DNA of 64,000 nt from a virus, in IMG/VR virus record IMGVR_UViG_3300043777_000086, positions 1 through 64,000 of that record; one strand, 5' to 3'. The translations under genes and the position numbers were made by a program. The first letter of the stretch is position 1, and each line of letters begins with the position of its first letter. Of the stretch, positions 1-64,000 are shown in pieces. The notes under the pieces are model-generated. The model made no database searches and was not told where the DNA came from. It saw only the letters and a list, made by a program, of their open reading frames with translations.

Positions 1-487
1 GCGCGGGAATCTAGCAGCGTCGTGGCGCGGGAATCTAGCCGCGTCGTGGCGCGGGAATCTAGCAGCGTCGAGGCGTGGGAATCTAGCAGCGTCGAGGCGT
101 GGGAATCTAGCCGCGTCGAGGCGCGGGAATCTAGCAGCGTCGTGGCGCGGGAATCTAGCCGCGTCGAGGCGTGGGGATCTAGCCGCGTCGTGGCGCGGGA
201 ATCTAGCAGCGTCGAGGCGTGGGAATCTAGCAGCGTCGAGGCGCGGGAATCTAGCCGCGTCGAGGCGCGGGAATCTAGCAGCGTCGTGGCGCGGGAATCT
301 AGCAGCGTCGTGGCGCGGGAATCTAGCCGCGTCGTGGCGTGGGAATCTAGCAGCGTCGAGGCGCGGGAATCTAGCAGCGTCGTGGCGCGGGAATCTAGCC
401 GCGTCGTGGCGCGGGAATCTAGCAGCGTCGAGGCGTGGGAATCTAGCAGCGTCGAGGCGTGGGAATCTAGCCGCGTCGAGGCGCGGG
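1..487 (+). repeat. 24-bp coding minisatellite, 20 units
   Basis: Twenty contiguous 24-bp units run from 1 to 480 with no spacers. Apart from one G-for-A change in unit 8, units differ at only three sites: CGG/TGG (Arg/Trp), AGC/CGC (Ser/Arg) and GTG/GAG (Val/Glu). Units 1-5 recur exactly as units 16-20, so 1-127 and 361-487 are identical, which points to recent segmental duplication. Confidence 0.95.
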
Positions 488-996
488 CTATATCTTGCGT
501 TCATCAGAAGTCTTCGGTGCCTACTCAGGTTTACGGGCAGGCGAGCTGCTACCATCACGACGGCTACGCGGAGCCGGTGAGTAAATCCGATCGCTGTTTT
601 ATCATCCCGGTTCGCCGATTAACGGGAAATGACGGCTGGCTGGAAGAGAACGGGATCGACCCTAGCGACGGCTATGTGGTGCTATTCAAGCGCGTCTCTA
701 AAGACCTTCTCACGCAAGAGGGCACGGAGAACGAAACAAGCTGGCCCATCGGCGAGATGGTCACGCACGCAAACTGGAACCCGATTACAGCCGAGTGCGG
801 GCGCGGAAAATTTCATGCCTGCTCCCGCCCGTACTTCGCCGATGAATTCCGCGATACCATAGGCGATCGTTACATTGCGCTCAAGATCGCCGCGGCAGAT
901 CTACATGCGTGGCCGAATCCCGAGTACCCGCATAAGATCGCGTTCAGGACTGGTCTGGTACTGCACGAATGCGACCGATGGGGAGACAAAATCTAG
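1..996 (+). CDS. Octapeptide-repeat protein with globular C-terminal domain, 5' partial
   Basis: The frame is open at the left edge, so the true start lies outside the window; 331 codons are visible. The first 160 residues are twenty in-frame copies of an 8-residue unit A-[R/W]-E-S-S-[S/R]-V-[V/E], as expected for a beta-solenoid stalk. The remaining ~170 residues form an unrelated domain containing W-N-P-I-T-A-E-C-G-R-G-K-F-H and DLHAWPNPEYPHKIAFR. I recall this kind of domain at the end of similar repeat proteins in uncultured phages (DUF7666-like), but I am not sure of the name. It may be a surface or binding protein; the function is unknown. The stop codon overlaps the ribosome-binding site of the next gene. 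Confidence 0.7.
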   Translation, partial: ARESSSVVARESSRVVARESSSVEAWESSSVEAWESSRVEARESSSVVARESSRVEAWGSSRVVARESSSVEAWESSSVEARESSRVEARESSSVVARESSSVVARESSRVVAWESSSVEARESSSVVARESSRVVARESSSVEAWESSSVEAWESSRVEARAISCVHQKSSVPTQVYGQASCYHHDGYAEPVSKSDRCFIIPVRRLTGNDGWLEENGIDPSDGYVVLFKRVSKDLLTQEGTENETSWPIGEMVTHANWNPITAECGRGKFHACSRPYFADEFRDTIGDRYIALKIAAADLHAWPNPEYPHKIAFRTGLVLHECDRWGDKI

Positions 997-1004
997 GAGA
1001 TTTT

Positions 1005-1244
1005 ATGCTAAAACCAATCACACTCGCGATCACACGGGCGCTGCGATCCACGCGCCCCGAGGAGCCGATGGGTATGACTAACGATGTGCCTGCGATCGTG
1101 GTCCCGTGGGCGCGCTGGAATCGCACGGTGGATGCAATCGCGTCTGAGTTGGAGCCGTTCAAGGTCGATGCAATCGAGTTTTTGCATCACTGCGGTCTTG
1201 ATCGCCAGGTCCCCTTCGATGATCTGGAGGTCACGCGCTGGTGA
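1005..1244 (+). CDS. Hypothetical protein, 79 aa
   Basis: The start ATG lies 6 nt after an AGGAG (995-999) that overlaps the stop codon of the repeat gene. The product is small, and its second half (VPWARWNRTVDAIASELEPF) looks amphipathic. No family is recognised. The stop overlaps the GTG start of the next gene, consistent with translational coupling. An internal ATG at 1075 is a possible shorter start. Confidence 0.6.
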   Translation: MLKPITLAITRALRSTRPEEPMGMTNDVPAIVVPWARWNRTVDAIASELEPFKVDAIEFLHHCGLDRQVPFDDLEVTRW

Positions 1245-1471
1245 CCGCCGCCACCGCTCAAGCGCGCTATCGGCCGCATCGGGTAGTCGTATGCGCCAGG
1301 CGCAATCTAAAATTGGGCTCTATTCAGATCATCGAAAACACACCGGATGGGGAGCCTTGCGAGCAACCGTGCAGGATCATCCGGCGCGTCAGCAAGGCCG
1401 CGTACCTGCTTCAGTGGCCGCATCCGGTCGCGGTGCGCGGCAACTTTTTCTTCGAGGTCGAAACCGATTGA
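1241..1471 (+). CDS. Hypothetical protein, 76 aa
   Basis: A GTG start overlaps the preceding TGA (GTGA). The small basic protein has alternating hydrophobic stretches (RVVVCARRNLKLGSIQII) that suggest a compact beta fold. There is no recognisable motif. It belongs to the run of short early genes and its function is unknown. Confidence 0.5.
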   Translation: MTAATAQARYRPHRVVVCARRNLKLGSIQIIENTPDGEPCEQPCRIIRRVSKAAYLLQWPHPVAVRGNFFFEVETD

Positions 1472-1537
1472 GTCTCGCGCCCCCTTATCCGGTGTCGGAT
1501 ATCGGGGCGGGCGGCTACGTCGCTCAAAGGAGAAATT

Positions 1538-1819
1538 ATGGCACGCTTTAGACATCGCGTTGCTTTCAATGCTGATCTGTTTTTGACCATCGAGACCGAT
1601 TCAGGCGATGACGGGTTGGAGCAACTGGAGCCGCTCATAATCGCGCGACTCCAGGAGATCAACGAACACGCCGTGATCAACGATCTGCGGATGCCGATCG
1701 CTGAGTTGTCGGACGTGGATGGCGTTATTTTCCCGCGTATCTCCGTACTGGATCATTCGGCTGATTCGCATCTCGAAAACCTGACGTATGAAAACTGTGA
1801 GGAGGTAACGAATGCCTGA
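1538..1819 (+). CDS. Hypothetical protein, 93 aa
   Basis: A strong AAAGGAG lies 8 nt before the ATG. The protein is acidic, beginning with a hydrophobic strand followed by FLTIETDSGDDGLEQLEP. No family is recognised. Its end overlaps the start of the next gene by 8 nt. A 66-bp untranslated gap precedes it, with no clear promoter or hairpin. Confidence 0.6.
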   Translation: MARFRHRVAFNADLFLTIETDSGDDGLEQLEPLIIARLQEINEHAVINDLRMPIAELSDVDGVIFPRISVLDHSADSHLENLTYENCEEVTNA

Positions 1820-2306
1820 CTGCATGCCGGCTTCGATGGAGATCGGCGGGGAGATTACCAAGGCCGATCTGGAATTTTTGCTCGCGGCTATCGAGAGTGA
1901 TGGCGCGGGAAGCGAGGATGGTGGCAGCGTTGATCTCGACTACGTATTGGACGCCATAGGCAAGGAGCCGCTCAAGATCGCGGACGATGACGCGGCCTGG
2001 GGGTTGTTCCGAAGGACCGAGGATTTTTGCTTCAAGCACGGCCTAGCCTTCCGGCGACAGTCCGACAGCAAGTATGAATACCCCGGTATGATCGCTTGGT
2101 GGCGGTCGGGAATGACAGACCCGGATTGGTGCAAGGCGACCAACGACGGAGACCCGTACATCACACTCGCTACACTGCGCGGAATCCTCGACACCAGTAG
2201 CCTCAAGGACGTGATCGAGATCCTGGAGCGATCCGAAGTACCGCCGGTTCCGCCGCTCATGCTGAAGGTTATCGACGCTCAGTTTGCGGAGGTGCCGGAT
2301 GCCTAG
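1812..2306 (+). CDS. Hypothetical protein, 164 aa
   Basis: The start ATG follows GAGGAGGTAACGA inside the end of the previous gene. The protein is acidic, with a low-complexity DGAGSEDGGSVDLD region near residue 35 and a Trp-rich middle (MIAWWRSGMTDPDW). No family is recognised. It is likely to be an early, possibly host-takeover protein; this is inferred only from position. Confidence 0.6.
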   Translation: MPDCMPASMEIGGEITKADLEFLLAAIESDGAGSEDGGSVDLDYVLDAIGKEPLKIADDDAAWGLFRRTEDFCFKHGLAFRRQSDSKYEYPGMIAWWRSGMTDPDWCKATNDGDPYITLATLRGILDTSSLKDVIEILERSEVPPVPPLMLKVIDAQFAEVPDA

Positions 2307-2547
2307 GGCACGGAGACCTATGAGACGCACATCTAAACCTCTGAAAATGCCGAACGGCCTAAAGGTTCTCAACAACATCGAGGTTGCGCGCGCTGCCGGT
2401 AAGAGACTCCGCAACCGAATCATCGCAGGGGCGCTGCGGAAGCGGTTTCCCTGGCTCGGCACCGGCGCGGCTATAGATTACCACGATGAGTGCGTGCGCC
2501 TGGCTGAATTTTATGAGGAGGTGTCGCGCGATGACCAACACCTCTAA
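2299..2547 (+). CDS. Hypothetical basic protein, 82 aa
   Basis: The ATG at 2299 overlaps the preceding stop and is served by GGAGGT at 2289. The first 50 residues are Arg/Lys-rich, and a short acidic helix closes the protein, so nucleic-acid binding is possible but not shown. A TTG 15 nt upstream is a weaker alternative start. Confidence 0.55.
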   Translation: MPRARRPMRRTSKPLKMPNGLKVLNNIEVARAAGKRLRNRIIAGALRKRFPWLGTGAAIDYHDECVRLAEFYEEVSRDDQHL

Positions 2548-2773
2548 GCCCGTCCGCCGCGAAACGCTATCCTCGATACGGGAGCGCGGCAAGACGCGAC
2601 CGATCATCGTGGAGCTTGCGAGTACGTACGTGCGCTGTAGGCTAAAGGGTACTCGCCGTGTGTTCGTGGCGACTTACGCGCAGGTTTGGATGCTGGCCGT
2701 GAGAAACGAGATCGAAGCCCGTAAGCGCGAGCGCGAAGAGGCCCGCAAGGCCAAACGAAAGGAACGTGAATGA
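2531..2773 (+). CDS. Hypothetical protein with charged C-terminal helix, 80 aa
   Basis: GAGGAGGTG lies about 8 nt before the ATG at 2531. The middle (IIVELASTYVRCRLKGTRRVF) looks like a small beta sheet. The last ~25 residues are a continuous Arg/Lys/Glu helix ending in RKAKRKERE. The function is unknown. The stop overlaps the start of the homing nuclease that follows. Confidence 0.6.
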   Translation: MTNTSKPVRRETLSSIRERGKTRPIIVELASTYVRCRLKGTRRVFVATYAQVWMLAVRNEIEARKREREEARKAKRKERE

Positions 2774-3255
2774 TGAAGTTAATCGCATTGACTAAGGGCT
2801 ATTACGCCCAGGTGGACGATGAAGATTTTAGTACTTTATCTCGCCATAAGTGGTATGCGCGAACGCAGGTATTTTCAAAAACCGGCAGGGTGAGCGTGTA
2901 TGCGGCACGCAGAGATCATGGCAGGTACGTGTCTATGCACCAAGTCATCCTTGGAATCAAGAACGTGGACCACGAAGATGGCGATGGATTGAATAATCAG
3001 CGCTACAACCTCAGGCCATGCACTAATTCCCAAAATATAGCGAACCAGGAGCCAAGGGGAGGCAAGTACTCGCGCTATAAGGGCGTAACGTTTAGCCTAA
3101 GGGACAAGAAATGGATCGCCCAGATAACAGCAAACAACACCCACAGGTTTATTGGATTGTTTAAGGAACAGGCCGATGCAGCGCAAGCCTACAACCTAGC
3201 AGCCTTTGAGGTTTTTGGGGACTTTGCTCGATTGAACCAGACGGTGCCGAGATGA
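2770..3255 (+). CDS. HNH homing endonuclease with AP2 DNA-binding domain
   Basis: 161 aa. Residues ~50-82 carry an HNH core with His57, the pair V-D-H-E-D-G-D-G around His68, and the N-N-Q-R-Y-N-L-R-P signature. Residues ~100-155 form an AP2 domain (SRYKGVTFSLRDKKWIAQI ... GLFKEQADAAQAYNLAA). This is the usual architecture of free-standing phage homing endonucleases, in which AP2 binds the target and HNH nicks it. It sits in an overlapping gene string with ATGA joints at both ends, so it has become part of the operon. It probably acts selfishly on related phage genomes. Confidence 0.88.
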   Translation: MMKLIALTKGYYAQVDDEDFSTLSRHKWYARTQVFSKTGRVSVYAARRDHGRYVSMHQVILGIKNVDHEDGDGLNNQRYNLRPCTNSQNIANQEPRGGKYSRYKGVTFSLRDKKWIAQITANNTHRFIGLFKEQADAAQAYNLAAFEVFGDFARLNQTVPR

Positions 3256-3497
3256 GACGTCTTTTCCAGCTTGTTCGCATCCCCGAGGGCGCGCATCCAC
3301 CCGATGATAGGGCTGTGGAGCTTGGCGTGCCCTGCGCGTCGCTAGAACGCGCCCGGTCGCTCGCACAGGCTATCCATACAGATCATCCCGACTGGCCTCT
3401 GGAGATCGAGGTGCAGGAATACGGGCGCAAGATTGGAAATGCGCCCGTAACTTACTCGAATGGCTTGGCGGTTACCCGTCTCGGGGGTGTGTCGTGA
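3252..3497 (+). CDS. Hypothetical protein, 81 aa
   Basis: An ATGA joint with the homing nuclease gives the start. The sequence RARSLAQAIHTDHPDWPLEIEVQ resembles a small alpha/beta protein, but no family is recognised. It ends in a GTGA overlap with the next gene. Confidence 0.5.
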   Translation: MRRLFQLVRIPEGAHPPDDRAVELGVPCASLERARSLAQAIHTDHPDWPLEIEVQEYGRKIGNAPVTYSNGLAVTRLGGVS

Positions 3498-3733
3498 CGT
3501 TCTCTGAAGCTCTCATGCGCGCCGGCGCGCTGGTGGATCTAGCCCACAAGGCCGTCAAGAGCAGGCCCACTAAGCCGTGCGGGCACTGCGGCGAGATCCC
3601 GCGCGGTGACCGTGAGGAGTATCTGATGGATCAGCAACTTAAGGCCCTGTCGGACAAATGCCGGAGACTCGCCGGAGGGTCTTTCGGCGGGCGGGAGATT
3701 GGTAGAGTCAATCATGGCAGCGACAGCAACTAA
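3494..3733 (+). CDS. Hypothetical protein with one CxxC pair, 79 aa
   Basis: GTG start overlapping the preceding TGA. The middle contains KPCGHCGEIPRGDREEY, a half zinc-knuckle, followed by a basic helix. The last 20 nt overlap the start of the sigma-like gene. The function is unknown. Confidence 0.5.
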   Translation: MTFSEALMRAGALVDLAHKAVKSRPTKPCGHCGEIPRGDREEYLMDQQLKALSDKCRRLAGGSFGGREIGRVNHGSDSN

Positions 3734-4202
3734 ACCCCGTGTCTCGGACGACCAATTCGTGGCGCTCGTGCTCGAGCAGCGCGGGCGCTGGAAGGCGTTC
3801 GTTCAGGCGCGCGGGTTTGATGAAGCCACCGCCGACGATATCGTGTCGGAGGCCGTCCTGCGCGGGTACCGCTACCTGGGGGCGTTCCGCGGCGAGGCGA
3901 GCCTGCTCTCCTGGATGCTCACGATCATCCTGCGTGAGACGTACACCCACTTCCGGCGGGCGCGGTATCGTATACAAACGGAAAGCCTTGAGGATGAACT
4001 GGTCGACGGGGATACGCTCTCGCGGCCGGAAACGACTACGCGCGCCGCGCTTTTTTCTCAGGTTATGGTGCATGTGAAACGCTTGACGCGCGGAGAGCGT
4101 TTAGCGATCGCGTATTACCTGGATGGCTGGGATAAGCCAAGCCGGTCCGTCCGAGTTCGGAAGTTTCGAGCAGTGCAGAAGTTGAGGGAGAGGCTGTTGT
4201 AG
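3714..4202 (+). CDS. Phage-encoded ECF-type sigma-like factor
   Basis: 162 aa. Residues ~38-86 match sigma-70 region 2: A-D-D-I-V-S-E-A-V, then FRGEASLLSWMLTIILRETY and an Arg-rich end (HFRRARYR). A canonical region 4 helix-turn-helix is not obvious. The C-terminus is short and keeps only a terminal segment (VRVRKFRAVQKLRERLL) like the last helix of region 4. It could direct host RNA polymerase to phage promoters or act as an anti-host factor. It lies just upstream of a TTGACA promoter. The start is the ATG at 3714; no strong SD is seen. Confidence 0.72.
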   Translation: MAATATKPRVSDDQFVALVLEQRGRWKAFVQARGFDEATADDIVSEAVLRGYRYLGAFRGEASLLSWMLTIILRETYTHFRRARYRIQTESLEDELVDGDTLSRPETTTRAALFSQVMVHVKRLTRGERLAIAYYLDGWDKPSRSVRVRKFRAVQKLRERLL

Positions 4203-4232
4203 TTGTAGTTTGTTGGAGTTAGTAAAAATCAC

Positions 4233-4261
4233 TTGACAGAATGGTTCGAATCGGCGAAGAT
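4233..4261 (+). promoter_or_regulatory. Candidate sigma-70 promoter for the DUF932 gene
   Basis: TTGACA at 4233-4238, a 17-nt spacer, then GAAGAT at 4256-4261. The -35 is perfect and the -10 weak (3 of 6). It lies in the 102-bp gap before the DUF932 gene. Confidence 0.4.
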
Positions 4262-4264
4262 TTG

Positions 4265-4273
4265 TTGTCCACA
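4265..4273 (+). promoter_or_regulatory. DnaA-box-like site TTGTCCACA
   Basis: TTGTCCACA, the form of DnaA box favoured in high-GC bacteria, lies just after the candidate -10 and 32 nt before the DUF932 start. Confidence 0.35.
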
Positions 4274-4304
4274 AGAATTCACAACTCAGGAGAAAACACT
4301 AGAT

Positions 4305-5408
4305 ATGAATAAGGGAATGGAGTTATCGACTTGCGCTCGGGAAATCGCTAGGCAGCAAGGGTTGAAGCGAGACTTCCGGGCACCGGCGGCGCGCATGCGA
4401 ATGAGCGTGCTCTCGCCGGAACAGGAGCGTCAGTCACCGGATGGGTTCAAGATGCGCTTCGCGCTGAACCTGGATGGGCAAGCGCAGCCGTTCGCGGTCC
4501 GCAAGCTCGCCCACCAGCAGATCGCGGAGCGCGTCAAGGTGCCCTGGAATTACTATGAGCGCTGCATGTCGGAAGCGCCGGAACTGGTCACCGAGAACGT
4601 CAACCACTGGCTCACGCACTCTGACGACGTGCGGCTAGTGCGAACGCTCGACAGTCAAGCCAGGGCCTATCTTGGGGATAAGTACCGGCCGCTCGACAAC
4701 TACGACCTATTCACAGCCGTGGCGCCCACGCTCATGGGCGAGTCGGCGCGCGGCATGCGAATCGAGTCGATCCAGATCACCGAGACGAAGTTTTACATCA
4801 AGGCGTTCACCGACCGGATCACCGGCGAGGTCAAGAAGGGCGATGTCGTGCAGGCGGGCGTGGTCATCACGAATTCCGAGGTCGGACATGGGACGCTGGC
4901 GGTCGAGCCCAGCGTGCTCAGATTACTGTGTTTGAACGGTTTGACCGCAAACGACGCCTCTCTCCGCCGGCGTCACGTCGGCCGGGGTTCCGAGATCCAG
5001 GGAGTTGAAGAGTACTTTTCGGATGCCACGCAGCGCATTACAGACGAGGCTTTCTGGCGTCAAGTCAACGACGTTGTACGTGGGGCGTTTGATGAAATCA
5101 AGTTCAAATCCCTCGTCGAGAAAATGCAGGCGACTCTCGATAACCGGATTCCCGAGGGTGGAGCTACCCTCCAGGAAGTTTCAGAGGTCTTCCAGAAGCG
5201 CTACAGTTTGAGCGCCACCGAGGGCGATATGATTCTCAAAAATCTCATCTCCGGCGGCGATCTCAGCCACTACGGCATTGTCAACGCGATCACCGCGACC
5301 GCGAAGAATGGGGATCTTTCGTACCAGCGGGCGGATGAGTTGGAGCACATCGGTGGACAGGTTCTTGAGTTGTCCCGATCCGAGTGGAAGGAATTGATCG
5401 CCGCATAG
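4305..5408 (+). CDS. DUF932 phage/plasmid-like protein
   Basis: 367 aa. The ATG is preceded by CAGGAGAAA. The central part (V-R-T-L-D-S-Q-A-R-A-Y-L-G-D-K-Y-R-P-L-D-N) and the later L-R-L-L-C-L-N-G-L region match the DUF932 family found in phages and plasmids, often in early operons. The family's function is unknown; some members are suspected single-strand DNA or replication accessory proteins. It has its own candidate promoter and a hairpin directly after the stop, so it may be a single-gene unit. One copy of the 14-bp palindrome lies inside it at 4875. Confidence 0.82.
   Translation: MNKGMELSTCAREIARQQGLKRDFRAPAARMRMSVLSPEQERQSPDGFKMRFALNLDGQAQPFAVRKLAHQQIAERVKVPWNYYERCMSEAPELVTENVNHWLTHSDDVRLVRTLDSQARAYLGDKYRPLDNYDLFTAVAPTLMGESARGMRIESIQITETKFYIKAFTDRITGEVKKGDVVQAGVVITNSEVGHGTLAVEPSVLRLLCLNGLTANDASLRRRHVGRGSEIQGVEEYFSDATQRITDEAFWRQVNDVVRGAFDEIKFKSLVEKMQATLDNRIPEGGATLQEVSEVFQKRYSLSATEGDMILKNLISGGDLSHYGIVNAITATAKNGDLSYQRADELEHIGGQVLELSRSEWKELIAA
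4875..4886. promoter_or_regulatory. Palindrome TCCGA-NN-TCGGA, copy 1
   Basis: Centre GG, followed by C. It lies inside the DUF932 gene, read in codon phase 1 (S-E-V-G). It is the only copy with a pyrimidine before the left arm. Confidence 0.6.
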
Positions 5409-5409
5409 C

Positions 5410-5425
5410 ACCCGCGTCTGCGGGT
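5410..5425 (+). terminator. Hairpin after the DUF932 gene
   Basis: A perfect 6-bp stem ACCCGC/GCGGGT with loop GTCT begins 2 nt after the stop codon. There is no T-run, so termination would be weak or factor-dependent. Confidence 0.35.
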
Positions 5426-5426
5426 A

Positions 5427-5455
5427 TTGACCCACACAAGGCTTAGATCCATGAT
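5427..5455 (+). promoter_or_regulatory. Candidate promoter for the GIY-YIG gene
   Basis: TTGACC at 5427-5432, a 17-nt spacer, then CATGAT at 5450-5455 (4 of 6 matches). It follows the hairpin directly. Confidence 0.35.
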
Positions 5456-5528
5456 GATTTCACCTGCCGACTCAATGTTATCGCGAGGAGTGAGGGTTGC
5501 CTTCAATGGCGACGGCAGGGATTTTATT

Positions 5529-6260
5529 ATGCTTATTTACAAGCTCACCAACACTGTCAATGGTAAGATCTACATCGGCCTGACTACTCAATCCCTGAGT
5601 GATCGCATGTGTGGCCATCGTAGAGCAGCGCGCAAAGGCTCACCTCAATTAATCGCTCGCGCTATCCGGAAATACGGATTCGAGGCGTTCACTGTTGAGG
5701 AAATCGCTACAGCGTCGAGCCTTGAAGAACTCAGATTTCTAGAGGTCTTTTACATAGCTGAGTCACGTAGCGCGGAACGCTCTAGGGGGTATAACAGATC
5801 ACTAGGCGGGGAGGGGGCTTTCGGCGTAAGGGATTCCAAGGCGACGCGCGCTAAGAAATCTGCCAGGATGCAGGGATTTAAACACTCCGAAGAAACTAAG
5901 GCTCTATTATCTAAGCTCGCCAAGGAGCGTGGCGCGTACAAGCAGTTGGTTGCTGGTACTAAACGCGCCTGGGCTGATCCTGAACGGCGCGCAGCATTAA
6001 CAGAGATGCGCAAGGGACGAACATGGAGCGATGAGACTCGAGCTAAGAGTATCGCGGCCAGAGTAGGGCAGAAGCATGGGCGGACGCTGCACACCATAAA
6101 GATGGAGGCACGAATGGCTATTGAGTGCGGCTCCCAGCATCGCACGGAAGTTTACATCAACGCTCGGACGGGAAAGATTTCGTGTGCCTTTTGCAGGAGA
6201 AGGACCGCCACGAGTTACAGGGAGAGGCGAGATTTCAGGGAACAGTTGTACAAACTCTAG
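5529..6260 (+). CDS. GIY-YIG homing endonuclease with NUMOD3 repeats
   Basis: 243 aa from the ATG at 5529, which has a GCAGGGA upstream; in-frame starts at 5451 and 5478 are possible. The N-terminus carries the GIY-YIG core: L-I-Y (2-4), K-I-Y-I-G (13-17), Arg26, Glu72 and a downstream GYNRSLGG. Residues ~115-135 (GFKHSEETKALLSKLA) and a later W-S-D-E-T-R-A-K repeat are NUMOD3-type DNA-binding modules. The end has a CxxC (SCAFCRRR). It is a free-standing homing nuclease with its own promoter and a strong terminator, so it is probably a late insertion between the DUF932 gene and the small-gene string. Confidence 0.88.
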   Translation: MLIYKLTNTVNGKIYIGLTTQSLSDRMCGHRRAARKGSPQLIARAIRKYGFEAFTVEEIATASSLEELRFLEVFYIAESRSAERSRGYNRSLGGEGAFGVRDSKATRAKKSARMQGFKHSEETKALLSKLAKERGAYKQLVAGTKRAWADPERRAALTEMRKGRTWSDETRAKSIAARVGQKHGRTLHTIKMEARMAIECGSQHRTEVYINARTGKISCAFCRRRTATSYRERRDFREQLYKL

Positions 6261-6277
6261 GTCTCCGAGTGAGTGAA

Positions 6278-6315
6278 CCCCGTGGGGCATGCACCTACGC
6301 TCCACGGGGATTTTT
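6278..6315 (+). terminator. Rho-independent terminator
   Basis: An 8-bp stem, CCCCGTGG at 6278-6285 with CCACGGGG at 6302-6309, is followed by A and five T. It ends the GIY-YIG transcript. Confidence 0.75.
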
Positions 6316-6326
6316 ATGGAGGGAAA

Positions 6327-6533
6327 ATGGCAAAGCATACTTTATTGCAGATGTTTGATTCGCTCGCGTCAGCCCCGCTGCGCACCTGCAATTCACTGCA
6401 TCATTGCTGCATCTGTAACCGCTCGATCATGATGGGGGAGCGGTATCGAGATCGCGGCTATGGGCGAAGGGCACACGATGCCTGCCTTAAGACAGCGGCG
6501 TCGGATTTGAAGCGCGTTTTGGAGACCGCATGA
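6327..6533 (+). CDS. Small Cys/His-rich protein, 68 aa
   Basis: GGAGGG lies close before the ATG at 6327. A cluster H-H-C-C-I-C near residues 24-29 and a later R-A-H-D-A-C suggest a single zinc-binding knuckle. The family is unknown. The stop overlaps the next gene (ATGA). Confidence 0.55.
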   Translation: MAKHTLLQMFDSLASAPLRTCNSLHHCCICNRSIMMGERYRDRGYGRRAHDACLKTAASDLKRVLETA

Positions 6534-6958
6534 CTGATCCCAGCCCCAAGCGCACCCGCGCCATGCTCTCGCAGGCCCTGCGCTCGGTGCAGCACCTCGA
6601 ATCGCAGCGCAACCTGCATCAGATCGCCCTGTGCCAGTGGATCGCCGGGAGATTCACCCTGGCGGACTGGTTCCCCGATCCGACACCGGCAGAGATTTCA
6701 CAAGCCCTTAAGGGCGGTGCTGTTGAGATCGCCCGTCACGAGCTGTGGCTGTGGATTCACGACGGCGGCGCCACGGATATCGCGATCGAGATCGTCCGCG
6801 GGCCGGCCGGCCTAGTCATGGCCGCTCACTGGGCGGATGATGTGATCTCGGCAGGAGCGCGGTCCAAAACAAACAACACCGCCGTTCGTTTTGCGGAGGT
6901 TATTTTGAAATATCGAGATCGCTTGGACGGACGCGACGACGTGCAGCCAGGAGATTGA
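6530..6958 (+). CDS. Hypothetical protein, 142 aa
   Basis: ATGA joint with the preceding gene. The protein is mostly helical with W-rich stretches (HELWLWIHDGGATDIAIEIV). No family is recognised and there are no transmembrane segments. Confidence 0.55.
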   Translation: MTDPSPKRTRAMLSQALRSVQHLESQRNLHQIALCQWIAGRFTLADWFPDPTPAEISQALKGGAVEIARHELWLWIHDGGATDIAIEIVRGPAGLVMAAHWADDVISAGARSKTNNTAVRFAEVILKYRDRLDGRDDVQPGD

Positions 6959-6985
6959 CGCCAAGATCGAAAGGACCATATCCCG

Positions 6986-7273
6986 ATGAGCACCACCAAG
7001 GCCACAAAAGCACAAATGTTGATGGGTGTAAATGTTCAGTTTTGCGGGCACAACGGTTATTTCATTGCTGATGTGCGCCGCGTTGCTGGTGCGGTCGCTA
7101 TCCAGGCAGCGGGTCCTGTTTCGCCAGATAATCTGGTTCGAGATAACAATTTTGGGCGCGCCACGCACATCGTTGTTGATTTTCCGGTACCAGGATTATG
7201 GAAGCCTGCGCTCGGTGTATTTGTGGTTCCAGAAGATCAATTCCGAGAACTCGCAAAGGATGGAGGCCGATGA
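6986..7273 (+). CDS. Hypothetical protein, 95 aa
   Basis: The start ATG follows a weak AAAGGA at ~6970. It shares the opening residues M-S-T-T with the next gene. The predicted strands (THIVVDFPVPGLWKPALGVFVV) suggest a small beta fold. The function is unknown. Confidence 0.5.
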   Translation: MSTTKATKAQMLMGVNVQFCGHNGYFIADVRRVAGAVAIQAAGPVSPDNLVRDNNFGRATHIVVDFPVPGLWKPALGVFVVPEDQFRELAKDGGR

Positions 7274-7440
7274 GCACCACCACCCACACACCCGCAACCG
7301 ATAGGGAGATTTTGAATTGGTTGCAAGAGCAGGTAGTCGATGTAATCTACCTTGATGATGGTCGGATAATCGAAGTTCGCGGCGGAAGTATCCGTAAGGC
7401 ACTTTACGCGGCAATCCTCCGCGCACGGGAAGGCAAGTAA
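7270..7440 (+). CDS. Hypothetical protein, 56 aa
   Basis: The start is fixed by an ATGA overlap and a GGAGG at ~7262. Its C-terminus I-R-K-A-L-Y-A-A-I-L-R-A-R-E-G-K resembles the end of the following protein (A-I-E-A-I-R-R-A-R-E-G-Q), suggesting related small proteins. The function is unknown. Confidence 0.5.
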   Translation: MSTTTHTPATDREILNWLQEQVVDVIYLDDGRIIEVRGGSIRKALYAAILRAREGK

Positions 7441-7441
7441 A

Positions 7442-7891
7442 ATGAGCACCAACACACCCCAAGAGATCGCCGCGCGCATCCAGTGCGCGCTCCCTGAAAT
7501 CGGAGTAAACGACTTGGCTGACGTTATGCAAATCTTCCAAGAAGCAATCGTGGCTGAGCGCGCCGCCACGATACCTAATAACACCAATGAGTTAGATGGA
7601 AACCAAGCGTTACCGCGCGCCACGTCTCAAGAACTCGCCGCGAAGGTTTATGCCGATGCAAAAGCGGTCGCTCATTGCGCGCATGGATATCCTACGGGTA
7701 CCGCCATAACCCACATGATTGCAGCGGAAATCGAACGAGAGAGGGCTGTACAGGCTGATTTGCTCGCGGCGCTCGAAGAGGCCATTAAGGATTGCCGTTG
7801 CTCGCTCCGGGAACGCGAGAGCGGACATCTTGTTGATTGTTTCGCGCCCAATGCAATCGAGGCAATACGGCGCGCTCGGGAGGGCCAATAG
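7442..7891 (+). CDS. Hypothetical protein, 149 aa
   Basis: Starts 2 nt after the preceding stop. The opening P-Q-E-I-A-A-R-I-Q resembles P-K-E-I-A-A-R-I-V of the protein at 8361, and both contain long Ala/Glu/Leu helices near the end, so they may be paralogs. A CRC pair lies near residue 113. No function is assigned. Confidence 0.55.
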   Translation: MSTNTPQEIAARIQCALPEIGVNDLADVMQIFQEAIVAERAATIPNNTNELDGNQALPRATSQELAAKVYADAKAVAHCAHGYPTGTAITHMIAAEIERERAVQADLLAALEEAIKDCRCSLRERESGHLVDCFAPNAIEAIRRAREGQ

Positions 7892-7892
7892 G

Positions 7893-8018
7893 ATGACGAA
7901 ATGGATCTGCATATTTTGCGGCGCAGTGCGCGATCGTCATAACGAAAACGAGCAGTGCTTTATGAACCCTACGCGCAACTGGTGGGGAAATCATCACTGG
8001 TTAAAGGAGGAGCGATGA
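7893..8018 (+). CDS. Zinc-finger-like microprotein, 41 aa
   Basis: The ATG at 7893 overlaps the preceding stop, and GGGAGGG lies ~10 nt upstream. The segment C-I-F-C-G-A-V-R-D-R-H-N-E-N-E-Q-C is a CxxC...H...C knuckle. The stop overlaps the next start (ATGA). Confidence 0.5.
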   Translation: MTKWICIFCGAVRDRHNENEQCFMNPTRNWWGNHHWLKEER

Positions 8019-8182
8019 GCACCCCACAGCAGGACCCGCTAACCAAGGGACAGCGCATCTGCTTTGATCGTGGCTATCACGAAGACGAAGAGTTTATTGA
8101 CCCACGGTCAGGCGGATTCGTTCGCTGCAAAACCTGTGGTCGAGACGTTGACATAGAAGACCCCGATGGAGACTTAGGATGA
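8015..8182 (+). CDS. Small CxxC protein, 55 aa
   Basis: A very good AAAGGAGG lies 5 nt before the ATG at 8015. It contains one clear pair (FVRCKTCGRDVDI) after an earlier Cys and an acidic segment. It may be a zinc ribbon; the function is unknown. Confidence 0.5.
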   Translation: MSTPQQDPLTKGQRICFDRGYHEDEEFIDPRSGGFVRCKTCGRDVDIEDPDGDLG

Positions 8183-8364
8183 GCGATCTACAGCAGGACC
8201 CGCGCACGCCGCGCATTCTTTATGCCTGCCAAAGATGCGGCGAGGAAGTTGGAGAAGGCGAACAGAGCAACGGTCGCTGTCCATTTTGCAACTGCCCGGC
8301 ACTGGACCCAATCGGAGAATGCGAAGAGGATACCTCACCGACAGCGAGCGCGGAGGACAAATGA
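8179..8364 (+). CDS. Zinc-ribbon microprotein, 61 aa
   Basis: ATGA joint gives the start. Two pairs, YACQRCGEEVG and GRCPFCNCP, form a typical four-Cys zinc ribbon, followed by an acidic tail. It may bind nucleic acid or another protein. Confidence 0.55.
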   Translation: MSDLQQDPRTPRILYACQRCGEEVGEGEQSNGRCPFCNCPALDPIGECEEDTSPTASAEDK

Positions 8365-8753
8365 CTGACCCCAAGGAAATCGCCGCACGCATCGTTCAGC
8401 AATTCACTGGGTATATTGAACATCCCCTTCCGGGAGTGTTTCGTCTGCAAGGTTTGATCACAGAAGCAATCTCCGTGCGGGATGCCGAGCACGCAGAAAA
8501 TTTACGATGCTGCCCGAAGGCGTCTCATATTCATGATCTCCCATTACCAGAATCTTGTCCCGCATGTGAGGTTTTAGAATTGCGAGCTGCACAACGCGAA
8601 CTACTTGGTGCGCTGCGCGAGGTTCTAAAAGAATACGATCTGGGGTTCAAAATATCTACCCTAAATTTGCAATTCTACCGTGCGATGCTTGCTAAGTATC
8701 CGGAGGCGGCACAGACCACAAATTTAAAAGGAGAAAAAGATGGCAACACCTGA
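8361..8753 (+). CDS. Hypothetical protein, 130 aa
   Basis: The ATG at 8361 overlaps the preceding stop, with GGAGGACAA upstream. The protein has a short Cys/His segment (CCPKASHIHDLPLPESCPAC) and then a long helix (LELRAAQRELLGALREVLKE). It partly resembles the 7442 gene. The end overlaps the RecT-like gene by 14 nt. Confidence 0.5.
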   Translation: MTDPKEIAARIVQQFTGYIEHPLPGVFRLQGLITEAISVRDAEHAENLRCCPKASHIHDLPLPESCPACEVLELRAAQRELLGALREVLKEYDLGFKISTLNLQFYRAMLAKYPEAAQTTNLKGEKDGNT

Positions 8754-10413
8754 AGGACCAAAGACTGAGATTGTCGCAGCTACAGCGGCGACACCTGCCG
8801 CGGCGGCGCCGGCCTCGGTCCCGGATATCACCAACAAGACATGGTTCCGCGGGGTGCCCCCTGAGGACAAATTAAACCGCATGTACGGGTTCTCGAAGGC
8901 GATCTGCAACGCGGCATTCATCAGCCCTGTTGTGCGAGGCGACGAAGCCTCGGTTTTTTATTTGGTTTCAATGGCGGAGGATCTCGGGGCGCAATGGACG
9001 CACGGGCTTCGGTCGATCTACCCGCTCGTGAAGCGCGGCAAGGATGGTGATGGGGATCAGATCCGTGCCGGCATCCAGGGAGACCTGGCGCTGGCGCTGC
9101 TCCTTGGGCGTAAGTTCAAGGTCAAAATCAAGGAATCCACGGATGAGATAGCTACGGTCTGGATGCAGCGTCCGGACGAAACGATGGAGTTCGAGGACAG
9201 CTTCACGATCGCCGAGGCGCAGAAGTTGGGACTCACTAGCAAGCCTAACTGGGGCTACAAAAAAGACATGCTGCGCTGGAGGGCGATCATGCGAGTAGCG
9301 CGCATTGTGGCAGCGGATATATTGGGTGGCATGTACCTCCCTGACGAAATCGAGGGTCTCCCCGAGGAGCGCGGCGACGCGGGTAACGGGGCCTTCCGGG
9401 ACGAGGCTCAGCGCCAGCTTGATAACCCCTATACCGTTGGCCGCAAGACTACGGATGCGCCTGCTGCCGAGGTCGTAGTCGCGGTTAAGCCTTCCGAGAG
9501 TCCGAAGTCGGACGCGCCCGCAGAGCCCGAAAAGCGAGACAATACCAGCGCTACCCCGAGACCCGCCGAGACCCGCAAACCCAGCGCCCCTCCTGAGGTG
9601 CGTACCCCCAAGGCTCAGGACGACAAGGAGCCACCCCTATTCACGGAGACCGTACCGCCGGAGAAGATCAGCGATCCGGAGCCTGCGCCTGCCGCAGCGG
9701 AGCCGGGCGAGCCAGCCAAGGCCGACAAGTCCAAGTCTCCGATCCCCATCGACGGCAAGAAGACAGTCAAGGACATTCTGCTCGAGATGACGGACCTCCT
9801 GCCGACCGTGTCTCCCGAGACGCTTACGCGTAAGACCTTCCCGGAGTTCCTGCGCGGCTTCATGGGGCGCGATCTGAAGGGGCTCAAGAAGGAGCAGGTG
9901 GACCCGGCGCTAGCGATCCTTCCGCCCCTGCTGCGCGATTACAAGCCTCAGTTCCTACGCGACCCGCATGGGGCGGGCGTCATGTGCGGCGCCGGCTGGA
10001 ACAAGTTCGTCCGGTGGTTCGATGAATCCTGGCCGGAGGACTGCAAGCAACTGGCGATCTCGATCGGCGTCGAACGCTATTCGGACAGCGGCGGGTTTGA
10101 TCTCGCGGAGTTTCTGACGGACCCGGTAGACATCAAGAATATGAACCCCTCCGAGCTTCGGACGTTCATGCAGGTGCTCTCAAAGACCCGTGAGGCGATC
10201 CTGCTTAAGGACGCAGCAACGAAGTACGGCGTGTCGATGCTCGCGATTATGAACTCCTGGGATCTCGACATTTTGAATGCGGACGCCGCTACGGTTGAGG
10301 CGTGCCTGAAGAAATCCCTAATCGAAGGGATTGAAGGCGCTGCCGAGCCGGTGACGGCGGGTGTAGATCCGAATTCGGATGAAGACGATTTGGGTTTGTT
10401 CGATGAAGAGTAA
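8740..10413 (+). CDS. RecT-like single-strand annealing protein with long C-terminal extension
   Basis: 557 aa; AAAAGGAG precedes the ATG. Residues ~45-210 match RecT-type annealing proteins: an opening helix (SKAICNAAFISPVV), the L-G-A-Q-W-T-H-G-L-R-S-I-Y segment, and K-K-D-M-L-R-W-R-A-I-M-R-V-A-R followed by G-G-M-Y-L-P-D-E-I. It would anneal single strands produced by the exonuclease at 11866. Residues ~215-330 are a Pro/Ala/Glu-rich linker. Residues ~335-540 form a second, unrecognised domain that ordinary RecT (~270-330 aa) lacks. Two copies of the palindrome lie inside (9501 and 10368). Confidence 0.8.
   Translation: MATPEGPKTEIVAATAATPAAAAPASVPDITNKTWFRGVPPEDKLNRMYGFSKAICNAAFISPVVRGDEASVFYLVSMAEDLGAQWTHGLRSIYPLVKRGKDGDGDQIRAGIQGDLALALLLGRKFKVKIKESTDEIATVWMQRPDETMEFEDSFTIAEAQKLGLTSKPNWGYKKDMLRWRAIMRVARIVAADILGGMYLPDEIEGLPEERGDAGNGAFRDEAQRQLDNPYTVGRKTTDAPAAEVVVAVKPSESPKSDAPAEPEKRDNTSATPRPAETRKPSAPPEVRTPKAQDDKEPPLFTETVPPEKISDPEPAPAAAEPGEPAKADKSKSPIPIDGKKTVKDILLEMTDLLPTVSPETLTRKTFPEFLRGFMGRDLKGLKKEQVDPALAILPPLLRDYKPQFLRDPHGAGVMCGAGWNKFVRWFDESWPEDCKQLAISIGVERYSDSGGFDLAEFLTDPVDIKNMNPSELRTFMQVLSKTREAILLKDAATKYGVSMLAIMNSWDLDILNADAATVEACLKKSLIEGIEGAAEPVTAGVDPNSDEDDLGLFDEE
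9501..9512. promoter_or_regulatory. Palindrome TCCGA-NN-TCGGA, copy 2
   Basis: Centre AG, flanked by G and C. It lies in the linker part of the RecT-like gene, in a different codon phase from copy 1. Confidence 0.6.
10368..10379. promoter_or_regulatory. Palindrome TCCGA-NN-TCGGA, copy 3
   Basis: Centre AT, so the 12-mer is a perfect palindrome; with flanks A and T, symmetry extends to 14 bp. It lies at the 3' end of the RecT-like gene. Confidence 0.65.
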
Positions 10414-10657
10414 ATACGTTTGCATAGAGCTGGTGGGGCCTTCCGATTCCGGGAAGACCGAGGTGCATCAGGTCCTGACGGCTGATCGACTGGTTCGCCT
10501 GGGGATGGTTTCTTGGTACGCGCCATGGCGAAAATACGTGTTCCATCCGAGCGGTGGGACGCTTTACGATCCGAATTGCCTGCGGGATATCGCGGATTCC
10601 GTGGACGGGCTCAACCGGCAGCACCGCGAAGGGAAGAAGGAGGCAGTAGCAAAATGA
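10403..10657 (+). CDS. Conserved small phage protein, 84 aa
   Basis: The start ATG overlaps the end of the RecT-like gene by 11 nt. It matches, from memory, a widespread small phage protein that opens with K-Y-V-C-I-E-L, has a central W-Y-A-P-W-R-K-Y-V-F and ends with L-R-D-I-A-D. A GPSDSGKTE stretch resembles a P-loop, but the protein is far too short to be an NTPase. The function is unknown; the place in the recombination module may be meaningful. Confidence 0.6.
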   Translation: MKSKYVCIELVGPSDSGKTEVHQVLTADRLVRLGMVSWYAPWRKYVFHPSGGTLYDPNCLRDIADSVDGLNRQHREGKKEAVAK

Positions 10658-10818
10658 AAAACTACATCCTATACCGCGTTCTGGTTGACGGCACGCGCGT
10701 CGAGTGGGGGGCTTCTCCAACGGTCGATGGGCTGGTGCGGTGGGCTCATAACGCCGAGAAGCAGGGCATCCGCGTGGATATCACGGACGCGGACGGGGTA
10801 CTTGTATACCCATGCTAG
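10654..10818 (+). CDS. Hypothetical protein, 54 aa
   Basis: ATG at 10654 overlapping the preceding stop, with AAGGAGGCA ~10 nt upstream. A small alpha/beta sequence (LVRWAHNAEKQGIRVDIT). The family is unknown. Confidence 0.5.
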   Translation: MKNYILYRVLVDGTRVEWGASPTVDGLVRWAHNAEKQGIRVDITDADGVLVYPC

Positions 10819-10860
10819 ATTCTGCCGTTGCTTCACGCCCCTCGCGCGTGGCATACTTTT

Positions 10861-10937
10861 CTTTCGGGCGTCGATGCCTGAAAGTTTCTCGCACCACGGC
10901 CGGGAGCCCTAACTCCCGGCCAGCGAGAACCCCTTTA
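10861..10937 (+). other. Cluster of RNA hairpins before a homing nuclease
   Basis: The 131-bp gap before the HNH gene holds three successive stems. The first is 10861-10869 with 10876-10884 (9 bp, one G-T pair, loop GTCGAT). The second is 10899-10906 with 10913-10920 (8 bp, perfect, loop CCCTAA). The third is a short CCCC/GGGG-type stem at ~10927-10937. The SD of the next gene follows directly. It could be a leader, a terminator pair, or the remnant of a structured mobile intron. Confidence 0.4.
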
Positions 10938-10949
10938 GGGAGGGGGAAT

Positions 10950-11879
10950 ATGGAAGAAATTAACCCCCGTTGCGAATGCCATAAAATTCTTGGTGGAACA
11001 GCCAAGAAAAAACCTAGGATATTTAGATGCGCAGCACATTCAGCGGGAATCACTCCGGCTTTTGATCTTAGTGGGCTTCCGTTGGTGCGTAAGTGTGTTC
11101 GGTGCTCCACTCCGTTCTTAGTTATGAGCGGTCAAGTTGTCGGCAGCAACCGCAGAGAGTTCTGCTCGCGCAGATGCGCTTTATTGACCTTTACCCCTAA
11201 CCCAATAAAAGAAATACCAATTAAAGCAGGGGACACATTCGGGCGTCTTCATGTAATCGAATGCCCAGAATCTATGCGTGCTCCGGCCATAACCCTAAAG
11301 ATCAGGTGTCTTTGCGAGTGCGGACGAGAACGTTACGTGCGGGCGAGTGCTCTTCTGGCTCCACGTAAACCGACTCGGTCGTGTGGCTGCCTAGGTAGAG
11401 CACTACGCGTTAATTCAAGAGACGGCTTATCCAAAACTCTTGAATACAATTCCTGGTATTCGCTAAAGTATCGGTGTTGTGTTGTTTCGCCTACTTCGAC
11501 ATACCAGAACTACGGCGGGCGCGGCATCATGGTTTGTGAGCGGTGGCTAGATCCGGTTGACGGGTTTACAAATTTCCTGTCCGACATGGGTCCGCGCCCC
11601 GGTCCTGAATACTCCATTGAGCGCAGAGATAACAACGGGAATTACGAACCGGGAAACTGCAAGTGGGCAACAAAGAAAGAACAGGCTAATAATACGCGTT
11701 CCAACCATTTTTTGGAGCTAGATGGAGAGAGGATCACATTGGGCGAGTTCGCGAGACGAAAGGGTGTTACGATCCAGTGTATTTTGTACCGACTAAAACA
11801 TAAGCGCTCTCTGGATGGACCGTACCGCCCCAACCCACGGCGCGGGATAAAGCTAGGAGCGCGCAATGCTCAGCTTTGA
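10950..11879 (+). CDS. HNH homing endonuclease
   Basis: 309 aa from the ATG at 10950, which follows GGGAGGGGG; the frame is open back to 10812, but that stretch looks unlike protein. Several Cys pairs in the first 170 residues suggest zinc modules (VRKCVRCSTPF, CLCECG, SCGCLG). The last half is the widespread phage HNH type: YNSWYSLKYRC, N-Y-G-G-R-G-I-M-V-C-E-R-W, S-I-E-R-R-D-N-N-G-N-Y and N-C-K-W-A-T, ending with a helix-turn-helix-like segment (LGEFARRKGVTIQCILYRL). It is inserted within the recombination module. Its 3' end overlaps the exonuclease start by 14 nt. Confidence 0.85.
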   Translation: MEEINPRCECHKILGGTAKKKPRIFRCAAHSAGITPAFDLSGLPLVRKCVRCSTPFLVMSGQVVGSNRREFCSRRCALLTFTPNPIKEIPIKAGDTFGRLHVIECPESMRAPAITLKIRCLCECGRERYVRASALLAPRKPTRSCGCLGRALRVNSRDGLSKTLEYNSWYSLKYRCCVVSPTSTYQNYGGRGIMVCERWLDPVDGFTNFLSDMGPRPGPEYSIERRDNNGNYEPGNCKWATKKEQANNTRSNHFLELDGERITLGEFARRKGVTIQCILYRLKHKRSLDGPYRPNPRRGIKLGARNAQL

Positions 11880-12522
11880 TCCTTTACTTCATGAGTATCA
11901 CGCATCGGGACGCTTACTTCCCTCAGTCACCACCATCATGCGCGCAACTGGGCTCGTGAACGGATGGAGCATCAAGGAGGATCCGCAGTACCGCATGCGT
12001 GGACAGGCCGCCCATGAGGCTGCGCGCCTGATCGATACCGGGGAGTATTCGGAGGAAGGTACTCACGAGCTAATCAGACCCTACGCGCGGCAGTACCGGC
12101 AGTTTGTGTCTGACATCGGATTTATCGCTCATGGCTGGGAAATTTCCATGGCGCACATCACGCTAGGATTTGCCGGGACTTTCGACATTGTGGGTCTCGA
12201 TAAGAACGGCGATGTTCTTTTGATCGACGTGAAAACCGGATCGTCTATGCCCCAATTGGTTGGCGTACAGTTGGCGGCCTACGAGCAGTTGATTATCGAG
12301 GGGGCCGATATCCCGAAGTCGGATGAGCCTCAACTGCGGAACTGGGCTTCTAAGCTCATCCGGGATCATCCAAAAACCAAGCTGAGAAAGCGCTGTCTGC
12401 ATCTTCCCGGTGGTGATGTCTCTCGTGGCGTCCTTAAGTCCTTCGATGAACCGCGTTGGTCTTCTATTTGGCGTGGGGCTCTGAATGTATACAACGCCCG
12501 CAAGGAAGCGGGGCTGCTTTGA
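11866..12522 (+). CDS. PD-(D/E)XK exonuclease, RecB/Cas4-like
   Basis: 218 aa; AGGAG lies 9 nt before the ATG. The nuclease core is visible: His50 in R-G-Q-A-A-H, Asp107 (G-T-F-D-I-V-G), Asp121-x-Lys123 (L-L-I-D-V-K-T-G), and the QLAAY motif at 135-139. Phage proteins of this kind pair with RecT- or Bet-type annealing proteins to make a two-component recombinase, which fits the RecT-like gene 1.5 kb upstream. It presumably resects double-strand ends. No Fe-S cysteine cluster is seen, so it is not a full Cas4. Confidence 0.8.
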   Translation: MLSFDPLLHEYHASGRLLPSVTTIMRATGLVNGWSIKEDPQYRMRGQAAHEAARLIDTGEYSEEGTHELIRPYARQYRQFVSDIGFIAHGWEISMAHITLGFAGTFDIVGLDKNGDVLLIDVKTGSSMPQLVGVQLAAYEQLIIEGADIPKSDEPQLRNWASKLIRDHPKTKLRKRCLHLPGGDVSRGVLKSFDEPRWSSIWRGALNVYNARKEAGLL

Positions 12523-12626
12523 AAACTCAACCTTGCCCGAAGTGCGGTAAGCGTCGAGTCCTGGCTGATGGCCGACTGTGCTGCATCTGTAGGGAAATTC
12601 CTAAAAGGAGAAAATGTGCCAACTAA
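12519..12626 (+). CDS. Zinc-ribbon microprotein, 35 aa
   Basis: A TTG start overlaps the preceding TGA (TTGA). The reading frame gives P-C-P-K-C-G-K-R-R-V-L-A-D-G-R-L-C-C-I-C-R-E, a four-Cys ribbon with a basic tail. The end overlaps the next start by 11 nt. It is easily missed because of its size and TTG start, and is supported only by the Cys pattern and the stop-start overlap. Confidence 0.45.
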   Translation: MKTQPCPKCGKRRVLADGRLCCICREIPKRRKCAN

Positions 12627-13377
12627 GGAGCTTACCGGCGCGATTACGCTGGACCTTTCGCGCCAACCACAAGGGGAAATCGGGGATGCCGCTCGCCTGG
12701 CGCTAGCCTTGAGCCAGATCACCGTCGAGGACGACGTGAGCTTTAGACGCGCCTCTGAGATTGCCCAGATTGCGGCGTCGCGCATTAAGGCCGTGGAGGA
12801 TGAGTTCGAAGCCGACAAGGACACGGCCTATCGGATGCACAAATCGATCACCGGCCGCATCAAGCGCTGGACAGACCCATATAAGGCCATCAGAGAGAAG
12901 GCGGAGGCTCTGATGAAACCCTACATCCAAGCCCTCGAAGCCACCAAGGCCGCGCAGGAGGAGAACATCAAGGCGAGCGGCGAGGATGCCCGCCAGGAAC
13001 TGCTCGAGCAGGCCAAGCAGGCCCGGCGCCGGGGAGATATCAAAGCCGCGCGGGAACTAGAGGAGCAGGCCGAGGCGATCGTGACCGACGTCGTACTCGC
13101 CTCTAATGAACCGGAAGTGGACGGTCAGCAGATCCGCCGTCCGTGGATGGGGCAAGTGGATAACGTGATGGAGCTTATCGTGGCAATCGCAGAGGGACGA
13201 CAACCCCTACTCACTACCATAGAAGTCAAGGGTGAGAAGAAGGAGGTTCCGTTCTTGATCGTCAATGAACAGGCGATAACTTACTGGGCCAAGAAGCTTC
13301 AGGATAGCATGAAGATACCTGGCTGCAAGGCTGTTAAAGACATAAACTTCGCGATGAAAAGGAGCGGAAATGGCTGA
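12616..13377 (+). CDS. Coiled-coil protein of the recombination module, 253 aa
   Basis: GTG start at 12616 with AAAAGGAG upstream. The first 60 residues, then ~55-150, are long helices with heptad character (DEFEADKDTAYRMHKSI; QELLEQAKQARRRGDIKAA), ending in a small mixed domain. I recall similar coiled-coil proteins beside RecT and exonuclease genes in other phages, but their role is not established. It may be an accessory to single-strand DNA handling. Confidence 0.6.
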   Translation: MPTKELTGAITLDLSRQPQGEIGDAARLALALSQITVEDDVSFRRASEIAQIAASRIKAVEDEFEADKDTAYRMHKSITGRIKRWTDPYKAIREKAEALMKPYIQALEATKAAQEENIKASGEDARQELLEQAKQARRRGDIKAARELEEQAEAIVTDVVLASNEPEVDGQQIRRPWMGQVDNVMELIVAIAEGRQPLLTTIEVKGEKKEVPFLIVNEQAITYWAKKLQDSMKIPGCKAVKDINFAMKRSGNG

Positions 13378-13591
13378 CTTTGATATGGTCGCGGTCGATA
13401 GCAGCAACATCGACAAGATCGGATACCGAGAGGAGACTCACTCACTGCGAGTGCTGTTCTCGTCCGGGCAGCTTTGGGAATACGTGGACGTCCCTTCCGA
13501 TGAACACCGTAACTTTATGGCGGCGTCGTCCAAAGGTCGCTATTTTAACGAATGTATCCGTAGGGTCTACGAAGGGAGGAAGATCTCCTGA
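13370..13591 (+). CDS. KTSC-domain protein
   Basis: 73 aa. V-D-S-S-N-I-D-K-I-G-Y near the start, the strand pair S-L-R-V-L-F-S-S-G-Q-L-W-E-Y and the F-M-A-A-S-S-K-G-R-Y-F-N segment fit the small KTSC domain. That domain is common in phages and is sometimes fused to lysyl-tRNA synthetase or nucleases. The function is unknown. The start overlaps the previous gene by 8 nt. Confidence 0.75.
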   Translation: MADFDMVAVDSSNIDKIGYREETHSLRVLFSSGQLWEYVDVPSDEHRNFMAASSKGRYFNECIRRVYEGRKIS

Positions 13592-13782
13592 TGGCGATCC
13601 TCATCGGAGTTGCGGGGCTACTCGGGATGTGGGTACTCGTCTGCCTTGTGCTCGACGGCTACCCATCGATGGTAGACACCTGGGCACTGGCACTCAAGCG
13701 GCATGCCGCAAGCGTGCGTACGATGCAGAATAAGCGCTCGGCTGTGCTAGCCGAGGCGTGGATACGGGAGTTGGAAAAATGA
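13591..13782 (+). CDS. Small membrane protein, 63 aa
   Basis: A TGATG joint gives the start. The first ~20 residues (AILIGVAGLLGMWVLVCLVL) are one transmembrane helix, followed by a helical basic tail. It could anchor a partner to the membrane. The family is unknown. Confidence 0.55.
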   Translation: MAILIGVAGLLGMWVLVCLVLDGYPSMVDTWALALKRHAASVRTMQNKRSAVLAEAWIRELEK

Positions 13783-14696
13783 CCCTCAGGTCTCTCAAGC
13801 CCGGCGACTCGCTCGACCAGGTCGTACTGGTTTCGGAATGCCAAGCTAAGCGCACCAAGAAGGACACCGCCTATTGGTCGCTCGTAGTGCGAGATAAGAC
13901 CGCCTCGCTCGACGCGAAGTGTTGGAGCCCGCCGGCGAACACCGAAATCCCGATCGCCGGGAACTTCGTGCGGCTGATCGGCACAGTCGAGGATTATCGC
14001 GGTGAGCCGCAGTTGAACGTGACGGATTTGACCTACGCTGACCCGGCCACCGTACAGATGGCGGACTTCCTTCCATGCTCGGAGCGGCCCGCCGAGGAGA
14101 TGCACCGCGAACTAGTAGAGAAAGTCCGAACCCGGATACAGTCGGAGCCGCTCAAGGCTATGCTCATCGATATGCTCACCGATGAGAAAATCAAGTCGGT
14201 GTTATTGCGGTCGCCGGCGGCCGCTAGAAATCACCATGCAAAATTGGGTGGACTCTTGGAGCACATCCTCTCGCTCTGGTGGCTCTCTGAATCCGTAGCG
14301 ATGCACTACGACAAGCTCATCAACCGGGATCTGCTGCTGGCTTACTGTGTGGTCCACGATTTTGGCAAAACTAAGGAACTCAGCGTAGACCTAGGTTTCT
14401 CCTACACGCCGATCGGGGACCTCGTGGGCCACGTGATCATCGGGGCGCATTTGCTATGGCACTACACGCGGAAGCACAAGCTCCCGGTGGATCTAGAGCT
14501 GAAACTCTTACATGGCGTGAGCGGGCATCACGGTGAGTTTGGGGATATCAAACCGCAGACGATGGAACTGCAAGTCTTTCATTGGCTCGATCAGCTTGAC
14601 GCGAGCGTGGAGGCTATCCGCGCGGCGCTGGCTGAGGATACCACCGGACTGCCGGCTGTCATGGTTCCCATGCTCCGAAGGGAGTTTTACCGATGA
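13779..14696 (+). CDS. OB-fold/HD phosphohydrolase, YhaM-like 3'-5' exonuclease
   Basis: 305 aa; ATGA joint with the membrane protein. Residues 1-90 look like an OB fold (V-L-V-S-E-C-Q-A-K-R-T-K-K-D-T-A-Y-W and later FVRLIGTVEDYRGEPQL). Residues ~150-255 are an HD domain with His162, H193-D194 (CVVHDFGKT), His218 and H250-H251. This order matches YhaM-type 3'-5' exoribonucleases, so degradation or processing of RNA or DNA ends is likely. Confidence 0.75.
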   Translation: MTLRSLKPGDSLDQVVLVSECQAKRTKKDTAYWSLVVRDKTASLDAKCWSPPANTEIPIAGNFVRLIGTVEDYRGEPQLNVTDLTYADPATVQMADFLPCSERPAEEMHRELVEKVRTRIQSEPLKAMLIDMLTDEKIKSVLLRSPAAARNHHAKLGGLLEHILSLWWLSESVAMHYDKLINRDLLLAYCVVHDFGKTKELSVDLGFSYTPIGDLVGHVIIGAHLLWHYTRKHKLPVDLELKLLHGVSGHHGEFGDIKPQTMELQVFHWLDQLDASVEAIRAALAEDTTGLPAVMVPMLRREFYR

Positions 14697-15022
14697 CAGC
14701 GCATCAGCTTATCGATAAGTTCGACTCGCTGTGCTTCGGAAAGGAGCGACCCACTCACATATTTGTGGGTGAGGATCTTTTCGAATGGCTCGACGGATTA
14801 GTCGCACGCGAACGCAACCACACTGGCCCGTCTAGGGGGTTGATTGAGGTATACAGGATTAGGACCTCTTCTGGGAATCTCCCCTTTAATGGCGCTGAGG
14901 TTTGCCGCGACAGCCTGATTCCACCCATGGCCGCCCACTTCTGGAATATGAACAATCCGCACGACCCGCGCTACAACGCGTACGTGGACTTTGGGAGGAC
15001 TGATGACCAACGAACAGCTTGA
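14693..15022 (+). CDS. Hypothetical protein, 109 aa
   Basis: ATGA joint. A small globular protein (THIFVGEDLFEWLDGL; RDSLIPPMAAHFWNM) of unknown family. Its end overlaps the next gene by 20 nt. Confidence 0.55.
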   Translation: MTAHQLIDKFDSLCFGKERPTHIFVGEDLFEWLDGLVARERNHTGPSRGLIEVYRIRTSSGNLPFNGAEVCRDSLIPPMAAHFWNMNNPHDPRYNAYVDFGRTDDQRTA

Positions 15023-15221
15023 GGATTTGAAGCGCGAGATCAGGATATCCGTACGGGCGCTGGAGATTTCGAATGTAGCTTCGACCCTACTCTCGGGATG
15101 GCTTCCTAACGGCAATGAAAAGCCTGCAATACACAACGATCGCGTCATGCGTGCGATCTATCTTGCTCGCGACATCGTTTACGATGCCGAGACTACGTCC
15201 GTAGCGAAGGAGTTGAGATGA
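15003..15221 (+). CDS. Hypothetical protein, 72 aa
   Basis: ATG at 15003 with GGGAGGACTG upstream. Mostly helical (EQLEDLKREIRISVRALEI). The function is unknown. It ends in an ATGA joint. Confidence 0.5.
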   Translation: MTNEQLEDLKREIRISVRALEISNVASTLLSGWLPNGNEKPAIHNDRVMRAIYLARDIVYDAETTSVAKELR

Positions 15222-15664
15222 CCACTCGCCGCGTCTTTCTTGCTTTCCTTTCGCTGCCGGTGGTGATGCCGGTGGCGCGCAGAGTGCAGGCGGCTTACCA
15301 TCGCCATAGGAAGGCATGTGCCTACGTCGCCCTAGATATCGAGATCAGCAGTCCGATCTGTGTAACGCTCGACCTTGATGGGGTGCCGCAAACGCGGTAT
15401 GTGTTCCCTCCCGCGTCGGGACGGCAGGCGATCTATCTGCCTATATATCGGCCAGCGAAGCACTTTAGACTCGCGGTGGCTTCAAGCTCTGAGCCGTTTA
15501 AGTTTTATACATACTCGCACTTGGGTGTCGATCCGAACTCAGGTAGGGATGTTTTTGTGGATGTGACGCGCAACAAGGATGGGTCACTCAGGAGCGCTGA
15601 GATATCGCCGCTGAGCGAAGAAGAGATTGAGGATTTAAGGAGGCAGTACCATGGGGGAGCTTAG
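15218..15664 (+). CDS. Tat-exported small beta protein, 148 aa
   Basis: The N-terminus M-T-T-R-R-V-F-L-A-F-L-S-L-P-V-V-M-P has the twin-arginine pattern T-R-R-x-F-L followed by a hydrophobic stretch and a likely cleavage site near V-Q-A. The mature part is strand-rich (ICVTLDLDGVPQTRYVF) without cofactor motifs. If the signal works, a folded phage protein is exported by the host Tat pathway. The last 14 nt overlap the next gene. Confidence 0.6.
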   Translation: MTTRRVFLAFLSLPVVMPVARRVQAAYHRHRKACAYVALDIEISSPICVTLDLDGVPQTRYVFPPASGRQAIYLPIYRPAKHFRLAVASSSEPFKFYTYSHLGVDPNSGRDVFVDVTRNKDGSLRSAEISPLSEEEIEDLRRQYHGGA

Positions 15665-16076
15665 CATACTGAATGTGGGCGCAGGCGACACAAAGCTCAC
15701 ATTTGACAACACCAACCCGGCCGAGACGCTTCGCACGGGTAGGATTATCCGGGACATGCTGCGTCGTGGGTACGCGCTTCTAGTGGAGGTTGAGCGTGAC
15801 GGAGAGAAAAAGTTTGAGCGCGCTCTGGGGTTTAACGAAAGCACTAACTGCTACATCATTGCGGATTTCGATCCGATCGTAGCTCAAGAACAAGACAGCA
15901 AGGAGGAATATGGGGAAGGCCTCGAGAAGGAAGCTGGATCTTCGGCAGAGACAGAACAGCCGCGAGCAGAGGTTATGGCGCCGACGGGGGGCCGAGGACG
16001 CCGCGGAGGTCGTCGTAAGGAAGTTAGCGCAGAGGGAACGCGCGCTGTCGCTGTGGGACGAAGCGCTGGCGGCTGA
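15651..16076 (+). CDS. Hypothetical protein with conserved basic tail, 141 aa
   Basis: The ATG follows AAGGAGGCAGTACC. The first 75 residues resemble small phage proteins with R-I-I-R-D-M-L-R-R-G-Y-A and Y-I-I-A-D-F-D-P. The tail is Gly/Arg-rich and ends T-R-A-V-A-V-G-R-S-A-G-G, an ending I recall from related proteins. Its last 167 nt overlap the next gene in another frame. Confidence 0.6.
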   Translation: MGELSILNVGAGDTKLTFDNTNPAETLRTGRIIRDMLRRGYALLVEVERDGEKKFERALGFNESTNCYIIADFDPIVAQEQDSKEEYGEGLEKEAGSSAETEQPRAEVMAPTGGRGRRGGRRKEVSAEGTRAVAVGRSAGG

Positions 16077-16806
16077 CAAGGAGTACAGAAACCAGTCCTC
16101 GGACGGGCTGATTTCGATGCACTCAATCGAGCGCGCAGTGAACCTGCTGGCCGAAGACGCTTATGAATGGGCTGGCATTCCCATGCCGCTTCGGGGAGAG
16201 AGTCTTACGATCGAACCATCCTACCCATTCTCTAAGGTTTTATCGGGTCCGATCGCGACTGAGGGTACATCGCTACATGTCTGCCGGAATTCAGACGTTG
16301 ACGAAAGCACTCACCACCGCAACACGTTCTGGTCCTGGAAATACCGGAATCGTATCGAGGTCTGGTCGCAGGGCGGGAAGATTAAGTGGGGTCCTCAGAC
16401 CGTAAAGCGCTCCACCTACGACATGCGGACCATGGGATGTTCAGAGGCTTGGCAGCTCGAGTCAGAATTCAGAGCGCTCGGGACCCTAAAAACCCTAGTG
16501 TCACACCGCGCCTGGAGACAATACTTTCTGACGGGCATGTTTATCGAGACTAGTAAGCGCAGCAAGATCAAGTACGTTTTCCGCAAGTTGCGCCCTACTA
16601 TCGCGATGACCACCAAGGGGGATGAGTTGAGCATCCTGTGCTGCCTTTGCCTTCACCCGATCGGGTACTACGAGAACTCCTTTGCTGGATCCCTAGTCCC
16701 AACCGATGATGTGATCGCTCACCTTATACTCATGCGGGGAGATGAGCATCTATTCTGGAAGCGTTCTAATCAGCATCCCTCATGGACCCCAGAGGCGGCA
16801 ATCTGA
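15910..16806 (+). CDS. Hypothetical protein, 298 aa
   Basis: The ATG at 15910 has AAGGAGGAAT just upstream, so the long overlap with the previous gene is probably real. The first 60 residues are strongly basic (GKASRRKLDLRQRQ). The middle is W/R-rich, and near the end C-C-L-C-L-H-P-I-G-Y-Y may bind metal. No family is recognised. It is followed without a gap by the helicase gene, which may indicate a shared role. Confidence 0.6.
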   Translation: MGKASRRKLDLRQRQNSREQRLWRRRGAEDAAEVVVRKLAQRERALSLWDEALAADKEYRNQSSDGLISMHSIERAVNLLAEDAYEWAGIPMPLRGESLTIEPSYPFSKVLSGPIATEGTSLHVCRNSDVDESTHHRNTFWSWKYRNRIEVWSQGGKIKWGPQTVKRSTYDMRTMGCSEAWQLESEFRALGTLKTLVSHRAWRQYFLTGMFIETSKRSKIKYVFRKLRPTIAMTTKGDELSILCCLCLHPIGYYENSFAGSLVPTDDVIAHLILMRGDEHLFWKRSNQHPSWTPEAAI

Positions 16807-18591
16807 GTGCCTCTTCGCCCCTATCAGCGCGCGTGCCTCAAGTCCGCCCTGGCTGACTATCGCGCGGGCATCCGGCGGCAGTTATGGGTATTGCCCTGTG
16901 GGGGCGGCAAGACGGAGATCGTATCCCGGATCCCTGATCTCCTCAAGCAGCAGCGCGGCGAGCAGGGGATGTTCATCGTTAACCGGGACGACCTGGTCAT
17001 GCAGGCTGCTCGCACGTTCACACGGAACAATCCAAACCTGCGCGTGGGGATCGAGAAGGCCGAAGAGCACGCAGATCCGAACTCGGACATCGTGATTTGC
17101 TCGCTGCAAACTATCGGGAAGGTCGATGGCGTATCGCCGCGGTTTGCGCGCTTCGATGAAGAACGCGTGCGGTGGGTGGTGGTCGACGAATGCCACGCCG
17201 TCCTGTCGCTCCAGTACCTGCACGCGCTGCGGCACTTGAGGCTGAATAAAGCTGAACCTAATATCGACCATGGCAAACTCCTTGTCGGGATCACGGCAAC
17301 TCCCGATCGCAGCGACGGGGTTGGGCTTGAAGCGGTATTCGACAAGATCACATACGAGATCTCGATCCGCGAGCTGATGGAGGACGGTCCGGTCATCGAC
17401 GGGCGAATGTACAGCTACCTTGCGCCAGTGTTGGGGTATCGAGTCACGACGGACTTCGATGTTTCTATGGCTCGCACGCGTAAGGGAGACTTCCTCGAGC
17501 AGGATCTCAGCAACGCACTCGACAATCCAGAGCGCAACAAGCTAATCCTCGATCGCTACCTCGGATACGGGGAACGAATGCGGGCGATTGCATTTACGGT
17601 TAATGTGCAACACGCACACACCCTTACTGAGATGTTCCGCGCTCACGGGATCCCGGCGGTACCTGTCAGTGGGGATACTAAACGGGCTGAGCGCGATCGG
17701 ATCTATGCCGCGTTCGAGGCTGGCGACATTCGGATGATTGCGAGCTGCTCTGTCCTCCAAGAAGGGTTCGATGCTCCGGCCGCGTCGGTAGCTCTTATGT
17801 GCTCCCCGACTAAGTCGAGCCTGCGGTATCGCCAGTCGGTCGGACGGGTGCTCAGACGTTTCCCGTCCGTCGAGCGGATGACTGAAGGCGGATACGATGG
17901 CTGGGTAAAGCCTCACGCGATCATCATTGACTTTTGTGATCTCCTCGGGAGGCACTCCATCCAGTGTGCTCCGACCCTATTCGGGCTTAAGGCCGACTTC
18001 GACCTCGACGGAGGCAACGCGCTCGAGGCTGCTAAGGAAGTCCAGCAGGTCTTGCAGCGCTACCCCTCGATCCAGGACGCCAAGTCCATCAAGGAGCTTC
18101 GCGCCCAGGTGGATTCGGTGGACATCTTCCGGGCTCCGGTGGTCCGTCCCGACGTCCGCCGCTATAGCAAGTTCTCCTGGCTTGAGATACTGGATGGAGT
18201 GTTGCAGTTGAACACCAAAGCCTGCGCCTTGGAGGTGCGGGTCAACGCGCTTGGACGGCACGAGGTGTACCAGTCCGTGAACGGGATCCGCAGCCTAAAG
18301 GATACGGTCCCGGCGCTCCAGGACGCGCTCAGGATCGCAGACGCACTGGTCCCTAAGGATGAATGGGCGATCCATGTGACGCGTGCTAAATGGCGCGAGG
18401 AAGCCCCCACGGAGGCTCAGTGCTCCCGACTCCACCGCGAGGATGAGCGGCTTCGCAAGAAATGGTCTACACCTGGGGACTTCTACCGGTTTGCGATCAG
18501 CCAGCACGGGGCGGGAGATGTGAACTACTCGAAAGGCGCTTTATCGAGAATGATCGACCGCTACGTTTTGAGTAAGGCGGTACCAGCTTGA
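16807..18591 (+). CDS. DEAD/DEAH-box superfamily 2 helicase
   Basis: 594 aa; a GTG start follows the previous TGA directly. Superfamily 2 motifs are in order: Walker A P-C-G-G-G-K-T (30-36), DECH (127-130), ITATPDRSDG (~162-171) and motif VI R-Y-R-Q-S-V-G-R-V-L-R-R-F. This is like the ResIII/UvsW group of phage helicases, which remodel forks and R-loops. The last ~180 residues are an unrecognised C-terminal region. One palindrome copy lies inside (17076). Confidence 0.88.
   Translation: MPLRPYQRACLKSALADYRAGIRRQLWVLPCGGGKTEIVSRIPDLLKQQRGEQGMFIVNRDDLVMQAARTFTRNNPNLRVGIEKAEEHADPNSDIVICSLQTIGKVDGVSPRFARFDEERVRWVVVDECHAVLSLQYLHALRHLRLNKAEPNIDHGKLLVGITATPDRSDGVGLEAVFDKITYEISIRELMEDGPVIDGRMYSYLAPVLGYRVTTDFDVSMARTRKGDFLEQDLSNALDNPERNKLILDRYLGYGERMRAIAFTVNVQHAHTLTEMFRAHGIPAVPVSGDTKRAERDRIYAAFEAGDIRMIASCSVLQEGFDAPAASVALMCSPTKSSLRYRQSVGRVLRRFPSVERMTEGGYDGWVKPHAIIIDFCDLLGRHSIQCAPTLFGLKADFDLDGGNALEAAKEVQQVLQRYPSIQDAKSIKELRAQVDSVDIFRAPVVRPDVRRYSKFSWLEILDGVLQLNTKACALEVRVNALGRHEVYQSVNGIRSLKDTVPALQDALRIADALVPKDEWAIHVTRAKWREEAPTEAQCSRLHREDERLRKKWSTPGDFYRFAISQHGAGDVNYSKGALSRMIDRYVLSKAVPA
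17076..17087. promoter_or_regulatory. Palindrome TCCGA-NN-TCGGA, copy 4
   Basis: Centre AC, flanked by A and C. It lies inside the helicase gene (codons for D-P-N-S-D). Confidence 0.6.
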
Positions 18592-18989
18592 GGTTGATGG
18601 CCGCGCTACTCTTCGCGGCCCTTCCACTATGGGAGCAGGACCACCCGCCGAAGGTCTCTGCGGCCCTTCTGAGCCCGCACGCCGTCCAGGACCGCATCGT
18701 GGCCGCCGCCGGCCCGCGGCTGGCACCACTGGCGCTGGCGATAGTGGCGCGGGAGAGTGGATTCGACCCCAGTAAGCTCTCTGATACTGATGATGGTGGC
18801 CTATTCCAGCTTCACCGATCTACTGCCGCGTGGCTGGGTGTTGTGGATTGGCTGGACCCGGATCAGAACATTGCAGGTGGCGTCAGGCTGCTGCGTGAGG
18901 GGTTTGAGATCTACGGCACCGACCGCGGGGCGGCGTGCTACTTCGCCCACCCCGCGCGGTGCAAGTTCGAAACCGGATCTACGGAATAA
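18588..18989 (+). CDS. Exported lytic transglycosylase
   Basis: 133 aa; a TTG start overlaps the helicase stop (TTGA), or an ATG at 18597 is used. A short hydrophobic leader (AALLFAALPLW) is followed by an SLT-like fold: A-I-V-A-R-E-S-G-F-D-P with catalytic Glu56, then G-G-L-F-Q-L-H. It would cleave peptidoglycan, either at entry or at lysis. It is smaller than most family members. Its 3' end overlaps the convergent gene by 11 nt. Confidence 0.75.
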   Translation: MRLMAALLFAALPLWEQDHPPKVSAALLSPHAVQDRIVAAAGPRLAPLALAIVARESGFDPSKLSDTDDGGLFQLHRSTAAWLGVVDWLDPDQNIAGGVRLLREGFEIYGTDRGAACYFAHPARCKFETGSTE

Positions 18990-19524
18990 CGACAATCACC
19001 AGGTCTTTGCGCGGAGCTTTGGACCCCAAGCTGTCGCTGGCTTCGACCGCGAATGGAACCGTCCCCGGCTGCGTCGGCGTACCGGTGATCACCCCACTGT
19101 GCGTGTCGAGGCTCAGCCCTGTGGGTAATGAACCCCCCAGCCTGGCGAGTGTGATCGTGAATGGACCCTGCCCGCCGGCGACCATGATCGCCGCGTTGTA
19201 GGCATCCCCCACCTTAGCGTTCGGCAGCTTGGTGGTCATGATCTCCATGTGCTCGACCGGATGCGGGTGCGGAGGAAGCGGCTGCGCCGGGACCTTGAGC
19301 ACATCACCCGGAACCGACACAAAGATTTCCCCGCCCTTGATCTCGGTTGACTTGGTGCTGAATACTTCCATCAGCCCCAGCGGGACTGGTTCGATCGTGG
19401 TGGGCGCTTCTGGATCTTCCGGGGGCGGCTCGATCTTGGCTTTGGCCGCCAGCTCCGTAAGTGTGTAATGCCCCGGCGGGACCGTGTAATTCAGCCCGTC
19501 AATCGTGATCTGCACTTCTTTCAT
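18979..19524 (-). CDS. Putative Ig-domain protein, 181 aa
   Basis: ATGA joint with the gene upstream. The N-terminal 35 residues and a Pro-rich region lead to a putative Ig fold in the last 90 residues (K-V-G-D-A-Y-N-A-A-I, G-L-S-L-D-T-H-S-G-V-I-T-G-T-P). Such domains are frequent in Acidobacteria and in phage tail and decoration proteins. There is no signal peptide. Possibly a virion decoration protein. Confidence 0.6.
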   Translation of the reverse strand: MKEVQITIDGLNYTVPPGHYTLTELAAKAKIEPPPEDPEAPTTIEPVPLGLMEVFSTKSTEIKGGEIFVSVPGDVLKVPAQPLPPHPHPVEHMEIMTTKLPNAKVGDAYNAAIMVAGGQGPFTITLARLGGSLPTGLSLDTHSGVITGTPTQPGTVPFAVEASDSLGSKAPRKDLVIVVIP

Positions 19525-20309
19525 TGGACCCCCTCGTACTTGATAGTACTGCGAATCAATTCTCCGTCCGAGAACCCAGGCTCATCCCATTGGGAGATTA
19601 TCCAGATCTTCCCTTCCGGCGCCAACTTCCCGGTAGTCACGCACAGAAACGGATCGGGTTTGACGGTCTCGTAGTCGGAGACCATAAATACGGCGTCGGG
19701 CATCTTCTCGAGTACCGCCCCGATCGTAGCTAGAACCCCAGCCGGGATCTTCTGGGCGTACTGCTTACTCTCCACGGTTCCCATGCCGGAACGTTGACTG
19801 ATCCACCCTCCTGGAGATACCGCGGCAATCGCGTGCATATCTGCCTCGCGCATCGGCTTCCATACCCAACGCGTGTTCGGGTTGATTTTGTATGCCTGGT
19901 CGAACAAGTACTCGTCGACTTTATTGAAGTCGTAAACCTTCAGTCCTAGATCTGAGATTGCCATAGTCAACCTAGCTTCGTCGGTCGCCGCGGAACTGAG
20001 GCCGATCGATGCAGCCAGCTTGAGGTAGGTAGAGGGCGCAAGCGCTGTCGCCGGCAGGGGTTTGGCTGAGTTGCGAACCAGTGCGATCGTCATAAGTGGG
20101 GTTTTTGGTTTGCGGGTATTGCCGACGACGCCTGCGCCGCTGATTATCATCCCATTATTGTCGACCCAAACAGCGTTACTTGCATTGTTCCATGTAGCTG
20201 TTATAGCTCCAGCGGTGCCGCTACTACCCCCGCAGGGTCCGGAGCACGTCAATGTCGTCTGTCCAAACGCTGTGAGCGCCAGAGCCAGAATTCCGATTGC
20301 AATTTTCAT
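19521..20309 (-). CDS. Exported protein, 262 aa, unknown function
   Basis: The ATG is preceded by CAGGAGAAAATC. Residues 1-16 (KIAIGILALALTAFG) are a Sec signal peptide. The mature part contains Cys pairs near the start and a mixed fold (DAVFMVSDYETVKPD), and resembles no family I know. The 84-bp leader carries a strong hairpin. It is in the operon with the Ig-domain protein. Confidence 0.6.
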   Translation of the reverse strand: MKIAIGILALALTAFGQTTLTCSGPCGGSSGTAGAITATWNNASNAVWVDNNGMIISGAGVVGNTRKPKTPLMTIALVRNSAKPLPATALAPSTYLKLAASIGLSSAATDEARLTMAISDLGLKVYDFNKVDEYLFDQAYKINPNTRWVWKPMREADMHAIAAVSPGGWISQRSGMGTVESKQYAQKIPAGVLATIGAVLEKMPDAVFMVSDYETVKPDPFLCVTTGKLAPEGKIWIISQWDEPGFSDGELIRSTIKYEGVQ

Positions 20310-20325
20310 GATTTTCTCCTGTGTA

Positions 20326-20361
20326 GGCCCGACGCTTCGGTAGACTTCGGAGCGCCGGGCC
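20326..20361 (-). other. Leader hairpin before the exported protein
   Basis: A 10-bp stem with one A-C mismatch (20326-20336 with 20351-20361, 14-nt loop) ends 3 nt before the SD. It has no T-run, so an mRNA leader structure is more likely than a terminator. Confidence 0.45.
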
Positions 20362-20393
20362 GCCTCGCTGCTTACGGTATTGATTTAGACTAT

Positions 20394-20416
20394 GGGAATT
20401 ATATACATGAGTACAG
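20394..20416 (+). repeat. TnpB element end (right end), inverted repeat
   Basis: It begins GGGAATTATATAC and ends AGTACAG. It overlaps the last codons of tnpB and, in TnpB systems, would mark the 3' end of the guide RNA scaffold. Confidence 0.65.
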
Positions 20417-21571
20417 ATTTTGAAGGCTTACGCCCGCAGCGCTCATCCCGAGCGCAGAAATTCCTAGTTGCAAGATGTTAAGCGCGGCGTTGTGATCGCG
20501 GCCAAGTTCAAGGCCGCAGTTAGGACAAGAATGGACGCGTTGCGAGAGTTTTTTAGAAACAGGCTCTCGGCAATTACTACAACGCTGCGAGGTGCCGCGT
20601 GGATTGACTGCAACAACATGCACACCAGCGTATTCTGCTTTGTATGCGAGTTGAAACAGCACGATTCCCCATGCGGCATCCATGATTGATTTATTAAGGC
20701 CGCGCTTCTGCGCGACATTCTTACCAGGGTTCTCGACCGTACCACTGGCTGATCGAGTCATGTTTGTGATCGCCAGATCTTCGTGAACGATGAGATCGTA
20801 AGCAGCCACGAGTTCCTTGGATTTGTGATGCAGGTAGTTAAGCCGCGCATTGGCGGCTTTCTGATGAGCGCGCCTGAGAGCCTCACGTGCTCTGGCCCGA
20901 TTCCGCGAGCCCCGCTTCTTGGTCGCTAACGCTCGGTTCTTTTCAGCGATGTTGTCTTCATAGTGCTTGGTCCAGCGCGGATTGTCGATCACTTGACCGT
21001 TGCTCAGCGTCGCGAGCGTGGTCAGCTCGACATCGATGGCGGTGGCGCGCGATATAACGCGCTTGGGCGGCGCTTCACCGATGTCGCAGACAACCGACGC
21101 TGTCCAGCGCTTCCCTTCGCGCTTAACGGTACATACCTTGGCTTTGCCGTTAATCAGCCGGCCGCCCTTTGCGCGAATGTCCCCGACATTGGGGATCTTG
21201 ATCGAGCGAGCGCGCCATGTCGGCAGGCTAAACGCGAAGGAGTCGTACCGCGCCCGCGCTCTGAATCTAGGGAATCCGGGTTTTTGACCTGATTTGCATC
21301 GACGAAAGAAAGCCCTGAAAGCGAGATCAACTCGCCTCAGCGGGTCGCGCATGATGTCGCACGCCATCCATCGAAAGCGTTCGTCTTGGCGAAGTTCGGT
21401 CAGTTCCACCTGCTGGTCATAGTACGAGACTGACTTTTTATCGTACTTGTACGCGTTGATCCTGTGTTCTAGACACGCGTTGTACGTCTCGCAATTGTCC
21501 GCGAGAATGCGTTCCAGCATAGCGGTTTGGCTCGCGTTGGGCTTCAGGCGGAACTGAAAAGCTCTAAGCAT
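20399..21571 (-). CDS. tnpB: TnpB RNA-guided nuclease, catalytically intact
   Basis: 390 aa. RuvC residues are present: Asp180 (A-I-D-V-E-L), Glu264 (I-V-H-E-D-L) and Asp359 (R-D-H-N-A-A). The four-Cys zinc finger is at Cys331/334 and Cys349/352 (TSQRCSNC; SCPNCG). The N-terminus (LRAFQFRLKPNASQTAML) is the typical TnpB opening. TnpB cuts DNA guided by an RNA made from the 3' end of its own element, which keeps or spreads the element. The length is normal, with no frameshift. No SD is seen; the start is inside or just after the left end of the element. Confidence 0.93.
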   Translation of the reverse strand: MLRAFQFRLKPNASQTAMLERILADNCETYNACLEHRINAYKYDKKSVSYYDQQVELTELRQDERFRWMACDIMRDPLRRVDLAFRAFFRRCKSGQKPGFPRFRARARYDSFAFSLPTWRARSIKIPNVGDIRAKGGRLINGKAKVCTVKREGKRWTASVVCDIGEAPPKRVISRATAIDVELTTLATLSNGQVIDNPRWTKHYEDNIAEKNRALATKKRGSRNRARAREALRRAHQKAANARLNYLHHKSKELVAAYDLIVHEDLAITNMTRSASGTVENPGKNVAQKRGLNKSIMDAAWGIVLFQLAYKAEYAGVHVVAVNPRGTSQRCSNCREPVSKKLSQRVHSCPNCGLELGRDHNAALNILQLGISALGMSAAGVSLQNLYSCI

Positions 21572-21583
21572 TCTACGACTTCG

Positions 21584-21606
21584 CTGTACTTAAGTATATA
21601 AGTCCC
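21584..21606 (-). repeat. TnpB element end (left end), inverted repeat
   Basis: Read on the minus strand it begins GGGACTTATATAC and ends AGTACAG, matching the other end at 20 of 23 positions. It lies 13 nt before the tnpB start. Confidence 0.65.
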
Positions 21607-21622
21607 ATCAGGATCATGGACG

Positions 21623-21805
21623 CTACTTCCCCAAAATCATCGGCACGAATTCCATACCGAACAGCCAGAAAGCTAGCCCGGCTGAAATGAACGTAGGGTA
21701 ATAAGGCTGCGGAGCAGACCACCACCACCTCGACCCCACACCCAGAATAAAGCATCCAAGCGCGAAGCAGTACGCTAGCATCGAAAGAACAGGAGGTTGG
21801 ACCAT
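21623..21805 (-). CDS. Small two-helix membrane protein, 60 aa
   Basis: The ATG at 21805 has AAGGAG 6 nt upstream. Two hydrophobic helices (LSMLAYCFALGCFILGV and FISAGLAFWLFGM) flank a polar W-W-W-S loop. Size and topology would suit a holin or a small inner-membrane factor, but there is no family match. It heads the minus-strand group that tnpB interrupts. Confidence 0.6.
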   Translation of the reverse strand: MVQPPVLSMLAYCFALGCFILGVGSRWWWSAPQPYYPTFISAGLAFWLFGMEFVPMILGK

Positions 21806-21865
21806 AGGAAACTCCTTACGGATCAAGCGTATCACCAAGTTCCGACCGAGGCAATGAAATAATCC

Positions 21866-21895
21866 TTGACGGCCACGTTTATATGGGTTTATGAT
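21866..21895 (+). promoter_or_regulatory. Strong sigma-70-type promoter
   Basis: TTGACG at 21866-21871, 18-nt spacer, TATGAT at 21890-21895; five of six matches in both boxes. It would start RNA near 21902, right at the structured RNA below. Confidence 0.65.
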
Positions 21896-21901
21896 GTAGG
21901 A

Positions 21902-22030
21902 GTTTTCTCTTGAGTTTGGCAGGTGAGCGGGGTTTGGTGCTCCCCGCTCAGTCTGCCAAGAGAAGACGGTCAGCGATTGGCTCAGAATCGCGGACGTCCC
22001 GCCGGTGCTCTTTTAGAGTACCCCAGACGC
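21902..22030 (+). ncRNA. Highly structured untranslated RNA or leader
   Basis: There is no credible reading frame. The main stem joins 21905-21910, 21917-21922 and 21924-21932 with 21942-21950, 21953-21958 and 21959-21964: 6 + 6 + 9 bp, with a 6-nt bulge TGAGTT and a 1x2 internal loop. Two more stems follow: 21973-21978 with 21986-21991 (6 bp) and 22005-22011 with 22015-22021 (7 bp, one G-T). It lies in the 295-bp divergent gap and could be a small regulatory RNA or the leader of the replication operon. Confidence 0.55.
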
Positions 22031-22076
22031 CCCCTCCTGTACAATACTTGACCACAAAAATTTCAGGTTAAATTTG

Positions 22077-22088
22077 TCCGAGTTCGGA
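22077..22088. promoter_or_regulatory. Palindrome TCCGA-NN-TCGGA, copy 5
   Basis: Centre GT, flanked by G and C. It is not in a coding region and lies 12 nt before the HNH start, next to its SD, so a bound protein could block transcription or initiation here. Confidence 0.65.
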
Positions 22089-22100
22089 CATGGAGGCTCT

Positions 22101-22739
22101 ATGCCCACGGAAGATGACATTGACGAACGGATACGCGAGCAGCTATCGAAGCGCGCGGATATATTCCGTCTTTCTGATTCAGAAAACCCATTCATGAAGG
22201 CCGCTAAGTTGATATGCCTAGTGGATGAACTTTTGGATTTTTACAATGAGACAGTGCGTGAACTATGGAAACTTGGATACAACCAGTTTCCAGAGGCGGA
22301 CGGCGTTTCTGGATTTGACCTCACTGAAAGAGGTGGTTGTATGTCGTTTTCATCTAAAGACATCCTAGGGATGCTCGCTGATGGTCCTAAGAAACAAGCG
22401 TTTATGTGGCTTGAGAATGAAGTAGAAGCTGAAAGACGGCGCCGGGCGGACGCTAATCCTAAGCGACAAAAACCGCCGATTAATTGGCGTCGGCGCATCG
22501 CTAGGAGGTTGGGTTATGAGCCACAGGAGTGGGTGTGTGTCTACTGCCGGAAGTCTGGTGACTGTGAGCTTGGGCCTGACGGGCGTCGTTGGCATGTGGA
22601 CCACATGTACCCTCGCGTTCATGGTGGTGATGATAAAAAAGACAATAAAGCCCTATCCTGCGCTAGTTGCAACCTTAGTAAAAATTCCAGGACCGCTACG
22701 GAATTCCTGGCGGGAGACAAGAGGGAGGTTGTCCAATGA
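22101..22739 (+). CDS. HNH endonuclease, 212 aa
   Basis: The ATG at 22101 is chosen for GGAGG at 22092; a TTG at 22074 would translate the palindrome. Residues ~1-130 are helical with an Arg-rich middle. Residues ~140-205 form a zinc-bound HNH: V-C-V-Y-C-R-K-S-G-D-C, W-H-V-D-H-M-Y-P-R, C-A-S-C-N-L-S-K-N-S-R. It may be a homing nuclease or a replication- or recombination-linked nuclease. It is coupled to the next gene. Confidence 0.78.
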   Translation: MPTEDDIDERIREQLSKRADIFRLSDSENPFMKAAKLICLVDELLDFYNETVRELWKLGYNQFPEADGVSGFDLTERGGCMSFSSKDILGMLADGPKKQAFMWLENEVEAERRRRADANPKRQKPPINWRRRIARRLGYEPQEWVCVYCRKSGDCELGPDGRRWHVDHMYPRVHGGDDKKDNKALSCASCNLSKNSRTATEFLAGDKREVVQ

Positions 22740-23893
22740 ACAACCTTCCATACTACCGTCTCTATCCTAAGGACTTCGACACCGACGAGAATGTTCGCCT
22801 TATGAGTATGTGCGAAAAGGGGCTTTACATCGCCCTCTTGAACCATTCCTGGGTGAATGGATCAGTCCCAAACGACATCACTAAGATCGCCCGGATCGCC
22901 GGGGAATCGGTACGAGTTGTGAAAAAATGTTGGGTTCAAGTTTCAAGATGCTTCAATGAAAATGCAAGTGGTGGTCTAGTCAACCGAAGGCTTGAAGATG
23001 AACGTATCTTAGCGGAAACAAAGGGAGAATCTTATTCCGAGAATGCTAAAAAGCGTTGGGAAAAACCATGCAATGGCATTGCACGCGCGTCTGAGTCTGA
23101 ATCTGACTCTAGTTCTCTCTCTTCTGAAACTCAAACTACAAACCAAGAAAAAACTTCTTCGCGCGCACGAGGAGTTTTTGTTGCCTTTGAGGATTTTCTA
23201 CACCAATGGCGCCGGCATCGCGGGTTCAAAAAACCCAACAAGCCGATCCTCGAGCGGGCGGCACAAAAGTGGGGTTCAGTCGAGATCACCGAAGATGAGC
23301 TAGCAGAAGCGCTCGACGGGTATTATGGTTCGGATTGGGCGAAACGCGAGGGGTATCCGATGCTGGGGTTTGTGAAAGACCCTCACTCCTGGCGTGCAGG
23401 CGGGCTTATTGAAAATTCACCCCCACCGCAGCGCACGCCCGCGCGCCCTGCGATCGAAGTGCCGGTGCCGAGGGGTAACCCTACCCCGGAAGTATCCGAT
23501 GCGCCTAGCGACGCCCTGCCGCTACGGGATCATCCCGCAGAATGGAACCGGATGGTACCGGCCGCCAAGTATGAATGGGGGCGGTACGCCCCGATCGAAG
23601 CGCTCCGGTTGTGTCAATACCGCGGCGATGACTTTGCGGAAAAATTTGATGAGGTTTGCGAGCTAGCTCAGGCGATTCATGTGGCGCGCGGCAAGGAGGT
23701 GGGATGGTTAACGCTTCCCTGGATCCTCAAAGTCGGGGATGAGAACCGACCGAACTGGTACAAACTTCTGACAGAGATGCGTTGGATGGCCACGCCCGCC
23801 GGTAAGCAACCCCCACCAGACCCCATCGCCTCAGCCCGAGAAATGCTACGTAAACGTAAAGAAGAAAGGGAGTTAAAAGAACGCAGTGTATAA
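22736..23893 (+). CDS. DUF1376 replication-initiation-like protein
   Basis: 385 aa; ATGA joint with the HNH gene. The opening (P-Y-Y-R-L-Y-P-K-D-F, then M-C-E-K-G-L-Y-I-A-L-L-N-H-S-W) is the DUF1376 winged-helix domain seen in phage replication initiator or helicase-loader proteins. A Ser/Glu/Thr linker and a second domain (E-D-F-L-H-Q-W-R-R-H-R-G ... DGYYGSDW) follow. With the DnaA-like protein and DnaB downstream it probably opens the origin and loads the helicase. Confidence 0.75.
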   Translation: MNNLPYYRLYPKDFDTDENVRLMSMCEKGLYIALLNHSWVNGSVPNDITKIARIAGESVRVVKKCWVQVSRCFNENASGGLVNRRLEDERILAETKGESYSENAKKRWEKPCNGIARASESESDSSSLSSETQTTNQEKTSSRARGVFVAFEDFLHQWRRHRGFKKPNKPILERAAQKWGSVEITEDELAEALDGYYGSDWAKREGYPMLGFVKDPHSWRAGGLIENSPPPQRTPARPAIEVPVPRGNPTPEVSDAPSDALPLRDHPAEWNRMVPAAKYEWGRYAPIEALRLCQYRGDDFAEKFDEVCELAQAIHVARGKEVGWLTLPWILKVGDENRPNWYKLLTEMRWMATPAGKQPPPDPIASAREMLRKRKEERELKERSV

Positions 23894-24296
23894 CTTTAAC
23901 GAAGAAACACTTGACTGGGGAATACAGCGGATGGACCGCATGAAGCACCTCAAGGGATTCCCGGCGCTCGACGTCGGCGTGGAGGCGGTCGCCGGGGCGC
24001 TGCTACGGATCGCACACCCGGTTATCGTAGAGGCCCGGCTGGACTGGGCGATCAAAGGCGGATCACTTGACGACTTTGATCCGAGTTCGGATATAATCAA
24101 CCCCGGTGCGGAGGCGCTTAGTTTAGTGACGCTAATCCACCCAAAGATAAAAACTCCCATTAATCCAATGATTTGGATGGTGGATATGGCGCTGGATAAG
24201 TACAACTGGTTCCCCGCCCCCATCGACCTACGCCGGATCTTTGTGGAGAAGTTCCCGCCGGCGGACGGGCAGGAACCGGCACCGGCGGAATACTGA
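23886..24296 (+). CDS. Hypothetical protein, 136 aa
   Basis: GTG start inside the end of the DUF1376 gene. No family is recognised; the middle is hydrophobic and helical (ALLRIAHPVIVEARLDWAI). A palindrome copy and promoter-like boxes lie within it at 24067-24097. Confidence 0.5.
   Translation: MYNFNEETLDWGIQRMDRMKHLKGFPALDVGVEAVAGALLRIAHPVIVEARLDWAIKGGSLDDFDPSSDIINPGAEALSLVTLIHPKIKTPINPMIWMVDMALDKYNWFPAPIDLRRIFVEKFPPADGQEPAPAEY
24067..24097 (+). promoter_or_regulatory. Promoter-like pair with palindrome in the spacer
   Basis: TTGACG at 24067-24072 and a perfect TATAAT at 24092-24097, with a 19-nt spacer that contains palindrome copy 6 up to the edge of the -10. It is intragenic and would serve the small genes from 24321. 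Confidence 0.4.
24080..24091. promoter_or_regulatory. Palindrome TCCGA-NN-TCGGA, copy 6
   Basis: Centre GT, flanked by A and T. It ends immediately before TATAAT, the position of an operator blocking RNA polymerase. Confidence 0.65.
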
Positions 24297-24320
24297 ATCG
24301 CTCGACAAAAAGGAGTCTAA

Positions 24321-24434
24321 ATGTACGTGCCAAAACACGATGAAGACGACCTCGAGGATGACGAACTCCTCGACGACGAAGAAGGCAGTGAGGAATTGAA
24401 TGAGGATGATCTCGACGACGAGGATGACGAATGA
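24321..24434 (+). CDS. Hyperacidic microprotein, 37 aa
   Basis: AAAAGGAG lies 6 nt before the ATG at 24321. 23 of 37 residues are Asp or Glu, after a short M-Y-V-P-K-H opening. Such charge suggests DNA mimicry or binding to a basic protein, but size prevents any family call. The stop overlaps the next start (ATGA). Confidence 0.6.
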   Translation: MYVPKHDEDDLEDDELLDDEEGSEELNEDDLDDEDDE

Positions 24435-24598
24435 GATGGCTTTGTAGGCTCCTGGGGCACCGATGGGCGCGAACAACAATCCCACTACGATGCCTGCGCT
24501 GTCACGATGTCCACTGGGTATGCAAACGTTGCGGTTACAGCGAAATCACCACAGGATTCCGTTACTGGTACTGCCCAATCCATAATGGAAGTCACTAA
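24431..24598 (+). CDS. Cys-rich zinc-ribbon microprotein, 55 aa
   Basis: ATGA joint with the acidic protein. The sequence opens M-R-W-L-C-R-L-L-G-H-R-W and contains R-C-L-R-C-H-D-V-H and V-C-K-R-C-G-Y, then Y-W-Y-C. This order resembles a short phage family of zinc ribbons that I know only by appearance. Confidence 0.6.
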   Translation: MRWLCRLLGHRWARTTIPLRCLRCHDVHWVCKRCGYSEITTGFRYWYCPIHNGSH

Positions 24599-24608
24599 GG
24601 GGACTTTT

Positions 24609-24851
24609 ATGGGGCTGCGTAAACCGTACGGGCTGCCGGGAGATCCGAGTTCGGATATCTTCTGGCCGGAGGTCTCCCGGTTTTATTCCGACTGCACCAC
24701 AGACGAACAGATGCTCAAGCAGCGAATTCGGAGGGCTTTTGAGAAACTTCATCTGGAGCACGAGGAGCACTTCGAGCTTGCTGAGCTTATCTATCAGAAA
24801 CTAAAACCGTTTGCTGTTATGCGGCAGACACCTAGAGGGCTCAATGACTGA
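24609..24851 (+). CDS. Hypothetical protein, 80 aa
   Basis: The ATG at 24609 is chosen for AAGGGG about 8 nt upstream; an ATG at 24585 is possible. A helical C-terminus (LEHEEHFELAELIYQKLKPF) follows a Trp/Tyr-containing middle. It has palindrome copy 7 near its start. The function is unknown. Confidence 0.5.
   Translation: MGLRKPYGLPGDPSSDIFWPEVSRFYSDCTTDEQMLKQRIRRAFEKLHLEHEEHFELAELIYQKLKPFAVMRQTPRGLND
24644..24655. promoter_or_regulatory. Palindrome TCCGA-NN-TCGGA, copy 7
   Basis: Centre GT, flanked by A and T; 564 bp after copy 6. Confidence 0.6.
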
Positions 24852-25074
24852 ACCAACCCCAATACCGGGACCCGCCACGAAGGATAACCCCATTACCTTC
24901 ATCATGTTTCCGGAGCGCTGCCTTGGTTGCAAGGCGGCCCGTATCGGAATCCAGGAAGGCCGATGTTATTTCGCGTGCAAGACCGTGGTCCAGCACATCA
25001 AGCTAACCGGACGCCTGCACGTTAAGCGCAGCCACGAGTGCTTCGTCAGGCAGCGCGAGGGGGCCACGGCATGA
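24844..25074 (+). CDS. Hypothetical protein with four Cys, 76 aa
   Basis: Starts inside the end of the preceding gene. It contains the pair R-C-L-G-C-K and later G-R-C-Y-F-A-C-K, an arrangement that could bind zinc, and a basic tail. The function is unknown. It ends in an ATGA joint. Confidence 0.55.
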   Translation: MTEPTPIPGPATKDNPITFIMFPERCLGCKAARIGIQEGRCYFACKTVVQHIKLTGRLHVKRSHECFVRQREGATA

Positions 25075-25400
25075 GCGCGCCGATCCTGCCGCCGCGGATC
25101 CGGAATGTGATCCAGGCCCACGCCACGGACCACCACACCACAGTCGAGGAGATCCTATCCTCCAGCCAGATGAAACACACCTCCATGGCCCGCCGGCACG
25201 CCTGCCACTCCCTGAAGCGAATGGGGTTCTCTGAGCCCGAGATAGGGCGGTTCCTCCGGAAGGACCATAGCACAGTCCACTACGCGCTCACGCAGCCGCT
25301 GCTGAACCTGGAGGGTAAGGTGGTCGGAGCCCCGCTACGGCCGCAGCACAGGCCCGCGGACGTGCCCGTACCCGACCTCAGCGGGGAGTGGGCGGTATGA
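25071..25400 (+). CDS. DnaA domain IV-like DNA-binding protein
   Basis: 109 aa. Residues ~37-75 (S-M-A-R-R-H-A-C-H-S-L-K-R-M-G, then E-I-G-R-F-L-R-K-D-H-S-T-V-H-Y-A-L) match the DnaA C-terminal DnaA-box-binding helices including the D-H-S-T-V signature. The AAA+ part of DnaA is absent. It lies directly before the helicase, so it may mark the phage origin or regulate transcription at DnaA-box-like sites. Confidence 0.8.
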   Translation: MSAPILPPRIRNVIQAHATDHHTTVEEILSSSQMKHTSMARRHACHSLKRMGFSEPEIGRFLRKDHSTVHYALTQPLLNLEGKVVGAPLRPQHRPADVPVPDLSGEWAV

Positions 25401-25675
25401 TGGCATACATCAATCTAGGGCGCCCTAACCCTCACTTCAAGCCCGACCAGCAAGTTTTCGATCCTGCCGCGGGAAAGTACCGGAAGGTGTCCACCGGACA
25501 CCACCTCCGCAACTGGAACGGTTCGCTACGGATCGAGGAGTCTGCCTTTGTGGCCGCAGTATGCGGACGTCACGACATGCAGTACGCAGGTTTCGGGTTC
25601 ACGGAGGATATCGCGCACACCCGGTTCGAAGTGTGGCGCTGCCCGCAGTGTCGGGTGGAAGAGCACAGGTTCTGA
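25397..25675 (+). CDS. Hypothetical protein, 92 aa
   Basis: ATGA joint with the DnaA-like gene. It has one CxxC near the end (WRCPQCRVEEHRF) and a Cys-Gly-Arg-His earlier. The stop directly precedes the GTG of the helicase gene, so it is probably co-translated with it. Confidence 0.55.
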   Translation: MMAYINLGRPNPHFKPDQQVFDPAAGKYRKVSTGHHLRNWNGSLRIEESAFVAAVCGRHDMQYAGFGFTEDIAHTRFEVWRCPQCRVEEHRF

Positions 25676-27073
25676 GTGAGCCAACCCCGCAAAACCCACC
25701 AGCAATCCGCCGGCGACCTCGCCCTAGAAAAAGGTATGCCCGCTTCCCCGGAGATCGAGAAGATCATCCTTGGGGCGATCCTCATCAAGCCCGACTGCTT
25801 CGATGCGGTCAGGGGCCTGCTTGAGCCAGACGACTTCAGCACGGAGCGCAATCGCCGCTGCTACCGCCGAATGATCGACCTCAAGGAGCGCGGCGACCCG
25901 ATTGACAGGGTTATGCTCATGGATGAGCTTCAGCGGCATGGGGAGTTGGAGTCGGTGGAACTCTCCTACCTCATGGAACTCGACACCGACGTTCCTGAGG
26001 TCGTTGAGACCTCGCTCGCGACGTACTGCCGGTCGGTTAAGGACCGCTCCGGGTTACGGCAGATCATCTTCGCCGCCCGCGACCTGGCGAAGCAGGCGCT
26101 CGATGCGGTGGATAACCCGCAGATTTTGGTCGAGCAGGCCACGAGTGCCCTCCAGGACATCGCGTCACGCGTGCAGGTGCAGCAGGATGACGGCGGGCAG
26201 ACGGTCATGCAGGCTATAGAATCCTTCCCCGGAGGGCTAACAGCGTTCCTGGAACCATCAAGCAGAAAGTTGGGTCTGCCGACCGGGTACGATCGCCTGG
26301 ATGATATGCTCGGCGGGCTACATGACGGGGAGTTGATCGTGATCGCCGGGAGGCCGTCCACCGGTAAGAGTTGCTTTATGAGCAACATCGTAGAGCACTT
26401 GACGATCAGGAAGCGAAAGTACCCGGCGATATTCTCGCTTGAGATGTCCGCCGAGTCAATCCTCACGAGGATGATGTGCTCCGCCGGCCACGTGGACCAC
26501 CAGAAGTTTCGCGCCGGATACCTCAACAAGGACGAGCGCTATAAGCTACAGGTGGCCGTCGACCAGCTATCCGATGTCCGACTTCGGATTTATGACAAGG
26601 CCGGGATTCGGGCTCCGGAGTTGATCTCAACGATACGCCGCCTTGCGCGGGACGAGGGCTGTCACGCTGTATTTATTGACTACCTGGGCCTGATCGGATC
26701 CCACGAAAAGACCGAGAACAAGAATCAAGAGGTCAGTCGGTTGACGCGCGACCTGAAGCTCCTGGCTATGGAGTGTGAGATTCCGATCGTACTGTTGTGC
26801 CAGCTATCCCGAGCGCCTGAGCGCCGAGGGGGGTCTTTTCGCCCAATTCTGTCCGACCTGAGGGATTCGGGATCGATCGAGCAAGACGCCGACACCGTGC
26901 TGTTTATCTTCAGATCCGAACTCTACAACCGGGATCGCGAGGACTACAAAGGCAAGGCGGAGATCATCATTAGCAAACAGAGGAATGGACCTGTGGGTTC
27001 CGTTCCGCTTAGGTTTCTATCGCACCTGATGCGGTTTGAGAACGCAAGTGCGGATGACGAGCCCGCCTCATGA
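25676..27073 (+). CDS. dnaB: Replicative DNA helicase, DnaB family
   Basis: 465 aa, normal for DnaB. The GTG start follows the previous TGA. The N-terminal domain (PASPEIEKIILGAILI) is followed by a RecA-like domain with Walker A G-R-P-S-T-G-K-S (225-232), a Walker B region in C-H-A-V-F-I-D-Y-L-G-L-I and the conserved V-L-L-C-Q-L-S-R with S-D-L-R-D-S-G-S-I-E-Q-D-A-D. It unwinds DNA at the phage fork; the probable loader is the DUF1376 protein. Confidence 0.93.
   Translation: MSQPRKTHQQSAGDLALEKGMPASPEIEKIILGAILIKPDCFDAVRGLLEPDDFSTERNRRCYRRMIDLKERGDPIDRVMLMDELQRHGELESVELSYLMELDTDVPEVVETSLATYCRSVKDRSGLRQIIFAARDLAKQALDAVDNPQILVEQATSALQDIASRVQVQQDDGGQTVMQAIESFPGGLTAFLEPSSRKLGLPTGYDRLDDMLGGLHDGELIVIAGRPSTGKSCFMSNIVEHLTIRKRKYPAIFSLEMSAESILTRMMCSAGHVDHQKFRAGYLNKDERYKLQVAVDQLSDVRLRIYDKAGIRAPELISTIRRLARDEGCHAVFIDYLGLIGSHEKTENKNQEVSRLTRDLKLLAMECEIPIVLLCQLSRAPERRGGSFRPILSDLRDSGSIEQDADTVLFIFRSELYNRDREDYKGKAEIIISKQRNGPVGSVPLRFLSHLMRFENASADDEPAS
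26577..26588. promoter_or_regulatory. Palindrome TCCGA-NN-TCGGA, copy 8
   Basis: Centre CT, flanked by G and T. Inside the helicase gene in another codon phase (V-R-L-R). Confidence 0.6.
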
Positions 27074-27078
27074 ATAAA

Positions 27079-27109
27079 TGTGGACAAGATGCGCGTATTG
27101 CGATATTCT
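27079..27109 (+). promoter_or_regulatory. Candidate promoter with DnaA-box-like -35
   Basis: TGTGGACAA (27079-27087, the complement of TTGTCCACA) contains TGGACA as a -35, with TATTCT at 27104-27109 after a 17-nt spacer. The same layout occurs at 57124. Confidence 0.35.
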
Positions 27110-27133
27110 GGTTCGGTCTGAAGGCACAATAAA

Positions 27134-27145
27134 TCCGAACTCGGA
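27134..27145. promoter_or_regulatory. Palindrome TCCGA-NN-TCGGA, copy 9
   Basis: Centre AC, flanked by A and C. It is untranslated and lies 1 nt before the ATG at 27147. Confidence 0.6.
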
Positions 27146-27146
27146 C

Positions 27147-27407
27147 ATGCAATCCACCACCCTAAAGGAAACGATGCTTCAGATGCTAGAGGAGGCCCGC
27201 ATCGAAGTCGAACGCGGCCGGCTGGAGTCTCTGGCAATCTTCTCTCGCCGAACTAATGGATCCCATGTCCAATGGTTTACCTGCGAGCCTGACGCGGATA
27301 TCTGTTCGCTGTACGGGTTCGCGCTCGTGGCGCTCCAGCGCTCAGTCGAAGTCAAGAGCGAAACCGAGATCCGTCCGACCGGATCGAATAAAGGAGATGT
27401 TCAATGA
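27147..27407 (+). CDS. Hypothetical protein, 86 aa
   Basis: The start is ATG 27147, or a GTG at 27078 that would include the palindrome. No SD is clear. Two helices (LQMLEEARIEVERGRLESLA; YGFALVALQRSV) surround a short sheet. The family is unknown. The end overlaps the next gene (ATGA). Confidence 0.5.
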   Translation: MQSTTLKETMLQMLEEARIEVERGRLESLAIFSRRTNGSHVQWFTCEPDADICSLYGFALVALQRSVEVKSETEIRPTGSNKGDVQ

Positions 27408-27673
27408 TAGATCAGTTCGAGGTGTGGTGTATCGCCGCTACTAATTCCTGCGTGACCTTCGTGGGCAAGATCGACGGGATCACCGCGGAAACACCCGAGG
27501 CCGCCGGCATAGAGGGAATCACAAGCGCTCTAAAGTTCGGGTTGAACATGACTCCGTCATTGGGGATGCCGGCCGTAAAGGTTCCTGTGCTTAGTTGCAT
27601 CCCCTTCAGAATCGAAAAAGTAACCCAGGTCGTGCTCGCGCAGGCCATGCCGCAGAAGAAAGGACAATCTTGA
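27404..27673 (+). CDS. Hypothetical protein, 89 aa
   Basis: AAAGGAG lies 7 nt before the ATG. A small mixed alpha/beta protein (CVTFVGKIDGITAETPEAAG) with no recognised motif; it lies between the helicase and the HTH-like gene. Confidence 0.5.
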   Translation: MIDQFEVWCIAATNSCVTFVGKIDGITAETPEAAGIEGITSALKFGLNMTPSLGMPAVKVPVLSCIPFRIEKVTQVVLAQAMPQKKGQS

Positions 27674-27674
27674 A

Positions 27675-28391
27675 ATGTTGACCCCAACCGCATCAGAAAC
27701 CGACGTGATAAAGGATTTGTTGCGTGCAGGAAAAAATATCACATTAGCCGTACCGGACGATCTCGACGCCCGCGACGTCAGCCGGTACATCAAGAGCACG
27801 TGCTCCTTGCTTGTTAAGTCCGAGATTGGGCGCGACAAGCTCACGGCCGTTCTTGGGAGACTACTAGTCCTGGCCCGCAAAAACAAGGAAGTGTGGGGCA
27901 AGGCCGGGTACGACTCCTTCAGTGAATTCCTCCAGAAGGAGGTGGTGGAAAAGTTCGGGATCTCCCGCAGCACGATGTATGAAGCCAAAAAGATTCTCAC
28001 GGCCTTCCCGGATCTCACGATGGAACAGTACGGAGCCGCCGGAAGCCAGAAGCTCCTACTGCTTTCCAAGTTCACCTCGCAGTCCGACTCCGGCTCCACC
28101 AAGCTAATCAAGGCTGCTTCAGAGAAAAGCTACGATCAACTCAAGGAGTACTGCGAGGAGAAGGGGTATCTGGGAGCCGATGACGCCACCGGAGCTTCCT
28201 TTGTAATTAAAGGCTCTCTATCCAAGATCAAGGAACTCCGCAAGTTTCTGGCGCGTGAGGATATCCGCGCTGTGGCTGAGAGTGACGACCCCCTAACGAT
28301 CATCCTGGCTATGACCCAGGAGGTCGACTCCGAGTGGACCGAACAGGGGGCCGAGGCCCTCAAGGGCAAGAAGAACGCCGCGGCCGACTAG
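27675..28391 (+). CDS. Helical DNA-binding-like protein, 238 aa
   Basis: GAAAGGA ~8 nt upstream of the ATG. The middle (SFSEFLQKEVVEKFGISRST, then M-Y-E-A-K-K-I) reads like a helix-turn-helix, and the later half has another small domain (YDQLKEYCEEKGYLG). It resembles phage regulators or partition-type proteins, but I cannot name a family. It is in the operon with two nucleases. Confidence 0.6.
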   Translation: MLTPTASETDVIKDLLRAGKNITLAVPDDLDARDVSRYIKSTCSLLVKSEIGRDKLTAVLGRLLVLARKNKEVWGKAGYDSFSEFLQKEVVEKFGISRSTMYEAKKILTAFPDLTMEQYGAAGSQKLLLLSKFTSQSDSGSTKLIKAASEKSYDQLKEYCEEKGYLGADDATGASFVIKGSLSKIKELRKFLAREDIRAVAESDDPLTIILAMTQEVDSEWTEQGAEALKGKKNAAAD

Positions 28392-28789
28392 TGAATCCAG
28401 AGAGCGCCATCCGTAAGGTCGAGAAGATCACCGGATGCAAGATCACCACAATCCAGGACTATGCGGATGGAAAGTGGTTCCCGGTGGCTTTCGCGGCGCA
28501 CGATCCGGAACTGGATAGCAACTTTCTGTCCGCTGTGCGCCGACAAACCAAGGAGCAGATCCTTGCGGCTATTAAGCGTCTGCATGCGATGGTATACCGA
28601 GCCAGGCGCGAGGAGCTGTACGCTAGACAAAGAGGTAGATGCTCCCGTTGCGACCTAAAAACGCAGCACCTAACATGCCACCATAAAAAACACCGGGCGG
28701 TAAATGGACGAGACGATCGCTTGAGTAATATGGAGCTGCTCTGCACTGGGCCGGGCACGAATGGCTGTCACGACGCGGAGCACTCATGA
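28391..28789 (+). CDS. Small HNH nuclease, 132 aa
   Basis: GTG start within a TAGTG overlap. The C-terminal half is an HNH module: R-G-R-C-S-R-C-D-L, L-T-C-H-H-K-K-H-R and L-S-N-M-E-L-L-C with a final G-C-H-D-A-E-H-S. The N-terminal half is an unrelated helical domain. Coupling to the resolvase gene (ATGA) suggests a role in replication-product processing rather than homing, but this is open. Confidence 0.7.
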   Translation: MNPESAIRKVEKITGCKITTIQDYADGKWFPVAFAAHDPELDSNFLSAVRRQTKEQILAAIKRLHAMVYRARREELYARQRGRCSRCDLKTQHLTCHHKKHRAVNGRDDRLSNMELLCTGPGTNGCHDAEHS

Positions 28790-29169
28790 CCTACGAACTA
28801 ATTTTGCACGGGCAATTAGTCTCTAAGAAGAACCTGTACATGCCCCGAATTGTTGGCAAGGGTTCCGCGCAGAAGGTGATCTTTATAAAAAATTCAGAGC
28901 TTCAGTCCAAGCTAGACTCTCTAGCCTGCCAGATCCCGGCCGACATGAGAAATCTTAAACTCGAAAGTCCCGATATCCACGTGGAAATGACCGTAGCACA
29001 CCAACAGGGAGATCAGGACGGGGCTTACACTACTCTGCTTGATATTCTCGTGGAATATGGCGTGCTCTACAACGACAACATTAAGCGGTGTAACGGCAGA
29101 AAGATACTGGAGCCCTGCACGATAAGCGACCACTGGAAGACTGTGGTTACCCTGACCACCAGATCCTAG
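28786..29169 (+). CDS. rusA: RusA-family Holliday junction resolvase
   Basis: 127 aa, typical for the family. The acidic active site is visible: Asp76-x-Asp78 (Q-G-D-Q-D-G-A), Asp86 (T-L-L-D-I-L) and Asp97 (L-Y-N-D-N-I-K). RusA cuts four-way junctions made during recombination-dependent replication, which fits the RecT, exonuclease and helicase genes. It is the last gene of the early block and abuts the convergent late genes with a 3-bp gap. Confidence 0.8.
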   Translation: MTYELILHGQLVSKKNLYMPRIVGKGSAQKVIFIKNSELQSKLDSLACQIPADMRNLKLESPDIHVEMTVAHQQGDQDGAYTTLLDILVEYGVLYNDNIKRCNGRKILEPCTISDHWKTVVTLTTRS

Positions 29170-29172
29170 CCC

Positions 29173-31140
29173 TCACTGCACCTTGGCATTCCCGCTCACT
29201 GTAGCCTTTCCGGAGATCACCGATCCCCCGCCAGCCGGGGCTGCTCCGGAGAACTCAAACACCCCGATGCTCGGTGGATTGGGTCGCGTTAACCCGTCAG
29301 CGTCATACGTGGGGGCACCAGTGTGCGATCCGGCTCCATTCGCCGGGCTCGAGGAGGAGGATAGGTGAAAGTCTGGGGTGCTAGTAGAAACGATAGAAGG
29401 ATTCGAGTTTACCGTAGAAGTGATGGACGCGAACGACGGAGGAGCACCCACTCCGAACATCAGGTTTTTAGTTCCACTCACAGTCGTGCAGGTGGTTGTG
29501 CAATCCGACCCAGGCCCGGCCGCCAAGATGGTCACATACGATTCAGTGTTGGCAGGTTGATAGATGATGTTGTTCGTAAGTGTCAGCGTGCCGAAGCCAT
29601 TCTCTGGATAGAAGATGAAGCAGGAGTCCGCGCTCGCGTGTGCCGTTCCGCAGTTATACATCGTGTTGTTAAACACGTTGGTATTCCCATTTGCTAGCAC
29701 CTGCCACGCCTGAAGATACATGCCATTGGTAGCCCCGCCATCGGGTGGTTGGGGGCCTTGGCCGACATTATAGAGAATGTTGTTGTAAATGCTGATCCCA
29801 GTACCCTGCGACGAATCCATGTTGATGTAGACGATGCCATCACACGCGGTGTCGTGGATCACGTTGTCGTGGATCGCCACGCTATAGGACGTGTCCGGGT
29901 CGGTTGAACTGTTCTGTTGAAACCCGCGACATGCGGGCACATTGGCGATTGTGTTCCAACCAAACTCGATAACCGATGAGCCGTCTCCGAGGTAGAAGCC
30001 CTGCTGAAGCGCAGTAACCGTGCCGCTGGCGACGTTGGTCGATATATTGTGGATGTTGTTTCCGTGCCACGTCGCATTGTTCGAGAAGAACGTGGACGCC
30101 CCGCCCTGCTCCCCATTCGCATAGCTAGCGGTCGCTTCATTTCCAACTACCGTCATGCGCCTGGTTGAATAGAGGCTGACCGATTCATTTGGCCCTCCGA
30201 GAACCTTAAACGCGCCGATGACCCAGTCGGTAACCACATTTAGAACGGTCCAGACCGAGAATGTTCCACTGCCTCCAACCGTATCAACATTGACCACCAG
30301 CGTCGTCCCCGAGTCGCTGGTTACAAACCCCTCCATGAAGTCCGCGATGTTGGAGTTGTTGTAGATGAATACCCGATTCCCCGCGTTTATCCCGTCAGCG
30401 CTGTGCGTGGTGAAGGTCTTTGATCCGGTGCCGATTGTGACTGAGCTGCTCGGTATAGCGTCCCCTCCCGTTCCGATGACCTGGATACCTCCAGAGCAAG
30501 AGGGACTCGCCACGTCCTGACCGACCGTGACCGTATCCCCTGGATAGACCAACAGCGCCTTAGGTGTGCCGCTAGCTCCACTCAGGTTTTGATTGATCTG
30601 AAGGTAGGGATTTTCTCCGCCGATTGCGTTCGGGTCGCATGTGGTCAATGTCAGTGTCTCCACATAAACCGTATCGCCTGCCACAATCGTATTGGTTGCA
30701 TGCGAGATCGTCAGCCAGCATCCGCCCGCGAAGGTTCCGGGATTGGAGTCGCTGCCGCTGGTCGAGACGCAGTAGATGTTTCCAGATCGCACCGTCCACG
30801 GCACGGTGTTACTCGTGCCCGCTGCGGTCGTAAGCGTGATATTCCCCGTCGAGCATCCTGATCCGGTTTGGATTACGACCTTGTCGTACTCGGTCCCTGA
30901 AACCCCGCCCCATACGCCAGCCTGCCAGCTCTTGTATTGCGCGGGCGCTCCCCCTCCGCATGAAACCGTTGAAGAGCCTCGCGTACTTCCGAAGTTCTTC
31001 CCGTAGATGGTAACGTACACGCCTGAGCCTGATTCGCCCCCCGCATTCGGTCCACTGGAGATGTCCGTGAAGAAAATATTAGGAGGGCTCGCCCCAAGCG
31101 CTAGTTGGATGGAAAGGATAAAAACTAGAGCGCGCTTCAT
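29173..31140 (-). CDS. Exported right-handed beta-helix fibre/spike protein
   Basis: 655 aa. Residues 1-17 (KRALVFILSIQLALG) are a Sec signal. An IPT/TIG-like domain covers ~20-115 (V-Y-V-T-I-Y-G-K-N-F-G). From ~120 to ~600 a beta-helix repeat is rich in H-G-N-N-I-H-N, C-R-G-F-Q-Q-N and Y-N-N-I-L-Y-N, as in polysaccharide-binding or -cleaving spikes. It ends with S-V-I-S-G-K-A-T-V-S-G-N-A-K-V-Q, almost shared with the next protein. A paralog lies at 62545-64000. Likely a receptor-binding or exported surface protein. Confidence 0.75.
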   Translation of the reverse strand: MKRALVFILSIQLALGASPPNIFFTDISSGPNAGGESGSGVYVTIYGKNFGSTRGSSTVSCGGGAPAQYKSWQAGVWGGVSGTEYDKVVIQTGSGCSTGNITLTTAAGTSNTVPWTVRSGNIYCVSTSGSDSNPGTFAGGCWLTISHATNTIVAGDTVYVETLTLTTCDPNAIGGENPYLQINQNLSGASGTPKALLVYPGDTVTVGQDVASPSCSGGIQVIGTGGDAIPSSSVTIGTGSKTFTTHSADGINAGNRVFIYNNSNIADFMEGFVTSDSGTTLVVNVDTVGGSGTFSVWTVLNVVTDWVIGAFKVLGGPNESVSLYSTRRMTVVGNEATASYANGEQGGASTFFSNNATWHGNNIHNISTNVASGTVTALQQGFYLGDGSSVIEFGWNTIANVPACRGFQQNSSTDPDTSYSVAIHDNVIHDTACDGIVYINMDSSQGTGISIYNNILYNVGQGPQPPDGGATNGMYLQAWQVLANGNTNVFNNTMYNCGTAHASADSCFIFYPENGFGTLTLTNNIIYQPANTESYVTILAAGPGSDCTTTCTTVSGTKNLMFGVGAPPSFASITSTVNSNPSIVSTSTPDFHLSSSSSPANGAGSHTGAPTYDADGLTRPNPPSIGVFEFSGAAPAGGGSVISGKATVSGNAKVQ

Positions 31141-31952
31141 TTCACCACCGCCTTGCCTGAGATTGTAGCTGAACCGCTTATAGTCGACCCTCCTCCTGTT
31201 GTTGGGAGTGTGATATCGAAAGAGGTGAAGATGCAGCCCACGTCGCTCGAAGTACTCGCTACATTACTATAGGTCCCATTCCCAATATAGGAGCTGATCG
31301 ACGTTATCTGCTGCCACTCGTCGAACATATTCGCGTCGTCCAGGGATGTTACACCGGCGGTCCATCCGGAACCGGCCGCGTAGCTCACGGGCTCCTCGGC
31401 GGTCGTATCCGCACATGTGACCCAACCAAATTCATTCGCCTGGTGATTTATCCCGCTGCCAGCATTCCACGCGCAGTTGGTACACGTACCTCCAGTGAAT
31501 CCATTGTCATTGGACTTCAGGATGTCCGTACTCCCCCAGGTAGCTCCCTTGAATGCCGCGCACAGAACCACGATGGCCGTGCCAGTTGAGGTCGATATCG
31601 TCACCCCGCTGATCGATGAGGAATTGATTTTGTAGACCTGCTGGTGATACCAATGAACCGCGAGCGAGGTCCCGAAGGTCCATGTCTGCGACGCGGAGTC
31701 CGTGATCGTAAACGAACTTGCGTTTGAAAGCTCTACCGCACAGGCCACGAAATCCCCTGCTGTGGTGTTGACTGCCGTGCCAGTGGAGCTTCCTGCTGAA
31801 TTAGTGTGTAGTCCGAAATTACAGCCTAATGATGTGGCTGAGTCGGTCGCCGAGTCATTGACACAATCTACGATCGTGCCGCTAACTACATCCCGCGAAA
31901 CCGCCCCAAAGGCGACTACAGAAAATAGGATGGCTGCAACCAAGCATCTCAT
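31137..31952 (-). CDS. Exported beta-sandwich protein, 271 aa
   Basis: ATGA joint with both neighbours. Signal peptide at 1-16 (RCLVAAILFSVVAFG). The body has the order V-A-C-A-V-E-L-S-N, Q-T-W-T-F-G, Y-K-I-N-S-S and ends S-T-I-S-G-S-A-T-I-S-G-K-A-V-V-K, the same tail as the beta-helix protein. It shares its fold pattern with the next protein. Likely a surface-attached or tail-fibre adhesin. Confidence 0.6.
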   Translation of the reverse strand: MRCLVAAILFSVVAFGAVSRDVVSGTIVDCVNDSATDSATSLGCNFGLHTNSAGSSTGTAVNTTAGDFVACAVELSNASSFTITDSASQTWTFGTSLAVHWYHQQVYKINSSSISGVTISTSTGTAIVVLCAAFKGATWGSTDILKSNDNGFTGGTCTNCAWNAGSGINHQANEFGWVTCADTTAEEPVSYAAGSGWTAGVTSLDDANMFDEWQQITSISSYIGNGTYSNVASTSSDVGCIFTSFDITLPTTGGGSTISGSATISGKAVVK

Positions 31953-32728
31953 CGGATCGAGGGAGGCATCACGGGGTTATTCGTACCGGATGCTTTGAAT
32001 GCCGCCACCCCGCAACGATAATTGTCTGAGGAGTTGATACTAAACTGCATCGAGGCGGTGTAGTTGGTCGCCACGGATACGATTTGATCCTGACTTGCAG
32101 CAGGCTGAAAGCTTGAATCGTTGGTTTGCTGATTCTGAATGGTGAACCCGGTTGCCGCCGTAAAGGTTGCTGTTCCGCTACCTCCGTTTGAAACCGAGCA
32201 TGCTCCTATAATCACGTCATTGGCGTTGGTTGTGGTGATGGATCCGGGACTCATTGGAGTTCCGCCGGTACACGGAGCACAAGTGCCTCCCGCCCCGGCT
32301 GAGGTATCCACGGGAGAGGAGCTTACCACGCCGGAGTACTCCATCACTAGCGCCGTCAGGAATGCTGTGGTTCCGGCCTTGCAGGTCACTGTGAATGTTC
32401 CGGTTGACCCGCTCACTATACTCCACCAGAGCCCTATGCTTACATCTGTGGAGCCGGCCTGGTTGCCGGTAGCGGCAGCTACGTTGTTGTACGTATTACC
32501 GGACTGATTGTCGGTTGGGGTCGTCCAGGTCTGCGTCGTGGCAGCCGAGCACCAGATTACGATTAGATTCCCAACTGTTGGGGTTGACGTGAATGAACAT
32601 GCCTCGGAAGTAACGGCACTACTAGAGGAGCACACGCCTTGGGTTGTGGACCCGGATGTAGCTGGCTGAATGCGCGTAATTGTCGCCCAGGCGGGCAGGG
32701 AACATAAGACCAATAGAAGAGCCTTCAT
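31949..32728 (-). CDS. Exported beta-sandwich protein, 259 aa
   Basis: Signal peptide at 1-15 (KALLLVLCSLPAWA). The middle (G-N-L-I-V-I-W-C-S-A, W-W-S-I-V-S-G-S-T-G-T-F) resembles the 31137 protein, so the two are likely tandem paralogs. It lacks the shared C-terminal tail. Function unknown; probably surface or fibre. Confidence 0.6.
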   Translation of the reverse strand: MKALLLVLCSLPAWATITRIQPATSGSTTQGVCSSSSAVTSEACSFTSTPTVGNLIVIWCSAATTQTWTTPTDNQSGNTYNNVAAATGNQAGSTDVSIGLWWSIVSGSTGTFTVTCKAGTTAFLTALVMEYSGVVSSSPVDTSAGAGGTCAPCTGGTPMSPGSITTTNANDVIIGACSVSNGGSGTATFTAATGFTIQNQQTNDSSFQPAASQDQIVSVATNYTASMQFSINSSDNYRCGVAAFKASGTNNPVMPPSIR

Positions 32729-32729
32729 A

Positions 32730-35700
32730 TTAGTTCGCCTGGACCGCCAGGAGCCTGGGGATCGTTACCGTAACTAACTGAAGATTAGCCACCGCGGTAG
32801 CCGACGAAGTCGAGGCAATCTTGATATTCATCACATTACCTCCGGAGCAATTAGTCATGCTGGTCGAGTTCAACTGAAGCGTTTGGGTGTATGGCGTGTT
32901 GGCTGTGGTGCCCGTCGTCGTGGTGGTGAATGTCTGTGCTGTCTGAAAGCTAGGGTCGTCTGTGGTGGTAGAGCATCCGATCGCCACCGAGAATGCGATC
33001 ACCTGGGATCCAGTTGCTGCGTTCTGCGTGTAGTTGATGCGGACGTAGGGGTCGGTGGCGGTATCCCAATCCGAGGGAACCTCGAGCTGGGATTGGGCGC
33101 TCTGGACGCTTGCGGCGAACTGAAGATAGCCGGTCTGTAGATTGGTGCCGGTGCGGCAAAACGGGGTCGGTGCCGCGCTGGTTGGTAGCGACATTCCAGC
33201 TCCCGCCGTGGTGTTATTGCAGTTGGCCGGGACGATCTGCTTGACGTCAGGGAAGTCTATGAAGGTTGGGGATCCAGCCCCCCCGGATAGCGCTACCTGC
33301 TTGGCTGTGCCCGCAGCGCTTGAGCTTATGGCGGACGTGCTTGATCCGTATACGATCCCTCCGCTGGTTACCGAGGCCGGAATCGTTAACCCATTAATGC
33401 TCGTCTGATTCGCAAGGGCGGCCGGTAGATCAGCAGTCCCGATCGACTCATAACCCGGTGCCGCGGTCGACCCGGTGTTATTCATCCAGGCTTTATGGGC
33501 ACCGGCCGTGGCGAGCGTGGCGGTGATCGCCCCGGTCGAAGAAGAGTTCGAAATAAACGTTCCGTCCCCGCTGAATGAAGTTACCGGGGCTCCACCGATC
33601 GTCCCGGTGGCGATCTGCCCGGTGATCGAGGGCGATCCCGTTGCTGTGCTCCACGTAGCCTGGAAGTCAATCGTATGGCTCGTAGTGGTGTTAATGCTGA
33701 ATGTGGCGGTGTTAGCTAAGGACCCATCCGCTGGCGTCAGGGATGTTACTGAAGACGGATTGATCTGGAATGCACAAACAGCAATCGCCGTTCCTCCGGA
33801 TCCCGTGGTACGCGTGGTGATCTGACAGCCAGGCGTATTCCAGGATCCGTTCGTGACGGCTGTGGAAGGTAGAGTCAGCGCGCCGGTAGTGGCGATCGAA
33901 GATCCGTCGATTAATAACGTGATCGTCAGCGTTCCGATGTAAGCGCTCGGGATCGATACAACCCCTCCGAAGTTCAGGCTAAGCGGAGTATTCGTGATCA
34001 GCGTATTAGCGGGGATAGTCTGGGCTCCTCCGCCGATTAGGGAGGTGGCGGAAGTTCCTGTGTCCGTAGCTGAGGAGGTCGCATTGAATACGCTCGCTCC
34101 GGCAGATCCACCTCCGCCACCCCCGCTCGATGCGATCGTGAGTCCATTGGAGGCCGGGGTGAATGTCACGTTCGTGCCAGCTACGGGGGGAGCATTTCCG
34201 AAATAATTGGTGCCGTCCGACCAGAACGCGATCGGCTGATAGGAGATCAAGACAGGGACGCTCGATGCCCCATTGAAGTTCTTGGAATTTAGGGAAACCG
34301 TAGCTACTGAACTGCCGATGGACTCGATCGCCCCGTAGTATCCGTTGGTCGGGGATCCGTACAGGGTAACAGAGCAGGGAGAAGCGCAGTTCATTACCAC
34401 TGTCTTTCCAAGGTCCCCGGCAACTAGAGTGTAGTTTCCGGTCTGGGTATTTTCAGCCCCGCTCACCGTGCAGGTTGATCCGAGGGTGCAGGTCTGTCCG
34501 TTTACCGTGGAGGAGCTATTTGCCAGGGCTGCGTTCGGTACCGCCTCGTATGTGACGGTATTCGAGGCGGTGACCACAGGGACCGTATTTGTGGATGGCG
34601 TCGCCCCGTAGCTTACCCCGTTGACTTTAGCCACAGTGGCCGCCAGGGATCCGGCCGAGCTTATCACATCTCCGGTCAACTGAAGAGTGAACCAGGCGAA
34701 TTGACTAACGTTCGAGGTCGGCGCCGGGAACAACATGATCTGATTGGCGGCTGGAACAGCATTAGGAGTCTCAAGTAAGACCGAAGTGGTTATCGTTGTG
34801 GGGCAGGTCCACCCAAACGAGTTGCTACCTGCGGTTGCCGCAGTGCCCTGCGCGCACTGCCATGCTCCGGCTACGCCGCTGCCGGATCCTGTCGTAACTG
34901 AGGAGGTGGTGGAGATTGGCTCCGTGGTCGAGACCGTGGTTCCGTTGTCGGTTATGGAGGTGTTCTCGCAAGCCGAAGAGCCATTAGATGCCTGAACAAC
35001 CCCCGCTGATCCCGAGGGGATACACCCAGATCCAGACCCGGTGTACTGCGGGATATTCAAAGTCCCGGAGGTGAACGTGGCTGCACCTGAAGTACCCGTG
35101 GTGGTGAGGGTGAATGGTGCCGTGAAAGCCCCGTTGCCGTTCAGGAACGTGGTCGTGGTTCCTGGGAGGATCGGAAGGAATCCGTGGGCGCTAGTGGAGG
35201 CGTTGTTCGTGGTGATATTGGTCAGTGCCAATGCCGCTTCCGCTAAAGTTCCCCCTCCGGCCGAGTTCTGATGGTTATGGTTGGCATTTACGAACGAGGC
35301 GATCGTAGGCGTGGTCAGGGTTTTATTGGTAAGGGTATCGGTTGTGCCGCGACCGACAAAAGTGTCCGTCGCATCCTGAATAGTCCAGACCCGATTCGCC
35401 GTAGGAGTGCCAGTCAGCTCAATCGAATCGGTACCAAAGGTCGACGACCCATAGAGATAGATATTTCTCCACGCAGTCGCCGCGGCGCCGAGGTCGAGGG
35501 TGGTCTGCGGTATCAGTGATAGGTTAATGGAAACAGAAGCCAAGTTCGATAGGGCTGTATTAGCACCACCCCCACCACTGCCGCAATCCGATCCGGTACC
35601 GGTGATCAAACCTGCGGAATTGGCGTGTAGACATTGGATTCCGGAAGCAACATCACTGAGCGTCAACCCCGAAGCCGTGGGGTTGGTCAACGTCTTGTTG

Positions 35701-36806
35701 GTTAGTGTGTCCGTGGTAGCCCGACCCACGAATGTGTCAGAGGAATTCTGGATGGTCCAGACACGCGCAGCGGTCGGGGTCCCGGTGATTTCGATCGAGT
35801 CCGTCCCGAAGGTGGTCCCTCCGTAGAGAAATATATTAGTGAACGGAGTTGAGGCGGCGCCCAGCGCTACTCCGGCCTGCGGCACGAGCGACGTGTTGAT
35901 CGAAACGGACGCGAGGTTTGACAGTGCCGTGTTAGCTCCGCCGCTACCCGTTCCGCAGTCAGTCCCCGTGCCTGTTATGAGGCCGGCTGAGTTGGCATGC
36001 AAACACTGTATCCCAGAAGCCACATCGCTCAGCGTCAGCGCCGATACGCTCGGGGCTGTGATCGTTTTATTGGTTAGAGTTTGCGTAGCTGCGATTGCAG
36101 TCAGAGTCCCACCCCCCGTAGGGAATGTCCACGTACTCGAAGAGGGGATCGCAAAGGTGGGGTTGAAGGCGCCCGTGAAGGTTACGTTCCCGGATAGGGT
36201 CAGAGTGTCTGATCCGTTATTAACCCCCGTCCCTCCGTTGGTGCCCCCAAGGATCCCGGTTACGTCTGCGGTAAGGGACACCAGCGAGCTAGTACAGACC
36301 TGCGTGCTGCCCGCGAAGTGGCAGATGCCCACACCTGGCGCGATTGCCGTCACCACATTGGCCGTGACGATGCCACTGTCCACTGGTGTATTGGTGGCTC
36401 CGAACCCGACCAGGTGGCCGTTGGTCCCAGCAAAAGCCGTGCCGTTCAATAGACCGGCATTGATAATTCCACCGCCCGTAAAGGTCAGCGTCGTCCCCGT
36501 GCCGACCGTGTACGTGTTGCCGGTGGTGTTGGTCCCTCCGGTTAGCGTCGTCCACGCCGCGGATACCGTGCCGCCGCCCATCGTACTCCAGGTGTTTGTC
36601 GCAGAGCAGTAATAGGGTGTGGCGGCCCCCGCCGTGAAGACCACATACACCTGACCGTTACCAGGTACGCAGGTGGACGGAAGCCCAGACCCTGTGACGA
36701 TCCGGCGAGTGATAGCAGATCCTCCGCCTGGGGTGATCTGGGCCTGCAAAAGTCCGAACCCGGACAAAAGCAGGACCAGAACCTTAAAGTACGTCGCCAT
36801 CCGCAT
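32730..36806 (-). CDS. Giant exported tail-fibre-like protein, 1358 aa
   Basis: AGGAGATTCATGTC precedes the ATG at 36806. A Sec signal (V-L-V-L-L-L-S-G-F-G-L-L-Q-A) is followed by long Gly/Thr/Ser/Asn-rich beta-structured sequence, with a poly-Gly stretch mid-protein. Two tandem 124-residue repeats occur at ~243-366 and ~367-490 (T-L-T-N-K-T ... G-I-Q-C-L-H-A-N). The C-terminal ~250 residues are less repetitive and may bind ligand. A fibre role is inferred from composition and place; the export signal is unusual. Confidence 0.65.
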   Translation of the reverse strand: MRMATYFKVLVLLLSGFGLLQAQITPGGGSAITRRIVTGSGLPSTCVPGNGQVYVVFTAGAATPYYCSATNTWSTMGGGTVSAAWTTLTGGTNTTGNTYTVGTGTTLTFTGGGIINAGLLNGTAFAGTNGHLVGFGATNTPVDSGIVTANVVTAIAPGVGICHFAGSTQVCTSSLVSLTADVTGILGGTNGGTGVNNGSDTLTLSGNVTFTGAFNPTFAIPSSSTWTFPTGGGTLTAIAATQTLTNKTITAPSVSALTLSDVASGIQCLHANSAGLITGTGTDCGTGSGGANTALSNLASVSINTSLVPQAGVALGAASTPFTNIFLYGGTTFGTDSIEITGTPTAARVWTIQNSSDTFVGRATTDTLTNKTLTNPTASGLTLSDVASGIQCLHANSAGLITGTGSDCGSGGGGANTALSNLASVSINLSLIPQTTLDLGAAATAWRNIYLYGSSTFGTDSIELTGTPTANRVWTIQDATDTFVGRGTTDTLTNKTLTTPTIASFVNANHNHQNSAGGGTLAEAALALTNITTNNASTSAHGFLPILPGTTTTFLNGNGAFTAPFTLTTTGTSGAATFTSGTLNIPQYTGSGSGCIPSGSAGVVQASNGSSACENTSITDNGTTVSTTEPISTTSSVTTGSGSGVAGAWQCAQGTAATAGSNSFGWTCPTTITTSVLLETPNAVPAANQIMLFPAPTSNVSQFAWFTLQLTGDVISSAGSLAATVAKVNGVSYGATPSTNTVPVVTASNTVTYEAVPNAALANSSSTVNGQTCTLGSTCTVSGAENTQTGNYTLVAGDLGKTVVMNCASPCSVTLYGSPTNGYYGAIESIGSSVATVSLNSKNFNGASSVPVLISYQPIAFWSDGTNYFGNAPPVAGTNVTFTPASNGLTIASSGGGGGGSAGASVFNATSSATDTGTSATSLIGGGAQTIPANTLITNTPLSLNFGGVVSIPSAYIGTLTITLLIDGSSIATTGALTLPSTAVTNGSWNTPGCQITTRTTGSGGTAIAVCAFQINPSSVTSLTPADGSLANTATFSINTTTSHTIDFQATWSTATGSPSITGQIATGTIGGAPVTSFSGDGTFISNSSSTGAITATLATAGAHKAWMNNTGSTAAPGYESIGTADLPAALANQTSINGLTIPASVTSGGIVYGSSTSAISSSAAGTAKQVALSGGAGSPTFIDFPDVKQIVPANCNNTTAGAGMSLPTSAAPTPFCRTGTNLQTGYLQFAASVQSAQSQLEVPSDWDTATDPYVRINYTQNAATGSQVIAFSVAIGCSTTTDDPSFQTAQTFTTTTTGTTANTPYTQTLQLNSTSMTNCSGGNVMNIKIASTSSATAVANLQLVTVTIPRLLAVQAN
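35337..36080 (-). repeat. Two tandem 372-bp repeats in the fibre gene
   Basis: Units 35709-36080 and 35337-35708 both begin at the codons for T-L-T-N-K-T and diverge in scattered codons. A third T-L-T-N-K-T at ~35336 begins the next segment. Confidence 0.75.
36754..36765. promoter_or_regulatory. Degenerate palindrome copy (TCCGA-AC-CCGGA)
   Basis: One mismatch in the right arm; a second identical variant occurs at 14124-14135. Not counted among the thirteen exact copies. Confidence 0.3.
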
Positions 36807-37191
36807 GACATGAATCTCCTGCGCTCTCGATCACGATCTGAAACTGACCCGCCCAATACACGTTTGCTTTTTGAGAATCGCCTATCGCCCAAGCTTCACC
36901 GGGGTCGATCGCTCGAATTACGCCGCCCGTAATTGGGCCACCGGGGGTCTGTATGAATGTGCTGCCTTCATTGAAGGGGGCAACCCCCCAGCACACAAAA
37001 ATACGCCCGGTGTTATTTGCATTCGCCTTGATCTCCAGTTTATTGAGTTGTAGATCATCCTGGCTGTTAGGGTTGCCGAAGGCATTGGCTGGTAGATTAG
37101 AGGTGAGCCGTAGCGCATGCGTGTCTCCGATCCCGGTCGGGGCCAGAAGTCCAAAGAACACCGGCTTAGAGAGTGGTTGAAATTGTGCCAT
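36784..37191 (-). CDS. Hypothetical virion-type protein, 135 aa
   Basis: AGGGATTAAAG precedes the ATG. A beta-rich small protein (G-R-I-F-V-C-W-G-V-A-P-F, Y-W-A-G-Q-F-Q-I-V-I-E). Its 3' end overlaps the fibre start by 23 nt. It may be a fibre-joining or tail-tip component. Confidence 0.55.
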   Translation of the reverse strand: MAQFQPLSKPVFFGLLAPTGIGDTHALRLTSNLPANAFGNPNSQDDLQLNKLEIKANANNTGRIFVCWGVAPFNEGSTFIQTPGGPITGGVIRAIDPGEAWAIGDSQKANVYWAGQFQIVIESAGDSCHADGDVL

Positions 37192-37194
37192 ACT

Positions 37195-37395
37195 TTAATC
37201 CCTGCGCTTTGCGCGCTTCCCTTTCCTCTTACCTGAAGATCTTCCGACAACCGCATTGGCGGCCCTAATGGCGCTACCTTCGGATGCCCCGCGCTTGAGC
37301 ATCGAATCCGCTACGTGCGACCACTGCCTTTTCTTCTTTGGGCTACTGGCTTTACGCGTGAACCTCTTGGCTGACTGTGGAGTCCATGGCATCAC
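37195..37395 (-). CDS. Small basic protein, 66 aa
   Basis: M-P-W-T-P-Q-S-A-K-R-F then G-S-A-I-R-A-A-N-A-V; more than a quarter Lys/Arg. It resembles short phage proteins that open MPWTP and end with an Ala/Asn helix. Its role is unknown; it overlaps the 37392 gene by 4 nt. Confidence 0.6.
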   Translation of the reverse strand: MMPWTPQSAKRFTRKASSPKKKRQWSHVADSMLKRGASEGSAIRAANAVVGRSSGKRKGKRAKRRD

Positions 37396-39065
37396 TGCAC
37401 CCTAGCTTTCGGCGGAGTACTTGGCCTACGCGCGTACAGCAATAGGTCAGTGATCGCGGAGATGTACTTGTCGAGATCATCAACCAAGTCCGCCTTGTGG
37501 ATCGGATACTCACGCCCCTCGCTTGGCCGTTCTCCCATCTGGCTTTGAATGTGCGCCTCGCCTACCCTACGCGTAACCGATGCCTTCGGCTCGTCCTGCG
37601 CGATACTGAACGTGATCTCACCCTCATGGCCTAGAAGCGACCGCTTGATGACCTGGAGTCTCTGAACCTCCTGCACGAGCTGCTCGTTTGGGATCGAAGA
37701 GAAATCCACGATCGCACTCGCCGGTACGCCGTGTTTTTCTGCGATCTGATTCGCTTCGTTGGCGGATACCCTGGTCTGCGCTCGGGGGTCTGGCACGTAC
37801 CCGCTCGGACCTTCTTCAATCGCACCGCGCACGGGTGGCGGTCCGCCGATTGATTCCTGAATCCTGCCGGGAGTGGGGATAGTCTCCCCCGAGGCGCTGC
37901 TGCCGACAATCTGCCTGGATCGTGGCGCAGGCGTTGGGGGTTCTTCGTAGCCAGGACGTACGGTAGGCGGTCCGACTTTCTGTTCTGGCTGCCTCGCTAC
38001 TTCCCTAGGTCCCACTCTGACTAGCTCTCCGCCTGGGGGCCGCTTGGATTTAGCTTTGGAAGGCGCCGGGATCTCCTTGGGTTTTTCTCCTTCGCGTACC
38101 GGACCCACTTCCTCGCTCTCAATCCCCATCTTTTTGATCGTCTCGGACACCTGAGAGTTAAGCTGCTTAAACCGCGCCTGCGCCTCCGGGGGTAGGGATT
38201 GGGAAGACTTGTACTGGTCCATCTCGCGCAATAGATCACGGAGCTTGGAGCGCGCTTCGCGGGCGGCTGGGGGTATTCCCTCGTCTGCTTTCGAGAGCGG
38301 TCCGGATTCCTTATCGAGACCCATTGCCCGCTGCCCTGTCTTTGTGAATGGCAACGCCGCGAGAGTCTGGCTGATCGCGGAAATCACCTTAGCCGCGCCC
38401 TCTGGGGTCCTATTAGGATCCTGAGCCCATGACAGAGCCATATCAGCAGAGTCTGCCGCCTTGTACGCCGAATAGAGTCCTGCGCCTTTTTGCCCGATCC
38501 ACTTCATGAGACCGGCGATCCGCGGCGCATACTTTCCGAGCACGCCTTCGATGGGGCCGGCTACTAACGCGGTCGCTATGCCGGCAGGAGTTTGCGCGGC
38601 ATCCATCGTCTTGCCCGTCTCGCGCATCAATCCCTCAACAAACCTCCCATGGCTAATCAACGGCAGCGGCCCGTACATCGTCGATTCGACCGCCGCCTTA
38701 ACCACAGGAGGAGCTTTCTCGGTGAATCGCTTCACAGCCCCTTCGGCCGATACATCCGAGACTCCCGCTGCATTCCCGATCTGCTGGGTTACGGGAGTGA
38801 AGGCAACATCCTTGGCCTTCTGGGTCCCCGCTCCCGGTCTGACCTCGGGAGGTTTGGATTCATCAGCCAACTGGTAGCGGCTCGCAAAACTAGGCTCGGA
38901 GGTGATCGCCTTCAGGAGTTGATCCCTTGATACCCCGCCGGGATTGCTCGACTGGAGCTGGCGGAACAACTGCCGCGCGTGATTGTTCTGCGGGTCGGGA
39001 TCCTTAATCATCCCCACAAACGATTCGATCACCTGATCCGAGCCAATTTGTTGCTTATCGGCCAC
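37392..39065 (-). CDS. Probable internal virion protein, 557 aa
   Basis: Helical N-terminus (G-S-D-Q-V-I-E-S-F-V-G-M-I), a central Ala/Gly-rich region with possible membrane-active helices (AGIATALVAGPIEGVLG), then a Pro-rich low-complexity linker and a compact end (P-I-H-K-A-D-L-V-D-D-L). Size, composition and place next to two other large proteins suit the ejection proteins of podovirus-like tails, but no family match is certain. It overlaps the next gene upstream by 11 nt. Confidence 0.5.
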   Translation of the reverse strand: MADKQQIGSDQVIESFVGMIKDPDPQNNHARQLFRQLQSSNPGGVSRDQLLKAITSEPSFASRYQLADESKPPEVRPGAGTQKAKDVAFTPVTQQIGNAAGVSDVSAEGAVKRFTEKAPPVVKAAVESTMYGPLPLISHGRFVEGLMRETGKTMDAAQTPAGIATALVAGPIEGVLGKYAPRIAGLMKWIGQKGAGLYSAYKAADSADMALSWAQDPNRTPEGAAKVISAISQTLAALPFTKTGQRAMGLDKESGPLSKADEGIPPAAREARSKLRDLLREMDQYKSSQSLPPEAQARFKQLNSQVSETIKKMGIESEEVGPVREGEKPKEIPAPSKAKSKRPPGGELVRVGPREVARQPEQKVGPPTVRPGYEEPPTPAPRSRQIVGSSASGETIPTPGRIQESIGGPPPVRGAIEEGPSGYVPDPRAQTRVSANEANQIAEKHGVPASAIVDFSSIPNEQLVQEVQRLQVIKRSLLGHEGEITFSIAQDEPKASVTRRVGEAHIQSQMGERPSEGREYPIHKADLVDDLDKYISAITDLLLYARRPSTPPKARVQ

Positions 39066-42000
39066 CGACCACCTGTCCCTTTACGTTGTACACCTCCGGC
39101 AGGGGCTGCGCTCTCTTGCGCTGCGTGCCCAAGTACTTGCGCCATTCCTGGATGATCGCGCGAGGGCTCAGCTTATTCGAATCGGCAACCTTGAGGATAA
39201 TGTTGGCCGCCTCTATATCGTTGGATTTCATGGCTGAAATATAGGCTTCTTTTGCGCGAGTATAGCTGAGTCCCTGCCTCGTCGGTAGACCGGCCACATT
39301 AAATAGCATGCTCGCCCCGCCCGGCATCGGGTAGAGCTGGGAGAAACGCTTATCGTTGATAGCCCTGATGGGATCCCTGGCGGAGAAGGGCACGAACATC
39401 GGAAGCGCCAACTCCATGCGTTGAATGTTCTTCTGGAGGGGGGTGCCGTACTTATCGACGTACTCGAATCCGGTTACGGGATCCACGCCGTACGCCGCGG
39501 CTCCGGCCGCCTGTACCGGCCCAGAGAGGGCGTTCATCATCCAGTCGTGCGGGTCCATGGCGAGCTTCACTGGATCCGTAAGGCCCTTTCCCCAGTTGAC
39601 ATACCGCTCGGATCCGTTCGGCATGTAGCCCATCGGAATCGCGAAGGAGTTGGATGTCAGCCCGGTGTCGTGACTCCCGAACCTAATCGGCACTCCCGGA
39701 TTGTCCCAGGTGAAGTGCCCGCCCTCCTTGCCGTTCTTGTCCTTGTTCTTGAAGATCGAACTCGATAGATACGATCCAACCTGCATACTGAGGAACCAGG
39801 TCAGAGCCGCGCCGCGAGCATAATTCGTAGCGACCTCCCGGCCGAGCGACCCCTCAAACGCCTGAGTGAATACCCGAAGGTTTGAAATCTTCCATCCAGG
39901 CGCAAGAAAGATCCAGTTCATCATTTGGGCGACCTTGGGGTTGACGAGCATTTTCTCCCAACTGATGGCTCCGTATGCGTCGTTCACCTGGGCGGCCACG
40001 GCGCGCTTGATCGCCGTAACCTCCGCAGGAGTTCGCGGCTGGGCGCGCTCGATCATACTCGACACTCCGGATTCGTAGGAGTGCGCCATATTGGCCGGCA
40101 AATAGAAATCCCATAGAGACTTCTCGATCACGTGGTTCATGTGCCCCATGGCGCGGATGGGGGCCGTCACGGCCTTCTTCCATCCGGTCTGGTCCTTGCC
40201 CATGTTCTGCATGAAATTACGTGAAGATCGTTCGGCATCATCGATCTCTAGGCGCACGCCGTGATGCAGCATGTCGCGAACAAAATCCGAGTTCAGTCGG
40301 AAGATCGGAAGCTCATCGCCCTTGCCTTTGCCTATCACTTCCGCGATGCCTGTACGTGCGCCCTTGTAGATTTCAGGATCCGCGAACCACCATCTCGTGA
40401 GACCCTTGAGGGCTCCGGATGTAGATGCCGTCATAGCCTGGGACTGCTCGGTGATCGCCCAGTTGTGGAATAGTGAACCATAGAGGTTTAATCTCTTCCC
40501 AAATGAACGGACCTGGTCGATGGTCTTGAACGCAGGGGAATTGAATCGGCTTCCGAAGATTGCCTTTGCGGCCATCGCCATCTGGGGGTGAACGTACACC
40601 GGCTGGTAGCGATAGAAGGACTTTTCGATACGAACGTCCTTGCCGCGGATCTGCTTGATCTCTTCCTCTGAGGCTTGGAATGCCGCGCGGTTCAGTGCCG
40701 GGGCATCGTCTAACTTTACCCAGTCATCCAAATGGAGCGCGTTCTTCTGCTGCTCGGTGGCGACTGCTCCGATGTCATTTAGAGTGTTAGCCATCCTCTG
40801 GTTGGCAATGACGCGCGTCAGGTAGTTCCAGCGTACGCGTACGACGTCGAGGACGTCATTGTACTTAGGGACCCATCCGGCCTTGATGCCAGCCTCGTAG
40901 TCCTCGAACACCTTTTGTTTTAGGAAGCGATCGTGCATCAGCGTCTGTGCTGCGCGACCAGCCGGAGTTCCGCGGTTGGGCATCTCCCAGATCTGAGTCA
41001 GGTACTCATTGGGATCGGCCAGTTGCAGATCATTGCCGTAGTACTGCTTCAGAAGATTAGCGGATTCGTGATTTAGCTTCTGAATCACCTCAACGGCCTG
41101 CTGGCCCTTCGGCGACAAAGAGCTTTTGGGGGCAGTGCCCTGGATGACCGCCGCCATCTGGTTAGTGGGCTCTGGCTTGCCGTCAGCACCCATTTTGTAG
41201 ATGGTGCGCTCCTCCGCTGGAACAGATTCCTTAATTGGATGGAGTACGCTTTCAACCCGGAACTTATTCTCAGACTCAAATGCAGCTCGGTCCTCGACAA
41301 AATCCTTAGAGATGGACACCAACTCCGGGGTCTTTATATGAAGCATACGGGCTACGTCGCCCACAATCGGAGTCTGATGAACCGCGTCGAGTTTGAGCTT
41401 CTTCTCCCAGAATCCCTTGGGCGCAGCGATCTCATTCAGGACGTCGACTTTACTCTCAAGGATCTTGGTAGCGCTTGGGGGTTTGTCGCCCTCTTCGGTG
41501 TACGGCGCCGTACTCTTTAGGCGCTCCACTGCCTCACGGCGTCCGACTTCGGATTTTGCGCGCTCCCCCACGGACTCCTTGAGCCTAGCCGCTGCGGCAG
41601 GCGCTTCGATCTTCTCGATCGTCTTTGCCCCTTTGACGCCCGAGTACGCTTGGGCAAGGGCCACAACCACATGCGAGAGGTTCTCGGGACGAGGATCGTC
41701 CCTGTAAGCCTTAAGCGCATCCACAGCCTGCTTCCCCGCAAAGGCCGTGAATCCATAGTCGAGGATCGGCGCGAAGCGTCTCGTCTGCGGAGTAACGTGT
41801 AGCGTGATAAGCCCGATACCGGCCGGGGAGGTCATGAAGTCCAGCGCGCCAGGGGCCGCCTTGTAGGTTTCCGCCAGGAACCGGGAGATATAGTCCCCCT
41901 CATGGGACTGCCGCACAGACTCGGGGATAATGGCTTCGAGCGCTTTACGGAACCCAGAGTCTTCGTAGCGTTCCGAAAACCCCTTACCGCCTCCAATTGT

Positions 42001-42228
42001 CAGCACGGACTTAGTCAGAAACGAGCCGGTCGTTTTCGCTGGACGCTCCGGCGGAGGGGACGCCGCGGAGTCCTTTTTTAGGTAACGATCGAATGAGGAT
42101 CCGAAGTCGCCGACTGGAGCGGGGGGCTTGTCAGGCTTCTTGGGTTGGCTATCAGGCGGGTTCCCAGCCTTTTTTTGCGACAGATAGCGATCAAACGCAG
42201 ACCCGAAGTCACCCTGCTGGTCCGCCAC
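39055..42228 (-). CDS. Large internal virion protein, 1057 aa
   Basis: The N-terminus has a repeated element, GDFGSAFDRYLSQKKA and later GDFGSSFDRYLKKDSA, ~25 residues apart. The rest is mainly helical with an Ala-rich membrane-like stretch (LVATNYARGAALTWFL-type, ~residues 790-810). No lysozyme motif is visible. It is the largest of three consecutive proteins that look like an ejection complex. The role is inferred from size and order only. Confidence 0.5.
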   Translation of the reverse strand: MADQQGDFGSAFDRYLSQKKAGNPPDSQPKKPDKPPAPVGDFGSSFDRYLKKDSAASPPPERPAKTTGSFLTKSVLTIGGGKGFSERYEDSGFRKALEAIIPESVRQSHEGDYISRFLAETYKAAPGALDFMTSPAGIGLITLHVTPQTRRFAPILDYGFTAFAGKQAVDALKAYRDDPRPENLSHVVVALAQAYSGVKGAKTIEKIEAPAAAARLKESVGERAKSEVGRREAVERLKSTAPYTEEGDKPPSATKILESKVDVLNEIAAPKGFWEKKLKLDAVHQTPIVGDVARMLHIKTPELVSISKDFVEDRAAFESENKFRVESVLHPIKESVPAEERTIYKMGADGKPEPTNQMAAVIQGTAPKSSLSPKGQQAVEVIQKLNHESANLLKQYYGNDLQLADPNEYLTQIWEMPNRGTPAGRAAQTLMHDRFLKQKVFEDYEAGIKAGWVPKYNDVLDVVRVRWNYLTRVIANQRMANTLNDIGAVATEQQKNALHLDDWVKLDDAPALNRAAFQASEEEIKQIRGKDVRIEKSFYRYQPVYVHPQMAMAAKAIFGSRFNSPAFKTIDQVRSFGKRLNLYGSLFHNWAITEQSQAMTASTSGALKGLTRWWFADPEIYKGARTGIAEVIGKGKGDELPIFRLNSDFVRDMLHHGVRLEIDDAERSSRNFMQNMGKDQTGWKKAVTAPIRAMGHMNHVIEKSLWDFYLPANMAHSYESGVSSMIERAQPRTPAEVTAIKRAVAAQVNDAYGAISWEKMLVNPKVAQMMNWIFLAPGWKISNLRVFTQAFEGSLGREVATNYARGAALTWFLSMQVGSYLSSSIFKNKDKNGKEGGHFTWDNPGVPIRFGSHDTGLTSNSFAIPMGYMPNGSERYVNWGKGLTDPVKLAMDPHDWMMNALSGPVQAAGAAAYGVDPVTGFEYVDKYGTPLQKNIQRMELALPMFVPFSARDPIRAINDKRFSQLYPMPGGASMLFNVAGLPTRQGLSYTRAKEAYISAMKSNDIEAANIILKVADSNKLSPRAIIQEWRKYLGTQRKRAQPLPEVYNVKGQVVGGR
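41542..41553. promoter_or_regulatory. Palindrome TCCGA-NN-TCGGA, copy 10
   Basis: Centre CT, flanked by G and T. Inside the 1057-residue protein gene. Confidence 0.6.
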
Positions 42229-42229
42229 T

Positions 42230-43906
42230 TCACGGCCTCTTCTTCAGCCACGGTAGCGTTGAGTCGATCTCGTCTTCTGGAATAGGGGCGTCTGCGTGAT
42301 CGGCATCGTCCTTAATTGAGTCAGACTCATCCTTATTCAGGAAGGCAAGCCCAGCGGTACCGAACGCCGCCCCAATCGCATTGATCCTTCCCCTGGCATC
42401 CTGCTTAATGAGATTCGCGCGCTCCTCGATCTCGCGCTGGATCTGATTCTGCCGGTTATTGAATTCTTCCGAGGTGAGTTGGCGCTTAACTGGGGGATTC
42501 TTCGTGGTGTCAAGGATCGTTGGATCTTTTCGCAGTGCATCGATTTTGGACTCGCGCTCCTTGTATAGCGCTTCAAGCCGACGCGAGGTGTCCGCTTGCT
42601 CAGCTATCGCGGCCTTGCGTGCGTAGTTGAAGTTTGCCTGGAAAGTGTTGGTCTGATCCTTCCACTGACGGAGTGGCTTGCCATTATCGTCTTTGGCTAC
42701 CCGCCACTTACCCTCAGGACTTCGTTCCTCGATAACGTTCTTTCCGGGGCTATCCGGGTCCTGAACCACGCGCGTGGCATAGGGGGCCTTGTCTGGTTTG
42801 CGGTAAACCGAAGGCTGCTCGCTCGGCGGTAGGAACTGCCCGGTCTGCGCGTCTACAAACCCCGCCGGGATCCCCGGTCCTCCCATTGAGTACTGAAGCT
42901 GCCTGGGCTTACCATCGACCATCATCTCCTTGGGCTCAGTGACTAAGTTATTGGTGTTTAGCCAGTCGCGCTCCTCATCAGCCAGCCGCTGTGTACGGAC
43001 CGCTGGCAGCGCAGGCTCCTTAGTCGGCGGCGGCGCCGCAGAGCCGGCCTCCACGGGAAGCGGAGGGGCGCCCTGCGCAGCCGTAGGGGCGGATTGATCT
43101 GAACGCACAGGAGGAGGAGCGCCTCCCGCAGTACGGTTATGAAATTCCGCAAGCCTCTTATCCGCGTCGATCTTCTTCTGCTCGGCCTCGGTTGGCTGCC
43201 GCGGCTTGGGCTTCGTGTCATACGGAGATAGGATCTGAGAGATCGATTCCTTACCGCCGCCGAAGCGATCGAAGGCGGGGATGAACGGCTGCACCGCCTT
43301 GGCGGCATCCTCCTTTGTGAATGGCTGCCCAGCCTGCTTGGCTGCGTCCTCGGCATCCGCCACGGCCTTCTGGGCCTGTCCTACCAGTTGCGTGCGCTGA
43401 CCTTGAATTGTATTCTGCGGAAGCGATAGCTTCGCACCCCAGTCCGCCATGACTTTCTGCATTGCCCCGATGTCGGACTTGGATTTAGAGACCTCACCGC
43501 CAGCTAGGCCGCTGAATACCTTATTGAGCGTTCCGAGGATCGGATTCTGTTTGGCTCCGTCCTTAGTGGCGTCCTGAGCCTCAGAGATCATCGCTTTGGC
43601 GGCATCGCGCTCAAGCTGCGACTTGAGTTCCGGAGGCACCTCTGGGTTCGACATCTGCGCGTTCACCCAGTTAGAGAAACCCTGAGTGAATTGGTACTTC
43701 TGCATCTCAGTCGCCATGGCCTTTTGTGCGCGGCCCTTGCCGACGCCTTCTAGGAATTTAGATAGGATGCCGAGCGTTGCACCCCCCTTACCTTGATAGC
43801 CACTGAATGGTGTGGTGCTCTCATGGGGCGACTGAACGATTTGGGGTTGGATCGCCTGAGCGAATGGTCCGGTAAATTGCTGAGGTCCGTAGGGATTATC
43901 AGGCAT
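42230..43906 (-). CDS. Probable internal virion protein, 558 aa
   Basis: The start is the ATG at 43906, with GGAGGTG 5 nt upstream; the frame is open to 43975. Opening M-P-D-N-P-Y-G-P-Q-Q-F, a helical middle (AQKAVADAEDAAKQAGQ), a Pro-rich linker (~280-340) and a charged helical end. It is the third of the large protein set. An in-leader hairpin can pair with its SD. Confidence 0.5.
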   Translation of the reverse strand: MPDNPYGPQQFTGPFAQAIQPQIVQSPHESTTPFSGYQGKGGATLGILSKFLEGVGKGRAQKAMATEMQKYQFTQGFSNWVNAQMSNPEVPPELKSQLERDAAKAMISEAQDATKDGAKQNPILGTLNKVFSGLAGGEVSKSKSDIGAMQKVMADWGAKLSLPQNTIQGQRTQLVGQAQKAVADAEDAAKQAGQPFTKEDAAKAVQPFIPAFDRFGGGKESISQILSPYDTKPKPRQPTEAEQKKIDADKRLAEFHNRTAGGAPPPVRSDQSAPTAAQGAPPLPVEAGSAAPPPTKEPALPAVRTQRLADEERDWLNTNNLVTEPKEMMVDGKPRQLQYSMGGPGIPAGFVDAQTGQFLPPSEQPSVYRKPDKAPYATRVVQDPDSPGKNVIEERSPEGKWRVAKDDNGKPLRQWKDQTNTFQANFNYARKAAIAEQADTSRRLEALYKERESKIDALRKDPTILDTTKNPPVKRQLTSEEFNNRQNQIQREIEERANLIKQDARGRINAIGAAFGTAGLAFLNKDESDSIKDDADHADAPIPEDEIDSTLPWLKKRP

Positions 43907-43909
43907 ACG

Positions 43910-43978
43910 CCACCTCCGCGGTGGTAATCTTAGTATCGAGCTGCCGTAGCGGGCTAACGCCACGGCAACTCTCACCAG
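43910..43978 (-). other. Structured leader of the 558-aa gene
   Basis: CCACC/GGTGG pairs across the SD (43910-43924) and GCCGTGGC/GCTACGGC (8 bp, one G-T) forms a second hairpin 5' of it. This may reduce translation until a condition changes. Confidence 0.35.
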
Positions 43979-44000
43979 AGCGATCTACAGGGAGACCGTC

Positions 44001-44588
44001 GTGGCTAAACGTAAGTTTATACCGATGCCGACCATAAGCCCCGAAGAGGAAAGACTCTTCTGGAGTTTGGTCAGGAAATACGAAGATCCAAGGAAGTGTT
44101 GGGAGTGGCTGGGGAACCTGCATAGCGACGACAGAGGCAGGATCTGCCTCAGGAGTCAACACTATATAGCTCCGCGCATGTCCTTCCACCTCACCTACGG
44201 AGGTGATCCGGAGTGGCTCTTTGTGTGTCATACATGCGACAACCCGATCTGCGTAAATCCCGATCACTTCTTCCTCGGTACGCACGGGGACAATAACAGA
44301 GACTCTATCGCCAAGGGTCGCAGGTGCGGCGTGTATGAAAAATGGAGGAATGATAATCCACAGGCAGCGCACGCCGCCGCCCAGCGCGTAGTTCAATGGA
44401 GACAGCAGCACCCAGAAAGTAATCGCGGTGAAAACGCAAACGGAGTAAAGCTTACAACGGAGTATGTTCTCGCTATACGGGCGAGAGCAACTAAAGGAGA
44501 AACTCATACTTCTCTCGCTAGGGAATATGGAGTTGCACCGCAAACCGTGGATGGCATAGTCAGCAGAAAACACTGGAAGCATATTTGA
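44001..44588 (+). CDS. HNH homing endonuclease with C-terminal HTH
   Basis: 195 aa; GTG start with AGGGAGA upstream. HNH core: F-V-C-H-T-C-D-N-P-I-C-V-N-P-D-H-F-F, G-T-H-G-D-N-N-R-D. The C-terminal ~55 residues contain K-L-T-T-E-Y-V-L-A-I-R and H-T-S-L-A-R-E-Y-G-V-A-P-Q-T-V, a helix-turn-helix for target binding. It lies on the opposite strand in the late-gene block, so it is an insertion. Confidence 0.85.
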   Translation: MAKRKFIPMPTISPEEERLFWSLVRKYEDPRKCWEWLGNLHSDDRGRICLRSQHYIAPRMSFHLTYGGDPEWLFVCHTCDNPICVNPDHFFLGTHGDNNRDSIAKGRRCGVYEKWRNDNPQAAHAAAQRVVQWRQQHPESNRGENANGVKLTTEYVLAIRARATKGETHTSLAREYGVAPQTVDGIVSRKHWKHI

Positions 44589-44592
44589 AATT

Positions 44593-45411
44593 TCAGCATT
44601 TTGCATGCAGCGCTGTGTTCTCCGTTACCTGAGTGGAAATCGCGGTTCGTAAGGCGAAATCAAACACTGGCCTAAGCGCCCAACGCATGACTACGCTGTG
44701 CTTTGCCTTAGCGGCAACCGACTTACCAACCCGGCAGTACAGCCACATAACTATTCCACCAAACACCGTCCGCCTGAACGGGCCGTTAAGGAATTCGCGC
44801 ACGATAAATGTACGCGGATCATGGGTTCCATAAATCACTTCCGCAATCCAACATCCGACACCCGGAGCAAATACGCTACCAAGAGCACCACCGGCGCTTC
44901 CTGCCAACTCTCCGAGGAAAGATAGAGTTGACGCCTTACCTTGACTCTGCGCCTGCATCGTAGCTGCATTGGAACTCGACGCCCCTCCGGCCGCTGAGAT
45001 CGCAGCGCCCACGTCGCTTAGGCCGAAGGACTCAATACCCTGCCCCAGTTGCGCAAGCTGCGCCGGAGCGCCTTGAGTTAAAGCATTCCTAGTCTGCGCG
45101 ATCTGCGTCTGCGTTCCGGTGTCCACGTTCGCCAGAGCCACCTGCTGTGCGGCCCCTGGTCCAATATCCTCCATAATCTGACCCTTAGCTTGCGAGGCCC
45201 CCTGCGTAATGTTTGTGAGGTACGGAGCGAGGGCTGTAGAGATCGCAGTGGGGTTATTTGAAGAGAGGGCCGTAAGTTGACTAATAAGCGGCTGCATCAA
45301 CTGGGAACCCTGCGCCTGGTTGTCCTGAGCCAACTGATTTTGCTGGCTTTCAATTGCCAACTGCTGGGCTGTGATTTGCTGCTGGGTTCCTGTGCTACTT
45401 GGTGACGACAC
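44593..45411 (-). CDS. Probable tail-tip/virion protein, 272 aa
   Basis: The first 150 residues are Gln/Ala/Ser-rich and helical (QQLAIESQQNQLAQDN). The last 75 begin G-C-W-I-A-E-V-I-Y-G-T-H-D-P-R, a motif I recall at the C-terminus of many phage structural proteins. It is probably a virion component; the exact place is unknown. Its 5' end overlaps the nuclease gene by 17 nt. Confidence 0.55.
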   Translation of the reverse strand: MSSPSSTGTQQQITAQQLAIESQQNQLAQDNQAQGSQLMQPLISQLTALSSNNPTAISTALAPYLTNITQGASQAKGQIMEDIGPGAAQQVALANVDTGTQTQIAQTRNALTQGAPAQLAQLGQGIESFGLSDVGAAISAAGGASSSNAATMQAQSQGKASTLSFLGELAGSAGGALGSVFAPGVGCWIAEVIYGTHDPRTFIVREFLNGPFRRTVFGGIVMWLYCRVGKSVAAKAKHSVVMRWALRPVFDFALRTAISTQVTENTALHAKC

Positions 45412-46327
45412 GTCGCATCACCTCCTCTGCTTTTGCCTGATCCTCTGGATGATGCTCTAGCCAATGTCTTAGGCGGTGACAGACAACGCACAGCATGTCA
45501 CATTTAACGACTTCTGCCTGGTAATCTTCACGTGTCAAACACTGAGATAAACACCTAACCTTGTCTTGCGGATCCCGATGGTCAAAGTCGAACACCGCCG
45601 GAATCGTTGAATGTAGGCCACAGGACTGGCAACGGTCATGCCTGGACTCCATAGCCGCTCGCTTCCACTGCTCTCTTTGTATTTGATTGGCGGTCTTCTT
45701 GCGTGGGGCTATATTCCGTTTACGTTGCTCGCGTAACTCATTTCTAACCTGCTGTTTAGATCTGAGGCGACATTTCATACATACTGAATTGCAAGTCTTC
45801 ACTCGATCACACCGAGAGCACAAATGACATTTACGCTGTCTCAGCTTGTCGAATTCACCTCTACACGATTCGCATAAGCGAGCGCGGTATTCCTCAGGGG
45901 TGGTGTATACCACAACGCGGCAGAGTGAGCACAATGGCGGAAGTCTGTATTTAAATTTATGGAGATCAGCGAAGCAATCGGAGCAAAACCTTCTTCGGTA
46001 CTGTACGCCCTTGAATGTAGCTACCGGAAATTGATCGATGGGTTTTACTGTAGCGCACTTTATGCATTGCCCTTCTGTAGCTCCGGTATCCCAGCGCCTT
46101 CGGCGTGGAGCGGCAGGTTTTTCTCCTACGCTAATTCTGTACCTCTCATGCTTATATTTACTTTCGCAGGAGCGACACATTCTTCTACGATTGCCAGATC
46201 TACTGGCCAATGCAAAGTTTTCAATTGGTTGGCGTTGGCCGCATTTTAAGCAGGAAAACTCCAGCAATCCGGTATCCCAACGACTTCCACGGCGCTTAGA
46301 GTAATCGTGTTGGGCGGTAGCTTGCAT
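45395..46327 (-). CDS. Multi-zinc-ribbon HNH endonuclease, 310 aa
   Basis: ATG preceded by GTGGAGG. Two duplicated N-terminal modules each carry R-W-D-T-G, a Cys pair, then R-R-M-C-R-S-C or R-R-F-C-S-D-C. Two further Cys clusters follow in the middle. The C-terminal HNH is F-D-F-D-H-R-D-P-Q-D-K with L-C-V-V-C-H-R-L-R-H-W. The four or so zinc modules probably read a long target. It is inserted between late genes and shares their orientation. Confidence 0.8.
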   Translation of the reverse strand: MQATAQHDYSKRRGSRWDTGLLEFSCLKCGQRQPIENFALASRSGNRRRMCRSCESKYKHERYRISVGEKPAAPRRRRWDTGATEGQCIKCATVKPIDQFPVATFKGVQYRRRFCSDCFADLHKFKYRLPPLCSLCRVVVYTTPEEYRARLCESCRGEFDKLRQRKCHLCSRCDRVKTCNSVCMKCRLRSKQQVRNELREQRKRNIAPRKKTANQIQREQWKRAAMESRHDRCQSCGLHSTIPAVFDFDHRDPQDKVRCLSQCLTREDYQAEVVKCDMLCVVCHRLRHWLEHHPEDQAKAEEVMRRVVTK

Positions 46328-46996
46328 CTAAACCTCCACGAGATCCTCTGCGTGAATCATGTTCTTTGCGAGCCCCCACTGCTCCCTTGTCATCACGGCA
46401 GATTGGTAGTCGCAGGGCTCGATAGTGCCGTCCTCCTTCATCCAGGGTCCGTACACCGGCAACACTCCGACCACCTGGAATCCCACGCGCTCCGCAAACC
46501 GGCAGGCCATTTTATTGGGCTTCGGTGTGGTGCCGTACAGGACTTGTAGGTTCAGGGTCCTGAATCCCCAGTCGATCATCATCTCGGCGAACTGGTACGG
46601 CAGCATCGTGCGATGAGCGAAAGGTAGGAACGCAAATCCAACTTCAGCTTTGAATCGCGGCTGCTCCTTGATGTTCCCGAGGAATGTGATCGTGGCGATC
46701 GTCCCGAACCCAGCGATATCCAACTTCTCTCCGTTCTGGATCAGGCACCCGATTACCACATTCCTTGGGCTGCCGTCAGCGTTCGCATCCGTGGCCCAGT
46801 CAAGTAGCCAGCGCAACGTCGGGACGTGGCCGGGCCACACGATATGCAAGAGCTTGGCGGTGCTCAGGGCGATCCAGATCCGCGCCATCATGATCTCGGA
46901 AACGGCGCTCTTATCCATTCTCAGGATGTGCAGGATCGTCCCGTCTTCGAGCTTCTTAGAATCCGTCCAGTTCCAACCGTTTGCGTCAGCCATTGG
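46328..46996 (-). CDS. GNAT-like acetyltransferase domain protein, 222 aa
   Basis: The start is the ATG at 46996, with AAGGGGT 6 nt upstream. A GNAT-like core is visible in V-G-F-A-F-L-P-F-A-H, a helix, V-L-Y-G-T-T and P-N-K-M-A-C-R-F-A-E-R-V-G-F-Q-V-V-G. This fits an N-acetyltransferase fold. Many phages carry one among late genes; the substrate is unknown. It heads this part of the minus operon. Confidence 0.65.
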   Translation of the reverse strand, partial: PMADANGWNWTDSKKLEDGTILHILRMDKSAVSEIMMARIWIALSTAKLLHIVWPGHVPTLRWLLDWATDANADGSPRNVVIGCLIQNGEKLDIAGFGTIATITFLGNIKEQPRFKAEVGFAFLPFAHRTMLPYQFAEMMIDWGFRTLNLQVLYGTTPKPNKMACRFAERVGFQVVGVLPVYGPWMKEDGTIEPCDYQSAVMTREQWGLAKNMIHAEDLVEV

Positions 46997-47011
46997 CATT
47001 ATGATACCCCT

Positions 47012-47040
47012 TGACGATGACGGTATACTCGTCCACAATT
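47012..47040 (+). promoter_or_regulatory. Promoter for an apparently leaderless gene
   Basis: TTGACG at 47012-47017, 17-nt spacer, CACAAT at 47035-47040 (4 of 6). The expected +1 falls on or next to the ATG at 47048, and no SD is present. Confidence 0.4.
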
Positions 47041-47047
47041 ATTAGAT

Positions 47048-47707
47048 ATGACCCCCATCCGTCGCGCCCTCGCTGCTATCTCCCGCTTTGTCCGAGTTCG
47101 GATCTTTAGGCGTCCGGAACCTCCGATCGTAGAGCGGCCACCTGACGGCGCGATCGTATTCCCAGAGCTTCCCTCAAGTAGAGCGCTTGAAGAGTATGGA
47201 TCCGGAACTCAGGCGGTGGCTATCAGCACACTTCCTCGGCCGCCGATATCTGACCTCATTCCGCTTAGGCCGGCGTCCTGTCTCTATGAGGTCACCTTCC
47301 AGCCACGGCCGTACTGGCTATTCGACTCGATCCACCTAACGGCTATCTGCGGGTCCGCGCTGCGGGTGATCGCGTTCCATGAGGACGTTTCGCACTGCAT
47401 CTTCCAGGTGACCGTCACTCCGATCCCGATGCAGCTCGACCACGCGATGCTATTGGGGTTGCATCGCGCGCGGGCAGAGGCGCCAGTCACGCTACGGATT
47501 GAGAGCCGGGTTACGTTTGAGGTCTACGAACTCCGCGCCACCTACCTGCGACCGGACTTCCGGCGCGAGCAGGCTTCGGACGGGACGATGATGCTGGTGT
47601 TCAACGACCCGTTCTACAAACCGATAGCCGAATCCGAATTCGGATTACTTCCCTCAGCGCCGCACCACCGCAAGATCTACGGACCCGGCGCGGACGTGGG
47701 GTACTAG
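47048..47707 (+). CDS. Inverted single gene, 219 aa, unknown function
   Basis: It lies alone on the plus strand inside the late minus operon, with its own promoter and no SD. The N-terminus is basic (R-R-A-L-A-A-I-S-R-F-V-R-V-R-I-F-R-R), followed by strand-rich sequence (C-I-F-Q-V-T-V-T-P-I, V-T-L-R-I-E-S-R-V-T-F). No family is recognised. Two palindrome copies lie in it. Probably an accessory moron gene. Confidence 0.5.
   Translation: MTPIRRALAAISRFVRVRIFRRPEPPIVERPPDGAIVFPELPSSRALEEYGSGTQAVAISTLPRPPISDLIPLRPASCLYEVTFQPRPYWLFDSIHLTAICGSALRVIAFHEDVSHCIFQVTVTPIPMQLDHAMLLGLHRARAEAPVTLRIESRVTFEVYELRATYLRPDFRREQASDGTMMLVFNDPFYKPIAESEFGLLPSAPHHRKIYGPGADVGY
47091..47102. promoter_or_regulatory. 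Palindrome TCCGA-NN-TCGGA, copy 11
   Basis: Centre GT, flanked by G and T; 43 nt after the start of the 47048 gene (V-R-V-R codons). Confidence 0.6.
47633..47644. promoter_or_regulatory. Palindrome TCCGA-NN-TCGGA, copy 12
   Basis: Centre AT, flanked by A and T, so fully symmetric over 14 bp. In the third codon phase used among copies (S-E-F-G); 542 bp after copy 11. Confidence 0.65.
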
Positions 47708-48021
47708 GGCTTAGTGACAGCCGGCGGGACTGTAGGGCAATTCCAGGTCTTGTCTTTGTTGACATGACATCCGGGACCGGCCCCATATTCCTTTATGAGC
47801 GTATTCTCGTAATCGACCCAGATCTTTTCTTCTTTTTGAGCCTCTTCGCGAGCCGCCACAAGGCGCAACTGGGCCTGCTGAAGCTCTAACTCCGCGCTCT
47901 GTACCGCCAGCATCTTCCTGGAGATTTCCTCATAGCGCTTCTCTGGGATAGGCGTAGGGGTGGTCGTAGGGGCAGCCTTATCATCCAGAAACATACAGAT
48001 CGCCGCAACGAATAAAATCAC
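47704..48021 (-). CDS. Membrane-anchored coiled-coil protein, 105 aa
   Basis: GTG start with AGAGGTGA upstream. A short N-terminal hydrophobic segment (ILFVAAICMFL) is followed by a Pro/Thr spacer and a coiled coil (VQSAELELQQAQLRLVAAREE). The layout resembles an inner-membrane spanin; proof would need a partner. It overlaps the inverted gene by 4 nt. Confidence 0.5.
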   Translation of the reverse strand: MILFVAAICMFLDDKAAPTTTPTPIPEKRYEEISRKMLAVQSAELELQQAQLRLVAAREEAQKEEKIWVDYENTLIKEYGAGPGCHVNKDKTWNCPTVPPAVTKP

Positions 48022-48031
48022 TAGGTCACCT

Positions 48032-49417
48032 CTAGCAATGCGTTATGATTCCGTCAGAGCTTGCGAACAAGGAGGTCGGGGTTCCTGTACAGGTAACTCC
48101 CGCTACTCCGCCGATTGTCATCCCCGTGGGCGTGAAGTTCCAGATTAGGGACCCAAACCCAGAGGTGTAAACCTGTAAGGCAATTGTGGATTGCGTACCA
48201 TTAGGCCCCATGTCCGCGATAGCAGCGCCGGAACCATTGAATATTTCCACCGCCCCTCCCGACCCTGAGAAACTTATCTCTACCTGGTTGGTGCCCGCAT
48301 TCTGCATGAAAATTCCGGTGGAGTTCGCAACCACCATATTCTGACCGGATGAGTTATTCAGGATCAACTGTCCCGCGCCCGCTCCACTAGGGGTAATAGA
48401 AGCTAGTTCGATACTAAATCCTGAATTCCACAACTCTAGGTCGGTGCTGGATTGAACTCCGGTAGAGGCACCCATAGATGACTTAGCCGCCCCAGTGTTG
48501 TCGAAAACTATTAATCGACCTCCCACGCCGGCTGTGAATGTGCCTTCGATCTGATTTACGCTGGTGTTTTGAACAAAGAATCCAGAGGAGTTAGCTATAA
48601 ACGTATTACTTGCTACGTCTAAATCCACAGCTACATCGAGCTGATGAGCCGGGTTAGTGGTTCCAATTCCCACGAGACCTCCGGAGGTGATCCTCATCTT
48701 CTCGATGTTATTACCACCACTCAGGGCAGTAGCGAAGATAAGAGTTCCAGAATAGTCTCCCGCTATAGAGTTCTCCTTATACCCCCAAATTTCGGCGGAA
48801 TCCGCAAACGACCCGGTGCCTACGTAATCAAACCCGAGAGAGATATGCCCACCAATTCCAGTCGCATGAGTTGAGGAACTATCCCGGATGACTGCCTGGC
48901 CGATGTTGGCAGAGCTTATACCCTGTACAGTTAGAACACCTATGGGGGCTACTCCGATTCCCACCTTACCGCCGAAGAAGTCGAAATTAAAGGCATTGGT
49001 ATTGAATGTCATATCGCCGGCGTTTGAATCATCTATAGACCACACAGTACCGCCAGTGGGATTCTCTAGGCGAATTCCATTCGACGCATTCAGAACATTA
49101 TCCTGTAAGACCAACCCAGGTTCCGTGGGACCCGGAGAAAGAACAATGACCGAAGACAGGTGAGCGCCGCTTACATTTCCAGGACTCAGTACGATCGATC
49201 CATTACTGGACGAACGACCGGTGATTACTGAGGCGTTATTGCCGGATATCCCAAGGTCCATATAGGTTGCGCAGGAAGGGGTCTCATCACAGATCCGCAA
49301 TTCTCCAGGGGCTGGCCCAGTCGGAACGGCTAGGATTTTTACCGGAGAGGATAGGCTTATCTGTGCGTGAGCGCACGAAGCCAGCGCTAGAATGGAAAGA
49401 ACTAATGCGTATATCAT
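48032..49417 (-). CDS. Exported fibre-like protein, 461 aa
   Basis: Signal (MIYALVLSILALASCAHAQ) with a possible lipobox L-A-S-C at 12-15. The rest is repetitive beta sequence (G-L-V-G-I-G-T-T-N-P-A-H-Q-L-D-V, N-S-S-G-F-F-V-Q-N, N-S-T-G-I-F-M-Q-N) like phage tail-fibre or bacterial adhesin repeats. No chaperone or peptidase S74 domain is visible. Probably a surface fibre. Confidence 0.6.
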   Translation of the reverse strand: MIYALVLSILALASCAHAQISLSSPVKILAVPTGPAPGELRICDETPSCATYMDLGISGNNASVITGRSSSNGSIVLSPGNVSGAHLSSVIVLSPGPTEPGLVLQDNVLNASNGIRLENPTGGTVWSIDDSNAGDMTFNTNAFNFDFFGGKVGIGVAPIGVLTVQGISSANIGQAVIRDSSSTHATGIGGHISLGFDYVGTGSFADSAEIWGYKENSIAGDYSGTLIFATALSGGNNIEKMRITSGGLVGIGTTNPAHQLDVAVDLDVASNTFIANSSGFFVQNTSVNQIEGTFTAGVGGRLIVFDNTGAAKSSMGASTGVQSSTDLELWNSGFSIELASITPSGAGAGQLILNNSSGQNMVVANSTGIFMQNAGTNQVEISFSGSGGAVEIFNGSGAAIADMGPNGTQSTIALQVYTSGFGSLIWNFTPTGMTIGGVAGVTCTGTPTSLFASSDGIITHC

Positions 49418-49424
49418 AAAACCC

Positions 49425-50033
49425 CTACACTCCTAATTGAGTTGCAAACTTCCACCAGTTTCCATCTGACCGTCCGACGAACAAGTAAAAGTTCTTTTGG
49501 TTTGCGGCATTCCCTATGTCATTAACTGACGTGTTTTTTAGATGTGAATCCCAGGTAATCTGATCCCCGTCAGTTCCGTCACAGGTTAGCACAATGAGAA
49601 GTAGGGCGGCGACCGTTGGGGAGATAGACGCTACGATGTTCGTGGTCGAGCTATGAGATAGTGCAATCTCCTGGAGGGTAAGACTGCCGCTACCGCCACC
49701 TCCTCCGCCGCCACTGCCGCCACTGGGAAAAGGCACTGGATTCTGGCTGAGCGCTGTATTTACCAACTGATTACTCGATCCGAACAGCTTCTGTGCGGCG
49801 ATAAGCGTCAGTAGCGCAAGCGGGTTGGTCGGGACCGAATCGTCCTCGGAGAAGAAATCCGGAGCCGTCACGGTATTCCCAAGGGTGATCGGGCCTGTAC
49901 CGCCCTGTACCGATGCGATCTGCTGCGCCAGGAAGTTCAGAACGTAGTTTAACTGGAATAGTTCAGGATCTTGAAGGTCTTGCGGCGTGATCCGTATATT
50001 GACGCCCTGCTGCTCTACGGTGGGCATCTTCAA
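49425..50033 (-). CDS. Virion-type protein with poly-Gly hinge, 202 aa
   Basis: The start at 50033 or 50027 overlaps the end of the big tail gene (ATGA). A helical N-terminal half (LNYVLNFLAQQIASVQ) and a beta half are joined by GGSGGGGGGGSG. Likely a tail-hub or fibre-attachment protein; this is inferred from position between the giant protein and a fibre. Confidence 0.5.
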   Translation of the reverse strand: MKMPTVEQQGVNIRITPQDLQDPELFQLNYVLNFLAQQIASVQGGTGPITLGNTVTAPDFFSEDDSVPTNPLALLTLIAAQKLFGSSNQLVNTALSQNPVPFPSGGSGGGGGGGSGSLTLQEIALSHSSTTNIVASISPTVAALLLIVLTCDGTDGDQITWDSHLKNTSVNDIGNAANQKNFYLFVGRSDGNWWKFATQLGV

Positions 50034-53000
50034 TTCACCTGCGGCTGCGTCAACTCAGACCACTTGAATTCCGCATACGATGCACGCTGCTGCCCTGAGA
50101 GCGGCAAGGACTCGACTCGGCTACTATCGGCGTAGATCTTAAACGGCGTGACCCCGTCGATCGAGGTCACCACGATCCGGTATACCTTGCTCTTGTTGTA
50201 CTGACCGTTCGCTTGATCCGGAAGGAAGAACCGTTCAATGTCCCGGTCGGCGTGCGCCGGTAGCTCCACCTGATAGAAAAGCGCATCGCCAGCCACGTAC
50301 ACAGAAACCACGATTGCCGCCGCGCATAGATACTCCACCCACATCTGCCGGATCACCTTGAAGCCGACGTAGCCAAGGGTGTTCTCGTAAAGGTCTAGGA
50401 TCGTGCGGTAGCACGGCTCATTCCAGACGTCGTAGGTGACCTTGAAGATCTGAGCTTTCCCTCCGGAGCCTGGAGTTGGTATCATCCGTGCGAGGCGCCC
50501 GATCAGGTTTGAGTTGCAGGTCAGAATCCTAACTCGATCCACGTCGGTGGTTGTGATTGTCCAGGTCTGGACAATTGACCCATCCAGTTCTAGTTGGAGC
50601 TGGCAGGCTACCCCGCCCGTATCGATATCCACTTCGATCCCGCGCCAAACCTTCTCGCACTTCCATCCATTATCGGACCACTCGGTTGCCGGTACGATGT
50701 CGGGCGGATAGTCGATCTTGGTAAAGGTGTACTTCCATACGCGCAGTGAAACGGTGGTCGATTGCGGGTAGATCCGAACCATCTTTACGATCGTGTCGAT
50801 TGTGATCGAGAACGACTGCTTGCAGCGCCCGGTTCCAGATAACACGAAGGATTGTACGGCCGTATTCAATGTGCTGCCCTGCACTCCGGTGACGGTATCC
50901 ATTAGCATAGTGGTCGTGGTGCCCCCGGTATCGTACTCAAACGAGACTGTTATGAGGCGCTTGTCGAACGGACTCCCGAGATCGTCGTAATCAAACGAGT
51001 GGTCGACCGCGGCCTTATCGGCAGGCATCGTCACGAAACTCGCCCCCCACAACTGGAACATGCCGTTCGTGGGGACCGTGCCCAGTAGAATCCGCGCCTT
51101 GCGCCCCATGATATCCGGATTGAGGGTGATCGTCACGTCGCGGGTATTTAGGGTTGCGGTGACGGTAACGGTTTGTACGATTGTGCCGTCGACCTCGATC
51201 TTGACGGGAATTGCGATGCCATTGGTATTCACATCCAAAACGAGCTGTTGGAAGTATTTCTCGAACGGAGATTTGCTATCGTCGTACTCCGTGAAGTTTA
51301 CGATGTCCGGTGGGTAGTTCTCGGCCTTGATCTGATAACCGAAGATCTCGAAGTTTGTGGTGGTTGTCTGGGCGCGCAAGCGCAACTTCTTGGCGATGAT
51401 CCCGTCTATGATCGCAAACTCTTGCTGTGACCGATCCGCGCCGGAGATCTGGAGCGTTTGGACTGCGAGTGTCTGTGTGTTCCCTCCAACGCCTCCGATT
51501 ATGTCCAAGAACAAGTCGATCGCCTGCCCGTACGTATTGTAGTCTAGGGTGATCGCGTAGATTCTCTTATCCCAAGGGTGTCCGTTGTCCTGCCAATCCG
51601 TGATCCGGCCTCGCTGAAGTTCAGCGAGGGGGATGTAGGTCATCTGAACAGAAAAGATCTGGACTATTCCGATTGAGCTGCCAGTGAACTGAATAGCAAA
51701 AACTCGGGCCTCTTTACCAAATACAGTTCCGCCCGACACGCCAAGCTGCAACGGTACGAAGCGTCGGTTAGTAGTCGCAGTCAGGGTGAATTGATCTACC
51801 GGATCGAGAGTCCCGGAGTAATCGTAAAATAAGCCAACCGTGACCGTGTCATGGGGGTTGCTTAATTCAACCAGCAGCTCCACGTATTGCTTATTGAGGG
51901 CTCGTCCCTCCGGGGCCATAATCCCAGTTGTGCCGCTCCATACGATCGGATTTCCGCTATTCGGGGCACCCGTGTAATGATCCGAGGTTCCCATCTCAAG
52001 CAGATGAAGCTCGGAGGTTCCGGGACCGTTTAGGAAGATTGCTCCAACGAGGCGCCCGGTGTCCTTCTCAACCATCATGGATGTTAACGCACCCTGCGCG
52101 GCCACGCTTGTGTAGACCACCGGCTCCCAGCGTTTGTAGATCAGGCTGTAGCGGAGTTGATTGATCAGATTCGACGTGTCCCGGTAGCTTAGGTACACGT
52201 AGTTATCGAATGATTGAATGAATATCTGATCCAGTTGAGTGAAGTCGATCGGATTGAGCCCCTCCGCCCCTATGCCTACGAAAATAAGGTCAAGATCCTC
52301 AGTGACCTTAACGCACCCGCCGCCGGCCCAGGCGTAGATGCCGTCGTAGGAAACGAACCAGATCTGATTGTTGACCTTGCACCACAGGTGCTTTCCGATC
52401 ATCCCGCGGTCTGCTGGCGTCTCGGTGATGTTCAGGAACTGACCGAGCCAGATCTGGAAGATGAAGATTGATTTCAGATTGAGCGAGACGTATCCGCCGC
52501 CGTAGTCCAACAGACCCATGATCGGGTTGTCGGGGCTACCGATGATCTGCTGGTGGGAATTCCCGGTCTCCAGATTTATGATCGGCCACTCTCCGGGATA
52601 TCCGGCCTTGGACCGGTAGCAGATATGCGGGTTGTTGACGTCACCGGCGAGTAGTAGGCTGTTTCCTGCCTGGCACACAATATCGCAAGGCTGCCCGATT
52701 CTTACGCCGCAGGTGAGGGTCTCGCCCACGAAGTGTTGATTCTGGAGCCACACCTGCACGAACCCAAGTCCGACCGAGAATACATTGGCGATCTCCTGAT
52801 TGGATCCGGATCCGATCGTAAGCTGGGATCCGACCGTGAAATATAGGTGTGCGGATCCACCGATGTCTACCGAGTAAAGATTCGGATACGGATTGGATCC
52901 TCCGACAGGAGTCGGGGCTATCCCTAGCGTGGTGTTTAATGGCGTCGGCAGAGAACTCGCTACGGGTGGGTAATTGTCCACCTCAAGCTCGTCGTTACCG

Positions 53001-54700
53001 GCAATTAGCAGATCCGGGAAATTATCCACAAAGGTGGCGGTGAGCGGGAACCCATTGGAGTCCACACCCGGATTAGTGGAATACCCCAGGAACCTGAAGA
53101 GTCCGTCTGCGAACGTGCCTCCAGCGCGATACACAGCGATCGACCCGAATCCCGTTAGCGCAGGATTCCCGGTGGCACTATTATCGAAACCGTAGACTGT
53201 TACCTGTACAGCCCTGAGCTGCACGGTCACCATGTTCTGGGTGGCCATGTATGGGCAGGGGTTACCCATCTCGCCGGTCACTGGATTGCGGAGGATGTAC
53301 ACGTATTGATACGGCAATGCCGCCGCATCGGTGACATTGTCAGGCCCCTGCGCGCCATGTGCGTAGATCGCTCCGACTTCTACTGAGAACGCCGGCGAAC
53401 CCGTCACGGTCGCCGAGAGCGCCCACACCTGCACCCCGGTAACCTGCTTCCAGGAAAACGGACCATTCCCGGCGTTGCCCACCGGCAGGAAGTCGCTCTT
53501 GGCGATGTCGAACTCCATCCATACCGGGGCGGCCTGCGGGGCGATCTGGATAGGCTCCAACTGAGATCCGAACTCGGACGGGAAGATAACGTTTCCGATT
53601 GATCCGGCGGTGATCGCCGCCGCCACGGCCGCCTGGATCTGGGCTGCCAGGGTGGCGTTGTTGACGTAGGTCTGCACCGAGGAGGGCGCCACAGCCTTCA
53701 GGTAGTAGTCTGTATGCGAGCCGTTCACCAAAACCTGGATGTTGAGCTGCGTGATGTATGCCGGGTTTGAAACCCAAAGTCCGATATGCACCAGGTCGTC
53801 GCTCGAGTAACCGTCGTCGGGGCTCCCGGTAAACGACCAATCGACGCTGTTGTCCCACTCTCCGTAGTAGTTACTTCCGTTGGCGGTGAGCGTCGGAGCG
53901 GATCCGCCGGTCGAGGTCAGGTTTACAAGTTGGTAATACGAAACGATGGATCCGGTTGGAATGACTGTAGAGTACACATTAAAGGTGGTGGCGGTGATCG
54001 TGTCAACGAGCCCAAGCACCCCGTTCATGTACAGGTACATGCCGCTCAGGATTCCGTTCATGGACGACGGCGTAACCTGAAAGTAGTCCTGGCTGATCTG
54101 TGTCGCGCTTGTGACGGTCGGAGATCCGCTGAGCCGGTTAGACCCTCCGATCTGCGTCGTGAGGATCACGTATCCGGGATTCCCTGGCAGGGCTGGGTTT
54201 GTTGGCGTAGCCGTCGCCGGGAATAGCGCGGCCGTGATTCCCCATGGATAGAGTTGGGTGAATGTTCCGTTATCCCACCGCATAGCAGTGGCCTGAGCAA
54301 AGAAGATGTACGGGGTGCCTGATGTCCCTGAGTTAAACGTAGCCGACTCCCAACGCGAGGTCGGTAGTGATGAAGGAGCTAGGAAGGTGGTGGCGTATGT
54401 GTTCACGGTTGTGAACGTCGTGTACGGCCCCGTGCAGCGCCTCATCAAGGAGCCATCCCCGCAGTAGCGTGGATCAGTGGCGTCGTTGCCAAGGGAGAGC
54501 TTGGCAAGCGAGTGGATCACACCCAGAGGCGTATTGGCCGTGAACATCTGGGATCCCCGGCGCGGCCCGATAGCCCCCTCTTGTAAGCTAGTCAGGTTTA
54601 TGGTCGAGGAAAAAGCGCCCTCGGGCAGCAGGGCCGGCTCTTGCTTGAGGTTGACCCCTTTGAAGATTAAGGGGAAAGCCTTGTTTTTGGTCTCGGCCAT
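50030..54700 (-). CDS. Giant tail/neck protein, 1556 aa
   Basis: The opening (G-V-N-L-K-Q-E-P-A-L-L-P-E-G-A-F-S-S, then G-A-I-G-P-R-R-G-S-Q-M-F) is the beta-propeller-like start seen in podovirus tail-nozzle and stabilisation proteins. Near 1040-1440 four related beta-sandwich modules alternate A-B-A-B, the B units starting at N-Y-P-P-D-I-V or D-Y-P-P-D-I-V. A nozzle or tail-hub role is inferred. One palindrome copy is inside. It is the most upstream structural gene of the block here. Confidence 0.6.
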   Translation of the reverse strand: MAETKNKAFPLIFKGVNLKQEPALLPEGAFSSTINLTSLQEGAIGPRRGSQMFTANTPLGVIHSLAKLSLGNDATDPRYCGDGSLMRRCTGPYTTFTTVNTYATTFLAPSSLPTSRWESATFNSGTSGTPYIFFAQATAMRWDNGTFTQLYPWGITAALFPATATPTNPALPGNPGYVILTTQIGGSNRLSGSPTVTSATQISQDYFQVTPSSMNGILSGMYLYMNGVLGLVDTITATTFNVYSTVIPTGSIVSYYQLVNLTSTGGSAPTLTANGSNYYGEWDNSVDWSFTGSPDDGYSSDDLVHIGLWVSNPAYITQLNIQVLVNGSHTDYYLKAVAPSSVQTYVNNATLAAQIQAAVAAAITAGSIGNVIFPSEFGSQLEPIQIAPQAAPVWMEFDIAKSDFLPVGNAGNGPFSWKQVTGVQVWALSATVTGSPAFSVEVGAIYAHGAQGPDNVTDAAALPYQYVYILRNPVTGEMGNPCPYMATQNMVTVQLRAVQVTVYGFDNSATGNPALTGFGSIAVYRAGGTFADGLFRFLGYSTNPGVDSNGFPLTATFVDNFPDLLIAGNDELEVDNYPPVASSLPTPLNTTLGIAPTPVGGSNPYPNLYSVDIGGSAHLYFTVGSQLTIGSGSNQEIANVFSVGLGFVQVWLQNQHFVGETLTCGVRIGQPCDIVCQAGNSLLLAGDVNNPHICYRSKAGYPGEWPIINLETGNSHQQIIGSPDNPIMGLLDYGGGYVSLNLKSIFIFQIWLGQFLNITETPADRGMIGKHLWCKVNNQIWFVSYDGIYAWAGGGCVKVTEDLDLIFVGIGAEGLNPIDFTQLDQIFIQSFDNYVYLSYRDTSNLINQLRYSLIYKRWEPVVYTSVAAQGALTSMMVEKDTGRLVGAIFLNGPGTSELHLLEMGTSDHYTGAPNSGNPIVWSGTTGIMAPEGRALNKQYVELLVELSNPHDTVTVGLFYDYSGTLDPVDQFTLTATTNRRFVPLQLGVSGGTVFGKEARVFAIQFTGSSIGIVQIFSVQMTYIPLAELQRGRITDWQDNGHPWDKRIYAITLDYNTYGQAIDLFLDIIGGVGGNTQTLAVQTLQISGADRSQQEFAIIDGIIAKKLRLRAQTTTTNFEIFGYQIKAENYPPDIVNFTEYDDSKSPFEKYFQQLVLDVNTNGIAIPVKIEVDGTIVQTVTVTATLNTRDVTITLNPDIMGRKARILLGTVPTNGMFQLWGASFVTMPADKAAVDHSFDYDDLGSPFDKRLITVSFEYDTGGTTTTMLMDTVTGVQGSTLNTAVQSFVLSGTGRCKQSFSITIDTIVKMVRIYPQSTTVSLRVWKYTFTKIDYPPDIVPATEWSDNGWKCEKVWRGIEVDIDTGGVACQLQLELDGSIVQTWTITTTDVDRVRILTCNSNLIGRLARMIPTPGSGGKAQIFKVTYDVWNEPCYRTILDLYENTLGYVGFKVIRQMWVEYLCAAAIVVSVYVAGDALFYQVELPAHADRDIERFFLPDQANGQYNKSKVYRIVVTSIDGVTPFKIYADSSRVESLPLSGQQRASYAEFKWSELTQPQVN
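50400..51600 (-). repeat. Alternating beta-sandwich modules in the giant tail gene
   Basis: Approximate limits. Two A modules (W-D-K-R-I-Y-A-I-T-L-D-Y and F-D-K-R-L-I-T-V-S-F-E-Y) alternate with two B modules (V-K-I-E-V-D-G-T-I-V-Q and L-Q-L-E-L-D-G-S-I-V-Q), probably one pair duplicated in tandem. Confidence 0.6.
53022..53030 (+). promoter_or_regulatory. Perfect DnaA box, intragenic
   Basis: TTATCCACA, the E. coli consensus, lies inside the giant tail gene. It may be chance. Confidence 0.2.
53567..53578. promoter_or_regulatory. Palindrome TCCGA-NN-TCGGA, copy 13
   Basis: Centre AC, flanked by A and C; inside the giant tail gene. Confidence 0.6.
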
Positions 54701-54741
54701 TCCTTATAGTGTACCCCTCGGAATAAGGGACAATAATCCTA

Positions 54742-55446
54742 ATGTTTCCAGCCGCGCTAGCCTTTCTTGACGTCCACCACCCTACCCCCATAAAATACAC
54801 GTGGCTGGCGCTAATCGTAGCTGCGGCTGTATTGAAACTCCTGATTATAGGCATGCTCACGCTTCGCTCCACGAGATTCCCTGCCTTCAGGATTTTTCTG
54901 CTCATATCAGCCTGGGGCGGGCTAATACAGACGAGCAGACTGTGGAATCTTGAATGGGAGATCGCCCTGGCTGGAGCACTAGGACTCTTCGTACTCGAGA
55001 TTCTGTTCGTATCGGGATGGAGTGTGCGCGGACAATTCGTGCGCCGCTACGACAGGAACGTGTCGGCGTTCGCCGGTCTGATCCTATTCGCCGTGATGCT
55101 CATCGCGGCGCCGGCTCCGTATCCGGGGTATCCCCCGCCTCTATATTACACGCGACTCTATACCGCGATCATTGCGGAGGGGATGGTGATTGCGGCGGCG
55201 ATCTACTATTGGTTCGATCGGATCGGAAGGGAGGCGTGGGTCAAATGGCATAATGCCTGCGCCATTTTCTACATCGCCATCCCGCTGGCGGCAGCCGGAT
55301 ACCGCGGGTCGCATCGCTGGGAGGCGCGAATTGTCATCACCTCCCTGAATCTCGCCTGCCTTTCGGTGTGGCTGTGGCTCAGTCTTGCCCGCGAAGATCG
55401 CGTATGTCCCGATGTAGGTCCTGTATGTTCTGCCTCCATTCAATAA
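54742..55446 (+). CDS. Inverted gene for a polytopic membrane protein, 234 aa
   Basis: About seven hydrophobic helices, e.g. YTWLALIVAAAVLKLLI, AFAGLILFAVMLIAAPA, IIAEGMVIAAAIYYWF and ITSLNLACLSVWLWL. No SD is seen before the ATG; A-C-A-A-T-A-A-T ~10 nt upstream may be a -10, implying a short or absent leader. It has no transporter motif. It is divergent from the giant tail gene and may be a moron that alters the host membrane. Its 3' end overlaps the next gene antisense by 68 bp. Confidence 0.55.
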   Translation: MFPAALAFLDVHHPTPIKYTWLALIVAAAVLKLLIIGMLTLRSTRFPAFRIFLLISAWGGLIQTSRLWNLEWEIALAGALGLFVLEILFVSGWSVRGQFVRRYDRNVSAFAGLILFAVMLIAAPAPYPGYPPPLYYTRLYTAIIAEGMVIAAAIYYWFDRIGREAWVKWHNACAIFYIAIPLAAAGYRGSHRWEARIVITSLNLACLSVWLWLSLAREDRVCPDVGPVCSASIQ

Positions 55447-55711
55447 CCAGGAGGGCATCCTTGGACTCTTTGTCGCGTCTCTCGCGATCCATATCATCCA
55501 GTCTTTGCAACACCGGCCTAAGTTCGCTGGCGATAGTCGCCCTGATCACAGCGTCCACTGTAACAGGCTTACCGTTACCGTTAGACTTGGCAAGTTTGGA
55601 CTTCATGCGTGCCAATAAACCACCCAGCACGCTGATGACCAATAGCAATGCGCCGATGACCCGCTCAAGTAAATTATTGGTATCGGCGCTGTTCTGGTTG
55701 GAGTCAAGCAT
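55379..55711 (-). CDS. Membrane/coiled-coil small protein, 110 aa
   Basis: One N-terminal helix (LERVIGALLLVISVLGGLLA), then a basic patch and a coiled coil (LQRLDDMDRERRDKESKDALL). It fits a spanin or holin-accessory layout in a set of small membrane proteins. Confidence 0.5.
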   Translation of the reverse strand: MLDSNQNSADTNNLLERVIGALLLVISVLGGLLARMKSKLAKSNGNGKPVTVDAVIRATIASELRPVLQRLDDMDRERRDKESKDALLVIEWRQNIQDLHRDIRDLRGQD

Positions 55712-55712
55712 C

Positions 55713-55976
55713 TCAAGGCCATGGGGGTCCGGGCGGGTCGTACAGCACGTGCGCGGTGGCGACCTCGTACACCCATTCTCCCACGAGCACGTCCCCTTCT
55801 ATAACTTTTACTGCCTTGACGTTAAAAAATTTCCTGTCAGGGCTGTGCTCGAGCACGGCAATGATGATGGCCGTCCAAAGATTACCCTGATCGTCTTGAT
55901 AGGGCGCGAACTGATCCGGTTTAGGCGGTTCGCCCGTAACAGCAAGAGGTGGATTGGCAATGTAGTTTTGTGACAT
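55713..55976 (-). CDS. Small soluble protein, 87 aa
   Basis: AAAGGGACAATAGAA precedes the ATG. A strand-rich protein (W-T-A-I-I-I-A-V-L-E, F-F-N-V-K-A-V-K-V-I-E) with Pro-rich ends and no recognised motif. Lies within the presumed lysis group. Confidence 0.5.
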   Translation of the reverse strand: MSQNYIANPPLAVTGEPPKPDQFAPYQDDQGNLWTAIIIAVLEHSPDRKFFNVKAVKVIEGDVLVGEWVYEVATAHVLYDPPGPPWP

Positions 55977-55978
55977 TT

Positions 55979-56320
55979 CTATTGTCCCTTTCTCAAGAAA
56001 TACAAAATTAACGCGCCTATCAGCATCTGAATAATAACCCCAGCCCCCAGTCCGATGTAGATGAACTTCCAGACGTTTTCCATTTGCTCGACAACGCGTT
56101 GATGTCGGCTATTGTATTCGTCCTTCGAGACCATTTCTTTCTGCATCTCGCGGTTCTCCGAACGCAGATTGTTCATGTCCCGAAGGCGTTCGTCCATGAG
56201 CTTTTGCAGCAGCGCCGTTTGTCCGTCGCGTAATTCAAAGACCTCCCTTAGGTGTTCAAAACGAAGCCTGATGATCTCGGTTAATTGCTCAACGTCATGA
56301 CTCCTTGTTCCCGAAGGCAT
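55979..56320 (-). CDS. Coiled-coil protein with C-terminal membrane anchor, 113 aa
   Basis: A long coiled coil (LREVFELRDGQTALLQKLMD ... LRSENREMQKEMVSK) ends in one helix (YIGLGAGVIIQMLIGALIL). This layout resembles XhlA-type lysis accessory proteins and other phage membrane tethers. Confidence 0.55.
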   Translation of the reverse strand: MPSGTRSHDVEQLTEIIRLRFEHLREVFELRDGQTALLQKLMDERLRDMNNLRSENREMQKEMVSKDEYNSRHQRVVEQMENVWKFIYIGLGAGVIIQMLIGALILYFLRKGQ

Positions 56321-56326
56321 TGCTCT

Positions 56327-56770
56327 TCAGTGCTCAACGGAAACCACCAGATGCTCATCGATCGGCTTGCCAGCGGCATCGTCCTTTTCGGCTGGCACGA
56401 GCGTTACTTCTTTCGGTTTCTTTACGACATTTTGAAACATCCACTCCTGGCCAGCCCGCTGCGCAGCGAAACGAATGAAGCCGTCGTAAAGCGCATGCAG
56501 GGATGGGGTCGATCCCGTGAAGTGCCATCCGGTTGACGCGTCTCCGCTGGTTATGCTAATCGTGCCTTGTACGAACAGCGCCGTCCCGAGTGCGGCTCCG
56601 GTGGACACCCAACGCGTCACGCGATCGGAGTTCGCACTAAGCCACGGGAACCAGCGCGCACGCTTCAACCACTGAATCACGTAAACTGTGATCACTACCA
56701 AACCGGCTTGGTGCGCCATCGCGTCTAGCGCGCGCATCAGATCCGGGTTGGAGATATCTTCGGATTGCAT
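56327..56770 (-). CDS. Probable holin-like membrane protein, 147 aa
   Basis: Two hydrophobic segments (AGLVVITVYVIQWL and VSTGAALGTALFVQGTI) in the first 75 residues and a soluble charged tail. ATG adjoins the stop of the 57051 gene. It could be a holin or its partner; not proven. Confidence 0.45.
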   Translation of the reverse strand: MQSEDISNPDLMRALDAMAHQAGLVVITVYVIQWLKRARWFPWLSANSDRVTRWVSTGAALGTALFVQGTISITSGDASTGWHFTGSTPSLHALYDGFIRFAAQRAGQEWMFQNVVKKPKEVTLVPAEKDDAAGKPIDEHLVVSVEH

Positions 56771-57051
56771 TACTTTACTGGCGGGATGGGGTCTACCTGT
56801 TCAACTTTTATGACCGGCTGCTGGGTGTTCGCTGCAATCACCTCCGGGCTCGATGGTTGAGGGATCTTTCCGCCCGACACCTGCGAATCCTTGGCATTCA
56901 CCCCGAAGCTCGCTAACCCACCCGCCATCGCGAACATAGCGATCGCCATAATCCAATTCGGAAACGTGATGAAGTGGAGCTGCTGAGCGAATAGAACAAA
57001 AGACGCGGCAGCCGATATGGATGCCGCTACTGTGGTTCTCCAGCTCTTCAT
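56770..57051 (-). CDS. Probable holin-like membrane protein, 93 aa
   Basis: The ATG at 57051 has GGAGG 5 nt upstream. Two helices (AASISAAASFVLFAQ and WIMAIAMFAMAGGLASFGV) and a Pro/Val-rich tail. It heads the small-membrane-protein group; size and topology suit a class II holin. Confidence 0.5.
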   Translation of the reverse strand: MKSWRTTVAASISAAASFVLFAQQLHFITFPNWIMAIAMFAMAGGLASFGVNAKDSQVSGGKIPQPSSPEVIAANTQQPVIKVEQVDPIPPVK

Positions 57052-57123
57052 AGAACCCTCCTTGATCCTTACCAGGATCTGCATTTGGCTAACGATAACA
57101 TAGCCCTACCGGGCTCGAATTAA

Positions 57124-57155
57124 TGTGGACAAAAATATCCGAGGCGTGATATCCT
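57124..57155 (+). promoter_or_regulatory. Candidate promoter of the sulfation operon
   Basis: TGTGGACAA (57124-57132) includes TGGACA as a -35; TATCCT at 57150-57155 follows an 18-nt spacer. Same design as 27079. Confidence 0.4.
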
Positions 57156-57177
57156 AGCCCCCAGAAACCGCACAGAC

Positions 57178-58767
57178 ATGCCGATAAATCCCACCATAAT
57201 CTTCTGCACAACCTGCAAGGGACGCACGCAGCATTTAGCGCAGACGCTCCCTATGAATCTTCGCGACAACGCCAACTACCCGAACTGTAAATTCGTTGTG
57301 CTGGATTACGGAGACCCTGGTGAGTTGAAGGAATACCTGAGGGCGGTTCATCCTCCTGACATTGCCAGCGGCCGCCTTAGCGTTTATCGTTTTGAGACAG
57401 AGGAGCCCTTTCATGTCTCGCACGCCAAGAACATCGCGGCCCGTTGCGGTATTTTAGAGGGCGCTGACATCCTCGTCACGCTCGATGCCGACAACTTCAC
57501 CGGGCCAGGCTTCGCGCAATACATTGCGGATCACTTTCAAGTTTTAGACTACGCACCACCGGGGCAGTTTTTGGTCCCCAACCACCTCTACATCCAGAGC
57601 CTTCCGCACGGCCCCGGACGACCCTGCCGGGGTTTCGCCGGCCGCTTGGCGATCCGCGCACAGGACTTCATCAAGATGGGCGGGTACGACGAGACTTACA
57701 ACACCTGGCGCGGAGAGGACATCGACCTGATGTTTCGAATGATGCGTTCCGGCTACGCACTGCGGCATATCGACAACCGATTTCTGAATACGATCCCGCA
57801 CAACGCCGCGGTCCGATTCAAGGAGTACCCCGAGGCTCGGCAGTACGAGAATCCGGATGAGGTCAAGGTGATCCGCGCCCGTACGGAAACCGTCGTCAAC
57901 TATGGCAAGTTTGGTATGGGAACGGTTTACCGCAACTTCAGCTCCAGACCCATTGAACTTACTGCCGTTCCCACTAGGATCTTCGGAATCGGAATGCATA
58001 AAACCGGTACCACTAGCCTGAACGCGGCGTTTCAGATCCTCGGTTTAGATAGCCTCCATTGGGGAGCCGGTGAAGCGCCTCGGATCTGGCAGGAGATGAA
58101 CTCTGGAGAATTTTCTAAGACGCTCGAGCAATGGTACGCGCTTTCCGACCTTCCAATCCCTCTGCTTTACAAGAAGCTCGATCGCGCTTACCCTGGATCG
58201 AAGTTCATCCTCACGGTGCGCAACGAGGAGAAGTGGCTCCGGAGTGTCGAACGGCTATGGAGCCCGAGGTTCAACCCGACCAGGCACCTCTGGAACATCT
58301 GGCCGTTTAGCAACACCATCCATCGCGTGCTGTACGGACAGGATACGTTCGACGCAGATATATTTCTTGAAAGATACCGGCGGCACAATCGAGAGGTGAT
58401 AGAGTATTTCCGCCAGCGCCCGCAGGATCTACTCGTGCTAGATATGGACGCCGAGGCGAAGTGGGCGCCTCTTTGCATGTTCCTCGGATTGCGCTATCCG
58501 GCAGTCGAATTCCCTACGCAAAATCAGACTCAGGCGTTTGAGTCGCTAAAGGTATACTCTGCCCCCGAACCGTGCGATGACGTCGACAGCGATGAAGAGC
58601 TTCTCGCAAGAAGCCTTCGTGAGTACTGGAGGACCGCACCCCCAAGTGGACAGCCGACACCAACTCAGCCGATGACCACGCATCATAAAAGAAGAATGCG
58701 CCGGATCCGGCGTAGGAGAGAGGTGGAGGCTAATACCCCGATCAAGGGACCGGAGGAAATAGCGTGA
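57178..58767 (+). CDS. Glycosyltransferase-sulfotransferase fusion
   Basis: 529 aa. N-terminal half: a GT-A type glycosyltransferase with T-I-I-F-C-T-T-C-K-G-R, the L-D-A-D-N site (102-106, metal/nucleotide-sugar) and G-G-Y-D-E-T-Y-N-T-W-R-G-E-D-I-D (168-183), as in galactosyltransferase-like enzymes. C-terminal half (~265-470): a sulfotransferase with the 5'-phosphosulfate loop M-H-K-T-G-T-T-S-L-N (Lys275) and a 3'-phosphate site F-I-L-T-V-R-N-E-E-K-W-L-R-S. It should add a sugar and then sulfate a glycan using PAPS. The basic tail follows. No SD is clear. ATGA joint to the APS kinase gene. Confidence 0.85.
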   Translation: MPINPTIIFCTTCKGRTQHLAQTLPMNLRDNANYPNCKFVVLDYGDPGELKEYLRAVHPPDIASGRLSVYRFETEEPFHVSHAKNIAARCGILEGADILVTLDADNFTGPGFAQYIADHFQVLDYAPPGQFLVPNHLYIQSLPHGPGRPCRGFAGRLAIRAQDFIKMGGYDETYNTWRGEDIDLMFRMMRSGYALRHIDNRFLNTIPHNAAVRFKEYPEARQYENPDEVKVIRARTETVVNYGKFGMGTVYRNFSSRPIELTAVPTRIFGIGMHKTGTTSLNAAFQILGLDSLHWGAGEAPRIWQEMNSGEFSKTLEQWYALSDLPIPLLYKKLDRAYPGSKFILTVRNEEKWLRSVERLWSPRFNPTRHLWNIWPFSNTIHRVLYGQDTFDADIFLERYRRHNREVIEYFRQRPQDLLVLDMDAEAKWAPLCMFLGLRYPAVEFPTQNQTQAFESLKVYSAPEPCDDVDSDEELLARSLREYWRTAPPSGQPTPTQPMTTHHKRRMRRIRRRREVEANTPIKGPEEIA

Positions 58768-59279
58768 CGGTTTTGATGACAGGTCTACCGTGCTCTGGAA
58801 AGACGACGCTCTCCTTAGCGCTCTGTAATCTTCTACGCAACTCCGGACGCCGCGCCGAGATCCTCGACGGTGACGTGGTGCGCTTCGAGCTATGGAAGGA
58901 GCTTGGGTTCAGCCAGTCTGATCGCGAGGAAAACGTTCGCCGCCTTGGTTATCTTGCGCGTATGCTCTCCCGGAACGGCGCTATTGCCATCATAGCGGCG
59001 GTGTCCCCCTACCGCGCCTCCCGCGACCATATCCGCAAAATATCCGACAACGGATTTATGGAGGTATACGTTAAGGCGCCTCTTTCTGTTTGCGAGACCC
59101 GCGACGTAAAGGGAATGTATGCCCAGGCGCGCGCCGGTAAGCGACCACACTTCACCGGCATCGACGACCCCTATGAGGCGCCGGTCAATCCCGAGGTAGA
59201 ATGCCTAACAGATGAAGAGAGCGTCGCGGAGATCGTCGCCAAGATCGTGATCGAGCTTAAAAAGCAAGGAGCCCTCTAA
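58764..59279 (+). CDS. cysC: Adenylylsulfate (APS) kinase
   Basis: 171 aa, all family motifs present: Walker A G-L-P-C-S-G-K-T (7-14), D-G-D (35-37), G-F-S-Q-S-D-R-E-E-N-V-R-R (48-60), A-A-V-S-P-Y-R (78-84, with the phosphorylated Ser81), K-A-P-L-S-V-C-E-x-R-D-V-K-G (104-117) and F-T-G-I-D-D-P-Y-E (130-138). It phosphorylates APS to PAPS, the donor used by the sulfotransferase. It is ~25 residues shorter at the N-terminus than bacterial CysC. ATP sulfurylase is not in the window, so APS must come from the host. Confidence 0.93.
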   Translation: MTVLMTGLPCSGKTTLSLALCNLLRNSGRRAEILDGDVVRFELWKELGFSQSDREENVRRLGYLARMLSRNGAIAIIAAVSPYRASRDHIRKISDNGFMEVYVKAPLSVCETRDVKGMYAQARAGKRPHFTGIDDPYEAPVNPEVECLTDEESVAEIVAKIVIELKKQGAL

Positions 59280-60106
59280 TGAACTACCGCCTCGGAAAGC
59301 GCCCGCCGGTTGTCGACGCGCGCACACTTAAATTCAGGAAGTACACTACTACTTTACCGCCAGTTCCGCTATTAGTTGATTTCATGTCCAAGGTCCCGAG
59401 TTTCCCGATGTATCTCAATGATGTTGAGGGCGACTGTGTATGCGCCGCCGCGGGCCACATGATTCAGAACTGGACGCAGTATTCCGGCAAGTACTTCCAG
59501 CCAACCGACGCTGACATTCAGACGTTCTACGAGTTCAGCGGATTCGATCCCGGCAATCCGTCGACCGATCAGGGATGGGAACTCCTGCCTGCATTGAAGG
59601 TGTGGCGCAACAAAGGCATCGGCGGTCATAAGATCGTCGCCTTTGCGCAACTCACCACCGGAGACTTCGGGGAACTCCTGGATGCGATCCGGATCTTTGG
59701 AAATGCCTACCTGGGGTTCAGCCTTCCGGATTACGTAGTGCCCAACTCCGGACCGGACTGGACAACCATCCGGTGGCTGTACGAAGAAGGCAACCCTCCC
59801 GATCCAAATAACGGCCACTGTGTGCCGGCTATGAAATTTTCCCTTAAAACCGCATACGGTCATCGCGTGTGGTTCGTTTCCTGGGCGGCAAGGATGGTGA
59901 TGAACCCCCCGTTCTACCAAGCCTATAGCGATGAAGCCTGGGTGGCGATCACGCAGGACTGGATAGATGCGGATGCTAAGTCTCCGAGCGGGTTCAATAT
60001 GGCAGCGCTTACCGCCGACCTGGCATTAATTACCGGGAAACCGCAGGCGGCGACCGCGATCCAACCCAAGAGTGCTGATAGAAAGAAATGGTGGAGCCGG
60101 CTATGA
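59279..60106 (+). CDS. Papain-like cysteine peptidase-fold protein, 275 aa
   Basis: The ATG follows the CysC stop. The motif N-D-V-E-G-D-C-V-C-A-A-A-G-H-M (47-61) gives a candidate nucleophile at Cys53 or Cys55, and N-N-G-H-C-V-P-A (177-184) the His180. This is a recurrent phage/prophage family with a C1/C39-like core. It may cleave protein or be an inactive binding fold. No signal peptide is seen. In operon with the sulfation genes. Confidence 0.6.
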   Translation: MNYRLGKRPPVVDARTLKFRKYTTTLPPVPLLVDFMSKVPSFPMYLNDVEGDCVCAAAGHMIQNWTQYSGKYFQPTDADIQTFYEFSGFDPGNPSTDQGWELLPALKVWRNKGIGGHKIVAFAQLTTGDFGELLDAIRIFGNAYLGFSLPDYVVPNSGPDWTTIRWLYEEGNPPDPNNGHCVPAMKFSLKTAYGHRVWFVSWAARMVMNPPFYQAYSDEAWVAITQDWIDADAKSPSGFNMAALTADLALITGKPQAATAIQPKSADRKKWWSRL

Positions 60107-60471
60107 CACCCTCTCAATTCAGAACCGATCGCAACAATAACCCCACGGCCATGATCGTGCAGTTGGCCCAGGAAGGCGGGCTCGTTGAAGGTACCGACTA
60201 CACCCAGGGGGACGCTTTCGAATCCGGAGGTAGGACCTACTACACCGCCAAGCTCCTTGGGGATCCGGTAGCCCTCACAATCAAAGTGATCGACGAAGTG
60301 GGATTCTACTCTGAACCGCCGCATGCCCGCTGGAACTACATCGCTATACCGCACGCCCTGTGGATGAGCCTGAATACAATCCAGAAGTCTTACGTGATCG
60401 GCTGGATGTATTCACAGGAGGGTGGAGTGGCGATGAGGAATCTATTTCCGGTTGCGCCTTATAGCGCGTAA
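60103..60471 (+). CDS. Hypothetical conserved phage protein, 122 aa
   Basis: The ATG at 60103 overlaps the preceding stop (ATGA), with GTGGAG upstream. The sequence N-P-T-A-M-I-V-Q-L-A-Q-E-G-G-L with G-D-P-V-A-L-T-I-K-V-I-D and R-W-N-Y-I-A-I-P-H reads like a phage family I remember as conserved but uncharacterised. It follows the peptidase-fold gene, so it may partner with it. Confidence 0.6.
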   Translation: MTPSQFRTDRNNNPTAMIVQLAQEGGLVEGTDYTQGDAFESGGRTYYTAKLLGDPVALTIKVIDEVGFYSEPPHARWNYIAIPHALWMSLNTIQKSYVIGWMYSQEGGVAMRNLFPVAPYSA

Positions 60472-60492
60472 CGCGGATACGGCGGATTTGGA

Positions 60493-61167
60493 TCACGGAG
60501 CCACCGCGTTAATCGCCTGAGCGTACAGCGCAGAAGAATGCCAGGCGATCGGGTCGATGTCCTTCAGGTCCAAGAATCCGTCCGGTGCCTTAGTCACGTG
60601 CGTGAGCGGGATGTTCTTGTACGCGAATGCAGGCGGCAAAGGTAGGGGCAGCATAGGGACTGGGTCGCCATAGAAGCCTGCCGCGTTCCTGTAATTGCGC
60701 CATTCCACTTTGGACAGGAAGTCGAGGAATGCTTGGAATCCCGGAGCTGGGCCTGCCATTCCGATTATGCGAAGCATCGAAGGATCGGGTTGGTACTGAT
60801 CTAGGAAGATCGCGCCGGCTTCCGCCGCGCGTTGGCTTCCTAGGCTGTGTCCCGTTAAGGTGGTCTTCAATCCCAAGTTCAAGAGGGGGACGATCCGCGC
60901 CATCGTCTCGGGCATCCCACAGAATGATCCAGAGTGGACAGGTCCGAATCTGGCGTGCTGGTAAGGCTGTGGGTAGGCCATAAGATCCTGCAACCAATTC
61001 TGAAGCTCAGAGGGAAGCGTGCCGCGAAATACTACTACGTTCTCATCTGGGGTCAACAATACCGCACAGCATATGGAGAAGCCCTCCTCTGGGTAGTATT
61101 TGGTGAACCCCGCCGCGCCAGAGTAGATTGCGTGGCTAAGTTGCGCGGCCTGTGCGTCTGATATCAT
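60493..61167 (-). CDS. Class 3 lipase/esterase, 224 aa
   Basis: The ATG at 61167 overlaps the stop of the 41-aa gene (ATGA). V-V-V-F-R-G-T-L-P precedes the nucleophile elbow T-G-H-S-L-G-S (Ser108); Asp168 (F-Y-G-D-P-V-P) and His210 (A-W-H-S-S) complete a plausible triad. No signal peptide is present, so a holin or the membrane protein upstream might expose it. It may attack membrane lipids during lysis. Confidence 0.75.
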   Translation of the reverse strand: MISDAQAAQLSHAIYSGAAGFTKYYPEEGFSICCAVLLTPDENVVVFRGTLPSELQNWLQDLMAYPQPYQHARFGPVHSGSFCGMPETMARIVPLLNLGLKTTLTGHSLGSQRAAEAGAIFLDQYQPDPSMLRIIGMAGPAPGFQAFLDFLSKVEWRNYRNAAGFYGDPVPMLPLPLPPAFAYKNIPLTHVTKAPDGFLDLKDIDPIAWHSSALYAQAINAVAP

Positions 61168-61289
61168 GATCGCCACTGAATCGCCAGCCAACCAGCCGCC
61201 CCAAGAAGTGCCAGCAATGCAAATACAATCCAGCATGCCAGCCAGAAGCGCTGTACGTCGTTAGGGGTGTGCGGGGATTGGTGGGTCAT
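61164..61289 (-). CDS. Small transmembrane protein, 41 aa
   Basis: It starts in a TAATG overlap with the upstream stop and ends in an ATGA overlap with the lipase gene. The peptide has a polar start (MTHQSPHTPNDVQ) and one helix (WIVFALLALLGAAGWLAI). It was found only by reading the gap; it might be a pinholin-like helper of the lipase. Confidence 0.55.
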   Translation of the reverse strand: MTHQSPHTPNDVQRFWLACWIVFALLALLGAAGWLAIQWRS

Positions 61290-61693
61290 TAGGCCACGCT
61301 TTCGTTCAATAGGTTATCGGACGCCCATTCACGCATCCGCAACCAACGGTGCTCTGGTGTCTCAGGGCCGCCCTCATCATTCTGATAAGCGATCTCCATC
61401 GCGAGCTGTCGCGCGATATCGAATACCGCAGCAACCTGCTCGGGTTCCTCTGGGTCGATCTCCTGCATTTTTATGCCACGCATCCGACCGACAGCACCGA
61501 GAGCGCAAACTTGACCGTCTGGGGTTTCCAATTCCGAAGATACGAGAGCCTTTTCGGGCATTAGATCGAGCGCAGCAACCATATCAGCGAGTAGTTTTTG
61601 GCCGCGCTTGCCACGAATAGCGCTCGCAACTTGGCCGCGCCATTTAATAAGATCCCATTGGTCAAGATCTTCAGAATATCCCGATCTGCTCAT
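61289..61693 (-). CDS. Conserved phage protein of unknown function, 134 aa
   Basis: The ATG at 61693 has AGGAG 7 nt upstream. M-S-R-S-G-Y-S-E-D, W-R-G-Q-V-A-S-A-I-R-G-K-R-G-Q, V-C-A-L-G-A-V-G and T-P-E-H-R-W-L-R-M-R identify a very widespread phage protein, known to me only as hypothetical. Mostly helical. Function unknown. Confidence 0.75.
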   Translation of the reverse strand: MSRSGYSEDLDQWDLIKWRGQVASAIRGKRGQKLLADMVAALDLMPEKALVSSELETPDGQVCALGAVGRMRGIKMQEIDPEEPEQVAAVFDIARQLAMEIAYQNDEGGPETPEHRWLRMREWASDNLLNESVA

Positions 61694-61788
61694 GGACACA
61701 CTCCTATTTCATAGCAGAACCATCTCACGGGCACGTCCCAGTCTTCTGCCACGTCACGGTAAGTGCAGGCAGAGCAATCGTCATTGAA
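61690..61788 (-). pseudogene. Cys-rich frame without a start, possible readthrough tail
   Basis: Thirty-two sense codons follow directly, in the same frame, after the TGA of the 61789 gene: C-S-A-C-T-Y-R-D-V-A-E-D-W-D-V-P-V, then W-F-C-Y-E-I-G-V-C-P. The Cys pattern C-x2-C...C-x5-C and the final ATGA overlap with the next gene look like a real coding end, but no start codon is in place. It may be a UGA-readthrough extension or a gene that lost its start. Confidence 0.45.
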
Positions 61789-62526
61789 TCAGTCATTGCA
61801 GACCACCTGCTGATCGCACAGCAGAGCGCTAGTCGATTCTAATACAGATCGTACGGCCTTCATGTCCAGCGCTCGGTCGTCTTCGGTACGCACCCGTCGC
61901 TCCATGTCGATCCAGTATGGTCGCGAGAACCCCTCCTCGAATAGCGCCTCAATTTTCTGCACCTGATTTACTACATTCTGTGGACCTAACCCACCAGCAT
62001 AGCCGCACCAGAAGGGCACGTTCCGTGAAGAAGGCCACTTATCAGGAAGAATCCCCGCGCCTCCCGACGTGTCGAATAGTGCCGCCACATCAAGGCCGTG
62101 TGCGTGGACGCCGAGCGATAGGTGGTTGTTGACGCCGTCCCACTGAAAAATAAACTGCTTGCCTGAAAGCGAGCGCAGGCAATCGATCAATCCCATCGTC
62201 GAAACGTGCTCCTCGGCGTGCGTGTTGATTTGAATGCGTTGCGAAATATGCACGCACTCGGGCAAATCCGGCCAGTTCAATTTCCCGACGAACATGTCCC
62301 GAACCCAACGCCCGCACACATGCGTCGAAACTTTGAGTTTTTTCGCAAACGCAACGGTAGAAAATCGATCGATCCAGTCACGGCCCGGAAAGCGCGGAGA
62401 ACCCTCCAGTCGCTGCGACACCAGAATGCCCCACTCCACAAATGGAAACTGATGAGCCAAATCAACCAGCTCGATTATGCTCGTGCTGTCATCGGCTCCA
62501 GTAATCGTAACCGCCTTCAGGTTCAT
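61789..62526 (-). CDS. TIM-barrel protein like phosphoribosylanthranilate isomerase
   Basis: 245 aa; AAAGGTAG precedes the ATG. Strand-end patterns fit TrpF-like barrels: F-P-F-V-E-W-G-I-L-V-S, K-V-S-T-H-V-C-G-R, Q-F-I-F-Q-W-D-G-V, A-L-F-D-T-S-G-G-A-G and C-G-Y-A-G-G-L-G-P-Q-N-V. Normal TrpF works in tryptophan synthesis; here there are no other trp genes, so a related sugar-phosphate role may be more likely. It is adjacent to envelope-modifying genes. Confidence 0.55.
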   Translation of the reverse strand: MNLKAVTITGADDSTSIIELVDLAHQFPFVEWGILVSQRLEGSPRFPGRDWIDRFSTVAFAKKLKVSTHVCGRWVRDMFVGKLNWPDLPECVHISQRIQINTHAEEHVSTMGLIDCLRSLSGKQFIFQWDGVNNHLSLGVHAHGLDVAALFDTSGGAGILPDKWPSSRNVPFWCGYAGGLGPQNVVNQVQKIEALFEEGFSRPYWIDMERRVRTEDDRALDMKAVRSVLESTSALLCDQQVVCND

Positions 62527-62544
62527 GTTATTCTACCTTTCTCG

Positions 62545-64000
62545 TTATGGGCACTTCACCGCTTGCCACGATGGCGTGGTCACAATCGTAAGCACCAGTG
62601 GTTTCCCGTTCGGACCAGCAGGGAAGGTCTGCGTCGTAGTCACGGCCTTGCCGGGGCAGGTCTGGTAGGTGGTTGTTGCCGGCGTAAGCGTAACCGTCGC
62701 GCTCGCGGAGACACCCGACACCGTGGCCGTAATCAAGGCCGAAGATGCTGTCGGGATGCTCGCAGGGGCCGTGTACAGCCCCGAGCTTGAGATTGCGCCG
62801 ATGTTGGCGCTCCACGTCGCGCCCGATGGCGTCGCCGTGAACTGCTGCGTTTGACTGGCGCTCAAGGTTGCCGTGGAGGGCGAGATCGTCACGGTAACGG
62901 GCGTAGGCGGCGTCAGGCTGATCGTGGCCGTCGCGCTCACACCAGACGCTATCGCCGTGATCGTCGCGGTGCTGGCGCTGGTGATCGACGCGGGCGCGGT
63001 ATACAGTCCGGTCGCGGAGATTGTCCCTGTAGACGCGCTCCAAGTCACGGCGGTGCCACTCGGCGTCACTGTGGCCGTGAACTGCTGAGTCCCACCCTGC
63101 CCAAGCGTGGCGCTCGTCGGCGAGATTGTAATGCTCACAGTCGGCGGCGGGGTTGCTCCTCCGAGGTTCGCGCCGATGCCCGCAAGCGCGGTATTGCCCA
63201 CAGGAAATGTCGTCAGGTTGCCGAACGTCGGGTTCAGGTTTGTGCTGCCCGTCAGGTTCTTGACTGCGGTCGGAACTCCCGCGCCGAAGAAATTGTTCGC
63301 GGCCCCGCTTACTGTACTACTGGTGGTCGTGATATCCGAGCCCGATCCGCTGCTCAAGATCTGCATGTACGGCGTCGTGCCATCCAGAATGTTCGATCCG
63401 AAATTGACCGTCCCTACGCCGCTTTCCGGGTAGTAAAGGAACTCGGGCGCTCCCCCCAAGGCTCCGTTATTGTAGAGCGTGTTGTTTTTGAATGTCGCCG
63501 CCCCGTTGCCGGTCACGGACCACGTCTGCAAATACACGCCCGCGAATGCCCCGCCATCAGGAGGTTGAGGACCTTGGCCGGTGTTATAGACCACGTTATT
63601 GTATATCTGCACTCCGGTCCCCCTGGACGCGTCCATATTCACGTAGACAATGCCGTCGCAGGCCGTGTCGTGGATGATGTTGTTCGCGATGATGACCGAA
63701 TACGAGGTATCCCCGCTTACCGATGAATTTTGCTGAAAACCTCGACATCCGTTAACGTACGCAATTGTGTTCCACTCGAAGTCAAACGAAAAACTTTCGT
63801 CACCCAGGTAAAAGCCTTGCTGAAGAGCCGTAACGCTGCCTGCCGCGAGGTTCGTGCTGACGTTGTGGAGATTATTGCCATACCAGGTCGTGTTTGTCGC
63901 ATTGAAGTTGCTTGCTCCTCCCTGCTCTCCGTTGGCGTAGGTCGCGGAGATGTTATTGCCAATGATCCGAATCCGCTGCGCTCCGTTCGGCCCCCAGCCC
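62545..64000 (-). CDS. Beta-helix fibre protein with Ig-like repeats, 5' partial
   Basis: The frame is open to the right edge; 484 codons plus the stop are visible. The first part is a right-handed beta helix close to the 29173 protein (C-R-G-F-Q-Q-N-S-S, H-D-T-A-C-D-G-I-V-Y, G-Q-G-P-Q-P-P-D-G-G). Two tandem Ig-like repeats follow (T-I-S-P-T-S-A-T-L-G-Q-G-G-T-Q-Q-F and T-I-S-P-S-T-A-T-L-S-A-S-Q-T-Q-Q-F), and a Cys-containing end. Probably a second receptor-binding or exported fibre. Confidence 0.75.
   Translation of the reverse strand, partial: GWGPNGAQRIRIIGNNISATYANGEQGGASNFNATNTTWYGNNLHNVSTNLAAGSVTALQQGFYLGDESFSFDFEWNTIAYVNGCRGFQQNSSVSGDTSYSVIIANNIIHDTACDGIVYVNMDASRGTGVQIYNNVVYNTGQGPQPPDGGAFAGVYLQTWSVTGNGAATFKNNTLYNNGALGGAPEFLYYPESGVGTVNFGSNILDGTTPYMQILSSGSGSDITTTSSTVSGAANNFFGAGVPTAVKNLTGSTNLNPTFGNLTTFPVGNTALAGIGANLGGATPPPTVSITISPTSATLGQGGTQQFTATVTPSGTAVTWSASTGTISATGLYTAPASITSASTATITAIASGVSATATISLTPPTPVTVTISPSTATLSASQTQQFTATPSGATWSANIGAISSSGLYTAPASIPTASSALITATVSGVSASATVTLTPATTTYQTCPGKAVTTTQTFPAGPNGKPLVLTIVTTPSWQAVKCP

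Follow-up and report, generated by a model that had tools for sequence, protein, structure and literature searches.

In the window analysed here (64 kb from the start of a virus record of 106,152 bases), a promoter-like sequence is followed by a stretch that folds strongly as RNA, at the head of the replication genes of an uncultivated phage. Is this stretch a discrete small RNA, a leader with regulated readthrough or an RNA primer for replication, as a sequence-only reading had proposed, or does it have another role? That reading had placed it at the boundary between the two transcription directions, ahead of the replication genes, and the ORF layout bears this out. The cassette on the left runs leftward and contains a short membrane-type ORF, a TnpB-like gene and secreted-type proteins; the replication operon runs rightward and encodes an HNH nuclease, a DUF1376/primosomal protein, a DnaA-C-like protein, DnaB and a RusA-like ORF (RusA identified by eye). 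The DnaA-C-like product is a small protein (25038-25400) with a DnaA C-terminal DNA-binding domain. Feature coordinates are collected in Table 1.

Table 1. Features of the leader and its surroundings in the window, and the palindromes of related phages.
Feature	Position	Strand	Evidence or remarks
TnpB-like nuclease gene	20399-21571	-	Pfam Cas12f1-like_TNB + OrfB_IS605
Promoter-like TTGACG-18-TATGAT	21866..21895	+	promoter scan; same position relative to operon in five relatives
5'-terminal stem, 9+7+9 bp = 25 bp	21902..21967	+	fold; z about -5, 0/200-500 shuffles
Stem pairings	21902-21910/21959-21967; 21917-21923/21952-21958; 21924-21932/21942-21950		loop 21933-21941
Second hairpin, GCGATT/AATCGC, 7-nt loop	21973..21991	+	fold
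Third hairpin, GGTGCTCT/AGAGTACC	22004..22022	+	fold, sequence; without U-tract behind
CCUCC, can pair with Shine-Dalgarno GGAGG in whole-leader fold	22033..22037	+	fold; weak, could be chance
16-bp palindrome TGTCCGAGTTCGGACA, likely operator/protein-binding site	22075..22090	.	16 dispersed copies in genome
Shine-Dalgarno GGAGG of first replication-operon gene	22092..22096	+	sequence
HNH endonuclease gene, first of replication operon, ATG 22101	22101..22739	+	domain search, homology
DUF1376 / primosomal-type replication protein	22736..23893	+	domain search
DnaB replicative helicase, replication operon	25676..27073	+	domain search
G001 palindrome TGTCCGAA			21 sites
G002 palindromes CGTCCAGA/TGTCCAGA			13/12 sites
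G003 palindrome TGTCCAAG			6 sites
G005 palindrome AGTCCAGA			9 sites
G007 palindromes CGTCCAGA/TGTCCAGA			14/12 sites
G008 palindrome AGTCCAAC			28 sites
G011 palindrome AGTCTAAT			16 sites
G012/G013 palindrome AGTCCAGA			4 sites

Genomic Surroundings and Probable Host

A 60-codon membrane-type ORF with a strong AAGGAGT Shine-Dalgarno sequence (21623-21805, minus strand) runs leftward from the same intergenic region and has no Pfam match. The nearest relative of the neighbouring TnpB gene is found in a Bryobacterales genome (68% identity), and the host is probably an acidobacterium (Bryobacterales), a view that draws mainly on this gene and also on the signal-peptide proteins. Another TnpB relative (51%) lies at a different place in phage G005, and TnpB therefore moves within the clade. 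At its end the gene has GCGGGCGTAAGCCTTCAAAATCT, resembling the end of the guide-RNA scaffold in elements of this kind. We considered the hairpin as part of the TnpB element and rejected this, as the Bryobacterales copy is no longer similar once the gene ends. The contig starts (window 1-1000) and finishes inside one tandem repeat (GGCGCGGGAATCTAGCAGCGTCGT type), its two ends sharing a 57-bp terminal match, so that the genome is probably circular, unless the assembly broke in the repeat.

A Promoter-Like Sequence and a 5'-Terminal Stem

A promoter scan returned the hexamers, the 18-nt spacing and the coordinates exactly as first claimed, and the hexamers predict a transcript start at ~21902. 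By itself the TTGACG-18-TATGAT pattern is no better than chance and proves nothing, because a scan of 3 kb for this pattern gave 1 match, while shuffled sequence of the same length yields 2.2 matches on average.

The fold is a different matter. The three-part stem described in the sequence-only reading is real, but it is longer than had been thought, with 25 bp (9+7+9) rather than 21 bp (6+6+9), and the two further hairpins are present as well. The main stem, interrupted on its 5' side by a bulge of 6 nt (21911-21916), closed by a 9-nt loop and carrying a further bulge of 1 nt, has a folding energy of -39.6 kcal/mol (z -5.14), and the whole 165-nt region one of -68.2 kcal/mol (z -3.86). In neither case did any of 200 shuffled sequences fold as well. 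When every 100-nt window in the 106-kb genome is ranked, the leader comes 8th; among the genome windows listed it is the strongest outside any ORF, and no intergenic fold on the forward strand of this phage is stronger. When the intergenic windows of six genomes were compared by z, it came third, after one window of a related phage (G008) and one opposite-strand window of this phage. The reverse strand of the leader folds nearly as well (z -4.2), and the strand of the element must therefore come from its context.

That context places the leader in the 5' UTR of the HNH gene, whose GGAGG and ATG at 22101 follow with no terminator between. A terminator scan and inspection of the sequence found no U-tract behind any of the three hairpins. 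The claim that the region contains no reading frame was nearly right: a 53-codon TTG frame does exist at 21910-22071, but its AGGAG would sit upstream of the predicted transcript start.

For this region no match was obtained in Rfam (4227 families), either at the gathering threshold or in a relaxed search (E up to 5), in a tRNA/tmRNA scan, or by BLAST of the region against isolated phages. An exact 16-mer of the stem had five matches in viral contigs, none of them with the remainder of the stem.

The Same Layout with a Different Sequence in Related Phages

Searches with terminase and capsid identified a clade of uncultivated phages of ~83-106 kb, which was confirmed gene by gene. Single-protein scans with HNH and DnaB gave no relatives, a DUF1376 scan gave one distant contig (G006) that is outside the clade and lacks the palindrome described below, and a TerL search for prophage relatives in GTDB genomes gave none. 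Six records hold the replication operon: this phage (G000), G001, G002, G007, G008 and G011. For each record we took the first operon gene and sought the best promoter in the preceding 300 nt. The best promoter scored 10/12 in five records and 9/12, which is weak, in G011. A 10/12 promoter occurs within 300 nt of only 24 of the 562 ORFs (4.3%) of these genomes, giving P ~ 8e-7 for five of six, a value to be read with the fact that the relatives' promoters and operon starts were picked after the first case, G000, had been seen.

The predicted leaders are 199 (G000), 180 (G001), 128 (G002), 76 (G007), 119 (G008) and 99 nt (G011) long. Their fold z-scores over 100 nt, in the same order, are -4.7, -2.6, -1.7, -2.6, -4.9 and -2.1, those of G002, G007 and G011 being modest. 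All six leaders outdo their shuffled sequences, and all are among the best-folding 0.4-11% of 1,376 intergenic windows (Fisher combined P ~ 1.5e-5). In G001, too, the operon begins with an HNH homologue (48% over 94 aa) and, because these first operon genes are homologous, the leaders of G000 and G001 are in orthologous positions. The 5' end of the G001 leader can likewise be paired (GUUCCUUUC/GAGGGGAAC), and in G008 a perfect 12-bp stem opens the leader at about +1. In G007 and G011 the stem is not strictly terminal, as about 20 and about 35 nt, respectively, separate it from the predicted start.

BLAST between the clade leaders aligned the palindrome only, and no alignable copy of the G000 leader was found in any relative. 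A covariance model of the stem, run over the relatives and some host loci, recovered only its source and the reverse strand of its source; a match with E 0.06 upstream of the G008 ParB-like gene was treated as chance. The relatives thus appear to keep a stem at the same place with a different sequence, which suggests that the stem sequence is free to change. In G003 (L039), a strong intergenic hairpin, TATAAGCCCTTG/CAAGGGCTTAT, lies at 14080-14240 (record 34080-34240) immediately ahead of a homologue of the G000 gene at 101265-101975, and is another structured leader in the clade.

A Dispersed Palindrome with Phage-Specific Centres

Directly before the Shine-Dalgarno sequence of the HNH gene is a palindrome that recurs through the genome (TGTCCGARTTCGGACA; 16 copies in 106 kb at up to 3 mismatches). 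It is the commonest of 2,520 half-site permutations (mean 0.46), and in simulated genomes the best palindrome never exceeded 6 copies. The other copies in the window are at 9499, 17074, 26575, 27132, 36751 and 47089. Half of the copies in this genome (8/16) are no more than 60 nt away from a gene start, against 14% at random, and one, at 105877, falls in the first transcribed bases of a strong promoter.

When near-palindromic 16-mers were scanned without bias, a motif of the same type ranked first in the relatives, each with its own centre. The shared form is nGTCCRRN-NYYGGACn, and its own version was found in every clade member with enough sequence as well as in the isolate Tunturi_1, a cultivated acidobacterial phage. 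In the first 50 kb of Tunturi_1, AGTCCAAT ranks first with 7 sites, the site having the form AGTCCAAT-ATTGGACT. G009 and G014, fragments shorter than 10 kb, showed no clear palindrome family. The palindrome was also considered as a host motif, and this was rejected: four host-like genomes contained no match at up to 1 mismatch, and counts of the degenerate palindrome in the same four were not consistently above those of a reversed control.

Most of the clade encodes a ParB-like protein (PHROG 1033), which is only a candidate for the palindrome binder. In G008 (L064 19195-19330), the ParB-like gene is preceded by a TTGACA-17-TACAAT promoter and then by the clade palindrome, TGTCCAACGTTGTACA, at 19236, a placement that would resemble that of an autoregulated gene. 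ParB-like identity does not track palindrome likeness: G000 and G003 proteins are 59% identical with different palindrome centres, and those of G000 and G001 29% identical with the same centre.

Discussion

The recurrence of the layout in the relatives identifies the element, with good confidence, as the structured 5' leader of the replication operon. Our best guess at its function, and an evenly balanced one, is that its 5' stem protects the mRNA. RNA polymerase would start at ~21902, ahead of the genes for HNH nuclease, primosomal protein, DnaB and RusA, and the initial ~66 nt of the RNA would form the 25-bp stem, the lowest pairs of which would include the very 5' nucleotide. The stem could then serve as a generic 5'-end cap that blocks pyrophosphohydrolase and 5'-sensing ribonucleases, so that decay from the 5' end would be prevented and a long early mRNA stabilised. 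A DNA-binding protein of the phage, acting at the palindrome (22075-22090), probably sets expression as well. Stabilisation of mRNA by 5'-terminal stems that block access of RppH and RNase E is established in E. coli (PMC3997798), and RppH/RNase E-type decay may be the route in this host as well. The promoter and stem are present, the layout recurs in the relatives and the stem sequence varies freely; that the leader is transcribed and its stem acts as a cap is what we infer from them. A position that is kept while the sequence is lost fits a role that needs structure only. The leader (199 nt) is longer and more elaborate than a mere cap requires.

By analogy with the HK022 putRNA, which antiterminates without a protein factor and has related copies behind both early promoters, the nascent leader might act on RNA polymerase or recruit a factor so that distant terminators are read through, and hairpins immediately behind an early-type promoter that drives a long operon, at least two of them in both G000 and G008, would suit such a role. 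The putL element lies just downstream of PL and has two stem-loops in ~70 nt, and put sequences are conserved between copies and between phages (PMC9378689). Conserved sequence and recurrence at another early promoter would therefore be expected, and neither is seen: the genome contains one DNA match to the leader and no second covariance-model match on either strand, and the relatives offer no match in sequence or structure, all of which makes a put-like RNA unlikely. Of the proposed leader with regulated readthrough, the leader survives, given its position and the same layout in five relatives, while the readthrough is without direct support because, with no U-tract behind any hairpin, there is no intrinsic terminator to read through. 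The leader might instead be a translational switch, in which CCUCC:GGAGG pairing or a hairpin-binding protein governs how accessible the HNH gene's ribosome-binding site is. The whole-leader fold does pair CCUCC with the Shine-Dalgarno sequence, and in G008 that sequence sits in a hairpin loop, but the pairing is of 5 bp only, is not consistent in the relatives as judged by eye, and does not involve the main stem, and we regard a switch as improbable.

That both strands fold well, and that the dispersed clade palindrome lies in the same leader, would be expected if the inverted repeats were double-stranded DNA binding sites for a phage regulator and the RNA fold were incidental. The stem, however, is bulged and asymmetric, unlike the dispersed palindrome, and in every relative it occupies the transcribed side of the promoter, downstream of it, so that a DNA element is quite unlikely. 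A discrete phage small RNA, for which a compact independent fold with its own promoter would argue, is more doubtful still: no GC-rich hairpin followed by a U-tract ends it, the transcript would continue into the HNH gene, there is no Rfam family for it, and its sequence is not conserved in the relatives. The proposed primer, or part of a replication origin, is suggested by the location directly upstream of the replication genes and seems very improbable, since the GC skew shows no switch here (it reaches its extremes at 36.2 kb and at the end of the contig), a search for direct repeats found none, no DnaA boxes were seen by eye, and the operon itself encodes the proteins for initiation.

With the relatives, a hairpin that had stood alone becomes a trait conserved at the replication operon across a clade of soil phages with almost no experimental study, and a clear case of leader structure retained without sequence. 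The palindrome family with its phage-specific centres is the more interesting result, and these centres make repressor or partition specificity directly testable in probable acidobacterial phages, including the cultivated Tunturi_1. It is conceivable, if somewhat short of probable, that the leader belongs, as a single node, to a control network spanning the clade, in which a fast-diverging palindrome (about 6-28 per genome), read by a phage ParB/KorB-like or repressor protein, sets genome-wide expression and is joined to an operon leader selected for structure and not for sequence, all in uncultivated, probably acidobacterial phages.

Comparison with Known Systems

KorB operators of plasmid RK2 and the ParB-parS systems are dispersed palindromes. 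The clade shares with them dispersed palindromes, a ParB-like protein and one copy at the +1 region of the promoter of the G008 ParB-like gene, while the palindrome sequence here differs from both and its binding is putative. The palindromes suggest a system of dispersed operators of the same general kind as KorB operators or the stoperators of Cluster A mycobacteriophages. As with stoperators, which are sites for the phage repressor, many dispersed copies occur per genome and each phage has its own version of a shared motif. The stoperators are asymmetric 13-bp sites oriented with transcription (PMC6550527), whereas the site here is a 16-bp palindrome.

The leader, for its part, resembles the HK022 put RNA in having hairpins just downstream of an early-type phage promoter, and differs from it in lacking both a second genome copy and similarity between copies or relatives. 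It is closer to the 5' stem-loops of the ompA/papA type, whose removal shortens mRNA half-life. Its stem is longer and bulged, is accompanied by extra hairpins, and belongs to a probably acidobacterial phage. As in the ompA/papA type, however, the stem starts on, or right beside, the 5' nucleotide of a long mRNA (pairing from 21902, with the start predicted at ~21902), and its position is conserved while its sequence is apparently free. The element is thus a new instance of an already known kind.
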